Source of the DNA: Streptoalloteichus hindustanus
Lineage (GTDB): Bacteria > Actinomycetota > Actinomycetes > Mycobacteriales > Pseudonocardiaceae
DNA: 64,000 nt
Direction: 5' to 3'
Assembly: GCF_900129375.1 (NCBI RefSeq)
Contig: NZ_FQVN01000015.1
Location: 1 to 64,000, forward strand
The translations under genes were made by a program, and so were the position numbers. Below the pieces are notes generated by a model. That model was not told where the DNA came from. It searched no databases and saw nothing but the letters and a program-made list of their open reading frames with translations. Position 1 is the first letter of the stretch. Each line of letters starts with the position of its first letter. This document shows, in pieces, positions 1-64,000 of the stretch.

Positions 1-83
1 TGCCAGACGACACCCATGGCGCCGCTGCCGATGCGCTGCAGCAACCGGTAGCGTCCGGCGACCAGGCGACCCTCGTCGCTCAC
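1..83 (-). CDS. Serine/threonine protein kinase, N-terminal fragment (runs off the window)
   Basis: Reading the minus strand from the GTG at 83 gives about 27 residues beginning VSDEGRLVAGRYRLLQRIG and then GSGAMGVVW. This is the N-lobe glycine-rich loop (GxGxMGxVW) typical of actinobacterial Hanks-type (PknB-like) kinases, which phosphorylate Ser/Thr of target proteins. A GGGGGAG ribosome-binding site lies just upstream of the GTG. The rest of the gene is outside the window, so membrane anchor and sensor domain are unknown. The stretch 84-285 up to the next gene shows no coding signal. Confidence 0.8.
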   Translation of the reverse strand, partial: MSDEGRLVAGRYRLLQRIGSGAMGVVW

Positions 84-285
84 CGGCGGCTCCCCCGTGA
101 CTGCTCGTGGACCAATCAGCGCCCCACACTAGTGCCCCGGGGGCCGACACGATCGACATGCGGGCCGAGCCGGGCCGTTGCCACCCGACGGGTGCGGCTG
201 GTCGGCGGCGTCGTCATCCTCCGCGACCCCGACGGCGACCGGGCGTCACCCGCCCGCGCGATGCTTCCCCGACCGGGTCAGCGGC

Positions 286-1299
286 TCAGCGACGGCCGCC
301 GTCCCGGCGCTGCTCGTCCCTGGCCGGTCCGGACAGCCCCGGCTCCACGAGTCGGCTGCCGACGCGCAGCAGGCCGGCGCGCTTGAGGGTGCGCAGGATC
401 GGGGAGAGCTCCGTCCGGATGACCCCGGGCAACCGGCCGACGACCGCCGTGAGGAAGTCGTACAGGCCCGGCGGGTCCACGACGGCCAGGCCGACGAGGA
501 GGTTGGCCGGCCCGGAGGTCGCGACGGCGAACCGGACCGCCGGCTCGGCGGCCAGCCGCGCGCCGACCTCCTCCAGGTGCGCGGGGTGCACGGCCAGCCA
601 GAGCAGCGCCTCGGTGCCGTACCCGAGCAGCGCCGGGTCGACCTCGGTCACGAACACCACCGCCCTGGCCGCGCGCAGCGCCGCGATCCGGCGGCCGACC
701 GTGGTCGGGGTGACCCGCAACTGCTCCGCGAGCGCGGCCAGCCCGGTCCGGCCGTCCCGGCCCAGCGCGGCGAGCAGCCGCTCGTCCAACTCGTCCAGCC
801 GCACCCGGTCCGGCGACTCCTCGCGGGTCCTGGGCCGCCCGGTCTGCCACGTGTCGGGCGTCGCGAACATGCGCAGGACCAGGTGCTGCTCGACGCCGAG
901 CACGTCCCGCGCCTGGGGCAGGTGTTCCAGCACCAGCGCGTCCCGGTCGGCGGTGGTGCGGGTGTAGACGGTCACCGCGAGGTCGTGGCCCCCGGCGAGC
1001 TGGTGCGCCCAGACGGTGTCGGGCCGCGCCGCGATGGCCTGGCCGACGCGCAACGCGGCGCCCCGCTCCGTGCGCAGCCGGAGCTGGAGGGGGTGCCAGC
1101 CGACGACGTAGGGGTTCACCACCGCCACGACCCGGAGGAGTTGCGCCGAGCGCAGGCGGCGGTAACGCCGCGCGACCGTCTGCTCCGAGACCCCGAGCTC
1201 GGCGGCGAGCGCGCTCCAGTGCGCCCGACCGTCGGCCCGGAGCGCGAGCACGAGGGCGCGGTCCAGCTCGTCCAGCGACGCGGGGGAATCGAACGGCAC
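286..1299 (-). CDS. Lrp/AsnC family transcriptional regulator with two HTH-RAM halves
   Basis: 337 aa, about twice the length of a classical Lrp. Two successive AsnC-type helix-turn-helix units are visible: LDELDRALVLALRADGR...LGVSEQTVARRYRRL near residues 8-50, and LDELDERLLAALGRDGR...LRVTPTTVGRRIAAL near 168-210, each followed by a RAM-like alpha/beta ligand-sensing segment. Such tandem Lrp proteins are common in actinomycetes and usually regulate the adjacent divergent gene in response to an amino acid or small metabolite. It is transcribed divergently from the MFS transporter that starts at 1380, with about 80 bp between them as the likely operator region. The start is a GTG at 1299. The effector is not predictable from sequence alone. 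Confidence 0.85.
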   Translation of the reverse strand: MPFDSPASLDELDRALVLALRADGRAHWSALAAELGVSEQTVARRYRRLRSAQLLRVVAVVNPYVVGWHPLQLRLRTERGAALRVGQAIAARPDTVWAHQLAGGHDLAVTVYTRTTADRDALVLEHLPQARDVLGVEQHLVLRMFATPDTWQTGRPRTREESPDRVRLDELDERLLAALGRDGRTGLAALAEQLRVTPTTVGRRIAALRAARAVVFVTEVDPALLGYGTEALLWLAVHPAHLEEVGARLAAEPAVRFAVATSGPANLLVGLAVVDPPGLYDFLTAVVGRLPGVIRTELSPILRTLKRAGLLRVGSRLVEPGLSGPARDEQRRDGGRR

Positions 1300-1379
1300 G
1301 AGAACCCATCATGGCGGATTCCGACTACTGGTCGGCGCTGGCTGGAAGAACGGGGCGTCGGACCGGGAGGTTCGGCGCC

Positions 1380-2606
1380 ATGACCGCCGTGTCCGAGGCC
1401 GCCCAGCCCACGCCCGACCCCGCCAGCCCGCCCACCGCCCCCGGCCGGGGCGCCGCGCGCCCGGCCCTGGTCGCCGCCGCGATCCTGCTCACCGCGGTGT
1501 CCCTGCGCCCCGTGCTGACCGCCGTGGGGCCGCTCAGCGGCGACATCCAGCGGGCGACCGACCTGCCCGGCAGCGTGGTCGGGCTGCTCACCACCATCCC
1601 GCTCGCGGTCTTCGCGGTGTCCTCCGCGCTGGTGAACCGGCTCGCGCGGCGGCACGGGATCGAGGCGGTGCTGGTCGGGGGCATGCTCGTGCTGACCGCC
1701 GGCGGACTGCTGCGCTGGCTGCCCGGCACGACGGCGCTGTTCGCGGGCACGGTCGTGCTGGCCTTCGGGCTCGTCGCCGGCAACGTGCTGTTGCCGGGCA
1801 TCGTGCGCAGGGACTTCCCGCACCGGGTCGGCGTCATGACCAGCCTCTACACCACGGCGATGTCGGTGTCGGCGGGCGTGGCGGCCGGCGTCGCGGTGCC
1901 GATGGCGCACGACTGGGGACTGGAGTGGCGGGGCACGCTGAGCGTGTGGGTGGCGGTCGCGGTGCTGGCCGTGCTGGCCTGGCTGCCGCTGATCCGGGAG
2001 CGGCACGTCCCGGGCGCGGCGGCCGCCGGCCGGCCCCGCCGGCTGTGGGGTTCGGGCCTCGCCTGGCAGGTGACCGTCTTCTTCGGGCTGCACTCGCTGC
2101 TGTTCTACGTCTGCAGCGCCTGGCTGCCGGCGATGCTGGGAGCGCGCGGGCTGTCCGCGGCGACGGCGGGCGCGCTGGGCGCCGCCTACATGATCGCCGG
2201 TGCGGTGTCCTCCCTGGTCGTGCCGGCCGCCGCCAGCCGCCGCCCGAGCCAGCGCCCGGTGGTGGCGGTCATCCTGGGCGGCGAGGTGCTCGGCGCGCTG
2301 GGCGTGCTGCTGGCGGACGGTCCGGCGCTGGTCGGGTCGGTCGTGGTGCTCGGGCTGGCCTCCGGCGCCGGTTTCGCGCTGTCCTTCCTGTTCTTCGCGG
2401 TGCGGGCCGGGGACGGGCCGACCGCCGCCCAGCTCTCCGGCATGGCGCAGACGGTCGGGTACGCGCTGGCCGCGACCGGTCCCCTGCTGTTCGGGCTCCT
2501 GCACGACGCCCTCGGCGGCTGGACCGGCCCGGTGGTGGGTCTGCTGGCGGTCCCCGCGCTCGCGGCGACGGTCGGGTTCGGCGCCTCCCGCGCGGCCCAC
2601 GTCTGA
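1380..2606 (+). CDS. MFS transporter, CynX/NimT family
   Basis: About 408 aa from the ATG at 1380, preceded by GGGAGG. The frame stays open upstream to an ATG at 1311, but that extension is arginine-rich, lacks a good ribosome site and is judged non-coding. After a proline-rich N-terminus there are roughly twelve hydrophobic segments. The first contains the family-typical LLTAVSLRPVLTAVGPL, and TTIPLAVFAVSSALVNRLARRHG follows as TM2 and loop 2-3. This group includes E. coli CynX (cyanate) and nitroimidazole-efflux homologues; substrates of actinobacterial members are largely unknown. It is divergent from the tandem-Lrp regulator, which probably controls it. Confidence 0.85.
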   Translation: MTAVSEAAQPTPDPASPPTAPGRGAARPALVAAAILLTAVSLRPVLTAVGPLSGDIQRATDLPGSVVGLLTTIPLAVFAVSSALVNRLARRHGIEAVLVGGMLVLTAGGLLRWLPGTTALFAGTVVLAFGLVAGNVLLPGIVRRDFPHRVGVMTSLYTTAMSVSAGVAAGVAVPMAHDWGLEWRGTLSVWVAVAVLAVLAWLPLIRERHVPGAAAAGRPRRLWGSGLAWQVTVFFGLHSLLFYVCSAWLPAMLGARGLSAATAGALGAAYMIAGAVSSLVVPAAASRRPSQRPVVAVILGGEVLGALGVLLADGPALVGSVVVLGLASGAGFALSFLFFAVRAGDGPTAAQLSGMAQTVGYALAATGPLLFGLLHDALGGWTGPVVGLLAVPALAATVGFGASRAAHV

Positions 2607-2856
2607 CCCGCCGCCGCCCCGGACGGGCGACCCGGGCGTGTTGTCCTGCTCACGTCGGTGGCCGGGCGAAGGGGGCATGTCGGCGCGCGCGGCGGCGTTG
2701 AACCGGGGGCTGTCCCCATCCGCGCGCCCCGCTGAGCAGTGCCGGCGTCCGGCCGCCGTCCGTTCGGCGGGGGCCGGTTCGCGGGCCGACGCGGCGGGGG
2801 CGGACGATAAACCTGAGGTCGAGCGACGCCGACCTTGCCTACCCTGATGCCCCGTT

Positions 2857-5800
2857 ATGGAAACGCCGCCCGTGAACCTCTCACCCGCCGACCTGCGGGA
2901 ACGCCTGTCCGACCTGATGCTGCGCGACCAGCGGCGCCTCGGGCGCCGGCTGGACGGCGTCCGGGGGACCCGCTCCGCCGAGGCCCGGCAGGCGGCCCTG
3001 GCCGACATCGCCGCCGAGATCGACCGCGCCGCGCTGCGCGTCGAGCGGCGGCGCGCCGCCGTGCCCCGGATCGAGTACCCGGCGGCGTTGCCGGTCAGCC
3101 AGCGCAAGGACGAGATCCTGGCCGCCGTGCGCGACCACCAGGTCGTGATCGTGGCCGGCGAGACCGGCTCCGGCAAGACCACCCAGCTGCCCAAGATCTG
3201 CCTGGAGCTGGGCCGGGGCGTCCAGGGCCTGATCGGGCACACCCAGCCCCGGCGGCTGGCCGCGCGCAGCGTGGCCGACCGGATCGCCGAGGAGCTGCAC
3301 GGCGAGCTGGGCGACGCGGTCGGCTACAAGGTCAGGTTCACCGACAAGATCGGCGAGAACACGCTGGTCAAGCTGATGACGGACGGCATCCTGCTGACCG
3401 AGATCCAGCACGACCGGCTGCTCAGCCAGTACGACACGCTGATCATCGACGAGGCGCACGAGCGCAGCCTCAACATCGACTTCATCCTGGGCTACCTCAA
3501 GCAGCTCCTGCCGCGCCGGCCCGACCTCAAGGTGATCATCACCTCGGCCACGATCGACCCGGAGCGGTTCTCCCGGCACTTCGGGGACGCCCCGATCGTG
3601 GAGGTCTCCGGCCGGACGTATCCCGTCGAGGTGCGCTATCGCCCGCTCACTGGAGGTGCTCGGGGGCGATCATCGTCCTCTTCCGCCCGTGAGCACCGAC
3701 CGGGTGCGGGTGTCCCGCAGAACACCGACGAGGAGGCGGAGGAGGTCGACAAGGAGCGCGACCAGGTCCAGGCGATCTGCGACGCGGTCGACGAGCTCCG
3801 CGCCGAGGGGCCGGGCGACATCCTCGTCTTCCTCAGCGGCGAGCGGGAGATCCGCGACACCGCCGACGCGCTGGGCAAGCTGAAGCTGCCCAACACCGAG
3901 GTCCTGCCGCTGTACGCGCGGCTGTCGACGGCCGAGCAGCACCGGGTGTTCGCGGCGCACCCCGGGCGGCGGATCGTGCTGGCGACCAACGTCGCCGAGA
4001 CCTCGTTGACCGTGCCGGGCATCAAGTACGTGATCGACCCGGGCACCGCGCGGATCTCCCGCTACAGCCACCGGCTCAAGGTGCAGCGGCTGCCGATCGA
4101 GCCGGTCTCGCAGGCGTCGGCCAACCAGCGCAAGGGCCGCTGCGGCCGGGTCTCCGAGGGCATCTGCATCCGGCTGTACTCGGAGCAGGACTTCCTGTCC
4201 CGCCCGGAGTTCACCGATCCGGAGATCCTGCGCACGAACCTGGCCTCGGTCATCCTCCAGATGACCGCGCTGGGCCTGGGCGACATCGCCGCGTTCCCGT
4301 TCGTCGAGCCGCCGGACCGGCGCAACATCGCCGACGGCCTCGCGCTGCTGCACGAGCTGGGCGCGATCGACCCGACCGAGAAGGACGTCCGCAAGCGGTT
4401 GACCCCGCTGGGCCGTCGGCTGGCGCAACTGCCGATCGACCCCCGGCTGGCCAGGATGGTGCTGGAGGCCGAGCGCAACGGCTGCGTGCACGAGGTCATG
4501 GTGATCGCGGCGGCGCTGTCCATCCAGGACCCGAGGGAGCGCCCCACCGACCACCAGCAGGCCGCGGCGGAGAAGCACGCGCGGTTCGCCGACAAGGAGT
4601 CGGACTTCCTGTCCTTCCTGAACCTGTGGCAGTACCTGCAGGAGCAGCAGAAGGCGTTGTCCTCCAGCCAGTTCCGCCGGTTGTGCCGCACCGAGTTCCT
4701 CAACTACCTGCGGGTCAGGGAGTGGCAGGACCTGTACGGCCAGCTCCGGCAGGTGGTGAAGGGGATGGACATCACCCTCAACGACCTGCCGGCCGACCCG
4801 CAGCGCGTGCACGTCTCGCTGCTGTCCGGGCTGTTGTCGCACATCGGCCTGAAGGACGCCGAGAAGCAGGAGTACCAGGGCGCGCGCAACGCGCGGTTCG
4901 CGATCTTCCCCGGCTCGGTGCTGTTCAGGAAGACGCCGCGCTGGGTGATGGCCGCCGAGCTGGTGGAGACCTCCCGGCTGTGGGGCAGGGTGGCCGCCAA
5001 GATCGAGCCCGACTGGGTCGAGAAGCTGGCGCGGCACCTGGTCAAGCGCAGCTACAGCGAGCCGCACTGGGAGAAGAACCAGGGCGCGGTCATGGCCATG
5101 GAGAAGGTGACGCTCTACGGCGTGCCGATCGTGGCCGGGCGGCGGGTCAACTTCGGCCGCATCGACCCCGAGTTGTCCAGGGAGCTGTTCATCCGGCACG
5201 CGCTGGTGGAGGGCGACTGGCACACCCAGCACAAGTTCTTCGAGGCCAACCGCGAGCTGCTGCGCGAGGTCGAGGAGCTGGAGCTGCGGGCGCGGCGGCG
5301 CGACATCCTGGTCGACGACCAGACGCTGTTCGACTTCTACGACCAGCGCGTGGGCAAGGAAGTCGTTTCGGCGCGCCACTTCGACACGTGGTGGAAGAAG
5401 GTCCGCGCCGAGCAGCCGGACCTGTTGACCTTCGACCGGTCGATGCTGGTCAACGAGCAGGCCGGCGGGATCACCGCCGGCGACTACCCGGACTACTGGC
5501 AGCAGGGCGAGGTCCGGCTGCCGTTGACCTACCAGTTCGAGCCGGGCCGCAGCACCGACGGCGTGACCGTCGAGGTGCCGCTCCAGGTGCTCAACCAGGT
5601 CAGCGGCGACGGGTTCGCCTGGCACGTGCCGGGTCTGCGGTACGAGCTGGTGACGGCGTTGCTGCGGTCGCTGCCCAAGCCGACCCGCCGGCACTTCGTG
5701 CCGGTGACCGACTACGCGCGGGCGGTGCTGGCGCGGATGTCGCCCGGCGAGGACGAGACCGTGCTCGACGCGTTGGAGCGGGAGATCCGGCGGCTCAGCG

Positions 5801-6840
5801 GGGTGAGCGTGCCCCGCGACGCGTGGCAGCTCGACCGGGTGCCCGCGCACCTGAAGGCCACCTACCGGGTGGTGGACGAGACGAAGCGCGTGGTGGCCGA
5901 GGGCAGCGACCTCGGCGAGCTGCGCCGGCGGCTCAGGAGCCGGTTGCAGGCGACGTTGTCGGCCGCGGCCAGCAACGTGGAGCGGGACGGCCTGCGGGAC
6001 TGGACCATCGGGTCCCTGCCCCGCCGGGTGGAGCGCGAGCGGGCGGGCTACGTGGTGACCGCGTTCCCGGCCCTGGTCGACAAGGGCGACTCGGTGGCCG
6101 TGCGGATGTTCGAGAGCGAGGACGAGCAGCGGGATGCCATGTGGCGGGGCACCCGTCGGCTGCTGACGCTCAACGTGCCCGCGCCGGGCAAGTACCTGCG
6201 GGGCCTGAGCAACCAGGCGAAGCTGACGCTGAGCCGGAACCCGCACGGCGGGGTGGCCCCGCTGCTCGACGACTGCGCGGCCTGCGCCGTGGACCGGCTG
6301 ATGGCCGACGGCGGGGGCGTGGCCTGGGACGAGGCCGGGTTCGCCGCGTTGCGCGAGCGGGCCAGGGCCGGGTTCGGCCCGGTGCTGGTGGAGGTCGTGA
6401 ACCAGGTCGAGCGCGTCCTGGCCGCCCGGCAGAGCGTGGACACCCGGCTGGCCGACGCGCGGTTCGCGCCGGCCGACTCGCTGGCCGACATCAAGGGCCA
6501 GGTGGCCGCGCTGGTCTACCCGGGATTCGTCACGGCGACCGGCCTGTCCCGGCTGGCGGACGTCGTGCGGTACCTGCGGGCGGTGGAGCGGCGGCTGGAG
6601 AAGCTGCCGGAGAACCCGCGCCGGGACCAGGAGTGGACGGCGCGGGTCGCCCAGGTCTGGGAGGAGTACGAGGACCTGGTGCGGCAGGCGCCCCCGCACA
6701 GCCCGGCCGCCGAGGGGCTGCGGCAGATCCGGTGGATGATCGAGGAGTTGCGGGTCAGCTACTTCGCCCAGACGATCGGCACGCCGCACCCGGTGTCGGA
6801 GAAGCGGATCCACAAGGCGATGGACCAACTCCCGCTCTGA
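2857..6840 (+). CDS. hrpA: ATP-dependent RNA helicase HrpA (DEAH family)
   Basis: 1327 aa, the usual length for bacterial HrpA. Visible motifs are Walker A GETGSGKTT near residue 101, DEAH near 198, SATID (motif III), TNVAETSLTVPGI (motif V) and QRKGRCGR (motif VI). They are followed by the helicase-associated 2 and OB-fold domains and a long C-terminal DUF3418. HrpA is a 3'-5' DExH RNA helicase implicated in mRNA processing and in clearing stalled ribosomes. The start is the ATG at 2857; a GTG at 2872 is possible. A Ser/Arg-rich low-complexity stretch around residues 265-285 lies between the two RecA lobes, where relatives usually have a short acidic linker; the frame is intact across it. 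A strong hairpin follows the stop. Confidence 0.95.
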   Translation: METPPVNLSPADLRERLSDLMLRDQRRLGRRLDGVRGTRSAEARQAALADIAAEIDRAALRVERRRAAVPRIEYPAALPVSQRKDEILAAVRDHQVVIVAGETGSGKTTQLPKICLELGRGVQGLIGHTQPRRLAARSVADRIAEELHGELGDAVGYKVRFTDKIGENTLVKLMTDGILLTEIQHDRLLSQYDTLIIDEAHERSLNIDFILGYLKQLLPRRPDLKVIITSATIDPERFSRHFGDAPIVEVSGRTYPVEVRYRPLTGGARGRSSSSSAREHRPGAGVPQNTDEEAEEVDKERDQVQAICDAVDELRAEGPGDILVFLSGEREIRDTADALGKLKLPNTEVLPLYARLSTAEQHRVFAAHPGRRIVLATNVAETSLTVPGIKYVIDPGTARISRYSHRLKVQRLPIEPVSQASANQRKGRCGRVSEGICIRLYSEQDFLSRPEFTDPEILRTNLASVILQMTALGLGDIAAFPFVEPPDRRNIADGLALLHELGAIDPTEKDVRKRLTPLGRRLAQLPIDPRLARMVLEAERNGCVHEVMVIAAALSIQDPRERPTDHQQAAAEKHARFADKESDFLSFLNLWQYLQEQQKALSSSQFRRLCRTEFLNYLRVREWQDLYGQLRQVVKGMDITLNDLPADPQRVHVSLLSGLLSHIGLKDAEKQEYQGARNARFAIFPGSVLFRKTPRWVMAAELVETSRLWGRVAAKIEPDWVEKLARHLVKRSYSEPHWEKNQGAVMAMEKVTLYGVPIVAGRRVNFGRIDPELSRELFIRHALVEGDWHTQHKFFEANRELLREVEELELRARRRDILVDDQTLFDFYDQRVGKEVVSARHFDTWWKKVRAEQPDLLTFDRSMLVNEQAGGITAGDYPDYWQQGEVRLPLTYQFEPGRSTDGVTVEVPLQVLNQVSGDGFAWHVPGLRYELVTALLRSLPKPTRRHFVPVTDYARAVLARMSPGEDETVLDALEREIRRLSGVSVPRDAWQLDRVPAHLKATYRVVDETKRVVAEGSDLGELRRRLRSRLQATLSAAASNVERDGLRDWTIGSLPRRVERERAGYVVTAFPALVDKGDSVAVRMFESEDEQRDAMWRGTRRLLTLNVPAPGKYLRGLSNQAKLTLSRNPHGGVAPLLDDCAACAVDRLMADGGGVAWDEAGFAALRERARAGFGPVLVEVVNQVERVLAARQSVDTRLADARFAPADSLADIKGQVAALVYPGFVTATGLSRLADVVRYLRAVERRLEKLPENPRRDQEWTARVAQVWEEYEDLVRQAPPHSPAAEGLRQIRWMIEELRVSYFAQTIGTPHPVSEKRIHKAMDQLPL

Positions 6841-6879
6841 CCCGCCGCCCTGAACAGTCCACTGTGGACAGAGGTGGAC

Positions 6880-6910
6880 AGGCGCCGGCCGACGAGGTCG
6901 GGCGGCGCCT
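6880..6910 (+). terminator. Stem-loop downstream of hrpA
   Basis: A 14-bp stem with one mismatch (AGGCGCCGGCCGAC pairing with GTCGGGCGGCGCCT) closes a 3-nt loop 39 bp after the hrpA stop. There is no T tract, as is usual for high-GC actinobacterial terminators. It sits immediately after a GTCCACTGTGGAC palindrome (6857-6869). Confidence 0.6.
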
Positions 6911-6968
6911 GCCCACGGGGCGGCCCCGCGACGAGCGGGGCTCGTGGTCACCGGTCCGGTTGGTCACC

Positions 6969-7015
6969 GGTTCGGCTTGGTCGCAGGTTCGGCTTGGTCG
7001 CAGGTTCGGCGTGGC
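6969..7015. repeat. 17-bp tandem repeat, about 2.8 copies
   Basis: The unit GGTTCGGCTTGGTCGCA occurs at 6969 and 6986, and a diverged partial copy starts at 7003. It lies between the hrpA hairpin and the 3' end of the methyltransferase gene, outside coding sequence. Probably replication slippage. Confidence 0.8.
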
Positions 7016-7064
7016 GAAAGCGTTCGCGCACGAGTTCCGTGGCGACGGCCAGCGCGCCGGGCGG

Positions 7065-7805
7065 CTACTGCTCCGGGAGGCGGTAGACGGAGACGTGGTA
7101 GGCGCTGGTCTCCGTGAACGGATCGCCCGCCCAGCTCCCCCAGCGGTGTTCCAGCCGCAGCCCGGCGATCCGGGCCATGAGGTCCATCTCGAACGGCGCC
7201 ACGTAGCGGAAGGGCGAACGCACCTGCCGCATCCCCTCGCCGGGCGCGAGGAAGTAGTGCGAGACGTGCCGCCGCGCGAACCGGTCGACCTCGCGCAACC
7301 ACACCATCGGCCGGCCGTCGACGGTGGCGGTGATCTGGAGCGGGATGCCGGCGATCTGCACGCTGTCCAGCACCAGCGCGTCCAGTGCGAACCGGCCGCC
7401 CGGCGCCAGGTGGTGCGCCACGTTCTCGAAGCAGCGCACCTGGGCCTCCAGCGACGGCAGCTCCGCGAACCCGCCGTTGGCCAGGTAGACCAGGGAGAAC
7501 CGGTCGGCCACCGGCACGTCGGCGAGCTCGCCGAGCGTCACCGGCAGCTCGGCGCCGCCCGGCCTCTCCCGTAACCGCGCGATCCTGGCCGCTGAGCCGT
7601 CCACGCCGCGCACGTCGACTCCCCGCGCCCGCAACGGCAACGCCAGGCGGCCGGCGCCGACCCCGAGCTCCAGGACCGGCCCCGCGCCGGCGAGGCCGGC
7701 CAGACGATCCACAGTGGATTCGACGTGCGCCGGGTCGCGGAACCCGATGTCGTGGAACTCGGCGACGCCGGCCCCGTCGATTCCCACGTTCCCGTTCTCG
7801 GACAT
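7065..7805 (-). CDS. Class I SAM-dependent methyltransferase
   Basis: 246 aa. Motif I for S-adenosylmethionine binding is PVLELGVGAGRLALPL near residues 43-58, followed by an acidic strand (VRGVDGSAARIARLRE) and the post-motif LAPGGRFALDAL. The fold is that of generic small-molecule methyltransferases (Methyltransf_25/11 type); the substrate cannot be told. It stands alone on the minus strand, convergent with hrpA, and is preceded by an A/T-richer intergenic stretch (7806-8040) with no gene visible. The ATG at 7805 is used. Confidence 0.8.
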   Translation of the reverse strand: MSENGNVGIDGAGVAEFHDIGFRDPAHVESTVDRLAGLAGAGPVLELGVGAGRLALPLRARGVDVRGVDGSAARIARLRERPGGAELPVTLGELADVPVADRFSLVYLANGGFAELPSLEAQVRCFENVAHHLAPGGRFALDALVLDSVQIAGIPLQITATVDGRPMVWLREVDRFARRHVSHYFLAPGEGMRQVRSPFRYVAPFEMDLMARIAGLRLEHRWGSWAGDPFTETSAYHVSVYRLPEQ

Positions 7806-8042
7806 GGAGCCATGTTAGGAGCGGAAACCGACAACTCGGCCGCCGTGACAGGGGATCGAGGCGGAATCACCCCAATGCCCCAACGTCTCCGGCCTCCCCA
7901 CCTCCTGGTTCCCACCAGGGAGTTGTCGGGGAGTGAACGCGGCGCGGACGGCTTCTTAACGGCCTCACAACGCGAAAACGGGCGGGGCCGGGCGACCCTT
8001 TCCTATTCGCGGCCGCGCGGCATTCGGCTGGTGGGAGCGGGG

Positions 8043-9194
8043 TCAGGCCGGCGACGGGAACGGGCGGCGGGGATCGAACAACGCGATCGGGTGCCGCGTT
8101 TCCCCGGTCTCGACGAGGTCGGCGAGGATCTCGCCGACGACCGGGACGAACTTGAAGCCGTGGCCGGAGAACCCGCACGCCACGACGACCTGGGGGTGCG
8201 ACGGGTGGCGGCCGATCGCGAAGTGGCGGTCGGGAGTGTTGGTGTACAGGCAGGTCGTGGCCCGCAGGAACGTCCCGGGCAGGGTCGGGACGCGCGGCGC
8301 CAGGTGCCGGGCGAGGGCGTCGACCTCCGCCGGGCGCACCACGCGGTCGACGGTGTCGGCGGCGCAGACGTCGACGCGGCGGTAGAAGGCGGCCTTCACG
8401 CCGTCCCCGGGGTCGTCGTGCGCCGGGATCGCGTAGATCCGCTCGCCGGTGGCGTCCTCCCAGATGAGGATCGGAAGCCGGGTGTAGGGGCCGATTCCCC
8501 CGCGTGGCGCGAACCAGAACTGCACCTGCCGCTCCACGGTGAACGGGATGTCCAGGTCGGCCAGCAGGGCCGGGGCCCAGGCGCCCGGGCAGATCACCGC
8601 GCGGTCGGCGAAGTGGGTTCCTTCGCCGGTGACGACCCGGACGCCCTCACCGCGCGGGTGCGCGTGCCAGTCCAGCACCCGCTCGCCGAACCGGAGGTCC
8701 GCCCCGGCGGCGGCCGCCCGCTCCAGGTGCGCGGTCACGGCGGCCTCCGGTCGCACGAACCCCGCCCGGGGTTCGAACAACGCCACCTCGTCGTCGTTCG
8801 GCGTCAGGACGGGGAAGCGGGCGCGGATCTCCCGCGCGTCGAGGATCTCGTGCGGCAGGTCCCAGTGCTGGGCGGAGCGCCGGCTGCCGGCCACGAGCGC
8901 GCTGTCCGGCGAGCCGACCATCAGGCCGCCGGTCACCGTGAGCAGGCGCCGGCCGGACTCGCGCTCCAGCTCCTCCCACAGCTCGAAGGCCCGGCGCACC
9001 AGCGGAACGTAGGCCGGGTCCTCGAAGTAGGCCTGGCGGATGATCCGGGACCCGCCGTGGCTGGAGCCCCGGTCGTGCGCCGGGCCGAACCGCTCCAGCC
9101 CCAGCACCCGGAGGCCACGGCCGGCGAGGCGGTGGGCGGCCGCGCCGCCCATGCCTCCCAGGCCGATCACCACGACGTCGTAGGGGGCGCCCAT
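8043..9194 (-). CDS. FAD-dependent oxidase of the MSOX/SolA family (N-methyl amino acid oxidase)
   Basis: 383 aa from the ATG at 9194; a 17-codon longer frame exists but places the Rossmann strand too far in. [19 protein letters not shown] is the N-terminal dinucleotide-binding GxGxxG, and [14 protein letters not shown] is the family motif after the second strand. The conserved CLYTNTPD supplies Cys315, the same position as the covalent 8-alpha-S-cysteinyl FAD residue of monomeric sarcosine oxidase. [16 protein letters not shown] closes the FAD domain. The family oxidatively demethylates sarcosine or N-methyltryptophan to the amino acid, formaldehyde and H2O2; the exact substrate is unresolved. 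Monocistronic. Confidence 0.88.
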
Positions 9195-9322
9195 GGGGAC
9201 ATCGTGGCCGTGCCGGGCAGCGGCGGGAACGTTTCCCACCCACACGCGTCTCCCCGCGGCGCGGCCGGGCCTTCCTTCCCGCCCGCCGCGCGAACACGAG
9301 CGCCCGCGGCGAGCTCACCGGA

Positions 9323-11374
9323 TCACAGCGTGCGCGCCTGACCGAGGAAGGTGTCGAGAACACCGTCGGCGACGCGGACGACACCGGGTTCGCTGGTGAT
9401 CCCGGGTCGGGTCCGAATCCCGTTCGTCTGGTCGGCGAGCTCCTTCGCCTCCTGGAACACCGCTTCCGCCTGGGCCGTGTTCCCGCCGGCCTTGGCGGCG
9501 AGCGCGTCGCACGTGCGGGACAGGGCGCGTCCCCACAACGACAGCGCGGTCAGCCACGGGTCCACGTCGTCGACGAACTCGCGGTCGGCGACGCCGTCGT
9601 GGATGACGGACCGCGCGTCGATCATGCGCTGGGCGGTCGACCGGAGGGCGGTCAGCGCGGCGTCGCGCTCACCTCGGGCCCAGGCGGCGCGGAAACCATC
9701 GAGCTGGCGGGCGAGTTCGGGGGCCTGCGGGCGCAACGGGTCGCCGTTCGGGTCCGGAACGTGGTGTTCGACATCGATGAGAAGCAGCAACGCGCGGACG
9801 ACGTCCTCGTTGCCGTTGGCCAATCGCCGTGCGGCGGCGCGCGCCGACTCGGCCGCGTCGTAGCCGGCCGGGTTCCACGCGAAGTCGGCCGCGGTGAACA
9901 GCGGGAGCTCGCTGGCCGCCGCCTGGTTCATGGGATTCAGCAGGACACCCGCCAACTCCCGCATCGCCCCGGCCTCGCGTCGGTCGTAAGGAGCCAACAG
10001 CAGACGGCCGGCGGAACCGTTGAAGTCGTTGGTCGGGTAGTTGTCCCACAGCAGCACCTTGCGGCCCCACACCTCGCGCGCCCGTCGGGCGTCTCCGGCG
10101 GTGACCGCGCTGGGCAGCACGCCGACGCCGGTCCACATGACGCGCACCCGGGGGTCCAGGAGCTCCCGGAGCGCCCGCTTGTACGGCGAGTTCACGACCT
10201 CGCTGTACTGCACGGGAACCATCTCCAGCGGCTCGGTGTCGGCGAAGGTCTCCGCCAGGTCGCGCTGGAGCGCGTTGAGCAGCTCGGCCTGCGCCTGGCC
10301 GAACGTGGCCTCGGTCAGGAGCCCGTACCGCGCGAGGTCGTCGGCGCAGCTCCAGGCCGGCAACGGGGTGATGTCGTCGAGGGCGACGGAGAACGAGCGC
10401 ACGCCCATGTCGTGGACGGCGCGCATCTTCCGCCGCAGGGCGTCGCGGTCGGCCTCCCCGCTGTGGCAGACCGACTGGCCGGGCGAGATCGCGAAGGTGA
10501 AGCGGACGTGGTTCCGCTTCGCCTGGCGGACGAGCTGCGCGAGTTTCTCGGCTTCCTCGGCGGGGTAGGGCTCGCGCCACCGGTCGCGGTGGTAAGGGTC
10601 GTCCTTGGGCGCGTACAGGTAGGTGTTCATCTTCATCGCGCCGGAGAAGGCGAGGTGTTCCATTCGGTCCTCAAAGGACCACGGCCGGCCGTAGAAACCC
10701 TCCACGACGCCGCGGATCGGGACGGTGGGGTGGTCGACCACCGTGACTCCCGCGACCGCGCCCCGACCTGTGAGCTGTCGGAGGGTCTGCGCCGCGTGGA
10801 AGAGGCCGTCCGCGTCCTGGCCCGTGAGGACGACCGTCGGCGCGCCAGCTCGTCGACCGGCCGTGAGGACGTATCCCTCGGCCGGAAGTGTTGAGGGGAC
10901 AGGAGTTCCGAGGGCCGTCAGCGCACGCGTGACGTTCTGGTCGCCCAGGGTTCCGAGCACCACGGACAACGTGTTGGTGTCACTGGTTTTCCCGTCCGCC
11001 ACATCGCCCACGTCCACCTGGCTCGCACCTGCCGAGCGGAGGACGTCGCCGACCACCTCTGTCGTGGGCTGGTCAACCTCCTTGCCGACGTGCAGGCGGA
11101 CGACTCCGGGAACGGACAGGTCCTGACCGATCCGGCTGACGCGTTGCGGGGTGGGGCTGACCTCGGGCCAGGTTCGGGGTTCCGGGCCGCGCACCGGCGT
11201 GTGGGCCGAGGGTGGCGTGCTCTCCGGGGAGGCCGACGGTACCGCTCCACCGCCACAGCCGGCGCTGAGAACCAGGACCACTGCGCCGAACACCCCGAAC
11301 ACGCCGAACACCGCGCTCCGCGCGAGGCGTCGTGGCTGTGGTGCCTGTCCTCGCCGGAACAGCTCAACGCGCAC
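9323..11374 (-). CDS. GH84 beta-N-acetylglucosaminidase lipoprotein (hyaluronidase/O-GlcNAcase-like)
   Basis: 683 aa. The N-terminus is Arg-rich, then a hydrophobic segment ends in the lipobox LSAGC (Cys40), so the protein should be lipid-anchored outside the membrane. A GH20b-like alpha/beta domain (about 85-215) precedes the catalytic barrel, which starts with VPIRGVVEGFYGRPWSFEDR. The consecutive catalytic aspartates characteristic of GH84 are present at D333-D334 (SVALDDI), as is WDNYPTNDF. GH84 enzymes cleave terminal beta-GlcNAc by substrate-assisted catalysis; here the likely substrates are extracellular glycans. The start overlaps the upstream membrane-protein gene by 11 bp, implying translational coupling. 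Confidence 0.9.
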   Translation of the reverse strand: MRVELFRRGQAPQPRRLARSAVFGVFGVFGAVVLVLSAGCGGGAVPSASPESTPPSAHTPVRGPEPRTWPEVSPTPQRVSRIGQDLSVPGVVRLHVGKEVDQPTTEVVGDVLRSAGASQVDVGDVADGKTSDTNTLSVVLGTLGDQNVTRALTALGTPVPSTLPAEGYVLTAGRRAGAPTVVLTGQDADGLFHAAQTLRQLTGRGAVAGVTVVDHPTVPIRGVVEGFYGRPWSFEDRMEHLAFSGAMKMNTYLYAPKDDPYHRDRWREPYPAEEAEKLAQLVRQAKRNHVRFTFAISPGQSVCHSGEADRDALRRKMRAVHDMGVRSFSVALDDITPLPAWSCADDLARYGLLTEATFGQAQAELLNALQRDLAETFADTEPLEMVPVQYSEVVNSPYKRALRELLDPRVRVMWTGVGVLPSAVTAGDARRAREVWGRKVLLWDNYPTNDFNGSAGRLLLAPYDRREAGAMRELAGVLLNPMNQAAASELPLFTAADFAWNPAGYDAAESARAAARRLANGNEDVVRALLLLIDVEHHVPDPNGDPLRPQAPELARQLDGFRAAWARGERDAALTALRSTAQRMIDARSVIHDGVADREFVDDVDPWLTALSLWGRALSRTCDALAAKAGGNTAQAEAVFQEAKELADQTNGIRTRPGITSEPGVVRVADGVLDTFLGQARTL

Positions 11375-11792
11375 GCTCGCCGCCCCGATCCGGAAGGGGA
11401 CGCACGCGGTCGAGAAGCCATCGGCCGACGAGCAGCAACGCGACGAGCCAACTCTGGGGAACCAGCAGGAAAACCGACGTGCCGACCGAGGACAACGGCG
11501 CCCGCAGGGGAAACAACAGGCCGTACCACGCGATGCTGATCCCGGCGACCAGCAGCGCGCTCATCGGCCAGACGAGGGTTCCGACGAGTTTGACCCGGAC
11601 GTCCCAGCACCGCCGGGACCACAGGGCGGCCACGCCCACCAGCCAGCCCACCACGGGCAGCAGGAATCCCCCGAACAGCACCAGCAGAACCACCCAGTGC
11701 TCGCTCCGCACCCGCCGTTGTTTGTCCACTGTGGACTGACTCGGTCGCGCGTCGTCGGTGGGCGGGGTGGTGTCGTTCTCGTCGGCCCTCAC
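11364..11792 (-). CDS. Small integral membrane protein, function unknown
   Basis: 142 aa from a GTG at 11792. A charged N-terminus of about 30 residues is followed by three to four hydrophobic helices (HWVVLLVLFGGFLLPVVGW, VGTLVWPMSALLVAGISIAW and SVFLLVPQSWLVALLLVG are visible). It overlaps the start of the GH84 lipoprotein by 11 bp, so the two are co-translated and may act together at the membrane. No family was recognised. Confidence 0.7.
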   Translation of the reverse strand: MRADENDTTPPTDDARPSQSTVDKQRRVRSEHWVVLLVLFGGFLLPVVGWLVGVAALWSRRCWDVRVKLVGTLVWPMSALLVAGISIAWYGLLFPLRAPLSSVGTSVFLLVPQSWLVALLLVGRWLLDRVRPLPDRGGERAR

Positions 11793-11863
11793 ACAACCAG
11801 GACGCGTGGGACGGGCATCGGTTGAGGCCTCGGTTCAGGCGGCAACGACGTCGGACCTCCGGG

Positions 11864-12625
11864 TCAACGCAGGCGATCACGCAACGCCCGGGTCTCGCGC
11901 CGCGCCGCCGGCGGGTCGACGTAGAGGCAGCCGAGCTGGTTGACCACGTCGACCACCCCCGGTAACGCCCGGGTGAGCCACACCGCCAGCTCGACGTCGC
12001 TGCGCCACTGCAACCGGCCGGTGAGGGTCACCACGCCCTCGCTCACCGTCACGGTGACCGTGCCCGGCCGCGCCCCGAGTATCCGGCCCAGGACCTCGTC
12101 CGCCACGTCGGCCCGCACGGCCTCGTCCGGCCGCAGGGAGCTCCGGAGCAGGTCGCGGCGGGTCAGCACGCCCACCAGGCGGCCGACCTCGTCCACCACC
12201 CACAGCCGGGCCACCCCCCGCGCCGAGAGCCGCCGCGTCGCGTCCACCAGGGACGCGCCGGGCTCGATCGTGGTCGCGGGGATGCTCATCCGGTCCCCCG
12301 CCACGGGGCCGCGCGGCGCCTGCCACCAGGTGCGGCGGTGGCGCGCCGCCGGCACGAGCTCGGTCTCCTCGGCGTCCAGTTCGGCGTCCAGTTCGGCCAC
12401 CGACACCCGGCCCTCGGGGACGACCCCGACCAGCGTCCCCTTCGGCGTCACCACGGGCACGGCCCGCACGCCGTGCCGCGCGAGCAGGTCGGCCACCTCC
12501 CGCAGGGGTGTCTCCGGGCGCACGCTGATCACGTCGCCGGTCATCGCGTCGGCCACCGTCGCTCCGCGCATCACGGTCTCCACCCGTCGGTCCCGCCTTC
12601 CGAACAGCCTGTTCCGTCCGAACAC
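11864..12625 (-). CDS. CBS-domain pair plus BON-domain protein (dormancy type)
   Basis: 253 aa. The first CBS motif (VADAMTGDVISVRPETPLREVA) and the second (ATTIEPGASLVDATRRLSARG) are separated by a basic linker. The C-terminal BON domain reads VTVTVSEGVVTLTGRLQWRSD followed by PGVVDVVNQL. CBS pairs bind adenine nucleotides and BON domains bind membranes or ligands; such fusions are members of DosR-type hypoxia regulons. The ATG at 12625 is the longest start; an internal ATG at 12571 is equally plausible. It is divergent from hypF and a close architectural relative of the CBS-BON protein at 20525-21253. Confidence 0.85.
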   Translation of the reverse strand: MFGRNRLFGRRDRRVETVMRGATVADAMTGDVISVRPETPLREVADLLARHGVRAVPVVTPKGTLVGVVPEGRVSVAELDAELDAEETELVPAARHRRTWWQAPRGPVAGDRMSIPATTIEPGASLVDATRRLSARGVARLWVVDEVGRLVGVLTRRDLLRSSLRPDEAVRADVADEVLGRILGARPGTVTVTVSEGVVTLTGRLQWRSDVELAVWLTRALPGVVDVVNQLGCLYVDPPAARRETRALRDRLR

Positions 12626-12792
12626 GCTGTCGAGCCTGGCCGCCGGCTTCCTCGGCGGACAGAGTCGAAGGTCGGCGCGCCCCGGGAGCAGAAAGCCCCT
12701 TTAGGGGGAAAGAGAATCCGACCGCCCGCGCGGGGGCCGTGGCCGGCGCGCGGGGCGCCGGCACTGCGGATACCGTCGGAATTCGTGGCTGA

Positions 12793-12806
12793 GGGTCCGA
12801 GGGCCC
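12793..12806. promoter_or_regulatory. DosR-box-like site upstream of hypF
   Basis: GGGTCCGAGGGCCC resembles the dyad core GGGACnnnnGTCCC of the mycobacterial DosR box (TTSGGGACTWWAGTCCCSAA). It ends 35 bp before the hypF ATG, in the divergent CBS-BON/hypF interval. Weak alone; supported by similar elements at 15198, 20609 and 21315. Confidence 0.4.
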
Positions 12807-12841
12807 TTCCCGGTGTCCGCGGGCGCCGACTCGGTCGACGC

Positions 12842-15175
12842 ATGGCCGCCACCTCCGGCGAGGGCCACCACACCGCTGCCCGCATCGAGGTGCACGGCCT
12901 GGTGCAGGGCGTGGGCTTCCGGTCGTTCGTCTACCGGTTGGCCACCGCCCTGGGCCTGTCCGGCGACGTCCGCAACGACGGGGGGCGGGTGGTCGTGCGC
13001 GCCGCCGGTCCGGCCGCCGCGCTCAGCGCGTTGGCGAGCCGGCTGGCGCGCGAGGCCCCGCCGGCCGCCAGGGTCGGCTCGGTGGTCGTGGCCGAGCTGC
13101 CCGACCACGTGCTGTGGGAGCGCGGCTTCCGGGTCGTGGACAGCACCAGGGACGACGCGGAGCCGGGCGCCCCCAGGGAGGTGGCCCCCGACCTGGCGAC
13201 CTGCGCGGACTGCCTGACCGAGCTGTTCGACCAGGACGACCGCCGCTACCGCTACCCGTTCCTGAACTGCGCGGAGTGCGGTCCGCGGGCGACGGTCATC
13301 GAGGACCTGCCCTACGACCGGGCGCACACCACGTTGCGGCACTTCCCGCTGTGCCCGAAGTGCGCCGAGGAGTACCACGACCCGACGAACCGGCGGTGTC
13401 GGGCCGAGCCGACGGCCTGCCCGACCTGCGGTCCCCAGCTGGTGTGGAACCCGAGGGGCTCGCGGGTGGCCACGCACCTCGCGGACGCCGCCCTCGTGGC
13501 CGCCGAGCAGGTGGTCGCCGGCGGAGGCGTGATCGCGGTGAAGGGCGTCGGCGGCTACCAGCTCGTGTGCGACGCGGCCGAGGAGACGGCCGTGCGCCGG
13601 CTGCGCCGGGTCAAGGGCCAGCCGCACCGGCCGTTCCCGGTGATGGTGCGCGACCTGGCCGCCGCGCGGTCGCTCGCCGCGCTCGACGCCGACGCGACCG
13701 CGTTGCTGAACTCCCCGGCGCGCCCGGTCGTCCTGCTGCCCGACCGGGTGCCCGACGGGGTCGCCGCCTCGGTGGCCCCCGGCCTGGCGGAGCTGGGGGT
13801 CCAGCTCCCGCACAGCCCGCTGCACCACCTGCTGATGGCCGACCTGGACCGGCCGCTGGTGATCACGAGCGGCAACCGCGGCGGCGAGCCGGTGATCGTC
13901 GAGGACGAGCACGCGCAGAGCGTGCTGGGCGCGGTCGTGGACGGCGTCCTCGCCCACGACCGGCCGGTCTGGGCCCGGTACGAGGACTCGGTGCGACGCG
14001 TCGTCGCCGGCCGGCCCACGACGCTGCGCCGGGCGCGCGGGCACGCCCCCGCCCCGCTGCGGATGCCGCTGACCGCGCCGGGCCCGGTGCTCGCGGTGGG
14101 CGCCCAGCTCGCCCACACCGCCGCCCTCACCCTCGGCGACCACGTGGCCCTGACCCCGCACGGGGGCGACCTGACCACCCCGTCCGCCGTGGCCACCTTC
14201 CAGGACACGATCACCCGGTTCACCCGCCTGCACGGCGTCGAGCCCGAGGTGGTCGCGCACGACCTGTGCCCCGCGTACGTGACGTCCCAGTACGCCAGGG
14301 AGTTCGCCGCGGAGCGGCGGATCGGCGTGCAGCACCAGCACGCGCACGCGGTGGCCACCGCCGCCGAGCACCGGGTGACCGGACCGTTCCTCGGGGTGGT
14401 CTACGACGGCACCGGGCTCGGCGAGGACGGCACCCTGTGGGGCGGGGAGGTCCTGCTGGCCGACTACCGGACCTACCGGCGGCTGGCCCGGTTCGGCACC
14501 GCGCCGCTGCCCGGCGGCGAGGCCGCGGCGCGGCGGCCCGCGTGGACGGCGCTGGGCTACCTGCTGGGCGCGGAGCGGCTGGGCAACCACATCACGCCGT
14601 CGGTCGCGCCCGACCTGCTGGAACGCCGGCCCGCCGACGAGGTCGCCGGCATCCGGCGGATGCTCGTCGCCGGGGTCAACTGCCCGCGCTCCTCCAGCGT
14701 CGCCCGGCTGTTCGACGCCGTGGCCAGTTTGCTCGGGCTCTGCGACGAGGCGGGCTACCCCGGGGAGGCCGCCCTGCGCCTGGAGGGAGCGGCCGGCGGG
14801 CGGACGGACCAGCCCGCGCTGGGCTGGCGCCTGGTGTGCCGGGACGAGGAGTGGGTGTACGACCCGGTGCCGACGCTGTGGGACGTGCTGGTCGCGGCGA
14901 CCGACAGCCCGCCCGAGCTGGTGGCCGCCCGGTTCCACACCACGATGACGGAGGTCACCACCGCCCTGGTCACCCGGTGCGCCTCGGCCACCGGAGTGCG
15001 CACGGTCTGCCTGGGCGGCGAGGTGTTCCAGAACCGGCTGCTCACCGCCTCGGTCGTGCGGGAGCTGACCCGGGAGGGCATGGAGGTCCTGGTGGGCGAG
15101 CGGGTGCCCGCGCACGACGGCGGGATCAGCTACGGCCAGGCCGTCGTCGCCGCGGCCCGGCTCGCCGGCGAGTGA
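12842..15175 (+). CDS. hypF: Carbamoyltransferase HypF (NiFe-hydrogenase maturation)
   Basis: 777 aa from the ATG at 12842; the open frame runs further upstream but only from here does it match the family. The acylphosphatase domain has VQGVGFRSFVYR (21-32). Paired zinc fingers include CADC (121-124) and CAEC (143-146), then CPKC and CPTC. Next come a YrdC-like domain and a Kae1/TobZ-like C-terminal domain with QHQHAHAVATAAEH and VYDGTGLGEDGTLWGGEV. HypF makes carbamoyl-AMP from carbamoyl phosphate and passes carbamate to HypE for the Fe-CN ligands of NiFe hydrogenase. No other hyp or hydrogenase gene is in this window. It lies within a DosR-like cluster, which suggests oxygen-limited expression. 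Confidence 0.93.
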   Translation: MAATSGEGHHTAARIEVHGLVQGVGFRSFVYRLATALGLSGDVRNDGGRVVVRAAGPAAALSALASRLAREAPPAARVGSVVVAELPDHVLWERGFRVVDSTRDDAEPGAPREVAPDLATCADCLTELFDQDDRRYRYPFLNCAECGPRATVIEDLPYDRAHTTLRHFPLCPKCAEEYHDPTNRRCRAEPTACPTCGPQLVWNPRGSRVATHLADAALVAAEQVVAGGGVIAVKGVGGYQLVCDAAEETAVRRLRRVKGQPHRPFPVMVRDLAAARSLAALDADATALLNSPARPVVLLPDRVPDGVAASVAPGLAELGVQLPHSPLHHLLMADLDRPLVITSGNRGGEPVIVEDEHAQSVLGAVVDGVLAHDRPVWARYEDSVRRVVAGRPTTLRRARGHAPAPLRMPLTAPGPVLAVGAQLAHTAALTLGDHVALTPHGGDLTTPSAVATFQDTITRFTRLHGVEPEVVAHDLCPAYVTSQYAREFAAERRIGVQHQHAHAVATAAEHRVTGPFLGVVYDGTGLGEDGTLWGGEVLLADYRTYRRLARFGTAPLPGGEAAARRPAWTALGYLLGAERLGNHITPSVAPDLLERRPADEVAGIRRMLVAGVNCPRSSSVARLFDAVASLLGLCDEAGYPGEAALRLEGAAGGRTDQPALGWRLVCRDEEWVYDPVPTLWDVLVAATDSPPELVAARFHTTMTEVTTALVTRCASATGVRTVCLGGEVFQNRLLTASVVRELTREGMEVLVGERVPAHDGGISYGQAVVAAARLAGE

Positions 15176-15197
15176 GCCCGCCCGCGGGTCGCGCAGA

Positions 15198-15217
15198 TCG
15201 GGGACCTTGGACCCTGG
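15198..15217. promoter_or_regulatory. DosR-box-like palindrome upstream of the PPOX gene
   Basis: TCGGGGACCTTGGACCCTGG matches about 13 of 20 positions of the mycobacterial DosR consensus, including GGGAC on the left and the CCC of the right half. It lies just after the hypF stop and about 100 bp before the preferred GTG of the next gene. This is the best single match to the consensus in the window. Confidence 0.5.
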
Positions 15218-15319
15218 TGGGAGAGGCCGTTCCGGCCTGACCGTGGGGTTTCGCGGCGAACGATGGCGTCCGCGACCTCGTCCGCGCCCCGCGCGGACTC
15301 CTCGCGGAAGGAGCCGGAC

Positions 15320-15739
15320 GTGCGTTACGACAGGACGGGCCTGCAGGTGCTCGACGAAACCGAGTGCCTGCGGCTGCTCGGCTCGGTCCCGGTCGGGCGG
15401 ATCGCCTTCACCCACGACGCCCTGCCGGCGGTGCAGCCGGTGACCTTCGTGGTGCACGAGGGCGCGGTGGTGTTCCGCACCCGGGAGGGCAGCAAGCTGG
15501 CCGCCGCGACCCGCAACGCCGTGGTCGCCTTCGAGGTCGACGAGTTCGACGCGGCCACGCGCAGCGGCTGGAACGTGACCGTGGTGGGGCGGGCGCGCGT
15601 GGTCACCGACCCCGACGAGCTGGCCGCGCTGGCCGCACTCGACCTGCGCCCGTGGGCGCCCGGCCAGCGCGACCGCTACGTGCAGATCAGCGTGGAACTG
15701 GTGCAGGGCCGACGCGTCCCCGGCCGGAGCCGGGTCTGA
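15320..15739 (+). CDS. Pyridoxamine 5'-phosphate oxidase-fold flavin-binding protein
   Basis: 139 aa from the GTG at 15320, which has AAGGAG at good spacing; the frame opens at an ATG at 15263 with a weaker context. The N-terminus VLDETECLRLLGSVPVGRIAF and the strand FRTREGSKLAAA are typical of the split-barrel FMN/F420-binding family (PPOX class) frequent in DosR regulons, such as Rv2004c/Rv3131 neighbourhoods. The role is probably flavin- or F420-dependent reduction or cofactor binding; true PdxH activity is unlikely. It follows hypF and a DosR-like box. Confidence 0.8.
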   Translation: MRYDRTGLQVLDETECLRLLGSVPVGRIAFTHDALPAVQPVTFVVHEGAVVFRTREGSKLAAATRNAVVAFEVDEFDAATRSGWNVTVVGRARVVTDPDELAALAALDLRPWAPGQRDRYVQISVELVQGRRVPGRSRV

Positions 15740-15979
15740 GCCGGCGAAGGTCCCACGCTGCCCTCCCGCCCTGCCCAAACGGGTGGTCGGCGGGGGCTGG
15801 GGTGGCCGGCTGGGACGACCACCGGAGTGGGCGACAGATGGCCGGTCGCGGTGAGAGTGGACGAGACCGCGCACGCCAGGACGGCAGCGTCGTGTGCCGC
15901 GCGGGACGAGACGGCGGCGTAGGGCGCCGCACCGCACGTCGTTCACGCCACGCAATGGCCACTGGCCCGCTTTCCCGGC

Positions 15980-16290
15980 GGGCCGATCACCCCCAGCGCC
16001 CGCGACACACTGACCGCAGCGGCACCGCACTTGGTGCGCGAGGCGCGGGCAGACCTCGACCCGATCACCCCACACGAGCTGACCGAGCTCCGAACCCGGG
16101 GCGAGCACCGGCTGCCCGGGGTCACCACCGACACCAGGGAAGTGGTGCGCTGCGACGAGGGCTACACCTCCAGCCTCGCCGCTCACGACCTGCGCCGCCT
16201 CGGCCTGACCCACGCCACGGATCTGGTCGGCGAATTCCGGGCGTGGAAGAGCGCCACGCTGGACGACGTCCACGCCGCACCGCGGTCGCT
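15980..16290 (+). pseudogene. Rhodanese-like domain remnant with internal deletion
   Basis: In one plus frame the sequence reads ADLDPITPHELTEL, then HRLPGVTTDTREVV and RCDEGYTSSLAAHDLRRLGL, then THATDLVGEFRAWKSA. This matches the C-terminal half of actinobacterial rhodaneses, including the active-site Cys loop (CxEGYTSS) and the ATDLVGGFRAW motif. About 50 residues between the N-terminal helix and HRLP that relatives carry are missing, there is no proper start, and the frame continues into unrelated sequence. I read it as a decayed gene, not a functional short rhodanese. Confidence 0.6.
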
Positions 16291-16463
16291 GGTCCCCTCC
16301 CCCGGCGGACCGATCACCACCAGTGCCCACGAAGTCCTTGCCACGCCGGCAACCGCCTGTTGGTCAACAGTGCGGACGCCTGCCAAACGGAGGACCCGGG
16401 TCTGGTCGTGTGCACCGAAGTGTCGGCGCGCGAGGCGGCGGCCTGTCCAGTGGTGGTCGTGTG

Positions 16464-17256
16464 GTTTGCCGACGACGTAGTCGGAACGGCACTCCAGCGC
16501 CGCCGGGCGGCCCGGTGGTGTTGGGCATCGACACGTCGGCGACGAGCAACGCGGCCACCCGACACACCTGCCCGCTGGAGAACGACGTCCTCAGCCACCT
16601 CATGGCACCGGGCGGCGCGGGACAACCAGCTCGCGCAGGCCGAGCAGGAGACGCAGGAGCGCATCGCCCCCTGGCGGCCACGCTTCCCCAGAGAGGTGTT
16701 CGCGCAGTTCACCTTCAACGTCATCGGGAACAACTCGCCGGCGCCACCGGACGACCCGCCGGTGTTGGAGATCGACAGCTTGGCGACGAGCGACACAGCC
16801 ACGACGATCGCGTTCGACACCACCACCCGGCACACCTGCCCGCTGCACAGCTTGCACACCTTGCACAGCCCACTGGACATCGACTCCCTCCACCACCTCA
16901 TCGCACCGGGGCCGGCACGGGACAACCAGCTCGCGCAGGCCGAGCAGGAGGTTCGGGAGCAGGTCGCGCCGGCGTGGCGACGCTTTCCAGGGCGGAGGTC
17001 GTGTGATTCGCCGACGATGTCGCCGGGAACGACCCGCCGGCACCACCGGACGACCCCGTGGTGATGGGCATCGACGGCTCGGCGACGAGCAACACGGCCA
17101 GGGCACTCGCATTCGGCCGCACCGCTCGGCACATCCGCCCGCTGGCGATCTTGCATACATGACACAGCCCGCCGGACAGCGACTCCCTCCACCGCCTCCT
17201 GGCAGCGGGGCCAGTGTGGAACGACCAGCTCGCGCACGCCGAGCGGGAGGCGCGTG
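16464..17256. repeat. Degenerate 300-bp tandem repeat, three units
   Basis: The marker CAGCTCGCGCAGGCCGAGCA occurs at 16627 and again at 16927, exactly 300 bp apart. A diverged copy lies about 299 bp further on (from about 17226). Other shared blocks also recur with this spacing: GGCATCGACxxxTCGGCGACGAGC-like segments, CGGCACACCTGCCCGCTG and GACGATGTC..GGGAACG. Between units 1 and 2 the reading frame is preserved (translations share DNQLAQAEQE), and unit 3 is frame-shifted. No intact gene can be drawn here. Likely the remnant of a coding sequence with repeats of about 100 residues, or of tandem paralogues, now decayed. Confidence 0.7.
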
Positions 17257-17264
17257 CCTGGCTG

Positions 17265-17325
<61 letters not shown>

Positions 17326-17454
17326 GATGTGGCGGGGTGGCCAGCGGTGCGCTCGGCTCCACCAAGCATGCCGTCGTACTGACCTGGTATTGGTCTACTT
17401 AGGACTGTCCATGCAGGACAGACAGGTGAGCTGGTCGGTGGGGCGGCGGGGTGA

Positions 17455-19305
<1,851 letters not shown>

Positions 19306-19323
19306 CACCACTGCGGTGACCGC

Positions 19324-19353
19324 CGCTTTTCCTCACCGGGGAAAGAAAAAGCG
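19324..19353. terminator. Bidirectional hairpin between the kinase and regulator genes
   Basis: CGCTTTT and AAAAAGCG arms, plus an inner TTTCC/GGAAA pairing, flank a short loop between the convergent stops at 19305 and 19373. The run of T/A on both sides suits a terminator working in both directions. Confidence 0.6.
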
Positions 19354-19372
19354 CCGAGGCGGGACGGGCTGA

Positions 19373-20056
19373 TCAGGAGTGGGCGCGCCCCTGCCCCGCG
19401 GTGCGCCCCTGTCCCGCGGCATGGCCCCACCGCAACTCGGTGGCCAGCACCGCGGCCTGGGTTCGCCGCTGCATCCCCAGCTTCGCCAACAGGTGCGAGA
19501 CGTAGTTCTTGACCGTCTTCTCCGCCAGGAACATCCGCTCCGCGATCTGCCGGTTCGTCAACCCCTCACCGATCAGCTCCAGGACCGTCCGCTCCTGGTC
19601 GGTCAGCTCCCGGAGCGGATCGGCCAGCTCCTGCGCCCGCCGGAGCCGGGACAGCAACGCCGAGGTCGTCCGACCGTCCAAAAGGGACTGTCCAGCCCCG
19701 ACGGTGCGGATCGCCGCCACCAGGTCGCCGCCCAACACCTGCTTGAGCACGAAACCCGACGCGCCGGCCATGATCGCGTCGAACAACGCCTCGTCGTCGG
19801 CGAACGACGTCAGCATCACGCAGCGCAGCTCGGGGAGCCGGGACCGCAGCTCCCGGCACAGCTCGACGCCGTTGCCGTCGGGCAGGCGCACGTCGAGCAC
19901 GGCCACGTCCGGTCGCGCGGCGGGGAGCAGGGCCAGCGCCTCCCGCACCGAGGCGGCTTCCCCGACCACCTCGACGTCGGGCTCGGGCTCCAGCACGTCG
20001 GCGATCCCCCGCCGCACGATCTCGTGGTCGTCGACCAGGAACGTCCTGACCGTCAC
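19373..20056 (-). CDS. DosR/DevR-like NarL-family response regulator
   Basis: 227 aa from the GTG at 20056, which has GGGAGGAC upstream; a GTG at 20077 is the longer alternative. The receiver begins [15 protein letters not shown] with phospho-acceptor D55 in [14 protein letters not shown] LuxR-type HTH follows: [18 protein letters not shown], then [18 protein letters not shown]. Both segments are nearly identical to mycobacterial DosR (D54; the K179/N183 DNA-contact helix is conserved as KTVKNYV). It should bind the DosR-like boxes seen in this cluster. The C-terminal tail carries an extra short Gly/Gln/Arg repeat. Convergent with its probable kinase. Confidence 0.9.
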
Positions 20057-20156
20057 CGTCCCGTCCTCCCTCTCCACCGGTCCGGCGCCGGCGCGACACC
20101 GCCCGGACGACCGGACACCCGAACGACCACAGCCCTGGGCGGGCGGTGGCCGGCGG

Positions 20157-20540
20157 TCACGACGCCAGCCCGGACCCGCCCCGCGCGCAGGCGGCGAGGA
20201 GCTGCGGCAGGCTCGCCACCGCCGCCCAGGACCGCACCGCGGCCGGCGGCCGCACCGGGACGTCCGGGGCGGCGCCGACCACGACGAGTGGCCGACGCGC
20301 CCGGACCGCGCACACCGCGCCGTACTCGCGGGTCGTCAGCTCCTCGTCGCGGCCCCGGACGTCCACCACCAGGTCGACCGGCTCACCGGTCAGATCCAGC
20401 GGGCACCGCCCGCCAGGTCCCAACGCCCGGCAGAACCCGGTGGCACCGTGGCAGGTGCTCACCCGGCAGCCGAGCGCGCGCAGCCGCCGCACCACCTCGT
20501 CGCCGTCGCCGAAGTCCGCCTCCGTCACCAACACGCGCAT
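20157..20540 (-). CDS. Conserved hypothetical protein of the DosR-like cluster (127 aa)
   Basis: 127 aa from the ATG at 20540, with GGAGGCGG eight bases upstream. It begins [20 protein letters not shown], like the first strand and helix of a response-regulator receiver. A Cxx[17 protein letters not shown] segment with three Cys and one His follows, and then a VDLVVDVR strand. There is no phospho-Asp site in the usual place. I know of no assigned function. The gene start lies inside the coding tail of the upstream CBS-BON gene (overlap 20525-20540), and a DosR-like inverted repeat precedes it by about 70-100 bp, which argues for co-regulation under hypoxia. Confidence 0.65.
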
Positions 20541-21253
20541 GTCTGGTCCGCCTCCGTAGATGACGCGGGGCGCAACGTTAGGGCGTCGGCGACACTGTCG
20601 AACGCCTTCTTTGGTCCCCCCGCGACGGGACCAAAGTCCTTGATCGTGTTCTCCGGCCAGATCGGGCGCGGGCCGACGCCGCGTCGCGCGGGCGCGCGGT
20701 GCACGACCTCGGCGAGCCGGACGCCGGGCACGGTGTGGACCAGGGCGGTGACCACGCGCCGCTCCGCCTCGTCGGCGAACTCCCCGGTGACCGTGACCGC
20801 GCCGCCCTCGACCTCCACCCGCCACCAGCCCCGGCCGGCGTAGTCGTCGAGCCGGCGTTGGATGGCCGCGACCAGCACCTCGTCCGGCCGCACCGTCAGG
20901 CGCAGCAGGTCGCCCCGGCTCACCACGCCCACCAGCACCTGCGCGGTGCCGCAGGCGGTGACGGGCACGCTGCGGATCTGGTGGTCCAGCAACAGTTGGA
21001 CGACCTGGGACAGCTCCGCCTCGGCCGGAGCCACCACGGCCGGACTGCTCATCACCGACCACACCGGCGCCGTCGGGTCGCCGACGGCGCGCCGCGCGTC
21101 GCCCAGGCTGATCACGCCGAGCACGCGCTCCACCTCGTCGAGCACCGGCAGCGCGGCGACGCCGTGCTCGGTGAGCAGCGCCGCCGCGTCCCCGACCAGG
21201 TGGTCGCCGCGGACCCACACCACGTCGCGTGTCATGACGTCCTGCGCGCGCAT
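20525..21253 (-). CDS. CBS-domain pair plus BON-domain protein
   Basis: 242 aa from the ATG at 21253. CBS1 begins AQDVMTRDVVWVRGDHLVGD, CBS2 is around SVMSSPAVVAPAEAELSQVV to VVSRGDLLRLTV, and a BON domain (WRVEVEGGAVTVTGEFADE...VPGVRLAEVVH) follows. The last 45 or so residues after the BON domain are unrelated to the family and coincide with the DosR-like repeat and the start of the next gene, so the functional protein may end near 20690 in ancestors. It pairs with the CBS-BON gene at 11864. The probable role is nucleotide-sensing in dormancy; the exact function is unknown. Confidence 0.85.
   Translation of the reverse strand: MRAQDVMTRDVVWVRGDHLVGDAAALLTEHGVAALPVLDEVERVLGVISLGDARRAVGDPTAPVWSVMSSPAVVAPAEAELSQVVQLLLDHQIRSVPVTACGTAQVLVGVVSRGDLLRLTVRPDEVLVAAIQRRLDDYAGRGWWRVEVEGGAVTVTGEFADEAERRVVTALVHTVPGVRLAEVVHRAPARRGVGPRPIWPENTIKDFGPVAGGPKKAFDSVADALTLRPASSTEADQTCACW
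20609..20640. promoter_or_regulatory. DosR-like inverted repeat upstream of the 127-aa gene
   Basis: CTTTGGTCCC (20609-20618) and GGGACCAAAG (20627-20636) form a perfect 10-bp inverted repeat with an 8-bp spacer. The right arm extends to GGGACCAAAGTCCT, itself a close DosR-box core (GGGACnnnnGTCC). The element lies within the C-terminal codons of the CBS-BON gene on the same strand. Confidence 0.5.
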
Positions 21254-21314
21254 CGCCGTTCCCTTCGTGTCGACCGGGATCCGACGCTAGGGGCGCGCGG
21301 GCGGGCCGGGCAGC

Positions 21315-21348
21315 GGCCAAGGGCCCTGCCGGGCGGGGCCTTGGTCCC
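21315..21348. promoter_or_regulatory. Two DosR-box-like motifs upstream of the CBS-BON gene
   Basis: On the plus strand GGGGCCTTGGTCCC (21335-21348) and GGCCAAGGGCCC (21315-21326) lie 62-95 bp before the minus-strand ATG at 21253. The first read in reverse is GGGACCAAGGCCCC, closely resembling the repeat at 20627. A tandem pair of boxes at this spacing is a common DosR promoter arrangement. Confidence 0.45.
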
Positions 21349-21532
21349 TTCGGTGGGCAGCGCGATCCCGCGTTGCGGGACGGCGGCGCGATCGAGCGGC
21401 CCGCTCTCCTCGCGCACCCACTACCCTGCGTGTCGTCGGTGTGTTCGCGGCCACGCCGTGTTCCCAAAACCCGGTGTCCCACGCGCGTTTTCGCCGGAGA
21501 TCCCGAGCAGCACAGGAAAGGACGTCAGCATC

Positions 21533-22255
21533 GTGACCATCCCGCTCACCGCCCGGTGGGTCGTCGTCGACATCGAGGGCACCGTCACCGCGACCAAGCA
21601 GGTGCACGGGGTGCTCTACGACTACGCCCGTCCCCGGTTGGGCGCGTGGATCGACGACCACCCCGACGACGCGGAGGTGGCGGGCGCGGTGCGGCAGGTG
21701 CGGGAGCTGGCCGGCCTTCCCGACACGGCGACCACCGCCGAGGTCGTCGCGGTGCTGCACGAGTGGATGGACGCCGACCGCAAGGCCGCGCCGCTGAAGA
21801 CGTTGCAGGGCCTCGTCTGGCAGCACGGGTACGCCCACGGCGAGCTGACCATCGCGTTGTTCCCGGACGTCGCGCCCGCGTTGCGGTCGTGGCACGAGGC
21901 CGGCGTGAGCCTGGCGGTGTTCTCCTCCGGGTCGGTCGCCGCCCAGGTCGCCCTGTTCGCCAACACCACCGACGGCGACCTCACCGCGCTGTTCTCCGGC
22001 TACTTCGACACCGTCAACGCCGGCCCGAAGCGGGAAACCGTCGCGTACGAACGGATCGCCGAGCGGTTGGGCGCGGCGGCGGAGGACCTGGCGTTCCTGT
22101 CCGACGTGCCGGCCGAGCTCGACGCCGCCGCGGCCGTCGGCTGGCGCGTGGTGGGGCTGGCCCGCCCCGGCGAGCCGTTCGCCGACGCCGACTTCGGCCC
22201 GCACCCCACGACCGACTCCCTCACGCGCCTCCAGGTGGTGGTTCCGCAGCCATGA
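21533..22255 (+). CDS. mtnC: Enolase-phosphatase E1 (methionine salvage)
   Basis: 240 aa from the GTG at 21533, with AGGAAAGGA upstream; the much longer open frame upstream is a shadow. HAD motif I is the acidic VVVDIEGTVT, motif II is AVFSSGSVAAQ, and motifs III/IV are NAGPKRE and FLSDVPAELDAA. It converts 2,3-diketo-5-methylthiopentyl-1-phosphate through enolisation and dephosphorylation to 1,2-dihydroxy-3-keto-5-methylthiopentene, the substrate of MtnD encoded two genes on. Its stop overlaps the mtnB start (ATGA). Confidence 0.92.
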   Translation: MTIPLTARWVVVDIEGTVTATKQVHGVLYDYARPRLGAWIDDHPDDAEVAGAVRQVRELAGLPDTATTAEVVAVLHEWMDADRKAAPLKTLQGLVWQHGYAHGELTIALFPDVAPALRSWHEAGVSLAVFSSGSVAAQVALFANTTDGDLTALFSGYFDTVNAGPKRETVAYERIAERLGAAAEDLAFLSDVPAELDAAAAVGWRVVGLARPGEPFADADFGPHPTTDSLTRLQVVVPQP

Positions 22256-22944
22256 GCGAGCAGCATCTCTGGCCCACCCAGCTCGACCAGGCCGGCCGGG
22301 CGCTGGCCGCCGAGTCCGCCCACTACGCCGCGCTGGGCTGGATGCGGGGCACCTCCGGGAACCTCTCGGTGGTGCTCGGCAGGAACCCGTTGCGGCTGGC
22401 GGTCACCGCGAGCGGCATGGACAAGGCCGAGCTGACCCCGCGGGACGTGGTGGTCGTCGACGAGCACGGCGCGGCGGTGCCCGGTCAGCCGGGGCCGGCC
22501 CGCAGGCCCTCGGCCGAGGCCGGGCTGCACGCCAGGATCGCGCGGGTGGCCGGCGCCGGCGCCGTGGTGCACGTGCACGCGCTGGCCCCGGTGATCGCCG
22601 CCGAGCACTGGCCGCTCGGCGTGGCGCTGCGCGACCTGGAGATGCTCAAGGGGCTCGGCCGGGGCGCGCACGACGACGAGGTGACGATCCCGGTCATCGC
22701 CAACGGCCAGGACATGCGGGTGCTGGGCGACGCGTTCGAGGCCGGGTTCCGCGCGGACACCCCGGCGTTGATCGTGGCCCGCCATGGGCTGTACGTGTGG
22801 GGCGATGACCTGTACCAGGCGCGGCACCGCGCCGAGTGCCTGGACTGGTTGCTGCGGTTCGTCGTGGCCACCAGGACTGGTCACGCCCACCTGGCCGCGG
22901 GCAACGGCGACGCCGTTGTGCTGTCCGAAAGGGGAACCTCATGA
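22252..22944 (+). CDS. mtnB: Methylthioribulose-1-phosphate dehydratase
   Basis: 230 aa, class II aldolase fold. MRGTSGNLSVVLG is the phosphate/substrate loop, EAGLHARIARVAGA leads to zinc ligands in HVHAL, and a third His lies in VARHGLYVWGDD. It dehydrates 5-methylthioribulose-1-P to the 2,3-diketo compound used by MtnC. Start and stop both overlap neighbours by ATGA, so mtnC, mtnB and mtnD are translationally coupled in one operon. Confidence 0.9.
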   Translation: MSEQHLWPTQLDQAGRALAAESAHYAALGWMRGTSGNLSVVLGRNPLRLAVTASGMDKAELTPRDVVVVDEHGAAVPGQPGPARRPSAEAGLHARIARVAGAGAVVHVHALAPVIAAEHWPLGVALRDLEMLKGLGRGAHDDEVTIPVIANGQDMRVLGDAFEAGFRADTPALIVARHGLYVWGDDLYQARHRAECLDWLLRFVVATRTGHAHLAAGNGDAVVLSERGTS

Positions 22945-23525
22945 CCTCGTTGACCGTGTGGCCGGACACCGACCCGGACACGGAGCTGGTGCGCACCGAG
23001 GACGCCGACGAGATCCGCGAGGAGCTCAAGCAGCTCGGGGTGCGCTTCGAGCGCTGGGAGGTCGTGCCGGACCTGCCCGCCGAGCCCAGCTCGGAGGAGG
23101 TGCTGGCGGCCTACCGGGAGCACGTCGACCGGGTGGTCGACGCCGAGGGCTACATCCTGGTCGACGCGGTGCACATGACGCCGTCCGACGACCCGGCCTG
23201 GACGGAGAAGGCGGTCGCGGCGCGGCAGCGGTTCCTGTCCGAGCACACGCACGACGACGCCGAGGACCGGTTCTTCGCCCGTGGGGCGGGCGTGTTCTAC
23301 CTGCACGTCGGTGACAAGGTGTACGCGGTGCTGTGCGAGGCCGGTGACCTGCTCAGCGTCCCGGCCAACACCACGCACTGGTTCGACATGGGCGTGCGGC
23401 CGGACTTCGTGGCGATCCGGTTCTTCCACGACGAGGACGGCTGGGTCGGTAACTTCACCGGGAACCCGCTGGCCGAGGCGTTCCCCGACTTCGACGCCCT
23501 GCTGGCGCGCCGGCTGGCGCCCTGA
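22941..23525 (+). CDS. mtnD: Acireductone dioxygenase (cupin)
   Basis: 194 aa from the ATG at 22941. Cupin metal ligands are H102, H104 and E108 (EHTHDDAEDRFF) and H146 (NTTHWFDMG), the standard ARD set. It cleaves the acireductone to the keto acid precursor of methionine plus formate (Fe form), or to methylthiopropionate, CO and formate (Ni form). Last gene of the mtnCBD operon; mtnA, mtnK or mtnP are not in this window. A large stem-loop follows. Confidence 0.93.
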   Translation: MTSLTVWPDTDPDTELVRTEDADEIREELKQLGVRFERWEVVPDLPAEPSSEEVLAAYREHVDRVVDAEGYILVDAVHMTPSDDPAWTEKAVAARQRFLSEHTHDDAEDRFFARGAGVFYLHVGDKVYAVLCEAGDLLSVPANTTHWFDMGVRPDFVAIRFFHDEDGWVGNFTGNPLAEAFPDFDALLARRLAP

Positions 23526-23590
23526 GAACCGCGCTCGCGCCTGCGGGGCCCGAGTAGGAGCGGTGCGGGACCGTGCGCGGGTCCGCGTGC

Positions 23591-23640
23591 GACCGGAGGA
23601 CGGTGTTCGGCCCGGCGGGAGCGTCGGGCCGCCTCCGGTC
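23591..23640. terminator. Large stem-loop between mtnD and capA-like genes
   Basis: The outer arms GACCGGAGG and CCTCCGGTC (9 bp, perfect) enclose an inner stem CGGCCCG/CGGGCCG. It sits at the convergent junction and its right arm overlaps the stop codon of the minus-strand CapA gene, so it can serve as terminator for both operons. Confidence 0.7.
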
Positions 23641-24811
23641 AGTTCGCGGCGATGACCAGGCCTTGATCGGCGGCTCCCCTGCTGGTGAGCACGTCGACGA
23701 CGCGTTGGTAGGAGGCCGCGTGCGCCTCGCGGTGCGCGGCGGTGTTGACCACGCGCACGACCTCGCCGCCCAGGTGGATCACGGTGGGGACGGCCTCGGC
23801 CCTGGTCACCGCGTAGCGACCGTCCGTGCCCTTGGTGAAGGTGAAGCGGGCGACGACCGAGTCCTCGGTGACGCCTCTCCCCTGCTCGGCGACGTGGTTG
23901 CCGAGCCCGTAGGCGACCCACTTGCCGTCCACGCGCTCGAAGGGCTGCACGACGTGGCCGTGGTGGCCGATCACCAGGTCGACGTCGGGTGAGGCGAGCA
24001 GCCGACGCGCGATCTCGACCTGGTTGGGCGGCGGCTCGTGCACGTACTCCTCGCAGCAGTGCACGGTGGCGATCACGACGTCGGCGCCGGCCTGGCGCAC
24101 GCGGCGGGCGTCGGCGAGCATGCCCTCGACCTCGGGCACCGACGGGTCGAACAGGTTGACCGACCAGTCCTTGCCGTCCGGTTTGGGGATGCCGTTGAGG
24201 CCGTAGGTCCAGGCCAGGTGCCCCACGCGCACGCCACCGACGTCCAGCAGCAGCGGGGTCTGGCTCTCCTCGGCGCTGCGGAAGGTGCCGGTGTGGCGCA
24301 GGCCCTTGGCGTCGAGGGTGTCCAGCGTCCGGGCCAGCCCCTCGAACCCGGCGTCGAGCGAGTGGTTCGACGCGGTCGAGCAGGTGTCGTAGCCGGCGTC
24401 CCGCAGGGCGTCGACGATCTGGGGTTGGACGTTGAAGGCCGGGTAACCGGTGAACGGCCCCTCCGGCCCGGCCACCGGGGTCTCCAGGTGGCAGATGGCC
24501 AGGTCGGCGCCGCTGATCACCGGGGCGACGTCGGCGAAGACGTCGCCGAAGTCGAAGCCGACCCCCTTGGCCGCGCCCGCGGCGGCGGCCTGGCGGACGA
24601 GCGCGCCCTCCTGGTGGATCAGCACGTCCCCGGTGGCGACGAGGGTGAACGAGCTGGCGGTCGCGGCGGCGACGGTGCCGGGGGCCGGCGAGTCGCCGGT
24701 GGGACGGCGCAGGACGGGGTCCCGCGCGGGGTCGGGCGGCCCGGCGCAACCGGCCACGGCGACGACCATGACCAGCCAGAACGCTCGCCCGAGGTGCTGG
24801 GTTCTGGGCAT
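23639..24811 (-). CDS. CapA-family (PGA_cap) metallophosphatase-like lipoprotein
   Basis: 390 aa from the ATG at 24811. A signal segment ending AVAGC gives a lipoprotein Cys near residue 21. The mature part begins FTLVATGDVLIHQEGAL, then ADLAICHLETPV, TASNHSLDAGFEG and IGHHGHVVQPFE, which are the metal-site motifs of the poly-gamma-glutamate CapA family (calcineurin-like fold). Lone CapA homologues outside a capsule operon are common in actinomycetes and probably act on cell-surface polymers; no capBC partner is present. Confidence 0.85.
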   Translation of the reverse strand: MPRTQHLGRAFWLVMVVAVAGCAGPPDPARDPVLRRPTGDSPAPGTVAAATASSFTLVATGDVLIHQEGALVRQAAAAGAAKGVGFDFGDVFADVAPVISGADLAICHLETPVAGPEGPFTGYPAFNVQPQIVDALRDAGYDTCSTASNHSLDAGFEGLARTLDTLDAKGLRHTGTFRSAEESQTPLLLDVGGVRVGHLAWTYGLNGIPKPDGKDWSVNLFDPSVPEVEGMLADARRVRQAGADVVIATVHCCEEYVHEPPPNQVEIARRLLASPDVDLVIGHHGHVVQPFERVDGKWVAYGLGNHVAEQGRGVTEDSVVARFTFTKGTDGRYAVTRAEAVPTVIHLGGEVVRVVNTAAHREAHAASYQRVVDVLTSRGAADQGLVIAAN

Positions 24812-25008
24812 AGGGACGGGATAACACCGGGACGCGGGGGCGGCAGGGCGGGCCACCCGGCCTCACTCCGGGATCGCCCGTTGGTGTCGGTGGGCCGGGC
24901 GTCGGCGACCCAGCGTGCCCACCGCCCCCGGTGGTCATCCCCTGGCGAAGCCAAGATCACTCATCTCGCGCATCCACCGCGGTTGACCGGTGGACCATAG
25001 TTCGAACC

Positions 25009-25488
25009 GTGACCACCAGCGAGGGATCACTGGACCCGTGGCGGATGCTCGCCGTCGCCGTGGAGGAGGCCCGCACCGGTTACCGGGAGGGCGGGGTCCC
25101 GGTCGGCGCTGCCCTGTTCGGTCCGGACGGCCGGCTCCTGGGGCGGGGGCGCAACCGGCGGGTGCAGGACGGTGACCCGTCGCTGCACGCCGAGACGGAC
25201 GCGTTTCGCGCCGCCGGCCGCCGCGCCGCCTACCACGGCACCACCCTGGTGACCACGTTGTCCCCGTGCTGGTACTGCGCGGGCCTGGTCCGCCAGTTCG
25301 GCATCCCCCGGCTGGTGGTGGGTGAGGCGCGCACGTTCCCCGGCCAGCACGACTGGCTCGCCGAGCACGGCGTCGAGGTGACCGTGCTCGACGACCCCAC
25401 CTGCCAGCTCCTGATGACGGAGTTCATCCGCACCCGACCGGAGCTGTGGCAGGAGGACATCGGCGGGGAGCCGCGCGGCGGCCGGTGA
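25009..25488 (+). CDS. Cytosine deaminase of the yeast Fcy1 type (CDA fold)
   Basis: 159 aa from the GTG at 25009. The zinc site is HAE in LHAETDAFRAAGR and SPCWYCAG (PCxxC). The C-terminal half, VVGEARTFPGQHDWLAEHG, then LLMTEFIRTRPELWQEDIG, closely follows fungal cytosine deaminase, including the lid helix and the WxEDIGE end, rather than bacterial CodA (amidohydrolase) or guanine deaminase. Expected reaction: cytosine to uracil and ammonia in pyrimidine salvage. It is monocistronic, with stop 10 bp from the convergent PH-domain gene. Confidence 0.82.
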   Translation: MTTSEGSLDPWRMLAVAVEEARTGYREGGVPVGAALFGPDGRLLGRGRNRRVQDGDPSLHAETDAFRAAGRRAAYHGTTLVTTLSPCWYCAGLVRQFGIPRLVVGEARTFPGQHDWLAEHGVEVTVLDDPTCQLLMTEFIRTRPELWQEDIGGEPRGGR

Positions 25489-25497
25489 CGGCCGGGC

Positions 25498-27114
25498 TCA
25501 CCGCCCGGCTCCGACCACCTCCCGTCCACGGGTCTCCACGAACGGGGCGAGCAGACCGGGCACCGCCTGTTCCGCGTAGGCCAGGCCCGTGCCGAGTTCC
25601 ACGTCCCGCACGGCGTAGGAGCCGGGGCCGGCCGCGGTCGTGGCGACGAGGGTGATGAGGCCGGCCCGGCGCTGGAACACCGACCGGGACACGGTCCAGC
25701 CGATCACGCCGTCGCGCCGCAGCGCGACGGTGCGTCGCTGCGCGGTGCCGGACCGGATGACCAGGTAGCGGCCGTGGATCGCGTGGCCGAGGGAGCGGGC
25801 GGCGTCGACCGCCGCCGCGACGCCCACCGGGATCACGATCACCGCGGTGATCCACGCCAGGTGCAGCAGCACGGGCGTCAGCCACAGGCCGAGCACGGCC
25901 AGCACGAGGACCGGCGGCACGGTCCACCACACCACCCACCGGAGGCGTCGCCCCAGCGCGGCGCGGGGGTGCGGGCGCAGTGGCACGGTGGTGGGCGGGT
26001 GCGCCTCGCGCAGCACCTCGACGACCACCCGCTGCGCCTCGGCCTTCGGCGCGGGCGGCAGCAGTGCGTCGGACTTCGACCGCTCGTCGTCGCTGTTGGC
26101 GCCCAGACCGACCGCGACGGCGTTGACCCGCGCGCCCCGCCCCCAGCGCAGGAACAGCGGCTCGACGAACTCGACGCCCCGCAGCCGTCGCTCCTCCAAC
26201 GACACCGACCGCGTGGTCAGCAGACCCCGACGGACCCGCAGCGTGCCGTCCGGTTCCCGTTCCAGCCGGTAGCCCCACCACGTCTCCGCGGTGACGGCCA
26301 GGGAACCGAGCGAGCCGATCACCACGACGACCGCGAGCACGGCCGCGATCCCCAACCACAGCGGGACCGAGCGGAACGTCCGCCACGCCTCGGCGATGAA
26401 GTCGCTCTGCCACAGCTCGACACCGAAGATCCGGAAGGCCCGCTCCGCCGCGCCGACCAGGACGCCGACCCAGGCCAGGCTCCAGATCGACAGCGGGGCG
26501 TAGCGCAGCCACCGGTGGTCCCAGCCCGCGAGCAGGCCGTCGCCGCGCCAGGTGGTGGGCGCGGTCTCCCCTGCCGGCCCGCCCGACCTGGTCGGCCAGC
26601 CCGCCGACCCGGCCGGTCCTGCCCCGCCGCTCGGGCCGCCAGCCACCCCGGGCCGGCGTTCCCACAGTTCCCGCCGCAGCAGGGCGGCCTCGGCGTGCGA
26701 CACCGCGTCCAGCACCAGCTCGCTGTCCTCACCGCTGCCCGTCGACGCGCCCGTGCCGATCCGCACCACCGACAGCCCGAGCACGCGGTGCCACGGGTGC
26801 GCGGTGAGGTCGACGCTGCGGACGCGCTCCCGCGGCACGGAGCGAACCCGGCGGACGAACACGCCGGAGCGCAGTTCCACGCGGTCGGGGGTGAGCCGGT
26901 AGCGGGTGGACCGGCAGCGCACCACGTCGGCGATCGTGACCAGCACGAACACCGCCGTCAAAATCGCCAACGTGATCAGGAACTCGGGGTCGAACCGTCC
27001 CCCCTTCCACAGCGCGCCCACCGCGGCGGGCACCAGCGGCACCGCCAGCCACCGCAGGTTCGCGGCGGCCATTCGCGGGTCCAACCGCCGCCACTCCTCC
27101 TCGTCGCCGGTCAC
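25498..27114 (-). CDS. PH-domain (YdbT/YvdB-like) membrane protein
   Basis: 538 aa from the GTG at 27114, overlapping the stop of the preceding gene (ACGTGA). Three bacterial PH-2 (YdbT-type) modules alternate with paired TM helices: RCRSTRYRLTPDRVELRSGV...RVRSVDLTAHPWHRVLG; WWGYRLEREPDGTLRVRRGL...RRLRGVEFVEPLFLRWG; and HGRYLVIRSGTAQRRTVAL. A Gly/Pro-rich linker lies near residues 155-185. With the 185-aa partner it forms the common YdbS-YdbT pair of unknown, probably envelope-stress-related, function. Confidence 0.85.
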   Translation of the reverse strand: MTGDEEEWRRLDPRMAAANLRWLAVPLVPAAVGALWKGGRFDPEFLITLAILTAVFVLVTIADVVRCRSTRYRLTPDRVELRSGVFVRRVRSVPRERVRSVDLTAHPWHRVLGLSVVRIGTGASTGSGEDSELVLDAVSHAEAALLRRELWERRPGVAGGPSGGAGPAGSAGWPTRSGGPAGETAPTTWRGDGLLAGWDHRWLRYAPLSIWSLAWVGVLVGAAERAFRIFGVELWQSDFIAEAWRTFRSVPLWLGIAAVLAVVVVIGSLGSLAVTAETWWGYRLEREPDGTLRVRRGLLTTRSVSLEERRLRGVEFVEPLFLRWGRGARVNAVAVGLGANSDDERSKSDALLPPAPKAEAQRVVVEVLREAHPPTTVPLRPHPRAALGRRLRWVVWWTVPPVLVLAVLGLWLTPVLLHLAWITAVIVIPVGVAAAVDAARSLGHAIHGRYLVIRSGTAQRRTVALRRDGVIGWTVSRSVFQRRAGLITLVATTAAGPGSYAVRDVELGTGLAYAEQAVPGLLAPFVETRGREVVGAGR

Positions 27115-27668
27115 GTGGCGTCCCCTTCCGTGCGCTGCGTCGCCGCCGTCAGCCACTGCGCGAGATCCTCGGCGATCCTGTGGTCGAGGCCGCCGATCCG
27201 GATCGGTCCGGCCGCGGAGGCCGTGGTGACGGTCACCGCCGAGAGCCCGAACATCCGGAGCAACGGGCCGCGCACGGTGTCGACGGTCTGGATGCGGGAC
27301 ATGGGCGCGATCCGCCACTTCTGCCAGAACCAGCCGGAGGCGGTGTAGACGGCCTGGTCGGTCACCTCCCACCGGTGCACCCGGAACCGCCAGCGCGGCA
27401 TCACGAGCACGTAGGCCACGCCCGGCAGCGCGACCAGGGCCAGCGACAGCCCCAGCCACAACCGCGCGGGCGGAATCAGCGCGGTCAGCAGCGCCAGCGT
27501 CAGCACCGGCGGCACGACGATGACCAGCGCCAGCGCGGTCCAGTACCGCACCGCACGGGGGTCGACCTCGTGCCGGGGCGGCCGGAGCCGCAGTTCCGCC
27601 GGCTGCCCGGCGCCCGGCGGCGACACGCCGACTCGGGGTCCGTACGGCGATCCGTCCACTGTGGCCAT
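27111..27668 (-). CDS. PH-domain (YdbS-like) membrane protein
   Basis: 185 aa. Two adjacent TM helices (TALALVIVVPPVLTLALLTA and LWLGLSLALVALPGVAYVLV) precede a single PH-2 domain with RVHRWEVTDQAVYTASGW and IAPMSRIQTVDTVRGPLLR, the hallmark of YdbS. The stop overlaps the start of the 538-aa partner. A GTCCACTGTGGCC variant of the recurring palindrome spans the start region (27654-27666). Confidence 0.85.
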   Translation of the reverse strand: MATVDGSPYGPRVGVSPPGAGQPAELRLRPPRHEVDPRAVRYWTALALVIVVPPVLTLALLTALIPPARLWLGLSLALVALPGVAYVLVMPRWRFRVHRWEVTDQAVYTASGWFWQKWRIAPMSRIQTVDTVRGPLLRMFGLSAVTVTTASAAGPIRIGGLDHRIAEDLAQWLTAATQRTEGDAT

Positions 27669-27875
27669 TGCTCCTCATCGAATCGGGTTGGTGGGCCAGT
27701 GCGTTCCTGGTCAATTCGACCCGAGCGGGGGCCACCGCCAACAGCGCGCAAAGTGGACAGTCGTCGCGACCAAAGTCGGCCTTGTCAGCCCCAGGTGCAA
27801 CTTTCGTAGGTTCCGTACCCGACGAAAGGACAGGCGGGCACCCGGAATCGGGAGGACGGCGTTTACGGTGTCCCC

Positions 27876-29114
27876 GTGACCCGACGCCTCTGGGAAGCAC
27901 GACTCCAGGCCCTCTTCGACGCGGGGCCCGCGTTGTGCGTTCTGGGCATCATGGCGGGCATCGTCATCGCCCACGGCCTGCCCGACGACGTCGGCGGCTG
28001 GGCGAGCCTGACCCTCCAGGCCGCTCTCGGCGCCGCGCTGTTCTACCGGCGTCGCGCCGCGCTCACGGTCACCGTCCTGACGACGCTGGGCGCGATGGTC
28101 ATGCTGGGGTCGGTGTACCTGGCTGGCGGCCTGCTCGTGAACATGGAGGACCCCGACGCCCTGTGGGTGCCCCTGGCCACCCCGTTCGCGATCTCCGCCA
28201 CCGTCCTGCACGCCGCACACCGCCGACTCACGTGGGTGTTGGCCGCGGTGCTCACCACGGCCGCCACGCGTCCGTGGAACACCTCGCTCGGCGTCATCAC
28301 GGCGGGCCTGCTGTTCACCGCCGTCCCCGTGCTGCTCGGCATGTACGCGGCCGACCGCCACCGGCTGATCCAGGCGCTCACCGACCGCGCGGAGCGGGCG
28401 GAGCGGGAGCAACACCTGCTGGCCAGGCAGGCCCGCGCCGAGGAGCGCGTCCGGTTGGCCGGGGAGATGCACGACGTCGTCACGCACCGGGTCAGCCTGA
28501 TGGTGCTCCAGTCCGGGGCGCTGCGGATCACCGCGACGGACGAGCGCACCCGCGAGGCGGCCGAGGAGCTGCGGGCCGCCGGGTGCCAGGCGCTGGAGGA
28601 ACTCCGCGACCTCATCGGCGTCCTGCGCTCGTCCGCGACGTCCGAACCGTCCACTTCGGACAAACCGGGCCCGTCCGACGGCGCGGCGCTGCCGCCCCTC
28701 GCGGACCTGGTGGCCGAGTCCGAGTCGGTCGGGGTGCCCGTCGAGCTGGTGGAGGACGGCAACCCGCTGTTCGCCTCCCCCGTCGTCGCGCGCACCGCCT
28801 ACCGCGTGGTGCAGGAGGCGTTGACCAACGTGCGCAAGCATGCGCCGGGCGCGCCCACCCGCGTGCACGTGCGCTACGGCGCCGACCGCGTGCTCCTCAC
28901 CGTCCGGAACAGCGCCCCCACGCACCCCAGCGACACCGCGCTCACGGCCAGCGGTTCGGGCACCGGGCTGCTCGGCCTCCGGCAACGCGTCGAGCTCGTG
29001 GGCGGAACCCTGCGCGCCCGGGCCGAGACCGACGGCGGGTTCAGCCTCAATGCGACACTGCCCGCCTACGTGCCCACCACGCCGATCACGGAGAGCAGCC
29101 GACATGGGTCGTGA
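27876..29114 (+). CDS. Sensor histidine kinase, NarL/LiaS-type (HisKA_3)
   Basis: 412 aa from the GTG at 27876. Five to six TM helices fill residues 12-165. A coiled stretch follows, then the HisKA_3 box AEERVRLAGEMHDVVTHRVSLM with the phosphorylatable His, and HATPase_c with VVQEALTNVRKHAPG and the GTGLLGLRQRVEL G box. The sensory input is probably a membrane signal, because there is no large extracellular domain. It overlaps the start of the cognate response regulator by 11 bp. Confidence 0.88.
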   Translation: MTRRLWEARLQALFDAGPALCVLGIMAGIVIAHGLPDDVGGWASLTLQAALGAALFYRRRAALTVTVLTTLGAMVMLGSVYLAGGLLVNMEDPDALWVPLATPFAISATVLHAAHRRLTWVLAAVLTTAATRPWNTSLGVITAGLLFTAVPVLLGMYAADRHRLIQALTDRAERAEREQHLLARQARAEERVRLAGEMHDVVTHRVSLMVLQSGALRITATDERTREAAEELRAAGCQALEELRDLIGVLRSSATSEPSTSDKPGPSDGAALPPLADLVAESESVGVPVELVEDGNPLFASPVVARTAYRVVQEALTNVRKHAPGAPTRVHVRYGADRVLLTVRNSAPTHPSDTALTASGSGTGLLGLRQRVELVGGTLRARAETDGGFSLNATLPAYVPTTPITESSRHGS

Positions 29115-29766
29115 GGTCATCCGGGTGGTCGTCGTCGACGACGAGCCCATGGTGTGCGCGCACCTGCGCACGATCCTCGGGTCCGCCGACGACGTCGACG
29201 TGGTCGACCAGGCCCACGACGGCGCGGCCGGCGTCGAGGCCGTGGTCCGGCACCGCCCGCACGTGGTGCTCATGGACCTGCGGATGCCGGGGGTCGACGG
29301 CCTCACCGCGATCGAGCACATCGGCCGGCTCCCGGACCCGCCGGCGGTGGTCGCGCTCACCACGTTCGACGTCGACCAGTACGTGCTGCGCGCGCTCCGC
29401 GCCGGCGCGGCTGGGTTCCTGGTCAAGTCGACCCCGCCGGAGGACCTGATCGGCCTGGTGCGCGTCGCTGCTGACGGTCACACGGTGCTGTCCCCCTCGG
29501 CGGCACGCCGGCTCGTCGCCGCGTCCACCGACGAGCACACGGCGCGCGAGCGCGCCCGCACCCTGGTCGACCAGCTCACCAGCCGGGAGGTCGAGGTGCT
29601 CACCTGCCTCGGTGAGGGCCTGTCGAACGCGCGGATCGCCCAGCGCCTGCACCTGAGCGAGGCGACCGTGAAGGGCTACGTCTCGCGGATGCTGGACAAG
29701 CTCGACTGCGCCAACCGCACCCAGGCCGGCCTGCTGGCCTACGACGCCGGCCTGGTCACCCGCTGA
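29104..29766 (+). CDS. NarL/LuxR-family response regulator
   Basis: 220 aa from the ATG at 29104. Receiver VVVVDDEPMVCAHLR with the phospho-acceptor Asp in VVLMDLRMPGVDG and the conserved Lys in GFLVKSTPPEDL; LuxR HTH LTSREVEVLTCLGEGLSN, then RIAQRLHLSEATVKGYVS. Co-translated with the kinase encoded just upstream. The target promoter is unknown. Confidence 0.9.
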   Translation: MGREVIRVVVVDDEPMVCAHLRTILGSADDVDVVDQAHDGAAGVEAVVRHRPHVVLMDLRMPGVDGLTAIEHIGRLPDPPAVVALTTFDVDQYVLRALRAGAAGFLVKSTPPEDLIGLVRVAADGHTVLSPSAARRLVAASTDEHTARERARTLVDQLTSREVEVLTCLGEGLSNARIAQRLHLSEATVKGYVSRMLDKLDCANRTQAGLLAYDAGLVTR

Positions 29767-29921
29767 CGACCGTCCACTTCGGACGTTCCACCCGCTCCCC
29801 CGCGCGGTGTGACGAACGGCGGTCCGGCAAGTCGGCGAACCTGTAGCGAAGTCGCCACGAGCAGTGACCAACTCGGGTAGCGTTCCGCGCCGACGTTGAT
29901 CATTTCCGAGGGGGATCGGAC

Positions 29922-30455
29922 ATGGATCGCGGCCAGCGGTTCAACGAGCTCATGCGAACGTTCGAGGAACAGGCGACCAAGGCGTCGACGTTGCGCGACG
30001 CGTTGAAGGACCTCAAGGGGACGGCGCAGAGCCGCGACGGGGCGGTCACGGTGACCGTGGCGCCCTCCGGCGCGGTGGTCGGACTCCAGCTCTCGCCACG
30101 CGCCATGCAGAAGTCGCACGTCGCACTGCAACAGGAGATCCTTCAAACGATCCGCGAGGCGACCAGCAACGCCGCCCAGCAGGTGGAGGAGACCGTCGCC
30201 CCGGTGCTGGGCGACGAGCTGATGGACCGGTTCCGCCAGGGCATCGGGTCGGCACGCGTCGAGGCGATCCAGCCCGACGCCTCCCCCGCCCCGCAGCCGG
30301 AACGGACGCCCCCGCCCGCGCCCAGGCATTCGGCCCCGGAGCCCACCTGGTCGGGCCAGCCCCCGACGGCTCCGCCACCACCGCCGGCGCGACCACAGCG
30401 GAACCAGCCGGCGCCCATCGACGACGAGGAACCCCCGGGTTCCTTCCTGAGCTGA
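29922..30455 (+). CDS. YbaB/EbfC-like protein heading the WXG/A-B cassette
   Basis: 177 aa with GAGGGGGAT upstream. The first 100 or so residues (LKGTAQSRDGAVTVTVAPSG, then VVGLQLSPRAM) are the YbaB/EbfC fold found beside ESX-type genes in actinomycetes. The C-terminal 70 residues are Pro-rich and probably disordered. YbaB proteins bind nucleic acid; ESX-adjacent ones are thought to be secretion-associated (EspL-like). First gene of a co-directional block reaching 36614. The gap to the next gene is 10 bp. Confidence 0.75.
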   Translation: MDRGQRFNELMRTFEEQATKASTLRDALKDLKGTAQSRDGAVTVTVAPSGAVVGLQLSPRAMQKSHVALQQEILQTIREATSNAAQQVEETVAPVLGDELMDRFRQGIGSARVEAIQPDASPAPQPERTPPPAPRHSAPEPTWSGQPPTAPPPPPARPQRNQPAPIDDEEPPGSFLS

Positions 30456-30465
30456 GGGAGCGGCA

Positions 30466-30798
30466 GTGGACGACTTCCACATCCAGCCCGAGGCCCTCCT
30501 CGTCTACGGCGAGGGTTCGCAGAGCCTCGCGGAGAAGTTCGGCCAGCTCGCCGACCTGCTCGAACAGGCGAGGGTCAACGACGAGTGCTTCGGGCCGGTC
30601 GGCGACGCGGTCGGGCTCAGCAGCGGCTACTTCGAGAGCCTCCAGGAGTGCCAGCAGTTGGCGGTACGAGCCATGACCTTCCTCATGCAGGCGCACGCGA
30701 ACCTGGAGGAGAGCCACGCCCTCTACACGGGCGTGGACACCGGCATGGCCCAGGGCTTCACCCAGCTTATGGACCTCCTGGGCGGTGAGAAGGCATGA
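30466..30798 (+). CDS. WXG100/ESX-like small helical protein
   Basis: 110 aa from a GTG at 30466. Predominantly helical, beginning DDFHIQPEALLVYGEGSQSL, then AEKFGQLADLLEQA, with a mid-protein GPVGDAVGLSSGYFESLQE turn in place of WXG, like DUF2580/ESX-associated (EspC-type) proteins. No signal peptide. The stop overlaps the start of the next gene (ATGA), and its position between the YbaB-like gene and the 423-aa gene supports a role as substrate partner or chaperone in type VII-like secretion. No EccC-type motor gene is in this window. Confidence 0.7.
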   Translation: MDDFHIQPEALLVYGEGSQSLAEKFGQLADLLEQARVNDECFGPVGDAVGLSSGYFESLQECQQLAVRAMTFLMQAHANLEESHALYTGVDTGMAQGFTQLMDLLGGEKA

Positions 30799-32066
30799 GC
30801 GAGAACAAGGTTCCCGACGGGCCCGGCAACCTGGCCGACCTCAACAGCGGCGACAAGAAGAGCTGGCTCGGCCAGGCCGCCGGGCGCGGCAGCTCGTTCA
30901 TCGGCTCGATGCAGGACCTCGCCGACGCCAGCTCGCCGCCCGAGCTCGCCGTGGCCACGGTCTCGTCGCGGATGGAGGCGCTGCAGGCCCTGGCCAGCCC
31001 CGGCAAGTACTTCGTGGACAACAACATCGGCTTTCTCGTCTCGATCGTGCTGAGCCCGCTCGTCGAGCTCGCGGAGTGGGCCATCGGCGACCCGGAGCAG
31101 ATGAAGGCCACCGCCAAGGGCTGGGAGAAGGTGGCCACGTGGCTGGACCACGCCGCCGAGGAGGAGACCCGACGCGCCGAGGCCACCGCCCCGGTGTGGG
31201 CGGGCCCGAGCGGCGACGCGTTCCGCAAGCAGATGCGGGAGTTCGGTGAGGGCGTCACCGCCATGGCGCAGGACGTCCGCGAGCTGAAGGAGATCCTGGA
31301 GCTCATCGCGGACCTGTTCGACATGTTCATCCAGTTCGTGATCGAACTGCTCACCGAACTGGTGATCGGCCTGATCGTGGAGTGGCTCGCCGCCATGGCC
31401 GCCTCCTGGATCACGGCCGGCGCGTCGGTCGGAACGGCCACGGCCACCACGACCTTCCAGGTCGGCCAGACCGGCATCCGGATCACGACCAGGGCCACCA
31501 AGCTGCAGACCGAGCTCTACCGGCTGTTCAAGCAGCTCGAAGGAATCCTGAACAAGCTCAGGAAGAACAAGTTCCTCGAGAAGATCGTTGAGCCGACGAA
31601 GAACCTGCGCGAAGGCGGCATGGTGAAGCGGTTCCTCGCCAGGCAGGCCGACAAGAAGGGCGGCACGCTGTTCAGCACGGTCACCAAGGCCGAGAGACCG
31701 AAAACGGTCGACTCAGCCACGAAGGTAATCAAGGAGGCAACTGAGGGGTGGACCTCCAGCACCGGCAACCGGTTCATGAAGATCAAGGACGCCGGCTACA
31801 GTCCGAAAACCGGCGAGTTGGTGGATCTCAACGCCACGGGAGAAAGTGCACTCGCCGCCAATGTCGCACAGAGTCTGCTCGGCAAGGTGCTGGGTGGCAC
31901 GACCCGATCGGGCAGTGCGGCATGGAAGGCGGGTGTTGAGGTCGGAACGGACCAGGTGATCAAGCAGGGCGCGGAGCACGCCTACGACGAGGGCAAGGAT
32001 CTGGCACAGGGAACGCCGTCGAAGGAGGAGCGTCGCTCCGCCCAGGAGCGAGGGTTCAGCTGGTGA
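30795..32066 (+). CDS. Large WXG-motif protein, putative type VII-secreted effector
   Basis: 423 aa. The N-terminal 150 residues are helical with a VWAGPSGDAFRKQM motif (W135-x-G137), typical of WXG100/PPE-like secretion domains. A strongly hydrophobic helix pair (about 165-205, ELVIGLIVEWLAAMAASWI) follows. The C-terminal 200 residues are basic then mixed (GYSPKTGELVDLN) and match no toxin family that I recognise. It is in the position of a polymorphic effector followed by accessory or immunity genes. The stop overlaps the next start by 4 bp (GTGA). Base composition is slightly less G/C-biased at third positions than in flanking genes. Confidence 0.7.
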   Translation: MSENKVPDGPGNLADLNSGDKKSWLGQAAGRGSSFIGSMQDLADASSPPELAVATVSSRMEALQALASPGKYFVDNNIGFLVSIVLSPLVELAEWAIGDPEQMKATAKGWEKVATWLDHAAEEETRRAEATAPVWAGPSGDAFRKQMREFGEGVTAMAQDVRELKEILELIADLFDMFIQFVIELLTELVIGLIVEWLAAMAASWITAGASVGTATATTTFQVGQTGIRITTRATKLQTELYRLFKQLEGILNKLRKNKFLEKIVEPTKNLREGGMVKRFLARQADKKGGTLFSTVTKAERPKTVDSATKVIKEATEGWTSSTGNRFMKIKDAGYSPKTGELVDLNATGESALAANVAQSLLGKVLGGTTRSGSAAWKAGVEVGTDQVIKQGAEHAYDEGKDLAQGTPSKEERRSAQERGFSW

Positions 32067-32782
32067 GCGACAAGAAGCAGAGGATCTCCTCTCTGATCGC
32101 CGTCCGCGAGCACTGGTGCCGGCCGGACGAGCCCATCCTCCTCAGCCTCAGGCAGAATCTGCCCTCCTCGACGCTGTACCAGGTCAAGGGGTTCGACAGC
32201 AAGGGAAAGCCGCTGCCTGGCCTGGGCCGCAGAGCACTGCGCGCCACCGGTTATGCCGCCGCCGCCACGGTTCTTGTCGTGACCACGCCCTCCGCTGCCA
32301 GCGAACCCGGCAACGGCGCGATGTCGAGGTCCATTCCCGATCTCCTCGTGTTCGGAGACAAGCCGGACTGCGCCGCCATCAGCGCGATCGGGCCGGTCCG
32401 CGAGGAAGCCGGCTTCTGGGTCTTCACTCCGTCCCGGCTCGCGTTCGTCGTCCGGCAGGAGGAGCCCGGGGAGACGCAGAGCGACGAACGCCGCTCCCTG
32501 CTGGGAAAAGTCAGGAACATAGGGGCGGAACTGCTCGACGCCGTGACGTGGACGGACGACTCGGAAATCCCGCCACCGCCCGGCCCGGAGCGCATCGTGT
32601 CCGCGTTCGAGTTCGCCCCACAGCATGTGAGCAACATGGAGGCAACGAAACACCGCCTACCCCGAGGGTTTTCCTCCCGCGACGTCCATTGTCTCCGGGT
32701 GACCCTGTTCGACGGGTCGGGATTCGTCTTCACCACCGGTTGGCCGGACCGGGCGTTGGCCATGGCCCTCGGCCAGCAGTGA
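32063..32782 (+). CDS. Unknown family A protein, copy 1
   Basis: 239 aa from the GTG at 32063. The architecture is REHWCRPDEPILLSL at the N-terminus, KGFDSKGKPLPGLGRRAL followed by a hydrophobic stretch (RATGYAAAATVLVVTTPSA), FGDKPDCAAI, FWVFTPSRLAFVV, a Ser-rich charged linker with SLLGKVRNIGAELLD, and a C-terminal strand set RIVSAFEFAP...CLRVTLFDGSGFVF, ending MALGQQ. The paired features TPSR-LAFVV and L.VTL.DGSG.xF resemble a YokE/bacterial PH-like domain, which is inference. Its paralogues are at 33610 and 35165; each is followed by a family B gene. Confidence 0.75.
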   Translation: MSDKKQRISSLIAVREHWCRPDEPILLSLRQNLPSSTLYQVKGFDSKGKPLPGLGRRALRATGYAAAATVLVVTTPSAASEPGNGAMSRSIPDLLVFGDKPDCAAISAIGPVREEAGFWVFTPSRLAFVVRQEEPGETQSDERRSLLGKVRNIGAELLDAVTWTDDSEIPPPPGPERIVSAFEFAPQHVSNMEATKHRLPRGFSSRDVHCLRVTLFDGSGFVFTTGWPDRALAMALGQQ

Positions 32783-32804
32783 TCCCAGGAGAGCCGCAGA
32801 GAAC

Positions 32805-33551
32805 ATGAACGACAAGCTCGACAAGGCAGTCGCCCAGCTTCAGTCGGGGTGGCTCGCTCCCCACGAGCGACCCATCCTGGTGCGCTGGCCCGGACACGTG
32901 GCCTCCACGATCGGCAACAGCCGTCTCGTCCCGCACGTCCCGCAGGGCTCGACTCCGCCGACCAGGGCTCCGCAGTTGCGCGCGGAGATCCATCCAGCCG
33001 TACGTGAAGGTCGGTTCTGGAACGACGAATGGGTTCACGACCCGGCGACCTGGGGTTGGGCCTACGCCCAACGGCCTGACCAGTTGGCGATCCGCCTCGC
33101 CGACCACTGCGTCGCCGGACGAGCGGCGAGCGTTCTCGTCCTGACCACCCACCGGTTGGCCGTCGTCATCGAGACGAAGTTCTTCGGCGAGCCGGAGCCC
33201 GAGCCGGAGGGCCAGCAGGAGACTTCGACCGGCGGAGGTCTCTTCGGCAAGGCCATGGCTCTGGCGAGGAGCTTGCAGAGCAACGAGGACGGAGACGGCA
33301 AGGAGCCGAAACCCGAGGTGCCGTTGTTGACCACGCTGTGGGAGGTACCGCTGAGCGCCGTCCGAGGCTTTCGCCCAATCCCCAAGGGAAGAGACCTCGA
33401 ACACATCTGGCATCTGGCGATCGACTTCGCCGACGGCTCGATGCTCGAGTTCTTCGCGGAGTACGCGCAGAGCGACGTCCTTCATATCCACAAGTGCTTC
33501 CAGCGGGTGCCGTCTCCCGACCCCACAGCTCCGCCGATCCAGCCGCGGTGA
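32805..33551 (+). CDS. Unknown family B protein, copy 1
   Basis: 248 aa. GWLAPHERPILVRWPGH at the N-terminus parallels the WCRPDEPILL of family A. Then come APQLRAEI, EGRFWNDEWVHDPATWGWAY, RPDQLAIRLADHCVAG, LTTHRLAVVIE, an acidic linker with GGGLFGKAMALA, LTTLWEVPLSAVRGF and LAIDFADGSMLEF, ending SPDPTAPPIQPR. No signal peptide or TM helix. Copies 1 and 2 share long identical blocks, including nucleotide identity at their 3' ends, so their duplication is recent. Function unknown; it probably partners the A protein of the same unit. Confidence 0.75.
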   Translation: MNDKLDKAVAQLQSGWLAPHERPILVRWPGHVASTIGNSRLVPHVPQGSTPPTRAPQLRAEIHPAVREGRFWNDEWVHDPATWGWAYAQRPDQLAIRLADHCVAGRAASVLVLTTHRLAVVIETKFFGEPEPEPEGQQETSTGGGLFGKAMALARSLQSNEDGDGKEPKPEVPLLTTLWEVPLSAVRGFRPIPKGRDLEHIWHLAIDFADGSMLEFFAEYAQSDVLHIHKCFQRVPSPDPTAPPIQPR

Positions 33552-33609
33552 AGGGGACGTCTGTCATGGTGAGGACTGATAACTCGCAGGAGACGACGGG
33601 GCGATACGT

Positions 33610-34335
33610 GTGGTGAGCGGTAAGAAAACGGAGATCTCCAGTGTGCTCTCCCTCCGCGAGACATGGTGTCGGCCGGACGAGCCCATCCTGCTCTTCAAGT
33701 GGCATCGACAGTCGACGTTGACGTGCTTCGACGTCAAGGGTTTCGACCTGAAGGGAAGGCCGCTGCCGAGCCTGGGGCGACGAGCGGTCCGGGCTGCCGG
33801 GATCGGCGCGCTGGCCACGGTTCTCTTCGTCGTGGCGATGACGGAGGACGCCAGCGGGGAAACCGGTGGCGGGTCGCCGAGCGGACCAGAGCTCTTCGTC
33901 TTCGGGGACGGCGCCGAGTGCGCCGCCGCCACCGCGATCCGTTCAGCGAACGCGACGATGGGCTGCTGGGTCTTCACACCCTCCCGGTTCGCGTTCGTGG
34001 TGCGAGCAGAGGCTCTCGAGAAGGACCAGGACACCGAAAGCCGCTCCTTGCTGGGACGAGTCAGAAGCGTGGGAACTGACCTGCTCGACATCGCGAAGGG
34101 AGCAGCGGTCGAGAGCGCGGCAACCCCGTCTCGCGAGCCGGAGCGCATCGTGTCCGCGTTCGAGTTCTCCCCGCAACAGGTCACCAACGTCCAGTTGGCC
34201 TGGCGCAAACTCCCCCGCAAGTACGGCGGGGGCAACAGCCGCTATCTCCGAGTGACTCTCTGGGACGGGTCCGGCTTCGATCTCGGAACCTGGCTACCGG
34301 AGCGAGCGTTGGCCATGGCCCTCGGCCAGCAGTGA
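33610..34335 (+). CDS. Unknown family A protein, copy 2
   Basis: 241 aa from tandem GTG codons at 33610/33613. It aligns with copy 1 along its whole length: RETWCRPDEPILLF, KGFDLKGRPLPSLGRRAV, hydrophobic GALATVLFVVAM, FGDGAECAAATAI, WVFTPSRFAFVV, SLLGRVRSVGTDLLD, RIVSAFEFSPQQV and LRVTLWDGSGFDL, and the same ALAMALGQQ end. The central hydrophobic stretch could be a single TM helix or a buried strand. The spacing to family B copy 2 is 24 bp, like the 22 bp in unit 1. Confidence 0.75.
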   Translation: MVSGKKTEISSVLSLRETWCRPDEPILLFKWHRQSTLTCFDVKGFDLKGRPLPSLGRRAVRAAGIGALATVLFVVAMTEDASGETGGGSPSGPELFVFGDGAECAAATAIRSANATMGCWVFTPSRFAFVVRAEALEKDQDTESRSLLGRVRSVGTDLLDIAKGAAVESAATPSREPERIVSAFEFSPQQVTNVQLAWRKLPRKYGGGNSRYLRVTLWDGSGFDLGTWLPERALAMALGQQ

Positions 34336-34359
34336 ACCCACGGAGCACGGGAGAGAATC

Positions 34360-35100
34360 GTGTTCGACAAACTCGGTAAGGCGGTTGGCCAGCTCGAAAC
34401 GGGCTGGCTCGCTCCCCACGAGCGACCCATCCTCGTGCGCTGGCCCGGCCACGTGCTCTCCACCATCGGCAACAGCCGTCACATTCCGCACGTTGCACAG
34501 GGACCAGTTCCGCCCACACGCGCACCCCAGTTGCGCACCGAGCTCCACCCCGTCGTGCGCGAAGGCCGGTTCTGGAACGACGAGTGGGTGCACGACACCG
34601 CCGTCTGGGGATGGGCCTACGCGCAGAGACCCGACCACCTGGCGATCCGCCTCGCCGACCACTGCGTCGCCGGGCGAGCGGCGAGCACCCTTGTCCTGAC
34701 CACCCACCGGTTGGCCGTCGTCATCGAGACGAGCCTCCTCGGCGAGCCAACGCCAGAACCAGGGGACGAGCCGGAGACCGGCCGAGGAATTCTCGGCAAG
34801 GCGCTGACACTGGCGAAGAGCTTCCGGAGTGACGAGGGCGGTGACGACAAGGCGTCGAGGTCCGAGGCGCCGGTGGTGGCAACCTTGTGGGAAACCCCCG
34901 TGAACGCCATCAGAGGCTTTCGCCCGCTCGACAAGGGGAGGAGCGTCTCCGTCGTCGAGTACCTGGTGATCGACTTCGTCGACGGCTCGGTGCTGGAGTT
35001 CGCCGCTCCCCATGTGTCCCAGGACACCCAGCACATCGACAAGTGCTTCCAGCGGCTGTCGTCTCCCGACCCCACAGCTCCGCCGATCCAGCCGCGGTAG
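34360..35100 (+). CDS. Unknown family B protein, copy 2
   Basis: 246 aa from the GTG at 34360. Nearly identical to copy 1 through GWLAPHERPILVRWPGHV, EGRFWNDEWVHD, WGWAYAQRPDHLAIRLADH and LTTHRLAVVIET, divergent in the linker (residues 130-170), and again identical at the C-terminus SPDPTAPPIQPR. High conservation in the core with a variable linker fits selection on a structural interface and relaxed linker constraint. A 64-bp gap follows before unit 3. Confidence 0.75.
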   Translation: MFDKLGKAVGQLETGWLAPHERPILVRWPGHVLSTIGNSRHIPHVAQGPVPPTRAPQLRTELHPVVREGRFWNDEWVHDTAVWGWAYAQRPDHLAIRLADHCVAGRAASTLVLTTHRLAVVIETSLLGEPTPEPGDEPETGRGILGKALTLAKSFRSDEGGDDKASRSEAPVVATLWETPVNAIRGFRPLDKGRSVSVVEYLVIDFVDGSVLEFAAPHVSQDTQHIDKCFQRLSSPDPTAPPIQPR

Positions 35101-35164
35101 AAGACGAGGCGGCCTGCCGGGACCGGGTCGACCGTCCACCGAGGACGGAGGGTTCAATACCCTG

Positions 35165-35890
35165 GTGAACAGCTATGAGAAGGAGCTCAAGTACGACGGT
35201 CTGATCGCGCTGCTTGAGAGGTGGTCCGGACCGCGCGAGCCGATCCTCATGTTCACCGGTCACAATCTCGGGTCCCCGCGTGCGACGCACTTCGACGTCA
35301 ACGGGCTGGACCGCTTCGGACAGCGCACCAGCGTCGCCACCCGGAGCCTCCGCGCGCTCAGTGACGGTCTGGAGTACACGAACAACCTGGGGGGTGTGGA
35401 GCACTCCGGCATCCCTCGCCTGACCGTGTTCGGTGGGCACCCCGACTGCTCCGCGATGACGCTGGTGGCAGGCCGGGAAACGCTCGGCTTCGGCTACTGG
35501 ATCATCACGCCGTCCAGGCTCGCGTGGGTCACGCTGCCCCAGCCGGCCGAGGAGTCGTCGAGCCAGGGACCGGAGCAGTCCCTGCTCGGCCTGGCGCGTG
35601 GCATCGGGAGCGGGTTGCGCGGCCTGCTCGGGGACAAGGAAGCTGAGAAGGACACTGAAAACAAGGATGTTGAGAAGCCGCCACCGCCACCACCGATGGT
35701 GACGGTGCTTCAGGTGCCCCGACAGGAGATCGCGGTGAGCGTCGCGGAGCGTCGGATGCCCGCGGCGTACAACCGGGAGAAGATCGGCTGCCTGCGGCTC
35801 ACCCTCCCCGACGGCTCCGGTCTCGACTTCAGCACCGACGGCATCGAGAGCGCCCAGTGGGTGTTCGCCTCGGTGACCGGCCAACGCTGA
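35165..35890 (+). CDS. Unknown family A protein, copy 3 (divergent)
   Basis: 241 aa from the GTG at 35165 (same length as copy 2; the frame extends 51 codons further up without family similarity). Shared landmarks are LERWSGPREPILMF, NGLDRFGQRTSVATRSLRAL, VFGGHPDCSAM, YWIITPSRLAWV, SLLGLARGIGSGL, VPRQEIAVSV and LRLTLPDGSGLDF. The hydrophobic stretch seen in copies 1-2 is absent here, replaced by a polar segment, so membrane insertion is not a conserved property. The linker ends in a poly-Pro run. Confidence 0.72.
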   Translation: MNSYEKELKYDGLIALLERWSGPREPILMFTGHNLGSPRATHFDVNGLDRFGQRTSVATRSLRALSDGLEYTNNLGGVEHSGIPRLTVFGGHPDCSAMTLVAGRETLGFGYWIITPSRLAWVTLPQPAEESSSQGPEQSLLGLARGIGSGLRGLLGDKEAEKDTENKDVEKPPPPPPMVTVLQVPRQEIAVSVAERRMPAAYNREKIGCLRLTLPDGSGLDFSTDGIESAQWVFASVTGQR

Positions 35891-35903
35891 GGCGGGGAGA
35901 CAC

Positions 35904-36614
35904 ATGATCAAGAACAGGTTGCGGATCGCGGAGGTCGCCCAGAAGGACTGGGCAGGACCGCGGGAGAAGCTCGTGTGGCTCTTCGGCGGGGTGCCCAACC
36001 CCGCCGTGTGTTCCACGGTGGGGCAGGAGCATCGAGCGCCGCACGTCCCGATGGGGTCGGTGCCGGCGCTCCGCGCACCCGAGCCGCTGCTCCCGCCGCC
36101 CAGCGCGGTCGTCCGGAACGGTCGGTTCTGGAACGACGAGTGGGCACACGACCCGAAGGTCTGGGCGTGGGCGTACGCCGCGCGGCCGGACCAGCTCGCT
36201 GTCCGGCTCGCCGACCACCTCGTCGCCGGCGCGGACGCGACGTGGGGTCTGCTCAGCACCGAGCGGATCGCGGTGATCATCGAGTCCCGGTACGTCGGGG
36301 ACCCCGAGCCCGCCGAGCCAACGGAGGAGACGCCGGGCGGCGGGTTGTTCGGCAGGGCGCGGTCACTCACGAAGGGTGTGCAGTCCCTGCTCGACCGACC
36401 CGAGGAGAAGCCGCGCCGTCAGGTGGTCAGCCTGTGGGAGGCGTCAGCGGGAGCGATCGGGCGGATCAGCGCGGTGCCCCGAGGACGGGGGCTGTCCCCC
36501 GCCTGGTTCGCCCGCGTGGACTTCGTCGACGGCTCGGCGTTCGAGTTCGCCTCCAAATCCGCGTGCCAGGACGTGGAGACCGCGCACCTCAACCTCTCCG
36601 CCTCGCAGCGGTGA
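35904..36614 (+). CDS. Unknown family B protein, copy 3 (divergent)
   Basis: 236 aa. Conserved landmarks are KDWAGPREKLVWLF, NGRFWNDEWAHDPKVWAWAY, RPDQLAVRLADHLVAG, LSTERIAVIIES, GGGLFGRARSLTKG, VVSLWEASAGAI and ARVDFVDGSAFEF. It keeps the RFWNDEW signature unchanged although the rest has drifted, marking that motif as functionally important. It ends the cassette, 6 bp before a convergent lipoprotein gene. Confidence 0.72.
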   Translation: MIKNRLRIAEVAQKDWAGPREKLVWLFGGVPNPAVCSTVGQEHRAPHVPMGSVPALRAPEPLLPPPSAVVRNGRFWNDEWAHDPKVWAWAYAARPDQLAVRLADHLVAGADATWGLLSTERIAVIIESRYVGDPEPAEPTEETPGGGLFGRARSLTKGVQSLLDRPEEKPRRQVVSLWEASAGAIGRISAVPRGRGLSPAWFARVDFVDGSAFEFASKSACQDVETAHLNLSASQR

Positions 36615-36620
36615 GCGTGG

Positions 36621-37178
36621 TCAGTGGGCGAAGGGCTCCATGCAGCCGAACTCCTTGCCCTTGCCCTTGATCTCGACGCGGACCTGGTCGGGTCGGACGT
36701 CGCCCTCGACGCAGGCTGGTCCGACGCTCACGCCGTAGGCGGCGCCGGGTGGCGGAGCGTCGGACGTGGCTCCGGCCGAGCGCAGCGGGATGACGGCGAC
36801 CGCGTCGGCGCGGTGGCCGAGGTCGACCAGTGCCTGGCGCACGGTCTCCGGGGAGATGTTTCCCTTGGCGCGCAACTCCTCCAGTCGGTTGCGCACGGGA
36901 CCGGCGGCGGCCTCGCCCGCCGTGCGGTCGGTGTCCGAGAGCTTGGCGCGCTGCTTCCAGCTGTTGTTCTCCGCGTGGTGCGGCGCGCCGTCTCCCGCGA
37001 CTGGAGGGCGCGTCGCGCTCGACACCGCGGTGGTGCTACCGGGACTGGTGGACGTGGACGTGACGAACACCGGCCCGGCCGGCTGCTGGTTCGGCTGCTG
37101 CCCGCAGCCAACGACACCGAGCAGGGGCAGGGTCGTCAGGGCGGCGATCCCGATCTGACGGCGAACGCGGTTCGTCAT
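36621..37178 (-). CDS. Putative lipoprotein, function unknown
   Basis: 185 aa. The signal peptide MTNRVRRQIGIAALTTLPLL ends in the lipobox VVGC (Cys25), then a Thr/Ser/Pro-rich linker. A helical region (SPETVRQALVDLGHRADAVAV) and a C-terminal segment with two Cys (GPACVEGD, KEFGCMEPF) follow. Such N-anchored proteins with a small Cys-paired domain are common in actinomycetes, without known function. It converges on the A-B cassette. Confidence 0.7.
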   Translation of the reverse strand: MTNRVRRQIGIAALTTLPLLGVVGCGQQPNQQPAGPVFVTSTSTSPGSTTAVSSATRPPVAGDGAPHHAENNSWKQRAKLSDTDRTAGEAAAGPVRNRLEELRAKGNISPETVRQALVDLGHRADAVAVIPLRSAGATSDAPPPGAAYGVSVGPACVEGDVRPDQVRVEIKGKGKEFGCMEPFAH

Positions 37179-37684
37179 GGGTTCACCCTGGCAGATCCCC
37201 TACCTGGGGACATGAGTAGGTGTACCTACTCCGCTCCACGCTGCCCATGGCGCTCGCTCCCCGGGCGCCCCAGGACCGCGCACTTCTGTTGGCCTGCCAA
37301 GAAAACTCAGAACTCTGTCCATAGTGGACAAAGCATGCCGCCCATTCCACAACACTGACCATCAGCCTTCAACCGCCGAGTGGAGCAACAGGGCACCGTC
37401 AAACGGTGGCCCACCACCCGAGCGTGCTCCCTGCGCCGAAAAGCTCGCGCACATCCGGCGGCAATCCCCTAACTAACTTGGCGGCATCGTCCCCAATGCT
37501 TACCTGGAGGTAAGTACGTTACGTGGAGGTTATTCCGCGAACGTCACCTTTCACTGATTCCTTCGAGTGATTCTCCCCGGCGCGCTTGACCGACCATTGC
37601 CCGGCGAACATCCTGATCCCGGGCACCGCCGCCGCCCGTCACGTAATTCGGTGAAGAATTACCTCTCTGGACGGTGAGAACGTC
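37179..37684. other. Non-coding interval with an inverted repeat
   Basis: No gene with plausible codon use on either strand. It is less G/C-rich than the surroundings. It contains GTCCATAGTGGAC (37317-37329), a variant of the recurrent palindrome, and CTTACCTGGAGGTAAG (37499-37514), an inverted repeat with 7-bp arms followed by a partial copy (TACGTGGAGGTTATT). The latter may be an operator for the dioxygenase gene at 37685 or part of its promoter. Confidence 0.5.
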
Positions 37685-38323
37685 ATGACGGACGACGAGC
37701 GCGGTCTCAGTCGCGCGTCCTTCCTCCGCGCCGGTCTGGTCGCGGCCGCCGCGGTCCCGCTGATCGCCGGCGCCACCTCGCCCACGCTGGCCAGGGCCGC
37801 CGAGGGCCCGCTGGAGCCGACCCCGATGTGCGACGACGGGGACGACCCGACGCCGCCGCAGATGGAGGGCCCGTACTTCAAGCCCAACTCACCCCAGCGG
37901 TCCTCGCTGATCCAGCAGGGCGTCACCGGAACGCGCCTGGTCGTGACCGGGTACGTGTTCAGCCTGTCCTGCACCCCGGTCTCCCGCGCCCTGCTGGACT
38001 TCTGGCAGGCCGACCGCAACGGCAACTACGACAACGTCGGGTACCGGCTGCGCGGCCACCAGTTCACCGACGCGCAGGGCAAGTTCACGCTCACGACGAT
38101 CGTGCCCGGCCTCTACCCGGGGCGGACCCGGCACATCCACGTGAAGGTGCAGGCGCCGGGCCGGCCGATCCTCACCACCCAGCTCTACTTCCCCGGCGAG
38201 CCGAGGAACAACACCGACGCGATTTTCGACCCGCGTTTGTTGATGACCGTGCAGAACGTGCCGAACGGCCGCACCGCGACGTTCGACTTCGTCCTCAACA
38301 TTCCGGGCGAGGAGAGCAAGTAG
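37685..38323 (+). CDS. Exported intradiol ring-cleavage dioxygenase-like protein
   Basis: 212 aa. The N-terminus LSRASFLRAGLVAAAAVPLIAG is Tat-like but has one Arg, not two. The mature part has PPQMEGPYF, LLDFWQADRNGNYDNVGYRLRG, LTTIVPGLYPG and RTRHIHVKV, the strand pattern and Tyr/His Fe(III) ligand motifs of intradiol (catechol 1,2-type) dioxygenases. These secreted short homologues are frequent in soil actinomycetes and probably attack lignin-derived or phenolic catechols. Monocistronic. Confidence 0.85.
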   Translation: MTDDERGLSRASFLRAGLVAAAAVPLIAGATSPTLARAAEGPLEPTPMCDDGDDPTPPQMEGPYFKPNSPQRSSLIQQGVTGTRLVVTGYVFSLSCTPVSRALLDFWQADRNGNYDNVGYRLRGHQFTDAQGKFTLTTIVPGLYPGRTRHIHVKVQAPGRPILTTQLYFPGEPRNNTDAIFDPRLLMTVQNVPNGRTATFDFVLNIPGEESK

Positions 38324-38463
38324 CTTTTCCGCCGGACACGGATTTTCCGGTGGCGGGCTCCCGGGCCGTCCGACCGACACCAGGTCGGGTGGCCCGGGAC
38401 TCGGCGTTTCGCCGGTCCTGACGCCCGCCCCCACCCCGGACGGGCCGAAGCGGCGACCGTGCC

Positions 38464-39096
38464 ATGCTCGGTCCCGTGCCGTTCAACCACAACAACCACT
38501 ACCACTCGCTTCTGCTGCGACAGGTGCCGGCAGGGGCGCGCCGGGCGTTGGACGTCGGATGCGGGACCGGAGCGTTCGCGCGGCGGTTGGCCGCGCGAGG
38601 CATCGACGTCGACGCGGTCGACCCGTCTGCGGAGGTCATCAGGAGCGCGCGGCAGCAGCCACTTCCCCCGAACGCCGGCGCGGTCCACTACCAACAGGCG
38701 GACGCGACCCAGGTCGATCTGCCCGAGGGCCACTACGACGTCATCTCCTGCCTTGCCAGCCTGCACCACATGCCCTTCGACACCGTCAGCCGGTTCCGCG
38801 CCGCGCTCTCCCCCGGTGGCGTGCTGCTGGTACTGGGCTGCTTCCGGGAGGAATGGCCGACCGACGCGCCGATGACCCTCCTCGCCGTGCCGGCGAACGC
38901 GGTGATGCGAGTCGCCACCTGGGCGAAGGAGCAGGCCACTCGTCCACAGAGGACAGTCAAGGCGCCGGTGAGCGCGGCGGACATGACCCTGCGCGAGATC
39001 AGGAGCAGCGCGGCCGAACTCCTGCCCGGCAACACGATCCGCCGTCTCCTGTTCTGGCGCTACCTCCTGGTGTTCCGCAACAACGCCGGCCGGTGA
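38464..39096 (+). CDS. Class I SAM-dependent methyltransferase
   Basis: 210 aa from the ATG at 38464. SAM motif I is RALDVGCGTGAFARRLAARG, then VDAVDPSAEVI and YDVISCLASLHHM with LSPGGVLLVLGCF. It resembles small-molecule methyltransferases (Methyltransf_11/25). Substrate unknown; the gene converges with the LacI regulator and has no obvious partner. Confidence 0.82.
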   Translation: MLGPVPFNHNNHYHSLLLRQVPAGARRALDVGCGTGAFARRLAARGIDVDAVDPSAEVIRSARQQPLPPNAGAVHYQQADATQVDLPEGHYDVISCLASLHHMPFDTVSRFRAALSPGGVLLVLGCFREEWPTDAPMTLLAVPANAVMRVATWAKEQATRPQRTVKAPVSAADMTLREIRSSAAELLPGNTIRRLLFWRYLLVFRNNAGR

Positions 39097-39109
39097 CGGC
39101 CACCCCTCG

Positions 39110-40138
39110 TCAGAGGTCGGAGGCGGGCGGGCAACCGCAGCTCTCGCGCGTGACCAGGCGGGCCGGGAACCGGCGGATCTCGGGAGTGGAAGCCTGGCGG
39201 GACTGGAGAACGAGGTCGACGGCCGCCTCGGCCATGGCCTCCCGGTCCGTCGCGACCGTGGTGAGCGACGGGTGGTGCAGCGCGGCCTCTGCGATGTCGT
39301 CGCAACTGGCGACGGCGAGGTCGTCGGGCACCCGCAGGCCGAGCTCCCGCGCGGCGTGCAGCACGCCGATGGCCTGGTCGTCGGTGGTGCAGAAGATCGC
39401 GGTGGGTCGGTTCGGCCGGCTCAGCACGCGTCGGGCGGCGCGGGCGGCGCCGTAGCGGTCGAACGGCGCGCGGTGCAGCAGGCCTCGCTCGGGGTCGATC
39501 CCGGCGTCCCGCAGGGCCTGCCGCCAGCCCTTGGTGCGCAGCGCCACGGGGTTGCCGGTGCGCGGTGTGCCGGCGGGGGCGTCGAAGCAGGCCACGCGCT
39601 CGTGGCCGTGGCCGAGCAGGTGCTCGACGGCGAGCACGCCCATCGTGACGTCGTCGGCGACCACGGCGTCGGTGTTGATCAGGTCGGTCCGGTGGTGCAG
39701 CAGCACCAGGCGGGTGCGGGAGCCGCTCACCTCCTCGACCAGCGGTTCGGCGGCGCCCTGTCGGATGAGCAGCAGGCCGCTCACGCGCATGCCGAGGAAC
39801 GCGCGCACGTAGTGGAGCTGGCGCTCGTCGTCGTAGGCGGAGTTGCCGAGCAGGACCAGGTGGTCCCTGGCGAAGGCGGCGCGCTCCACGGCGTGGGCGA
39901 GCTCGGCGAAGTAGGGCTGGCGCGCGTCCGGCACGATCAGCCCGATGAGGTTCGTGCGTTGGCTGGCCATGGCCTGCGCGACGGTGTCCGGCCGGTAGCC
40001 GAGCCGCTCGATCGCCTCCAGCACGCGCTGGCGGGTGGCGGGCGCGACGGGACGCGGTCCGTTGTTGATGACGTAGCTGACGACGGCGGTCGACGTCCCC
40101 GCCAGTCGCGCGACGTCGTCTCTCGTCGGCCTGCGCAC
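39110..40138 (-). CDS. LacI-family transcriptional regulator
   Basis: 342 aa from the GTG at 40138; the upstream extension of the frame lacks similarity. The N-terminal HTH is [20 protein letters not shown] followed by [20 protein letters not shown] and the hinge helix [13 protein letters not shown]. The periplasmic-binding-like effector domain runs from [20 protein letters not shown] to the C-terminal Cys pair (ESCGCPP). LacI members usually bind sugars; here there is no sugar operon, and the divergent gene is a helicase, with a perfect palindrome between. Confidence 0.9.
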
Positions 40139-40240
40139 GGCGGGGACTCTACGCGGGTGGCGTCCCGGGCAGCACGACTCCTTCCCCGCGAAACGTCCAC
40201 ATTGTGGGAAAAGCTTGCTTCCGGGGTCTACGCGCGTCAA

Positions 40241-40262
40241 GTTGTCTACCCGCGTAGACAAC
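40241..40262. promoter_or_regulatory. LacI-type operator palindrome
   Basis: GTTGTCTAC and GTAGACAAC are perfect 9-bp arms around CCGC, with a further GTCTACGCGCG half-site just upstream (from about 40226). It lies between the divergent LacI gene (start 40138) and the helicase gene (start 40294), 32 bp before the latter. Symmetry and position fit a LacI-family operator controlling the helicase and autoregulating the repressor. Confidence 0.7.
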
Positions 40263-40293
40263 GAAGTCACCGCAGCCAGCAGGAGGGCCGACG

Positions 40294-42561
40294 ATGTCGC
40301 TGTCCCCGGCGCCCGTCGCGGGCGGTCCCCTCGTCGTGCCCGGGTCAGGTTTGCGGCCGCACCAACGGGAAGCCCTGCGCGACGTCCTGGACGCACTCCG
40401 CGTCCGCCCCCGGGCCCAGGTCGTCATGGCCTGCGGCACCGGCAAGACCCGCGTCGGCATCGCCGTGGCCGAGCGGCTGGGCGCGGCCGACACCGTGGTG
40501 CTCGCACCGTCGTTGGCCCTGCTCAACCAGTTGCTGCGCATCTGGCGCGCGCACCTGCCCGGCGCGTGGAGCCCGATCGTGGTGTGCAGCGACACCGGCG
40601 TGCGCGACCGGACGCCGATTGACGACGACCTGCCGGAGCCCCGCGCGGAGGACCTCGGCGTTCCGGTCACGACCGACCCGCGCGCCCTCGCCGGGCTGCT
40701 CGCCGCCACACCGTTGGCCGGACGCGCCGGACGCGGACACAGCGCACGGCGCGTGGTCTTCGCGACCTACCACAGCCTGCCGTGCCTGGTGGACGCCGCA
40801 CGCACCGCCGGGGTCACGTTCGACCTGCTCGTCGCCGACGAGACCCACCACGCCGCCGGCCGCTGGGACAGCCCCTTCGCCCGCGCCGTCCGCCCGGATG
40901 ACGACCCGCTCGGCCTGCCGGCGCGCCACCGCGTCTACTTCACCGCGACCCCCAGGACCGGCCGCCGCTCGGCGGAGGGCTGGGTGGGCATGGACGACGA
41001 GGACGCGTTCGGCCCGGTCGCGCACCGGCTGACGTTGCGGGCCGCGATCGACGCGGGCGTGCTGTGCGACTACCAGATCGCGGTGGTGGGCGTGCAGCGC
41101 GAGGAGTGGCGGCGGCTCGCCTGGCAGGTGCGGCCCAACGACCCGCAGGTCCTGGCCGCGCAGCCGGGCGCGCTGAACCCGTCGCGCCTGGACACGCCGA
41201 CGCTCGCCGCCACGTTCGCGTTGGGCCGGGCGATCGGTGAACTGGGGCTGCGGCGCGTGGTCTCCTTCCACGGCCGGGTTTCCCAGGCCGAGCTGTACGC
41301 CCGCACCCTGCCGCACCTGGCCGCCCGAGTCCCGCACCGCCCTCACGTCGCGCGGCGGGAGCCGGTGCGCGTGCGCGCCCTGCACGTCAACGGCGGACAC
41401 CCGGTGAGCCACCGCCTGGCGGCCCTGGCGCGGCTGCGCGACCCCGGGCCGTCCACCGCGGTCGTGGTCACCAACGTCCGTTGTCTGAGCGAGGGAATCG
41501 ACGTCCCGGCGCTCGACGCGATCGTGTTCGCCAACCCGCGAACCTCGCGGATCAGCCTCGCACAGGCGTTGGGGCGAATCACGCGCCGCGCCCCGGGCAA
41601 GGAACGCGGCGTCGTGGTGCTGCCGGTCCTGCTTCCGGACGGCATGCCGGAGGCGGGCGCGCTGGAGCGCTCGGACTTCGCCGACATGTGGTCGCTGATG
41701 CTGGCATTGCGGGAGATCGACGAAGGTTTCGCCGAGGAACTCGCCGAACACGCCCGCCTTCGCGGCCGGCTCAGCGGTCGGTCCGGCGACCTGAACGACT
41801 CACGTCGGGCGACAGCCCTCGCATTGCCGCCAGAACGGGTTCGACTCCTCCTTCCCTTCGGCCTGCCGGACAGCTTCGCCCGCGCGTTCACCTTGCGGCT
41901 GCTGACAACCACGACGTCGACGTGGGAGGAACGGTTCGGCCGCTTGCAGGCGTGGGCCGCTGAACACGGGCACTGCCGCATTCCGGTGCGCGCTGTTGTC
42001 GACGGTGTTCCGTTGGGCGCCTGGGTTCATCAGCAACGGGTTGCCGCAGCGGCCGGCGCGCTCGGCGCCGAACGCACGGCCCGGCTCGCCGCGCTACCGG
42101 GTTGGTCGTGGTCGGTGTGGGACGACAACTGGGAGCGGTCCTTCGAGGCGTTGCGCCGCTGGGCGGAGCGACACGGCCACGCGAACCCACGCCCGCAGGA
42201 CACGCACGGCCGGATAGCGATCGGCCAGTGGGTCAAGACCCAACGCGAGCAACACCGCAAGGGCCAGCTCGACGCCGACCGGGTCAACCGGCTGGCGGCC
42301 CTGCCCGGCTGGACGTGGTCAATCCGCGAGGACGTCTTCCACAAACACCTCGCCGCCCTGCGCGCCTTCGCCGCCGAACACGGCCACTCCCGACCACCCC
42401 GCACCTACGTCAACCCGGACGGCCTGCGCCTGGGCATGTGGGTGGTCAACCGCCGACGCCGCGAACAGACCTGCTCCCCGTGGCAACGCCAACAACTGGA
42501 GTCCCTGCCCGGCTGGACCTGGGCTCCCCCACCTACTTCTCGACCAGCCAGCGGGAGCTAA
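40294..42561 (+). CDS. DEAD/DEAH-box helicase with C-terminal helicase-associated (HA) repeats
   Basis: 755 aa. Walker A is [10 protein letters not shown], motif II is [12 protein letters not shown], motif [14 protein letters not shown] and motif [14 protein letters not shown]. After about residue 540 there are three tandem HA units, each starting with a [21 protein letters not shown]-like signature: [23 protein letters not shown] and [12 protein letters not shown], each closing with LPGW.WS/T. HA repeats are thought to bind nucleic acid; such helicases occur on plasmids and near defence loci as well as chromosomes. The gene stands alone downstream of a LacI-type operator. The exact role is unknown. 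Confidence 0.85.
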
Positions 42562-42762
42562 GCCCTATTTGTCCACTTTAGACTGATCGTCCTCGTTGAC
42601 CAGCATGCGTCCATTATGGACTCAATCCAACTCGCCGACGCGCACTAGCGCCAAGCCCAGATCCCAGAAAGCTCGCCAGTTCAACGACGTCGGTACAAGA
42701 CGGCCTGTTCTGATCCTGGCCACCGCGCTCACACAGGGACCATGCGCTACCACTGCCGGCGA

Positions 42763-43737
42763 GGCGGCCCCCGCGAGGCGCGGGGAAAGCATGTCGCAGT
42801 GGACCTCCGCACGGGGACCTGCGGTTCCTCCATCCCCGCACGCGGGAATTCCCGACGGAGAACGCAGGGTCCTGCACGCGGGGCGCAGTCCCTCCATGGG
42901 TTTCGTGGAACCTCTGGGGCCTGCGTGGTTCCTGCGCATGCGGAGGTGAGACGACCGCCAACCCGCTCATACCTTGGGCCATCCCGGGGGCGGCGCGCTG
43001 ACCCCCCGCGTCGCGCGGGAAAAACGGAGAACCTTCGGCTTCTGTCGCAGCCCTCTGCAACTCACCGCTGCGCGGGGGACCACGATGCCGCTGGCCGGTA
43101 CCAACGAGAAATCCGACTCATCCCCCCGCGCGGAACACCGAGGGTGCATCTTGTCCCATCCTGCCGCCCTGGGACTCACCACCGCTACGTGGAGACCTTC
43201 ACCTCTTGCTACCTCTCTGTTCCGGCAACCTCGACTCACCCCGCATGCGAGCCCTCGTGGTTCGCTCCGAGGTCAACCCCGGCTGGGCCTCGCCCCGCGT
43301 ACGCGGGAGCGCATCAGGCCGACCACGCACCGCGAGATCGGCATGGGCTTTCCCCGTGTGTGGGGGAATCGCGACGGTCCGCCCGCAGAAGTCCGGCAAA
43401 TCGCCTGGCTCACCCCCAACTTGGCGCGGGGATCACACACGTTCGAGAGCGTGCCCATCCCCGGTCTACGGCTCATCCCCGCGTACGCGAGAACCACTCG
43501 GACCGCGTCATGATCTCGGCCAGCGCCAGCGACTCATCCCCGCACGCGGAGCACGCGCGCAGCGAAGAGATCTCGACCTCGCGACGCGACTCATCCCCGC
43601 GTGCGCGGGGAGCACCGCCACCCCGGTGTCGCCGCGTTCATGTCGAGGGACTCATCCCCGCGTGCGCGGGGAGCACGTGGATGTTGAACGAACGCCGCCG
43701 CGCGAGCTGGACTCATCCCCGCGTGCGCGGGGAGCAC
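42763..43737 (-). CRISPR. Type I-E-like CRISPR array with progressive repeat decay
   Basis: Three intact 29-nt repeats lie at 43587-43615, 43648-43676 and 43709-43737 (plus-strand core CTCATCCCCGCGTGCGCGGG, then GAGCAC), separated by 32-nt unique spacers, an exact 61-bp period. To the left the same unit recurs with growing damage at 43530, 43469, 43407, 43345, 43285, 43232, 43172, 43114, 43058 and 42997, with weaker traces at about 42925, 42867, 42825 and 42763. Read on the minus strand the repeat starts GTGCTCCCCGCGCACGCGGG, the usual I-E orientation, so the right end should be leader-proximal. No cas gene is present in the window. Long open frames across it are repeat artefacts. Confidence 0.88.
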
Positions 43738-43798
43738 CCTTCGCGAGCTGGGCCAACGTAGCGGCTGGGGCGCTTTCTGGACAGGTTGGGTCGGGTGA

Positions 43799-44329
43799 TC
43801 ATCCTCCTGCGGCTGGGCGGCCGGGGTTCGCCAGGAAGGGGAACGCGAACTCTTCGAGGGGTGGGCGACGGGAGGGGCGGTCGGACTCGGTGTCGAGTTC
43901 GGTCTCGTCGGTGGTGTCGCTCAGCGCCGCGTCCACTTGGGTCTGGAGTTCCTTGGCCAGGTACGGGCACTTGTTGGCGGGGTCGTCGCGGGGGCAGCTC
44001 ATCAGGTGGTCCAGGTAGCGGCGGGCTTCCTGGAGGCGGTCGATCTGCTGGTTCAGTTGGGCCATTCGGGCCTGGAGGACGTCCTGCCACTCGCCGGTGG
44101 TGACCGGGTTGTTGACCAGGGTGCGGATGTCGGCGAGGCGCATCAGGCCGGTCTGCTGCCATGTCAGGACGAGGGCGAGGCGGCGCAGGCCGGCTTCGTC
44201 GTAGCAGCGGCGGCCGCCTCGGCGGGTTGCCGGCTCCAGCAGTCCCTGTTCCTCGTAGTACCTGAGGGTGGAGGGGCGCACTCCGAAGCGCTCCGCCACC
44301 TCGCCGATGGTCAGCAGCTCGTACCCCAT
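43799..44329 (-). CDS. MerR-family transcriptional regulator
   Basis: 176 aa from the ATG at 44329, with GGGAGGAAAC upstream. The winged HTH is LLTIGEVAERFGVRPSTLRY followed by YEEQGLLEPATRRGGRRCYDE. A dimerisation coiled coil (LQARMAQLNQQIDRLQEARR) carries two Cys in SCPRDDPANKCPYL, reminiscent of redox- or metal-sensing SoxR/MerR members but with different spacing. Acidic C-terminus. Transcription runs towards the CRISPR array, whose right end is 61 bp away, so read-through could transcribe the array. Confidence 0.88.
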   Translation of the reverse strand: MGYELLTIGEVAERFGVRPSTLRYYEEQGLLEPATRRGGRRCYDEAGLRRLALVLTWQQTGLMRLADIRTLVNNPVTTGEWQDVLQARMAQLNQQIDRLQEARRYLDHLMSCPRDDPANKCPYLAKELQTQVDAALSDTTDETELDTESDRPSRRPPLEEFAFPFLANPGRPAAGG

Positions 44330-45430
44330 GTTTCCTCCCGGCTGGCCGCGCGCCGCGCCGACGAGCGCCCCCGTCGCTGGCCTGCGCGCCGGTGGTCGCA
44401 CCAGCGAAAGCACGAGTCGCACGCGCACAGCCAGGTGTTCGAGCAAGGCGAGCGGGGACAACCCCGTGCCACGCCGGACGGTCGTGTTCTCGGCGTCCTC
44501 GTCGAGGATGCCACGCGCCCGAGGAGCGCCGGACAGGGGAACAGGTGCCGGGCCGGGATCGTCCGGATCACGACAGGTAAGAGGGGGAAAGAAGGACGTT
44601 CCCCTCTGTTGATCACTTGTGTTGATCTCCGAAGTCGAGCGGCTTCGGGAGGTGGCGCGTGAGACTGGGGTAAAGATTCGACGGGGTCGGTCGACCGCGA
44701 TCAAGTTGTTGGAAAAGTGCCGCGCCTTTCGTGACCATCTCGACACACCAGACAGCGCGGTCCCATCTCGACCGCGAGCAGAATATGACGTGGTTCACAG
44801 TGGACGAACGCAGCGCCACGAGAAGCACAGAACGCAACCACGGGCCGCCCCGAAAAACCCGCGCGTCGCCTCGTCGGCCGGCGCTCCGGACAGGACGACG
44901 TCGACAGTGGAGCGAGCGCGGAAGTGGTTGCCGCGCAAGACCTGGCACCCAGGTCGGGCAACGCCGTCGGCGACACGTCCCCGGGTCCCGCCACCTGGAC
45001 GACCCCGGTGGTCAAGCCCCGGCTCGCCCCCTCGCCCGCCGCCCCGCCGAAGACCGAGCGTCACGACTCAAGCCGACTTGAGGTGGAGGTTCCGGCGACG
45101 CGGGCCGCGTGACGTCGGGAAGCGCGGCACGCTGCGGCTGGAGTGAAAGAACACACCCCGTCGAAATTCTTGCGTGGGCAAGAATGGGGCGGCAATGGGG
45201 ACAGACGTGAACCACACTCAAATGTCATCGTTGTCAGCGGTAAGGCATGATCGCTCCTGATGGGAACGACCGTCGGGGGCCGGGGAACGCGGCGACCACT
45301 CTCGCCCGTTCCGGCGCGTCGACCCGGGCAGGGGGCGACGGAACCGGGGCAGCCCGCCGTCGGCGAGCGGCCACGACCGGCACGCGCGGAACGGCCGTCG
45401 AGCCGGCCCGTGCTGGATGAGGGGGACGTC
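44330..45430. other. Interval without a recognisable gene
   Basis: 1.1 kb. Several open frames exist on both strands but show no G/C third-position preference, no domain and no good ribosome site. A short A/T-richer stretch (about 44590-44660, TGTTGATCACTTGTGTTGATC) and the region 45140-45200 could hold promoters. A half palindrome TTCACAGTGGACG lies near 44800. It could be decayed sequence, like the left part of the neighbouring CRISPR array. Confidence 0.5.
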
Positions 45431-47548
45431 ATGGACGTGAGGAGCCCACGCGTCGGCACCGACCGGGCCTGGCTCGTCTACCTGGCCGTCGGCTTCACCC
45501 TGGTCGGGGCCTACTACCTCATCCCGACCGCCGGGCTCGGCCGCGTGGTCCGGATCGTGGTCTACTGCCTGGTCAGCGCCTCGGCCTCGGTCGCGGTGTT
45601 CGTCGGCATCCGGCGGCACCGACCCCGGCCCCGGCTGCCGTGGCTCCTGCTCGGCCTGAGCCAGCTCGTCTACTCGACCGCCGACGCGAGTTTCTACATA
45701 GCGCACTACCTGTTCCGGTTCACGGCCTTCCCCTCGGTGGCCGACCCGTTCTACCTGGGGCACTACCCGTTCGTCGTCGGCGGCCTGGTGTTGTTCATCC
45801 GCCGCCGGTCCCCCGGCCGCGACCTGCCCGGCGTGCTGGACGCCGCCGTGCTCGCCGTGGTGGCCGGCATGTTGTCCTGGCTGTACCTGATCGGCCCGCA
45901 GGCGCGGCAGGACGCGCCGCTGCTGATCAAGGTCACGTCGATGGGCTACCCGATGCTGGACCTGGCGCTGCTGGCCGTCTCGCTCCGGCTGATCCTCGGC
46001 CCCGGTCGGCGTCCGGCCTCGTTCTTCCTGCTCAGCGGCAACCTGGTGGCGTTCCTCGCGGCCGACACCAACTACGTGATGCAGCAGTTGGGCGGCACCT
46101 ACCACGCGGGCAACGTGCTCGACGCGATCTGGTTGAGCGGCAACCTGGCCCTCGGGGCGGCGGCGCTGCACCCGACGATGGCCGGGCTCGGCGAACGCGG
46201 CCAGGTGCGGGACAAGAGCGGCGGTCCGGTGCGCATCCTGGCGCTGTGCGCCGCCGCGCTGGTCGCCCCGGCGACGTTGTTCCTCCAGGACGCCAGCGGC
46301 ACCCTGCGGGACATCTCGGTGATCGCGGCGGCCTGCGCGCTGCTGTTCGTCCTCACGATCGCGCGGCTCGCGGTGCTGGTCTCCGACCAGCGCCGGCTGG
46401 CGATCACCGACGGCCTGACCGGGCTGCACACGCGGCGGTTCTTCGAGGCCCAGCTCCCGTTGGAGGTGGCGCGGGCCCGCAGGGGCGACACCTCGCTCGC
46501 GGTGTTCATCATCGACGTCGACCACTTCAAGTCGATCAACGACCGGTACGGGCACCCGGCCGGCGACCAGGTGCTGATCGAGGTCGCGGCGCGGCTGCGG
46601 GCGGCGGCCAGGGCGGGCGACGTGCTCGCCCGCTACGGCGGCGAGGAGTTCGCGCTGCTCGTGCCCGGCGCCCACTACGAGGAACTGGCCCGCATCGCCG
46701 AGCGCCTGCGGCACCAGGTGGCCAGCAGCCCGATCACGGTGGAGGGCGACACCTGGATCTCGGTGACCGTCTCGGTGGGCACCGCGAGCTACCCGCAGCA
46801 CGGGGACGGGCCGCAGGCACTGGTCGCCACGGCCGACCGGGCGCTGTACGCGGCCAAGGCCGCGGGCCGGGACCGGGTCGTGGTCGGCGAACCGCCGCAG
46901 CCCCCGGCCGAGCTGGTGGACGCGGTGACCGACACCGCGGACCTCGCGTTGATCGACTACCTGCACCGGCTGGCCGACGAGGTCGACGCCATGCTGTCCA
47001 CAGTGGAGCACAGCAGGGCGATCAGCCGGTGGGCGGGGACGCTGGCCGTCGAGCTGGGGCTGGACCCGGCGACGGTCCGGCGGGTGGAGCTGGCCGGGCG
47101 GCTGCACGACATCGGCAAGATCGTGGTGCCGAAGTCCGTGCTGACCAAGACCACCCCGCTGACCGAGGACGAGTGGCGGCTGCTGCGGCAGCACTCCGAG
47201 CACGGGTTCCGCCTCACCCGGGTGGTGCCGGGTCTGGCCGGGGTGGCGCACGTGATCCGGCAGCACCACGAGCGGTACGACGGGGCCGGCTACCCGGACG
47301 GCCTCTCGGGCTCCGAGATCAGCGTGGAGGCGCGCGTGCTGGCGGTCTGCGACGCGTGGGCCTCGATGCGCTCGGACCGGCCGGGGCAGCCCGCCCTGAG
47401 CGAGGAGGAGGCGTGCGCGCGGCTGCGACTGCGGCGGGGCACCTACTTCGACCCCGACGCGGTCGACGCCTTCCTCGACCTCAAGCGCCGGGGTCTCGTG
47501 GGCGACCTGCGCCGCATCCGCCCCGAGGAACCCGCCACGCTCCCGTGA
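45431..47548 (+). CDS. Membrane-bound GGDEF plus HD-GYP protein (c-di-GMP metabolism)
   Basis: 705 aa from the ATG at 45431. About eight TM helices cover residues 12-315. A GGDEF domain (ITDGLTGLHTRRFFE, IIDVDHFKSINDRYGH, active-site RYGGEEFALL) is followed by a linker and an HD-GYP domain (LAGRLHDIGKIVVP, QHHERYDGAGYPDG). The GGEEF signature and HD-GYP triad are intact, so both diguanylate cyclase and c-di-GMP phosphodiesterase activities are possible in one protein. No EAL domain or PAS sensor. Monocistronic; expected to set local second-messenger levels, which in actinomycetes affect development. Confidence 0.92.
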   Translation: MDVRSPRVGTDRAWLVYLAVGFTLVGAYYLIPTAGLGRVVRIVVYCLVSASASVAVFVGIRRHRPRPRLPWLLLGLSQLVYSTADASFYIAHYLFRFTAFPSVADPFYLGHYPFVVGGLVLFIRRRSPGRDLPGVLDAAVLAVVAGMLSWLYLIGPQARQDAPLLIKVTSMGYPMLDLALLAVSLRLILGPGRRPASFFLLSGNLVAFLAADTNYVMQQLGGTYHAGNVLDAIWLSGNLALGAAALHPTMAGLGERGQVRDKSGGPVRILALCAAALVAPATLFLQDASGTLRDISVIAAACALLFVLTIARLAVLVSDQRRLAITDGLTGLHTRRFFEAQLPLEVARARRGDTSLAVFIIDVDHFKSINDRYGHPAGDQVLIEVAARLRAAARAGDVLARYGGEEFALLVPGAHYEELARIAERLRHQVASSPITVEGDTWISVTVSVGTASYPQHGDGPQALVATADRALYAAKAAGRDRVVVGEPPQPPAELVDAVTDTADLALIDYLHRLADEVDAMLSTVEHSRAISRWAGTLAVELGLDPATVRRVELAGRLHDIGKIVVPKSVLTKTTPLTEDEWRLLRQHSEHGFRLTRVVPGLAGVAHVIRQHHERYDGAGYPDGLSGSEISVEARVLAVCDAWASMRSDRPGQPALSEEEACARLRLRRGTYFDPDAVDAFLDLKRRGLVGDLRRIRPEEPATLP

Positions 47549-47584
47549 GAGGTGGGCGCGGCGGCATCTCCGGGTGATTCCCCG

Positions 47585-48007
47585 CTATCGCGGGGGTTCG
47601 GCACGCCACTCCAGGTTCTGCCCCGGGTCGGCGCGCTGCACCTCCCCCGGAACTTCCTGGTGTGCGAACCATTCCACCTCGCCGTTCCGTCCACGTCGGA
47701 CTCCGACCGCCGTCGTGTGGTTGCGGCCGTCGGAGTCCGCTGTGGACAGTTCCTCTTCGAGGTGGACCTCCACCAGCGACAGCGCGTCGCATCCGGGCGG
47801 GGTCGCGCCCGGCGTGCGGTTCACGGTGTCCAGGTACTCGGTGAGCAGGTCGGTGGGCAGACTCAGGCTGGGACGCAGGGGAAGCTCGGCGCCGGCGAGT
47901 GCGGTCACGACGTAGTCGCCGGGCTTTTTCCCTTCCTCCACGGTGAAACCCCGATCCCTGAGGTGACGAACGAGCGCCACCCCAGGGTCGTCCTGCGCGC
48001 TCCTCAT
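47585..48007 (-). CDS. Hypothetical protein, candidate immunity protein
   Basis: 140 aa from the ATG at 48007. Cytoplasmic, mildly acidic, beginning DPGVALVRHLRDRGFTVEEG, with a VEVHLEEEL strand pair and a C-terminal VEWFAHQEVPGEV. No family was recognised. It lies 51 bp downstream of the secreted nuclease-like gene on the same strand, the position in which immunity proteins are normally found. Convergent with the GGDEF gene. Confidence 0.6.
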   Translation of the reverse strand: MRSAQDDPGVALVRHLRDRGFTVEEGKKPGDYVVTALAGAELPLRPSLSLPTDLLTEYLDTVNRTPGATPPGCDALSLVEVHLEEELSTADSDGRNHTTAVGVRRGRNGEVEWFAHQEVPGEVQRADPGQNLEWRAEPPR

Positions 48008-48058
48008 CGGGTCAAGGTATCAGGGCCAGCACTGCTCAGCTCTGCCCAACACTTCCGC

Positions 48059-48655
48059 TCAGCACTGCGCCGACGCGGGGTAGGCGGTGATGATGTCGTT
48101 GCTGTTGGCGCCCTTGAACACCGCGATCTGCCGGACGATCTGGGTGCGCACGACCTGTCCGGTTCTGCGGTTGATGAGGTAGATGAGCCGCGAGCGGCAT
48201 TCCTTGCCGCCACCCGCGTCCGCCCAGCGGTCCGGGTCCTTGGCGATGGAGTCCAACGAGAGATCCGCGATGTCGCGCCAGTTCTGGTCGGTGCCGGCCG
48301 ACATCCGCTCGAAGTCACCCCTGTGTCGCCAGAGGATGTGGCGGTATCCCCATGCTGGTGTGCTGCTGTGCTTCGGCCCGCCGCAACGCAGCACCCATAA
48401 TCTCCGCTGGGTGCCCGAGAACGTCCGCACTTCCTTGTTCTCGTCGGTGCTGAGGCCACACGCGCCCCACGGCGGCGCGGCAGGCGCTTCCGTTGTCGCG
48501 GCTCCGACCGTCTCGGTGCCCGCCGTCCGACCCTTCGCGGTTGTCGGCTCGGCGGACCAGGACAGGTCGGACTCGGCGGCCTGAGCCTGGGGCGCCAGCC
48601 CGGTCAGCGAACCGGCCAGCACGGTCAACAGGCTCAGTGTGATCGTTTTTCGCAT
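48059..48655 (-). CDS. Secreted BECR-like nuclease, putative toxin
   Basis: 198 aa. Clear Sec signal peptide MRKTITLSLLTVLAGSLTGL ending APQAQA. After a Thr/Ala linker the C-terminal 100 residues read YRHILWRHRGDFERM, a helix, IYLINRRTGQVVRTQIV, and GANSNDIITAYPASAQC. This His-x(4)-His, Arg-rich strand and ITAYP ending are typical of BECR-fold (barnase/colicin E5/RelE-like) RNase toxins of polymorphic systems. Several Cys may form disulphides outside the cell. It is followed by a likely immunity gene. The toxin role is inference, from fold pattern and gene order. Confidence 0.6.
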   Translation of the reverse strand: MRKTITLSLLTVLAGSLTGLAPQAQAAESDLSWSAEPTTAKGRTAGTETVGAATTEAPAAPPWGACGLSTDENKEVRTFSGTQRRLWVLRCGGPKHSSTPAWGYRHILWRHRGDFERMSAGTDQNWRDIADLSLDSIAKDPDRWADAGGGKECRSRLIYLINRRTGQVVRTQIVRQIAVFKGANSNDIITAYPASAQC

Positions 48656-48946
48656 GTCTCCCCACAGCGTCGAAAGGCCGACGCCGGATCGCCAGCACGG
48701 CGATCACGCGGAACGCTCTCGACGTTCCCCCGTCGCGATCAGCGCCGGACACATTTCTTGGCGGTCACGCGTGACGCCCTGCCAGTGTGCTCCCGAAAGG
48801 CTCAGCGGTGTCAGCCGCCATTCGGGGGGAACACTGCTCCGGAGAGCCGGATCCGACGATCAGCCGGCGGACGAACGGCCGACCCGCGAACGGACGAGGC
48901 CCCGCCGGGCGAGCACACGAACCTCTGCCGAGCCAGGGAGGTTCGG

Positions 48947-49381
48947 TCAGCGTGACTTGGGGAAGGCGGCGCGGATGTCGGGGCGGTTGATGATGAAGGT
49001 GGCTGGGAGGAGGGCGATGGCGCCACCGATCTGCATCACGGCGAACCACGGGGGGAGGGCGCCGGGGATGCTGTCGATGGCGATGATCGCGATGGGCGCG
49101 ACGACGGAGATGATGCGCACGCGGAGATAGGCCGAGCGCGCTCCCCTGGCGGCGCGCCCGGCGAGCCAGTAGGAGATCAGGGCGCTCGCCAACACCCCGC
49201 CTGCTCGGCCCCACATGAACGAGGTCACGTCCCGGCCCATGACGGAGAAGAGGATGACCAGGACGAGGACCAGGGCGCTGAACACTCCGTAAACCCCGAT
49301 GAACTTCTTCGCCCTGTCGAAGGCCTGCTGGATGTGCGAGTGGTTGACGTGGGCGGCCGCGGTGCTGTTGGCGGTTTCCAT
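48947..49381 (-). CDS. Small integral membrane protein
   Basis: 144 aa from the ATG at 49381. Soluble helix AAAHVNHSHIQQAFDRAKKF, then four TM helices (GVYGVFSALVLVLVILFSVM, VLASALISYWLAG, IISVVAPIAIIAIDSI, MQIGGAIALLPATFI). No family recognised. It is divergent from the histidine kinase that starts at 49598 and could be a target or membrane partner of that system. The gap 48656-48946 holds no gene. Confidence 0.7.
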   Translation of the reverse strand: METANSTAAAHVNHSHIQQAFDRAKKFIGVYGVFSALVLVLVILFSVMGRDVTSFMWGRAGGVLASALISYWLAGRAARGARSAYLRVRIISVVAPIAIIAIDSIPGALPPWFAVMQIGGAIALLPATFIINRPDIRAAFPKSR

Positions 49382-49597
49382 GGCTCCTTCTTCCCTGTTC
49401 CGTCCGGTGTGGACTCAAAGTTAGGGAGCGCGCGGCCGGGGCGGTATGGGCCTGGACGCAGGGCTGGGTGGGTCTGGGCCCACTTCCGCGCCGATGCGAC
49501 GGGAATCGGGCCGCGAAGGGTGCACAGTGGAGTCAACGAGCCGTGCCGACGGGAGTCGTGGGTGCTACGGCTGGGGCGCGTGAGGAGGAAAGGGCTG

Positions 49598-50848
49598 ATG
49601 AGACAGCTGGGATCGTGGGTGGCGAGCGCCTGCACGGGATTCGTGCGAGCGTGCGTCGTCGTGGTGGTGAGCACGCTGGTCCCGGCCATCTGGGTCGCAG
49701 CCGTGGCACTGTCGCTCTGGTTGGGCGGAGGGATGTGGGTAGCGGCGCTCTTCTGGGCGGTTCTCGGCACTTTCGCCATGTCCCGTCCGGTTTGCCGGAT
49801 GTTTCGCTCCCTCGTCGCGAAGTGGACCGGCACCGACATTCCGGGCGGATACCGGGAGCCGGGACCGGTGATCCGCTTGTCGACCGGGTACTGGTGGAAC
49901 GGCTTCTCCTACGAGCGCAACCAGCGCGACGCGCACAAGGACCAGAGGTGGCGCATGTGGTTGCACGACCCTGCCACGTGGCGTGACCTGCGGTTCATGG
50001 CGATCGCTCCGGTCACGGCGGGGGTGGTCGCCGCCGTCCCGCCGGCCGGGGTCGCGGGAGCGGTCCTCGGGCTCGCCCAGCCGTCGTTCGTCCCTCGCGT
50101 CGTCGGCGTGCTCGGTCTGGTCGTGGCGGTCGCCAGCGCGCCGTTCGCCTGGCGGCCCGTCAGGCCGGTGGCCGTCCGCTTCCTGCGCCCGTCGCCGGCG
50201 ATGGTGCTGGCGGACCGGGTGGACGAGCTGACGGCCCAGCGCGCGGACGCGACCGTCGCACAGGCCGCCGAAATCCGCCGAATTGAGCGCGACCTGCACG
50301 ACGGGGCGCAGGCCCGCCTGGTCGCGCTCGGGCTTTCCCTGGCCACGGCGGAGAAACTGATGGAAACCAACCCCGAACAGGCCAAGGCGCTGCTGCGGGA
50401 CGCGCGGGCCGGCGCCGCCACATCGCTGACCGAGCTCCGCGAACTGGTGAGGGGAATCAACCCGCCGGTGCTGACCGAGCGGGGGCTCGTCGACGCCGTG
50501 CGCGCGCTCGCCCTGGACAGCCCGCTCGAAACCAGCGTCAGCGCCGAAGGACGACTGCGCCTGGACCCGCCGATCGAGTCCGCCGTCTACTTCGGAGTGT
50601 CGGAACTGCTGACCAACGCCGTCAAGCACGCCCACGCGACCCGCGCGCGGATCACCATCACCCGGGACGAGACCGGCATCGTCGTGGAGGTCGAGGACAA
50701 CGGCCGAGGCGGGGCCGACGAGCGCCCCGGCGGTGGACTCGCGGGACTGCGCCGCCGCCTCGCGGTCTTCGACGGGACGCTGGAGCTCACCAGCCCGGCC
50801 GGCGGTCCGACCCGCGCGCGGATGATGGTGCCATGCGAATCGTTGTAG
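49598..50848 (+). CDS. Sensor histidine kinase, HisKA_3 type
   Basis: 416 aa from the ATG at 49598, with GAGGAGGAAAGG upstream. Two N-terminal TM helices, a cytoplasmic loop, two more TM helices, and then HisKA_3 IRRIERDLHDGAQARLVALG with the phospho-His and HATPase GVSELLTNAVKHAHATRARI, DNGRGG. The ERDLHDGAQ box and four-TM topology are those of the DesK/LiaS-like actinobacterial kinases beside NarL regulators. It overlaps the cognate regulator by 16 bp. Confidence 0.88.
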   Translation: MRQLGSWVASACTGFVRACVVVVVSTLVPAIWVAAVALSLWLGGGMWVAALFWAVLGTFAMSRPVCRMFRSLVAKWTGTDIPGGYREPGPVIRLSTGYWWNGFSYERNQRDAHKDQRWRMWLHDPATWRDLRFMAIAPVTAGVVAAVPPAGVAGAVLGLAQPSFVPRVVGVLGLVVAVASAPFAWRPVRPVAVRFLRPSPAMVLADRVDELTAQRADATVAQAAEIRRIERDLHDGAQARLVALGLSLATAEKLMETNPEQAKALLRDARAGAATSLTELRELVRGINPPVLTERGLVDAVRALALDSPLETSVSAEGRLRLDPPIESAVYFGVSELLTNAVKHAHATRARITITRDETGIVVEVEDNGRGGADERPGGGLAGLRRRLAVFDGTLELTSPAGGPTRARMMVPCESL

Positions 50849-51480
50849 CCGAGGACCTCTACCTGCTGCGCGACGGGCTGGTCCGCCTCCTGGAGGCGTA
50901 CGGGCACGAGGTGGTCGCGACGGCGTCCACCGGGCCCGAGACGCTCGACGCGCTGCGGAAGTGGCGGCCGGACGTCTCCGTCATCGACGTCCGCATGCCA
51001 CCGACCCAGTCGGACGAGGGCCTGCGGGCGGCACTCGCCGCCCGCGCCGAACTGCCCGGGCTGCCGGTCCTGATCCTGTCCCAGCACGTCGAACAGCTCT
51101 ACGCCCGGGAGCTCCTGGCCGACGGCTCCGGCGGCGTCGGCTACCTCCTCAAGGAGAGCGTGTTCGACGCCGACCAGTTCGTCGACGCCCTGGAACGCGT
51201 CGCCGCGGGCGGGACGGCCATCGACCCCGCCGTGATCTCCAAGCTGCTGTCCAGCGGGTCCTCCCACCGGCGGCTCGACCAGCTCACCGAACGCGAGCAC
51301 TCCGTGCTCAGCCTCATGGCCGAGGGGTTGTCCAACCAGGCCATCGCCCAGCGGCTCTTCCTCAGCGAGAGCGCCGTCAGCAAGTACACCACCTCGCTGT
51401 TCGGCAAGCTCGGCATCACCGACGACGACAACAGCAACCGCCGCGTCCTCGCCGTCCTCACCTACCTGAACAAGCCGTGA
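50833..51480 (+). CDS. NarL/LuxR-family response regulator
   Basis: 215 aa. Receiver begins RIVVAEDLYLLRDGLVRLLEAYG with phospho-acceptor Asp in VSVIDVRMPPTQSDEG (the TQSDEGLRAA phrase is typical of the LnrK-like group). LuxR HTH: LTEREHSVLSLMAEGLSN and QAIAQRLFLSESAVSKY. Translationally coupled with the kinase gene. Regulators of this type often control efflux or stress genes next to them; here the divergent membrane protein at 48947 is the nearest candidate. Confidence 0.9.
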   Translation: MRIVVAEDLYLLRDGLVRLLEAYGHEVVATASTGPETLDALRKWRPDVSVIDVRMPPTQSDEGLRAALAARAELPGLPVLILSQHVEQLYARELLADGSGGVGYLLKESVFDADQFVDALERVAAGGTAIDPAVISKLLSSGSSHRRLDQLTEREHSVLSLMAEGLSNQAIAQRLFLSESAVSKYTTSLFGKLGITDDDNSNRRVLAVLTYLNKP

Positions 51481-51542
51481 CGTTGCTCCTGCCGGCGAGC
51501 TGATCATCCACATGGGACGATTCCCGGCCGTGCCGTCACCGG

Positions 51543-52157
51543 CTACAGAACGGAGAAGCCCGAGGAGAGGTCGCGGCGGCCGGTGAGGGCGAGGAGGGCC
51601 GGTTCGCCACGACCGGTCGCGAAGGCCAGTTCGGCGGCGAGCCGCAGACTTTCGTGCAGTGCCAACGAGATGTCGGGTCCGGGCAGCGCGAGGGCGCGCG
51701 CGATGTCTCCCGTGTGGACAGTCAGCTCGAAGGTCCGGGTCGGCAGGTAGTCGATCAGCCGCATCCCGCCGAGCCGCGTGGCCACCAGCGCCTCGTCCGG
51801 CGTGCGCGCCACCGCGCCGAGCACGCGGTCGCACAGCTCCGCGACGGCCGTAGCCGGGTCGTCGCACAAGGCGCGCCCGGCCTCCCGGCCGCGATCGGCC
51901 ACCGCGGCGTGGTCGACCGCCGAGGCGGCCAGGTAGTAGGCCACCGGGTCGGCGAGTCCGGCGTGGGTGGCGGGGCTGGAGATCGCTGTCTCGACGGTCG
52001 CCAGCGCCCGGCTGGTGTGGCCCACCAGGTCCCGGACCGTCCACTCCCCCAGCGCCGGGCGCGCCCACGCGTCCGGTTCGACGCGGCGAACCAGGTCGAC
52101 GAACGCGTGGGCCGCCTCGGCGTAGGCGTGCCGGCGGGTCACGGACTCGGTCGTCAT
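51543..52157 (-). CDS. Maleylpyruvate isomerase-fold (MDMPI/DinB-like) protein
   Basis: 204 aa from the ATG at 52157. MDMPI_N domain: four-helix bundle with AHAFVDLVRRVEPDAWARPA, LGEWTVRDLVGHTSRAL and the metal-ligand His-type positions (VGHTS; FELTVHTGDIA). The family comprises mycothiol-dependent isomerases and metal-binding proteins of unknown function (TIGR03083/03086). Probably thiol- or metal-dependent, reaction unknown. It shares a strand with the TenA-like gene upstream at 52202 (45-bp gap). Confidence 0.82.
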   Translation of the reverse strand: MTTESVTRRHAYAEAAHAFVDLVRRVEPDAWARPALGEWTVRDLVGHTSRALATVETAISSPATHAGLADPVAYYLAASAVDHAAVADRGREAGRALCDDPATAVAELCDRVLGAVARTPDEALVATRLGGMRLIDYLPTRTFELTVHTGDIARALALPGPDISLALHESLRLAAELAFATGRGEPALLALTGRRDLSSGFSVL

Positions 52158-52201
52158 GCGCCCAGACAACACCACGGCGCGCGGGGCGACCAGCCGGGAA
52201 C

Positions 52202-52861
52202 TCAGACGACGCGGTCGGCCAGGGTGTTCCAGAAGATCAACTCGTAGCCCTGGAGCATGCGGGCGTGCCGGTGGGACAGGGCGAGGTCCTTGCCGGCGTC
52301 CAGGGCGGACTGGACGATGGCCAACGCCCGCTCCTCCATGTCCGGCGCCGGCGTGGCGAAGAAGTCGAAGAAGCCGCACGCCTTGTCGTCGAACCCGTAG
52401 TGCTCGCGCAGGCCCTGGGCGAGGGCGCCGCAGTAGCCGCCCCAGGCGGCGAAGTTGACCGTCAGCGCGAGCACGACGGCGTCCGGGTCGCCGTTGAGCG
52501 CCAGCCACGCGAGGTAGGAGGGGTAGCCCTGGCAGCCGGGCTCGGGCTCGTGGTCGTCCAGGGCCTCCGGGTCGCGTCCGGTGGCGGCGGCCAGGTCGGC
52601 CAGCCGGGCCAGCGCGACGCCCTCGCCCTGCGCGAGGCCGGTGAAGAACTCCCTGGCCTCGGGGGTGGTCGCGCGGGCGGCCAGCGCGAGGAAGCTGCGC
52701 CAGTCGCTGCTGATCACGTGGTGCTGCTCGGCCGCGAGGTCGCCGATCACGGTCAGGGGCGCCCGCCCCGCCGCCACCAGGGGGACCAGGCGGTTGGCGT
52801 CGTCGTCGTGGGTCAGGTCGCGCCGGATCGTCTCCAGCAGGTCACGGGCCGAACGGGTCAT
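52202..52861 (-). CDS. TenA/haem-oxygenase-like fold protein
   Basis: 219 aa from the ATG at 52861; an 11-codon longer start is possible. All-helical: LLETIRRDLTHDDDANRLVP, AAEQHHVISSDWRSFLALA, EFFTGLAQGEGVALARLADL and a C-terminal FWNTLADRVV helix. The pattern resembles TenA/PqqC-like proteins annotated in actinomycetes as thiaminase-like or transcriptional regulators. The thiaminase Cys is not evident, so enzymatic function is unclear. A perfect 18-bp palindrome lies 55 bp upstream. Confidence 0.65.
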   Translation of the reverse strand: MTRSARDLLETIRRDLTHDDDANRLVPLVAAGRAPLTVIGDLAAEQHHVISSDWRSFLALAARATTPEAREFFTGLAQGEGVALARLADLAAATGRDPEALDDHEPEPGCQGYPSYLAWLALNGDPDAVVLALTVNFAAWGGYCGALAQGLREHYGFDDKACGFFDFFATPAPDMEERALAIVQSALDAGKDLALSHRHARMLQGYELIFWNTLADRVV

Positions 52862-52915
52862 CGTGTCGCTCCCGGTCCGCACGCCGCTCGTCACGCCGTG
52901 CTCAGGCTTCCTGAG

Positions 52916-52933
52916 TCCCGGTGATCACCGGGA
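52916..52933. promoter_or_regulatory. Perfect 18-bp palindrome
   Basis: TCCCGGTGATCACCGGGA is fully self-complementary. It lies 55 bp upstream of the TenA-like ATG on the minus strand and is the only obvious symmetrical element there. It could be an operator or the stem of a small hairpin. Confidence 0.5.
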
Positions 52934-53401
52934 ACGACAGACTAAAACACGGTCGACGCCACCGGCGCCGCATCCCCACGACGCACCAACAACCAGGCCC
53001 ACGCGCCGACTCCATGGGCCCCTCACCGACGACCGGCCACCCACACCCCGGCCTCCCGCGCCCGCTCGCCACTCGCTCGCCACTCGCTGTCACCTTGACC
53101 AGCGACACTTGATCAGCGACATCGGCCGGCCAGGTCGCCGCCGCCCCAGGGTGCGCTCCGACATGTGGCGCTCCGCCGACGTCTCCCGGGCGGCTCTCAC
53201 CAGCTCGGCCAGAACCTCGATCTCGTCCGGCGTGGCCTCTCCCCCACGGGATGGGGTCGCTGGCCGGAAGAGGGCTCCACTCTCGTCGACCCCGGCGCGC
53301 CCCTCACCTCAGCCGGCCGTGTGGTCGCGGCCGGCTCCCCGCGCCGACGACGCCACGGACCCCGCTCGCGGGCCGTCGCGAGCGGGGTCCGAAGTGGACG
53401 G
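52934..53401. other. Non-coding interval
   Basis: No plausible gene on either strand. It contains a short direct repeat (CGCTCGCCA repeated twice near 53065-53090) and a GTCCGAAGTGGAC variant of the recurring palindrome at 53387-53399 just after the DUF3037 stop. Confidence 0.5.
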
Positions 53402-53800
53402 TCAGCGGACCAGGAGGTCCAGCAGGCGTTCGAGTTCCGCCTCGGGGTCGGCGGTCAGTCCGGTGTGGACCGGACCGGCCTGGAGGATGGTGCTGCGCGG
53501 CGCGGTCAGCCAGCGGAACCGCTGCCCCTGGCTCATGTGGCTGCCCGCCGGGCCGCCGGAGGCGCCGCCGAGGCAGGTCGACTCCATCGCGCGCAGCGCG
53601 GCCCGGACGCCCTCGACGTCCACGGTCGCGTCCAGCGCCCGCACGCGCTCCGGCGCGAGGTGGGTGCGGGCGGCCAGGAAGTCCCCGCTCTGGCAGTAGA
53701 GCAGGACCCCGACGTTGATCCGCTCGTTGCGCTCGATCCTCGGCACGAGCTGGATCACCGCGTACTCGAAGGGCCGGCGCCCCTGGGCGTTGCCGCTCAT
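53402..53800 (-). CDS. DUF3037 protein, partner of a HipA-like kinase
   Basis: 132 aa. It begins RRPFEYAVIQLVPRIERNER followed by INVGVLLYCQSGDFLAA, the DUF3037 signature, and ends in an acidic helix EAELERLLDLLV. Function unknown. It overlaps by ATGA with the HipA-like kinase gene immediately upstream in transcription, so the two are expected to be made together; this pair recurs in many bacteria. Confidence 0.88.
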   Translation of the reverse strand: MSGNAQGRRPFEYAVIQLVPRIERNERINVGVLLYCQSGDFLAARTHLAPERVRALDATVDVEGVRAALRAMESTCLGGASGGPAGSHMSQGQRFRWLTAPRSTILQAGPVHTGLTADPEAELERLLDLLVR

Positions 53801-54555
53801 GCCGCCACCTCCGGCAGCCAGACGGTGGAGGACGCGACGCGCTCGGAGAGGTGGCGGACGTAGGCCGCCCGCACCGCGTCGACGCCGTCGAAGCCGGGTT
53901 CGTCGGCCAGCCAGTCGTCGGGCACGAGAGCGACGACCTCGGCCAGCAGGTCGGGGGTGACCAGCGCGGTCAACTCACGGTCCACAGTGGACAGATCGCC
54001 GACGAACGGCGCCATCGCGTGGTCGCTGGCGTCGTAGGGCCGCCGCACCGACTGCTCCGCGTTCCGCCAGTTGTGGTGGAAGATCAGCGACGCGCCGTGG
54101 TCGATCAGCCACAGCTCTCCGTGCCACACCACCATGTTCGGGTTGCGCCAGCTCCGGTCGACGTTGCCGATCAGGCCGTCCAGCCACACGACCCTGGCGG
54201 CCAGGTCGGGCTCCGGCGCGAACGACACCGCGTCGAAGCCGAGCGCGCCGGGCAGGAAGTCCACGCCGAGGTTGCGGCCGGCGCTGGCCCGCAGCAGGTC
54301 CTGCACCTCCTGGTCCGGCTCGGCCGGCGCCAGCGCCGGGTCCAGGTCGACCAGGACCAGCTCGGGCGTGCGCAGGCCGAGCCGGCGGGCCAGCTCGCCG
54401 CCGATCACCTCGGCCACCAACGCCTTCGGTCCCTGCCCGGCGCCCCGGAACTTCACCACGTAGGTTCCGAGATCGTCGGTCTCGATCACGCCGGGCAGGG
54501 AACCGCCTTCGCGGAGCGGCGTCACGTACCGCACCGCGGTCACCTCAGGAAGCAC
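53797..54555 (-). CDS. HipA-like kinase-fold protein
   Basis: 252 aa, shorter than true HipA (about 440 aa). YVVKFRGAGQGPKALVAEVI carries the ATP-binding Lys, WLDGLIGNVDRSWRNPNM the catalytic loop (NxDR..xNPN), and LIDHGASLIFHH the metal-binding loop. The N-terminal HipB-interacting HipA subdomain is absent. Members of this HipA-like group have no assigned substrate; an antitoxin HipB is not adjacent. Together with DUF3037 it forms a two-gene operon. It contains a GTCCACAGTGGAC palindrome inside the coding sequence (53980-53992). Confidence 0.85.
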   Translation of the reverse strand: MLPEVTAVRYVTPLREGGSLPGVIETDDLGTYVVKFRGAGQGPKALVAEVIGGELARRLGLRTPELVLVDLDPALAPAEPDQEVQDLLRASAGRNLGVDFLPGALGFDAVSFAPEPDLAARVVWLDGLIGNVDRSWRNPNMVVWHGELWLIDHGASLIFHHNWRNAEQSVRRPYDASDHAMAPFVGDLSTVDRELTALVTPDLLAEVVALVPDDWLADEPGFDGVDAVRAAYVRHLSERVASSTVWLPEVAA

Positions 54556-54609
54556 GCCGACGAGCCTAGACGCCGCCCGCCCGACTGTCCGAACGGGAAA
54601 GTCCGCCGC

Positions 54610-55365
54610 TCACGCCCGGGAACGGGCGACGATCACGAACCGGTGGGTGCGCACCCGCAGCCCGCCGTCGCGCTCCATCCGCTCGTGCAGGGCGCGCAGC
54701 CGGTCCCGGTAGCGCTCCACGTCGAAGTCGGGGATCTGCCACGGCGCGATGCGCACGAACGACACCACCGCGCCGACGTCGGTGAAGGTCGCGGCCGGGC
54801 GCTCCTCACGGCGCGCCAGGATCTCGAAGTCCTCGGCCTCCAGCCCGGCCACGGCCGCGTCCAGCGTCCACTCCCGGTAGCCGTGCTCCGGCGCGCCGAG
54901 CGCGGCGTTGACCTCCTCCAGGTCGTGCCCGCCGACCTGCTGCGTGACGAACACCCCGCCCGGCCTGAGGACGCGCCGGATCTCCTTCGGGTCGTAGGAC
55001 TCGTGGCGCGAGGAGATCAGGGCGAACGAGTGGTCGGGGAACGGCAGCGCGTCGTCCTCCGCGTCGGTCACGTCGGCGACCTCGACGCCCAGCGGGGTCA
55101 GCCGCTCTCTCGCGACCGGCACGTTCGGCGCGAACCCCTCGGTGGCCGCGGTTCTCGGCGGCAGCGGCGCGAGCGAGGCCAGCAGCTCGCCGCCGCCGGT
55201 GCCGAGGTCGAGCAGCGAGTCCACCTCGGCGAGGCGGGACTTCACCAGCCTGGCGAAGTCCCAGGACGGCGGGGTCTCGACGTAGCGTCCGGCGAAGAAC
55301 GCGTCGAAGTCCCAACCCTCCAGGTCAGTGCGCAGCGCCTGCGCGACAAGGGCGTTGAACTCCAC
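54610..55365 (-). CDS. SAM-dependent methyltransferase
   Basis: 251 aa from the GTG at 55365. Motif I LLDLGTGGGELLASLAPLPP, acidic second strand ATEGFAPNVPVARER, DHSFALISSRHESYDP and LRPGGVFVTQQVGG. A characteristic SSRHE(S/A)YD motif relates it to the actinobacterial class I methyltransferases of unknown substrate. It is transcribed in the same direction as the HipA-like pair, with a 54-bp gap, so it may be the promoter-proximal gene of that operon. Confidence 0.8.
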   Translation of the reverse strand: MEFNALVAQALRTDLEGWDFDAFFAGRYVETPPSWDFARLVKSRLAEVDSLLDLGTGGGELLASLAPLPPRTAATEGFAPNVPVARERLTPLGVEVADVTDAEDDALPFPDHSFALISSRHESYDPKEIRRVLRPGGVFVTQQVGGHDLEEVNAALGAPEHGYREWTLDAAVAGLEAEDFEILARREERPAATFTDVGAVVSFVRIAPWQIPDFDVERYRDRLRALHERMERDGGLRVRTHRFVIVARSRA

Positions 55366-55493
55366 CCGGTCACGCTACCGACGGGCGTCAATGGAAATGG
55401 GAGTTGTGTGACGGGGACGACTGCGGGCGCGCCGCCGCGAGGACGACGCGCCCGCCGAATTCAGGGAAGAACCCCGATCAGTTCACGGAATTG

Positions 55494-56222
55494 TCAATTC
55501 ACGTGGACGCAGTGCCGGTCCGACCGCACGGTGCCGGCCTTCTCGGCCTTGAAGCAGGTCCGGCCGGTCTGGGTCGGGGTGACGGTGGCGTTGCCGTTGG
55601 CGTCGGTCGTCGCGCCGCCGACCGCGGCGCCCGCGACGGGCTGACCGTTGCGGCCGTCGGTCACCTTCAGCACCACGGGCTGGCCGACCTCGCCGCTGGA
55701 CGGGCCGTCCAGCTCCAGCAGCGGCCGGTCGTAGCCGTCGTAGGCCCACAGCACCCGCTCGCCGGCCTTGACCTGGTACTGACAGCCGCCGACGTCGGGC
55801 AGCTTGTAGTCGACGGCGAGGTTCCAGAACTTCTTGGTGGTCTGCGAGACGTCCGCGATCCGCGCGACCAGGAAGTCGTCGAACTCCTTGTAGTACGGGC
55901 CGTCCCAGGTGAAGCCCTTCTTCTTGGCCGCGTCGTCCAGCGCGGCGGTGGGCGTCGGCCCCGGGGTCGGGTTGGTGTTGTTGTTGGTGCCGTCGCACCG
56001 GTGCGTGCCACCGGTCGCGGTGGTCACGTCGTGGCCCCTGGTGGCCACGACCCCCTCGAAGATCGTCCGGTCCGGACCCTCGATCCGGAGGTTCACGTAC
56101 GAGATGCCCGGCCCGGCCAGCACACCGGGCTCTGCCTGGGCGGCGCCGGCGAACAGCGTCCCGACGAGCGCGGTCGCACCGATCACGGTGGTCGCCAACA
56201 GCGACCTCTTCGACGTCCTCAC
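55494..56222 (-). CDS. Secreted protein with DUF4430-like domain and C-terminal Ig-like segment
   Basis: 242 aa. Signal peptide MRTSKRSLLATTVIGATALV, cleavage after AGAAQA. The mature protein has an Ig/DUF4430-like start (VNLRIEGPDRTIFEGVVATRGHDV), an Asn/Thr/Pro linker, KKGFTWDGPYYKEFDDFLVA, QVKAGERVLWAYDGYDRPLL, and a Big_1-like unit (GQPVVLKVTDGRNGQPVAGA) that ends with C..VHVN. Cys residues occur in pairs, as expected outside the cell. Probably an adhesive or ligand-binding surface protein; the role is unknown. Confidence 0.72.
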   Translation of the reverse strand: MRTSKRSLLATTVIGATALVGTLFAGAAQAEPGVLAGPGISYVNLRIEGPDRTIFEGVVATRGHDVTTATGGTHRCDGTNNNTNPTPGPTPTAALDDAAKKKGFTWDGPYYKEFDDFLVARIADVSQTTKKFWNLAVDYKLPDVGGCQYQVKAGERVLWAYDGYDRPLLELDGPSSGEVGQPVVLKVTDGRNGQPVAGAAVGGATTDANGNATVTPTQTGRTCFKAEKAGTVRSDRHCVHVN

Positions 56223-56416
56223 GTCTCCCCCACGGTTCTCGTGCGATGGGTGTTGACCGAAACGCCGACGACGCTATCCACGGAACGCGGGACCGCAGTC
56301 CGGCCGGACATACTTTTCATCCGGATGCCGACGCCGGTGACAGATTTCCTCACCAGCCGCCATCGCGGAGAAAAGGCAATCCTCCGTTCAGCCTCTTGCC
56401 ATTGCGGACGAACGGG

Positions 56417-57307
56417 TCAACCCGCCGTTCGCGACCAGGCGCGTTCGATCGCGTCGGCCACCGCCCGCACGCTGGGTCGGCCCGCCGAGGACTCTCGCCA
56501 GGCCAGCGCCACCTCCCGGGTCGGCGCGGGCTCCAACGGCACCGCGACGGTCCCGGCCGGCAGCGTCGGGCGCGCCAACCGGGGCACCATGGCCACCCCG
56601 ATCCCCACGGCGACCAGCGCGAGTTGCAACTCGTACTCGCCGTAGCACCGGATCACGGGGTCCGAGACGAGGCTGAACAGCAGGTCGTGGCAGATGGTGC
56701 CCGGCGGCTGGGCGACCCACTCCAGGCCGTGCAGTTCGGCGGTGGGCACCACCGGTCGGGCCGCGAGCGGGTGGGCGGCGGGCACGACGAGGTCGACGGT
56801 GTCCGGCCCGAGCGGCCGCCGGGCCGCGGTCGAGGGCCAGTGCAGCCGCATGCCCCGCCAGTCGTGCGCGACCACGAGGTCCACCCCGCCCCGGACCAGG
56901 TCGTCCAGCGCCGGGTAGGGGTCCATCTCCACCACGCGCACCCGCAGCTCGGGGTGGCGCGCGGCGAGGTCGGGCAGGACGGTCGGGAACAGCGCGCGGG
57001 CGCCGGTGGCGAAGGAGGCGACCCGGACCTCGCCCACGACGTCCTGCTGGGCCGCCTCCAGGGCGACCTCGGCGCGCTCCACCGCGTCGAGGACCCGCGC
57101 GGCGTGGTCGGCCAGCACCTGGCCGGCGTCGGTCAGCCGGAGCCGGCGGCCGTCCCGCTCGACCAGCCGGGACCGGGTCTCCCGCTCCAGTTTCGTCAGT
57201 TGCTGCGACACCGCCGACGGGGTGCAGCACAGCACCCTGGCCGCTTCCGTCACGGTCCCGTAGGCCGCGACGGCGTGCAGCGCCCGCAGCCGACCCAGCT
57301 CAATCAT
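56417..57307 (-). CDS. LysR-family transcriptional regulator
   Basis: 296 aa. The N-terminal HTH is ELGRLRALHAVAAYGTVTEA followed by ARVLCCTPSAVSQQLTKLER, then a periplasmic-binding-like effector domain (VRVASFATGARALFPTVLPD, ...VDLVVAHDW). It is divergent from the EamA transporter gene across 72 bp, the classical LysR arrangement; the interval contains an A/T-rich ACAACGCGATTGTGCTTAAC stretch suitable as a binding site. It likely activates the exporter when its substrate accumulates. Confidence 0.9.
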   Translation of the reverse strand: MIELGRLRALHAVAAYGTVTEAARVLCCTPSAVSQQLTKLERETRSRLVERDGRRLRLTDAGQVLADHAARVLDAVERAEVALEAAQQDVVGEVRVASFATGARALFPTVLPDLAARHPELRVRVVEMDPYPALDDLVRGGVDLVVAHDWRGMRLHWPSTAARRPLGPDTVDLVVPAAHPLAARPVVPTAELHGLEWVAQPPGTICHDLLFSLVSDPVIRCYGEYELQLALVAVGIGVAMVPRLARPTLPAGTVAVPLEPAPTREVALAWRESSAGRPSVRAVADAIERAWSRTAG

Positions 57308-57379
57308 GAAGCCACACTAACAACACACCCTTACTACAACGCGATTGTGCTTAACGTTCGGCCCGCTGAGGATCGACGC

Positions 57380-58297
57380 ATGCGACCACGTCACATCGCC
57401 CTCGCCGTCGGCGTGGCCTTCCTGTGGGGCTTCAACTTCGTCGTCATCCACGTGGGGCTGGGCCATCTGCCGCCGCTGCTGTTCAACGCGCTCCGGTTCG
57501 CCTTGGCCGCCTTCCCGGCGGTGCTGTTCGTCGGGCCGCCCCGGGTGCCGTGGCGCTGGGTGCTCACCGTCGGGCTCGCCCTCGGCGTCGCCAAGTTCTC
57601 CTTGCTGTTCGCCGGAATGGCGGCGGGAATGCCGGCCGGACTGTCCTCACTGGTCCTCCAGTCCCAGGCCGTCTTCACCCTCCTGCTGGCCGTGCTCCTG
57701 CTCCGGGAGCGCCCCGACCGGCGACAGCTCGTCGGCATGGGACTGGCGGTGGCCGGACTGGCCGTGGTCGCCTCGGGCGTCGGCGGCGAGCGCCCGCCCC
57801 TGGCCTTCGCCCTGGTGATCGCGGCGGCTGTCGCCTGGGGAGTGTCCAATGTGGCCACTCGCAAGGCCGCGCCACCGGACAGCTTCCGGTTCATGGTCTG
57901 GGTGAGCGCGGTCGTGCCGATCCCCGTCCTCGGCCTCTCCCTGCTCACCGAAGGCGTCGACACCGACCTGCGCGCGCTGGCCTCGCTCGACCTCACGGCG
58001 ATCGGCGCGCTGGTCTACGTCGCCGGCGTGGCCACCCTGGTCGGTTTCGCGGTCTGGGGCCGGCTCCTGCGCACCTACGACGCGGGCACGGTCGCGCCGT
58101 TCTCCATGCTCGTGCCGTTCTTCGGAATGTCCTCGGCCGCACTGCTCCTGAACGAGTCCATCCACCTCACCGACGTGGTGGGCGGAACCGCCGTGGTGGC
58201 CGGCGTCCTCTACGGCGCCCTCCGCCGCCACAAGCCAGCCCCCACCACCCCACCCCAGACCACACCCACCCCCGCCGAACCCGCCCCCTCCCTCTGA
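57380..58297 (+). CDS. EamA/DMT-family exporter (YdeD-like)
   Basis: 305 aa from the ATG at 57380. Ten TM helices in two EamA repeats, beginning LAVGVAFLWGFNFVVIHVGL and, in the second half, AFALVIAAAVAWGVSNVATR. The C-terminus is Pro/Thr-rich. The group includes YdeD-type exporters of cysteine and amino-acid metabolites; the actual substrate is unknown. Regulated probably by the divergent LysR protein. Confidence 0.88.
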   Translation: MRPRHIALAVGVAFLWGFNFVVIHVGLGHLPPLLFNALRFALAAFPAVLFVGPPRVPWRWVLTVGLALGVAKFSLLFAGMAAGMPAGLSSLVLQSQAVFTLLLAVLLLRERPDRRQLVGMGLAVAGLAVVASGVGGERPPLAFALVIAAAVAWGVSNVATRKAAPPDSFRFMVWVSAVVPIPVLGLSLLTEGVDTDLRALASLDLTAIGALVYVAGVATLVGFAVWGRLLRTYDAGTVAPFSMLVPFFGMSSAALLLNESIHLTDVVGGTAVVAGVLYGALRRHKPAPTTPPQTTPTPAEPAPSL

Positions 58298-58320
58298 CCA
58301 ACCTGCCCTGGGCCGCGGGC

Positions 58321-59547
58321 TCACACGAGTGGGAGCGGCCAGCGGTACCACCCCGTGTCGCTGTCGAGCCACACGAACTGTGTCGTGTCGGTGGCAACGA
58401 GGCCGTAGCGGTCCGGGGCAGGTTGGCCGAGGTGGGTCCACAGTCGCACGGTCGCTTCCACGGTGTCCCACAGGCGGCGCGGACCCTGCTGAACCACTCG
58501 GTGCGCCTTGTCGTGGTCAGGTTCGATGAACGCCTCGGCGCGTGAACCGTCGGCAGCGGAGATGACGAACACCTCGCGGTCGGTTCCCCGGTCGGACCTG
58601 GTTCCCCGGTGGAAGGCGCGGGCGCCGGAAACCTGGAGTTGCAGCAGGAACCGGAACCCGTCGTCGTCGGCGATCTCGGCGACGCGAGCCACATCAGGGC
58701 TTGTGGTTGTCCTGGCAGGCTCAGAACGCCCGCCCGGCGGGATGATCTCGTGCGGTCGGTGGGGGTCCTCGATGTGGGGTCGGACCCACATGAAGTGGCC
58801 GCCCAGGGGAAGAAAAGGCCCGACCACCTCGTCGTCCTCGTCCTTCTTCGCCAGCAGACACAGGGTCCCGCCGAAGAGGTCGCCCCGAACGTTGGCGAGG
58901 ATCTTGCCACCGGGTGCGAGCTGCTCGATCCACGCGACCGGAATCTCGGGCACGGCGGCCGTGGCGATGATCCGATCGTAGGGACCGTGCTCAGGAACGC
59001 CACCGGCGCCGTCGCCGACGACCAGGGTCGGGGCCAGGCCCAGGCGGCCGAGATGACGACGGGCGGTCGTGACGAGGTTGGGGTCGATGTCGATGCTCAC
59101 CACGTTGTCCGCACCGAGCCGGTGCGACAGAAGGGCAGCGTTGTAGCCGGTACCGGTGCCGATCTCCAACACCCGGTGCCCGCCACGCACATCGAGCGCC
59201 TCAAGCATCCGGGCCATGAGTGACGGCATGGTGCTCGAACTGGTCGGCACCTGCACCGGCTCACCACTGGGCAACCTGTATCCCGCACCGTGCGGGCGCT
59301 GTTGGGTCACCAGTGACTCGTCGGAGTACACAGTGGACAACCACCGCTCTCGATCCGCGTCGGCGGAGAGGACCTGATGCCCGGCCGGGGTCTGCCGCAG
59401 AACGCGAGGAACGAAGACGTGCCGAGGGATGGCGGCGAACGCCGCACGCCACGGGGAAGAGACGAGATCGCCCTGCTCGACCAGACTCGCGACAAGCGAG
59501 CGCAGGTGCGCGCCCCACTCGGATTCGGGCTGGTCGGTCACCGCCAT
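58321..59547 (-). CDS. PCMT-like methyltransferase (RiPP/ATP-grasp peptide maturase type)
   Basis: 408 aa, much longer than ordinary Pcm (about 210 aa). N-terminal HLRSLVASLVEQGDLVSSPW then FAAIPRHVFVPRVL, a substrate-loop STMPSLMARMLEAL, SAM motif VLEIGTGTGYNAALLSHRLG, IDIDPNLV and YDRIIATAAVPEIPVAWIEQ. The C-terminal 170 residues are specific to the peptide-modifying subgroup. Homologues act on ribosomal peptides alongside ATP-grasp ligases (graspetide-type) or lanthipeptide enzymes; neither an ATP-grasp gene nor a precursor is visible here, so the substrate is open. Co-transcribed with the APH-like gene upstream (45-bp gap). Confidence 0.8.
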   Translation of the reverse strand: MAVTDQPESEWGAHLRSLVASLVEQGDLVSSPWRAAFAAIPRHVFVPRVLRQTPAGHQVLSADADRERWLSTVYSDESLVTQQRPHGAGYRLPSGEPVQVPTSSSTMPSLMARMLEALDVRGGHRVLEIGTGTGYNAALLSHRLGADNVVSIDIDPNLVTTARRHLGRLGLAPTLVVGDGAGGVPEHGPYDRIIATAAVPEIPVAWIEQLAPGGKILANVRGDLFGGTLCLLAKKDEDDEVVGPFLPLGGHFMWVRPHIEDPHRPHEIIPPGGRSEPARTTTSPDVARVAEIADDDGFRFLLQLQVSGARAFHRGTRSDRGTDREVFVISAADGSRAEAFIEPDHDKAHRVVQQGPRRLWDTVEATVRLWTHLGQPAPDRYGLVATDTTQFVWLDSDTGWYRWPLPLV

Positions 59548-59592
59548 GACGCAGCCTCCGGAAGGCAGGCCATCGATTGGGCACTCCTTGTC

Positions 59593-60465
59593 TCAGGAAA
59601 GTCGGTGCGCCGCATAGGTTTGGGCCGTGGTCGCGCGGGCCGCGCCGCCCGGGGCTGGGGCTGTGATGGCGCGGTACCGCCAGAGGCCGGAGACGTAGGC
59701 CGCGAATGCGGTGAGCGCTTCCTCAGACGCCGTGTGCCAACCCGGCACAGTCCCAGCCCACTTCTCGGCCTGTTCCGGGGTGTGGCCCGCACCGATCAAC
59801 CGGATGACGAGGAAGGCGGTGTCGACCCAGGGGGCACCGACGGCCGGCCATGACCAGTCAATGACGCGGACGCCGGAGGACTCGGTGATGAGGAACTGCT
59901 GTTGGTGGAGGTCGGTGTGGAGCAGGACAGTCCCATCCACCAGTTCGGGCGCGCGCTGCTCCCAGCGAGTCAGTCTGGTCAGGTTCGACTTCGCCCACTC
60001 GTCCAGCACTTCGGGGTGTTCGCCGCCGAGCGTGTGCCACCACCTGCCGCCCGCCCAGCGCTCACGGAGGGACCGGATCTCCGGCGCGCCGCACATGCTG
60101 AGACGTCCCAAGGTCTCGGCGACCAACGGAAGATCCGGAGAACCAGGCGCGAAGCTCGCTGGACGGCCGTCCACGTACTCGAAAGCGACGATCAGCCAGT
60201 CATCAGTGTCGACGTGGAACAGCACCGCTGGGGCCAGACCGGCCGCCAACTCACCTTGGGTGGTCTCGTTCCGCAGCCGTCGCATCCGAGGAGTACGCGC
60301 ACCCCGGACGCCCTTGACGAACACCCGCCGATGAGCGATATGGAGGACGGCAGCCAAGTCGCAACTCTGGCCTCGCCGGATCGGGGTGACGTCGTTGACC
60401 GGTCCCGTGTGGCTCAGGATCGCGTCGCGGACAGCGGGCGGCAGTTCAGCCCAGTCAACGTGCAC
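59593..60465 (-). CDS. APH-family phosphotransferase, variant catalytic loop
   Basis: 290 aa. LAAVLHIAHRRVFVKGVRG carries the ATP-binding Lys, VLLHTDLHQQQFLI the catalytic loop, and VRVIDWSWPAVGAPWVD the metal-binding loop. The Asn normally found five residues after the catalytic Asp in APH enzymes (HxDxxxxN) is a Gln here, which may lower activity or change metal use. The substrate is not predictable; aminoglycoside resistance is not implied. The operon partner is the PCMT-like gene downstream. Confidence 0.8.
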   Translation of the reverse strand: MHVDWAELPPAVRDAILSHTGPVNDVTPIRRGQSCDLAAVLHIAHRRVFVKGVRGARTPRMRRLRNETTQGELAAGLAPAVLFHVDTDDWLIVAFEYVDGRPASFAPGSPDLPLVAETLGRLSMCGAPEIRSLRERWAGGRWWHTLGGEHPEVLDEWAKSNLTRLTRWEQRAPELVDGTVLLHTDLHQQQFLITESSGVRVIDWSWPAVGAPWVDTAFLVIRLIGAGHTPEQAEKWAGTVPGWHTASEEALTAFAAYVSGLWRYRAITAPAPGGAARATTAQTYAAHRLS

Positions 60466-60565
60466 GGGTCTCCTTTCTGATGTCGTGGGAGTTATTGGGC
60501 GATCGCTTTCGGTGACCAGAGACGGGTGCGACCGGGGGTGGGTGCTGATCTTAGGGTTGCCTTAG

Positions 60566-60584
60566 TAAGGTGAGCCTGACTCTG
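60566..60584. promoter_or_regulatory. Putative iron box (IdeR/DmdR/DtxR type)
   Basis: TAAGGTGAGCCTGACTCTG matches about 13 of 19 positions of the iron box TTAGGTnAGSCTnACCTAA, with 11 of the first 12 matching when read as TTAGGTGAGCCT. An overlapping TTAGGGTTGCCTTAG (60551-60565) adds a second weaker copy. It lies 59 bp before the GTG of the 80-aa ORF, in the divergent interval with the APH-like gene. Confidence 0.5.
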
Positions 60585-60642
60585 GCCGGCTCCGGTCGGG
60601 GTCGGTGTCGGCAGCGGCCGACTGACGTGGACGGAGGAAGGC

Positions 60643-60885
60643 GTGGCTGCCGGCTCGTTCGACGACCACTACTACGACGTTCCGGACCTGCGCGACGTGG
60701 TCGCCCGGTTCGGTCTGGTCGGCGCGTTGGAGCGGGTCAACAGCCAGGCGATCCACCCCGAGCTGCCGGCACTGCGCTCCTGCTGGCGCGAAGCGTCGAC
60801 CGAGCGCCACTTCGGCGGCGTCCCCCGGCTGACCAGCCTCCAGATCCACCTCGCCAACACCGCCCCGGTGCGCCAGAACACGTGA
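60643..60885 (+). CDS. Hypothetical protein, possibly iron-regulated
   Basis: 80 aa from the GTG at 60643, with GGAGGAAG upstream and consistent G/C third-position use. The sequence has a DDHYYDVPDLRDVV start, ERVNSQAIHPELPALRSCWR, then STERHFGGVPRLTSLQIHLA. No family recognised; no TM or signal. The upstream iron-box-like site suggests DtxR-type control. It could also be the remnant of a larger protein. Confidence 0.55.
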   Translation: MAAGSFDDHYYDVPDLRDVVARFGLVGALERVNSQAIHPELPALRSCWREASTERHFGGVPRLTSLQIHLANTAPVRQNT

Positions 60886-60902
60886 TCACGGCGGGGCGCG
60901 GA

Positions 60903-61352
60903 TCACGTCTGCTCCAGGTAGACAGCACCCTGGGATGAGCGCAGCGCCGCGCACAAGCGTTGGGCGACGTGCCGGTGCAGCAGGCTGACAGCATCCCTCG
61001 GCGTCGCCCACTGCCACGCGCCGAGTTCGCGGCGCTGCGGCATCACGTGATCAGCGAACAGCTCGGCGGAATGAACCCCGAGATCGAACACGAACGCGAA
61101 CCGGGCGCGGCGGCCGATGGTGCGGGCGGCTTTCCAGGCCACGACGAGGAGCGGCCCCACCGCGAGGGCGAGCCCCAGTTCCTCGCTCACCTCACGGTGG
61201 CAGGCCGCCGCCGGGGTCTCGTTCTGCTCGACCACACCACCCGGGAGGTGCCACCACCGGTCTCCCCGGGACCGGACGACCAACACCCGCCCGCCGGTGT
61301 CCCGGATGAGCCCGGCCGACGTGGCCGGGTGGCCGGGCACGACGCGGCTCAT
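60903..61352 (-). CDS. Nudix hydrolase
   Basis: 149 aa from the ATG at 61352. The Nudix box G(x5)E(x7)REVxEELG is complete: GGVVEQNETPAAACHREVSE, continuing ELGL. The N-terminal TSAGLIRDTGGRVLVVRS is the usual first strand. It hydrolyses a nucleoside diphosphate linked to X; substrate unknown. The start overlaps the stop of the HemC-like gene (ATGA), so it is translated from the same mRNA. Confidence 0.88.
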   Translation of the reverse strand: MSRVVPGHPATSAGLIRDTGGRVLVVRSRGDRWWHLPGGVVEQNETPAAACHREVSEELGLALAVGPLLVVAWKAARTIGRRARFAFVFDLGVHSAELFADHVMPQRRELGAWQWATPRDAVSLLHRHVAQRLCAALRSSQGAVYLEQT

Positions 61353-62344
61353 TTCCGGGTCGCCTCGATCAGGCGGCGCGCACCCTGGTGGAGCAGATCG
61401 CCGGCCACCGCGACACCGAGCGACGCGGGATCGTCGAGCGCGCCCCAGCGGTGGGCGTGGACCCACTGCGAGCCATCGCGGGAGAACACCATGCCCACCA
61501 AGGACAACTGCCGGTCCGGGGTGATGTGGCAGTGCCCCGCGATGGGCGAGTTGCAGTGCCCGCGCAACGCGTGCAGCAGGGCGCGTTCGGCGGTGGCGCA
61601 GATCGCGGTCGGCTCGTGGCTGAAGGACTCGGCGAGTTCGGTGATCACCGCGTCCGCCGTGCGCACCTGCACGGCGATGATCGCCGCCCCGACGGCGGGC
61701 ACGATCGCCGGCGTGGCGCCGTCGCTCCACACGGTGGGCAGGACCTCGGTCACGCGGTCGGCCAGCCCCAGGCGTTCCAGGCCGGCACGGGCGAGGAGCA
61801 ACGCGTCGTACTCGCCCGCGTCCAGCTTCTCCAGCCGCCGGTCCACCCCGCCCCGAACCCGCTCGACCACGAGGTCCGGGCGGAACAGGCCGATCTGGGC
61901 GCGCCGGCGCACGCTGGAACTGCCGACCTTCGCGCCGGCCGGGAGGTCGGCGAGGGGGCGGCCGTCGCGGGTCACGACGACGTCGTGGACGTCGCCGCGC
62001 TCCAGGTAGGCGGCGAGCGCGGTTCCCGCTGGCAGCGGGACGTCGCCGGGCACGTCCTTCAGGGAGTGCACCGCGAGGTCGACCTGACCGCGCACGAGCG
62101 CGTGGTCGATCTCCTTGGTGAAGTTGGACTTCCCGCCTATCCGCGCCAGGTCGCCCGACCACAGGTCCGCCGTCGTCCTGATCTTCACCAGCTCGACGGG
62201 CAGTCCCGGCACCCTGGCCTGGATCGCGTCCACGACCCGTCGCGTCTGGGCGAGCGCGAGGGGCGTGGTGCGGGTGCCGATCCGCAGGGGACCGTCGGCG
62301 ACGCGGTCGGAGACGGCCTGCGCCTGGATCATGGTGGTGGTCAC
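61349..62344 (-). CDS. hemC: Hydroxymethylbilane synthase (porphobilinogen deaminase) paralogue
   Basis: 331 aa. LRIGTRTTPLALAQTRRVVD, IGGKSNFTKEIDHALV, AVHSLKDVP (catalytic Asp at D97), KVGSSSVRRRAQ and the cofactor-binding Cys region RGHCNSPIAGHC (C264; E. coli C242 in GGCQVPIG) show all three HemC domains. It differs from housekeeping HemC in several active-site positions: GKGLF is GKSNF, PAVGQGA is PAVGAAI, and LRGNVxTRL is VRGGVDRRL. No other haem genes are near; it forms an operon with a Nudix hydrolase and small unknown proteins. It may be a functional second copy or a repurposed enzyme. Confidence 0.85.
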   Translation of the reverse strand: MTTTMIQAQAVSDRVADGPLRIGTRTTPLALAQTRRVVDAIQARVPGLPVELVKIRTTADLWSGDLARIGGKSNFTKEIDHALVRGQVDLAVHSLKDVPGDVPLPAGTALAAYLERGDVHDVVVTRDGRPLADLPAGAKVGSSSVRRRAQIGLFRPDLVVERVRGGVDRRLEKLDAGEYDALLLARAGLERLGLADRVTEVLPTVWSDGATPAIVPAVGAAIIAVQVRTADAVITELAESFSHEPTAICATAERALLHALRGHCNSPIAGHCHITPDRQLSLVGMVFSRDGSQWVHAHRWGALDDPASLGVAVAGDLLHQGARRLIEATRK

Positions 62345-62377
62345 GGGATTCCTTCCGGGGCGGACTGCCTGGCGGGT

Positions 62378-62623
62378 TCAGGGAACGATGGGTCGGTTGG
62401 TGGTGCGCGAGGCCGACACGTGCACGGTCGACCGGCCGTCCGGGACGCTGCACCGCCGCCCGTGACGCAGGGAGTGCTCCACGGCGACGCCGAGCGACAC
62501 CAGTCGATGGAGGATGGTCTCGGGTGGGGCGCCGCACTTCGCGGCCAGGGTGCGGACTGTCAGCGCCACCGCCGCGCTGACCACGATCTCCGGCTCGGAC
62601 TCGCTCGGACTCACATGGCACAT
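62378..62623 (-). CDS. Small conserved hypothetical protein, IF2_N-like motif
   Basis: 81 aa from the ATG at 62623. ALTVRTLAAKCGAPPETILH and RLVSLGVAVEHSL resemble the small IF-2 N-terminal domain (VRELAxxLGVPxxEVIKKLxxLG). The C-terminus is polar. 33 bp upstream of hemC and in the same direction. The role is unknown; possibly a nucleic-acid binding regulator. Confidence 0.6.
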   Translation of the reverse strand: MCHVSPSESEPEIVVSAAVALTVRTLAAKCGAPPETILHRLVSLGVAVEHSLRHGRRCSVPDGRSTVHVSASRTTNRPIVP

Positions 62624-62660
62624 GAAGATCCTTCGCTGTCGGGCTGATCCTCGCGCCGGG

Positions 62661-62969
62661 TCAGGGCGGGGGCGCGCCGTGGCGGGAGATCCAGCCGTAG
62701 GGCGGACGGTCGCCGTAGACGTGGAAGGTGTCGCGCGCCCGCTCCCGGAGCGCCGAGCGGTGATCCACCACCTTGCCCACCATCTCCCGGCAGATGTCGC
62801 ACTCCGGCCACAGCCGCTCCAGCGCACCCAGCTCGTACGCCCAGGCGGACGCGGCGAGCTGGCAGAAGAGGGTGACCGGCTCCTTGTCGCGCTTCGCCGC
62901 GCCGGGATAGGCATGTCGCTTGCCCTCGAAGGGAAGCCAGGTGTAGCCGGGAAAGTCGTAGACGGACAC
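62661..62969 (-). CDS. Small hypothetical protein with Cys motif
   Basis: 102 aa from the GTG at 62969, which has GGAG eight bases upstream. YDFPGYTWLPFEGKRHAYPG at the N-terminus, a LFCQLAASAW segment, and LWPECDICREMVGKV with CxxC. The pattern (one early Cys and a CDIC motif) resembles small zinc-binding proteins found beside XRE regulators in Pseudonocardiales; metal binding is inference. It is 37 bp upstream of the 81-aa gene. Confidence 0.6.
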   Translation of the reverse strand: MSVYDFPGYTWLPFEGKRHAYPGAAKRDKEPVTLFCQLAASAWAYELGALERLWPECDICREMVGKVVDHRSALRERARDTFHVYGDRPPYGWISRHGAPPP

Positions 62970-63090
62970 GACACACTCCAAAGTGGACGCTGCGCGAGGA
63001 GGGGAAGAGGGGCGGCGGGGCCGGGTCGGGGACCGACCCCGCCGCCCTGAACCCGGCGCGGTACGGGAGGAGGGGACCGCGCCGGGCAGA

Positions 63091-63417
63091 TCAGGCGGGC
63101 CAGGGGCGAAGCCGGCCACTGATCGGTTTGCGGGCCAGCTCCTCCCAGGCCGGAACGGTGACCGAGACCGAACACAACCGACACTCGGGCGTACCGCGCT
63201 CACTGGCGAGGACGTAGACAGTGACCACCCACCGATCCCCGCGAACGGCGCGCTCCTTCAGGAAGAACTCCCGGGCGAGTGCCAGGGCATAGCCCTCCGG
63301 CCCACCGGGGCAGAGGTACCAGTAGTCGTCATCCAGAGTCCGCTGTCCACAAAGGACTTGCTGCCCCCGCTTGATCCGGTAGTAACTCACCAGGTGCCAA
63401 CGCGGAGGAATCTTCAT
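63091..63417 (-). CDS. Small hypothetical protein with Cys pair
   Basis: 108 aa from the ATG at 63417, which overlaps the previous stop (ATGA). IPPRWHLVSYYRIKRGQQVL, TLDDDYWYLCPGGPEGYALA and ECRLCSVSV. Three or four Cys in CxxC-like settings (LCG, LCP, CRLC) suggest a small metal-binding or disulphide fold. No assigned function; part of the hemC operon block. Confidence 0.6.
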   Translation of the reverse strand: MKIPPRWHLVSYYRIKRGQQVLCGQRTLDDDYWYLCPGGPEGYALALAREFFLKERAVRGDRWVVTVYVLASERGTPECRLCSVSVTVPAWEELARKPISGRLRPWPA

Positions 63418-63686
63418 GTCTCGCCCCACTTCCGCGCCGGAGGAACGCGCCGCAACCCACCCACGACGTCCTCAACACGAGAGAGCGTTTCCGTTGCCGT
63501 GTCGGAAAGTTCCCGCACAAGCCTCCGCGACCGACGCGGTCTGCGCACATCAACACGGCGAAGGAGGGCAGCCAGCGACAGACCACCGCCGTTCGCCCGG
63601 AGGGCATGACGCGGTATCGACAGAGGGATTGCGGCCACAACCAAGCCGCCGAGGAGCAAGACCAGACCACGGTTGGCGACAAGCAC
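63414..63686 (-). CDS. Small membrane protein
   Basis: 90 aa from the GTG at 63686, with AGGGGGCGA upstream; the frame opens further up but that part is not protein-like. N-terminal TM helix VANRGLVLLLGGLVVAAIPL, then a basic cytoplasmic stretch LLRRVDVRRPRRSRRLVREL and an amphipathic helix SDTATETLSRVEDVVGGLR. It is the first gene of the six-gene minus-strand operon that ends with the Nudix hydrolase. Function unknown. Confidence 0.55.
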   Translation of the reverse strand: MLVANRGLVLLLGGLVVAAIPLSIPRHALRANGGGLSLAALLRRVDVRRPRRSRRLVRELSDTATETLSRVEDVVGGLRRVPPARKWGET

Positions 63687-64000
63687 AGGATCGCCCCCTA
63701 CACGCGGAGACCCGAAGGACAGTGAAGTTGAGGGCCAGGACCGAGACAGGAGGAACCCCTGTGTGCGGTGACGATCGGCTCCAGGCAAGAGAAACACCTA
63801 GGCCGACATGGGGCAGCAGCCCCGGTCCTGGCCTGCACCGGATGACCACGAGGACCGAGGAACCCATCCTCGTCCGCCAGCTTCCCGGTACGATCACGAA
63901 GGTACAGATAGAAATTGCATCTGGCGTTGCCCTGATGAGGTGAGCTTCCATCGTCACTCAACGTAACCGGGCACACTGTCCGCCGAGCCGGGCTCGATCG
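63687..64000. other. Upstream region of the hemC-paralogue operon
   Basis: No gene recognised; short frames have no codon bias. An A/T-richer stretch (about 63895-63925, ACAGATAGAAATTGCATC) is a candidate promoter for the minus-strand operon. Confidence 0.45.

What the first reader, a model, noticed from the sequence alone, without database searches (positions are those of the whole stretch)
29922..36614. WXG/ESX-like cassette followed by three tandem copies of an unknown two-gene unit
A YbaB-like gene, an ESX-like small protein and a large WXG protein with a variable C-terminus are followed, in the same direction and with overlapping or near-overlapping starts, by A1-B1-A2-B2-A3-B3. All A proteins (239, 241, 241 aa) and all B proteins (248, 246, 236 aa) share ordered signatures (W..PxEPIL, FG..xDCxA, TPSRxA in A; RFWNDEW, RLADHxVAG, TxRxAVVIE in B). 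Units 1 and 2 are recent duplicates, unit 3 is older. Neither family is one I can name. The layout (secretion substrate followed by amplified partner pairs) fits immunity, adaptor or receptor arrays, but the function is unknown.
Basis: partly seen in the sequence, partly recalled or inferred. Interest (0 to 1): 0.82.

Follow-up and report, generated by a model that had tools for sequence, protein, structure and literature searches.

The report
PH-like protein pairs beside secretion substrate
An actinobacterium carries genes for a likely type VII secretion substrate followed by three copies of a pair of related, previously unnamed proteins that probably act together as handling partners for such substrates, a job done by unrelated proteins in better-known bacteria.

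Summary
The layout is real: YbaB-like (Y), ESX-like (E) and WXG (X) genes, then A1-B1-A2-B2-A3-B3 (29922-36614). Pfam, NCBIfam, PHROGs and PADLOC name neither A nor B. Corrections: A and B are paralogues of each other (profile-profile 99.4%, 15% identity), fused in 8 of 81 loci; X's C-terminus is conserved, so no variable toxin is visible; units 1 and 2 are old copies (53% and 70% identical). Both AlphaFold models look PH-like, but no Foldseek hit reaches E 1e-3. B occurs in 70 of 200 genomes of the window's family, with no convincing case in a 396-genome phylum sample. E/X bears type VII export marks. Dependence looks one-sided: 54 of 56 genomes with X have A or B, yet 17 of 70 with B lack X, and there A-B is under purifying selection. 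Elsewhere in this genome EspG chaperone genes follow PPE-like genes, the slot A-B fills here. Best reading (inferred): A-B is a two-subunit PH-like chaperone or adaptor for type VII clients, not an immunity array. New variant of a known kind; no interaction was tested.

The parts
29922..30455 (+). Y: YbaB/EbfC-like protein, 177 aa, proline-rich tail
   Evidence: Pfam PF02575 6.3e-13, above cut-off; directly before E/X in 48 gene pairs over 81 loci
30466..30798 (+). E: EspC/ESX-like small protein, 110 aa, with YTGVD (YxxxD) at residue 87
   Evidence: window E itself has no Pfam hit above cut-off; 29 of 43 E/X family members match PF10824 EspC at E<=1, best 2e-10; YxxxD/E near residue 85 in 52 of 58; fused to X in 32 of 58
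30795..32066 (+). X: WXG100_2 protein, 423 aa, conserved to its C-terminal ERGF end
   Evidence: PF25547 3.1e-09; W135 and G137 invariant in 22 aligned; conserved C-terminus in 58
32063..32782 (+). A1, 239 aa, PH-like model
32805..33551 (+). B1, 248 aa, PH-like model
33610..34335 (+). A2, 241 aa, sister of A1
34360..35100 (+). B2, 246 aa, sister of B1
35165..35890 (+). A3, 241 aa, older copy
35904..36614 (+). B3, 236 aa, older copy

Best explanation
E and X together are a type VII secretion substrate of the EspC/WXG type; Y is a YbaB-like stabiliser of it, as proposed for EspH, EspD and EspL of mycobacteria. A and B are paralogous soluble proteins with a PH-like C-terminal domain that work as one two-subunit unit, a cytosolic chaperone or adaptor that holds E-X (and, where E-X is missing, other clients) ready for export by a type VII machine encoded elsewhere. 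It would fill the slot that EspG or EspK fills in other cassettes without being related to them. Tandem pairs would widen or tune the set of clients. Shown: gene order, paralogy, pairwise inheritance, natural A-B fusions, export motifs, one-sided dependence, purifying selection. Inferred: PH-like fold (models only), heterodimer, binding to E-X, chaperone role.
For: A-B inherited as pairs: 71 adjacent A-B in 81 loci, 8 natural fusions; tandem pairs in other species match other species' pairs in both the A and the B tree. X rarely occurs without them: 54 of 56 genomes with a strong X have A or B. In six genomes with two cassettes, X, A and B of each are never closest to their paralogue in the same genome. 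Export marks: WxG, YxxxD/E in 52 of 58, conserved C-terminus. Two EccC genes lie elsewhere in this genome. Position: of 8 of 15 EspG genes inspected, four follow a gene matching PPE (one just below cut-off), and a fifth is followed by YbaB. A minimal version Y-E-X with one A-like protein exists in 5 loci (L144-L148). Precedent that chaperones of this class need not be homologous: EspK is not related to EspG yet binds the same tip (PMC9811218, passages); YbaB-like EspH binds EspE (PMC6107294, passages). A and B lack a consistent membrane segment.
Against: 24 of 81 A/B loci have no E/X nearby; 17 of 70 genomes with B lack a strong X, and A-B there is under purifying selection, so A-B has work to do without this X. 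At one shared locus (next to DprE1/DprE2 genes) Y-E/X is present in some genomes and absent in others while A-B stays. PH-like fold rests on models: best Foldseek E 6.1e-3 (B) and 0.097 (A), TM-scores about 0.15-0.26 of query; 11 of A's 50 listed hits are not PH-like; profile comparison with bPH_2, bPH_3 and EspG is not significant. A2 of the window has a hydrophobic stretch. No interaction, structure of a complex or secretion was tested.
Confidence: 0.4

Rival explanations
1. A-B is a general envelope or signalling module (PH-like scaffold) whose main job is not the handling of E-X; Y-E-X is an optional cargo or regulator that joined it.
For: A-B persists alone under purifying selection in genomes without strong X; in 15 of 81 loci genes of the DprE1-like and DprE2-like clusters lie in the fetched stretch (one representative of each scanned) and an Emb-type arabinosyltransferase in 8; solo A-B also lies beside unrelated genes such as ClpP-like and LigA-like (my reading).
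Against: 54 of 56 genomes with X keep A or B and X, A and B follow each other by cassette type, which a passenger relation does not predict; the envelope neighbours are seen in part of the family only.
Confidence: 0.25
2. A and B are partners exported with E-X and act outside the cell.
For: Same operon-like arrangement as E-X, with short gaps or overlaps.
Against: No signal peptide or type VII motif was noticed in the A or B sequences or alignments by eye (not scanned by a dedicated program); A-B exists without E-X.
Confidence: 0.1
3. Immunity array against a secreted toxin carried by X.
For: Tandem, fast-diverging genes downstream of a WXG protein: mean pairwise identity A 0.275, B 0.314 against X 0.515.
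Against: X's C-terminus is conserved, no toxin family was found for X in Pfam, NCBIfam or PADLOC; A and B are under purifying selection between close relatives; A-B persists without X.
Confidence: 0.07
4. A-B are passengers with no functional tie to Y-E-X; linkage reflects common descent of the locus.
For: Related genomes share loci, so the Fisher value overstates independence; 24 of 81 loci are unlinked.
Against: Different genera carry the cassette in different surroundings; paralogous cassettes in one genome keep their own X, A and B types.
Confidence: 0.12

Closest known systems
EspG (PF14011) with PE/PPE substrates
   Same: a dedicated gene next to a PPE/WXG-type substrate gene; seen in this same genome
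   Different: no sequence relation: none of the 16 PF14011 matches lies in the window, hhalign 0.1-0.4%, and EspG is not in the 50 listed Foldseek hits of either model; A-B is a two-gene paralogous unit
EspB-EspK (ESX-1)
   Same: PE-PPE-like substrate with its own chaperone not related to EspG; a YbaB-like gene product, EspL, is encoded beside EspB and EspK (PMC9811218 and PMC6107294, passages)
   Different: EspK's fold is described as found only in mycobacterial proteins; A-B models are PH-like; relation to EspK itself not tested by sequence
EspA-EspC-EspD and EspE-EspF-EspH
   Same: EspC-like small partner, larger WXG-type protein and a YbaB-like stabiliser (PMC6107294, PMC6319747, passages)
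   Different: X matches EspA_EspE (PF18879) in 1 of 43 E/X members only, E 0.039; A-B has no counterpart there that I know of (recalled)
Bacterial PH domains (bPH_2, bPH_3)
   Same: order of strands and C-terminal helix in the models; 3hsa (bacterial PH) among B's Foldseek hits
   Different: no Pfam hit; profile comparison at most 8.5% (B with bPH_3), 0.1-2.1% otherwise; long insertions

Membership tests
Type VII (ESX/Esp-type) secretion substrate: E-X | WxG motif | tested here: met
   W135 and G137 of X invariant in 22 of 22 aligned
Type VII (ESX/Esp-type) secretion substrate: E-X | YxxxD/E export motif | tested here: met
   YTGVD in window E; 52 of 58 E or fused proteins at residues 70-115; six lack it there
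Type VII (ESX/Esp-type) secretion substrate: E-X | export by an EccC machine | not testable with these tools
   two EccC genes elsewhere in the genome
EspC family (PF10824): E | profile match of the window's own protein | tested here: inconclusive
   no match for window E at E<=10; 29 of 43 E/X family members match at E<=1, best 2e-10
YbaB/EbfC: Y | profile match above cut-off | tested here: met
   PF02575 49.1 bits against 25.5; the NCBIfam equivalog TIGR00103 is below its cut-off, 27.4 against 49.45
EspG: A, B | PF14011 match or relation | tested here: not met
EspG: A, B | gene beside a PPE/WXG-type substrate gene | tested here: met
   57 of 81 loci have E/X in the fetched stretch
EspG/EspK-like chaperone: A, B | binds tip of the substrate's helical bundle | not testable with these tools
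   no complex prediction available
PH superfold: A, B | predicted fold | tested here: inconclusive
   pLDDT 86.3/pTM 0.79 (B), 81.4/0.73 (A); Foldseek lists dominated by PH/PTB chains but no E<=1e-3
bPH_2 / bPH_3: A, B | sequence-profile relation | tested here: not met
Polymorphic toxin with immunity array | variable C-terminal toxin domain in X | tested here: not met
   conserved C-terminus in 58; no toxin family

The most novel reading that the evidence does not exclude
A-B is a further structural class of type VII client chaperone: a PH-like heterodimer that arose from a single-gene form (still seen as Y-E-X-A' cassettes), serves more than one client, and is amplified in tandem to match different clients.
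Probability: 0.3. Interest if true: 0.75.

Novelty: new variant of a known kind. Interest (0 to 1): 0.55.

Why it matters
How type VII systems choose their clients outside mycobacteria is little known. If A-B is a chaperone, it shows that another, PH-like protein pair can be put to this use and gives a tractable set in harmless soil bacteria: one-gene, two-gene, fused and tandem versions, with and without the substrate. It would also explain a family of proteins that no library names but that occurs in about a third of the sampled genomes of this family.

Tried and rejected
BLASTP of A1 against B1 finds nothing; only profiles show the relation. Solved-structure sequence searches with both family alignments gave no hit below E 0.1. 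EspG relation rejected at sequence level. bPH_2/bPH_3 relation not shown. Positive selection on A or B: not seen; pairwise dN/dS below 1 in every comparison. Toxin-immunity rejected (above). A paper search for bacterial PH names returned unrelated papers. Literature for this cassette: searches returned no paper whose title or abstract start describes it; those papers were seen as listings only unless named in the report.

Limits. Genes were called with my own codon-score script, which gives wrong starts in places and some false small ORFs. The 80 regions cover most, not all, match sites: sites in G060, G118, G169 and G184 were not fetched. 'Strong X' means E below 1e-130 (my cut). The strict count of tandem loci (at least two adjacent A-B) is 4 of 81 (window, L045, L046, L087); L054, L055 and L063 hold further A/B copies not called as clean pairs. 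Genomes are related, so p-values are not literal.
Full report
Observation. The window holds the nine same-strand genes as described. Y matches YbaB (6.3e-13) and X matches WXG100_2 (3.1e-09); E has no family above cut-off; A and B have none that is significant in Pfam, NCBIfam, PADLOC or PHROGs. Identities to copy 1 are 53% and 38% for A2 and A3, 70% and 43% for B2 and B3. In this genome B occurs only here (3 matches).

A and B are one family. BLASTP sees nothing, but iterated profiles of A and of B converge on the same 166 proteins at the reporting threshold, and hhalign of 54 A against 54 B gives probability 99.4% over 207 columns at 15% identity. In a tree of 57 A, 51 B and 7 single A-like proteins, A and B are each recovered whole (local support 0.935 and 0.988); six of the seven A-like proteins form a third clade (0.997) and the seventh, L121, does not join them. 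Eight of 81 loci carry A and B as one protein of 387-443 aa.

Distribution. Of 200 genomes of the window's family, B is found in 70, in 22 of 46 genera, and A in 67. In 396 genomes sampled over the phylum only this genome and one weak hit with two stops (E 9.9e-4) appear. Named relatives (21 loci) are Saccharothrix, Lentzea, Saccharopolyspora, Umezawaea, Actinoalloteichus and Gandjariella, plus one record titled Nocardia sp. NRRL S-836, which may be misnamed (my inference) and otherwise would be an exception.

Cassette. In 80 fetched regions plus the window, gene pairs in order are Y-E/X 48, E/X-A 52 (plus 2 E/X-B and 2 E/X-fused AB), A-B 71, B-A 8. The commonest gap between X and A is an overlap of 4 bases. 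E and X are separate in 26 of 58 and one chain in 32 of 58. YxxxD/E lies at residues 70-115 in 52 of 58; W and G of the WxG are invariant in 22 of 22 aligned; 55 of 58 X proteins have [RK]GF near the end. Among 43 E/X members, 37 match WXG100, 34 WXG100_2 and 29 EspC at E<=1; EspA_EspE is matched by one at 0.039. The YxxxD motif is the general mark of type VII substrates (PMC5311947, start of abstract in a listing).

Partner logic. 53 of 56 genomes with a strong X have B and 54 have A or B; 17 of 70 genomes with B lack a strong X. The association is strong, but genomes are related. In 49 cassettes, distances of X correlate with A (0.65) and B (0.62); the nearest neighbour by X is also the nearest by A in 29 of 49 and by B in 32 of 49; the correlation of A with B is lower (0.40). 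In all six genomes with two complete cassettes the nearest X, A and B are in other genomes, not the paralogue. Tandem sets: window (3), Saccharopolyspora subtropica (3; L046 and L135, apparently the same contig), S. rosea (3; L137), L045 (2), L087 (2). In the trees, pairs in S. subtropica, S. rosea and L087 group with pairs of other species in both A and B, so arrays gather pairs of different ancestry. The window's three units are sisters in the A tree (0.961); in the B tree support for all three together is only 0.203.

Against a strict tie. 24 of 81 loci have no E/X in the fetched stretch, also in six-frame search. At the DprE1/DprE2 locus, Y-E/X is present in L091, L108, L110 and L111 (L089 with X but no called Y) and absent in L100, L102, L103, L104, L113 and L114, with A-B kept. 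In L100 A starts 3 bases after the DprE2-like gene, whereas in L108 about 2 kb with Y and X lies between them. For five comparisons among A-B from genomes without strong X, dN/dS is 0.17-0.43 for A and 0.22-0.29 for B (genome lists). So A-B works without this X.

Fold. B1: pLDDT 86.3, pTM 0.79 (27 sequences); A1: 81.4, 0.73. Both end in strand-helix-strand-strand, a long poorly predicted insert, four strands and a helix, which I read as a PH-like domain. Foldseek: B's 50 listed hits are, by title or recalled domain content, PH/PTB/FERM-type chains except 4tyz and 5nrl (best E 6.1e-3); in A's list 11 of 50 are not (best E 0.097). TM-scores are low, and none passes E 1e-3. Profile comparison with bPH_3 gives 8.5% for B and 2.1% for A, with bPH_2 at most 0.2%, with EspG at most 0.4%, controls up to 1.0%. 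PH-like is therefore a reading of models, not membership. A and B lack a consistent membrane segment: 6 of 72 A and 1 of 74 B exceed the usual cut, the window's A2 being one.

The chaperone analogy. This genome has two EccC genes and 15 EspG genes, none in the window. Of 8 EspG genes inspected, the gene upstream matches PPE in L162, L163, L168 and, just below cut-off, L164; L166 is followed by YbaB; L165 has a WXG100 gene two genes downstream; L167 and L169 gave nothing. So similar building blocks occur with EspG where this cassette has A-B. EspK shows that a chaperone unrelated to EspG can bind the same tip of a PE-PPE-like substrate (PMC9811218, passages). YbaB-like EspH, EspD and EspL are proposed chaperones (PMC6107294 and PMC6319747, passages). 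A minimal cassette, Y-E-X with one A-like protein, is found in five loci, one of them in this genome (L144). From these I infer that A-B is a client-handling pair for type VII export; binding is untested.

Verdict. A real, well conserved and unnamed module.

Noticed in passing
window 25498-27668 (-): Two genes with bPH_2 domains (PF03703; 538 and 185 aa, reminiscent of YdbT/YdbS, recalled) lie a few genes upstream; coincidence with PH-like A/B not explained.
   Followed up: partly
window 27876-29766 (+): What looks like a sensor kinase and response regulator pair (my reading; not scanned) ends about 155 bases before Y.
   Followed up: no
window 36621-37178 (-): Convergent gene for a lipoprotein-like 185-aa protein right after B3 (my reading of the N-terminus).
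   Followed up: no
L144:8486-10981 (own genome, contig C14): Second, minimal cassette Y-E-X-A' with a single A-like protein.
   Followed up: partly
L081, L089, L091, L094, L095, L100, L102, L103, L104, L108, L110-L114: DprE1-like and DprE2-like cluster genes both lie near A-B (15 of 81 loci; one representative of each cluster scanned), with Emb, GLF and UbiA-type genes in several: A-B sits in an arabinogalactan locus.
   Followed up: partly
L045 genes 7 and 14: Two B copies in two cassettes of one genome are nearly identical (tree distance 0.01): recent copying.
   Followed up: no
L121 (own genome, contig C18): A-like protein followed by a YbaB-like gene, without E/X.
   Followed up: no
L069: One locus appears to carry the pair in B-A order.
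   Followed up: no
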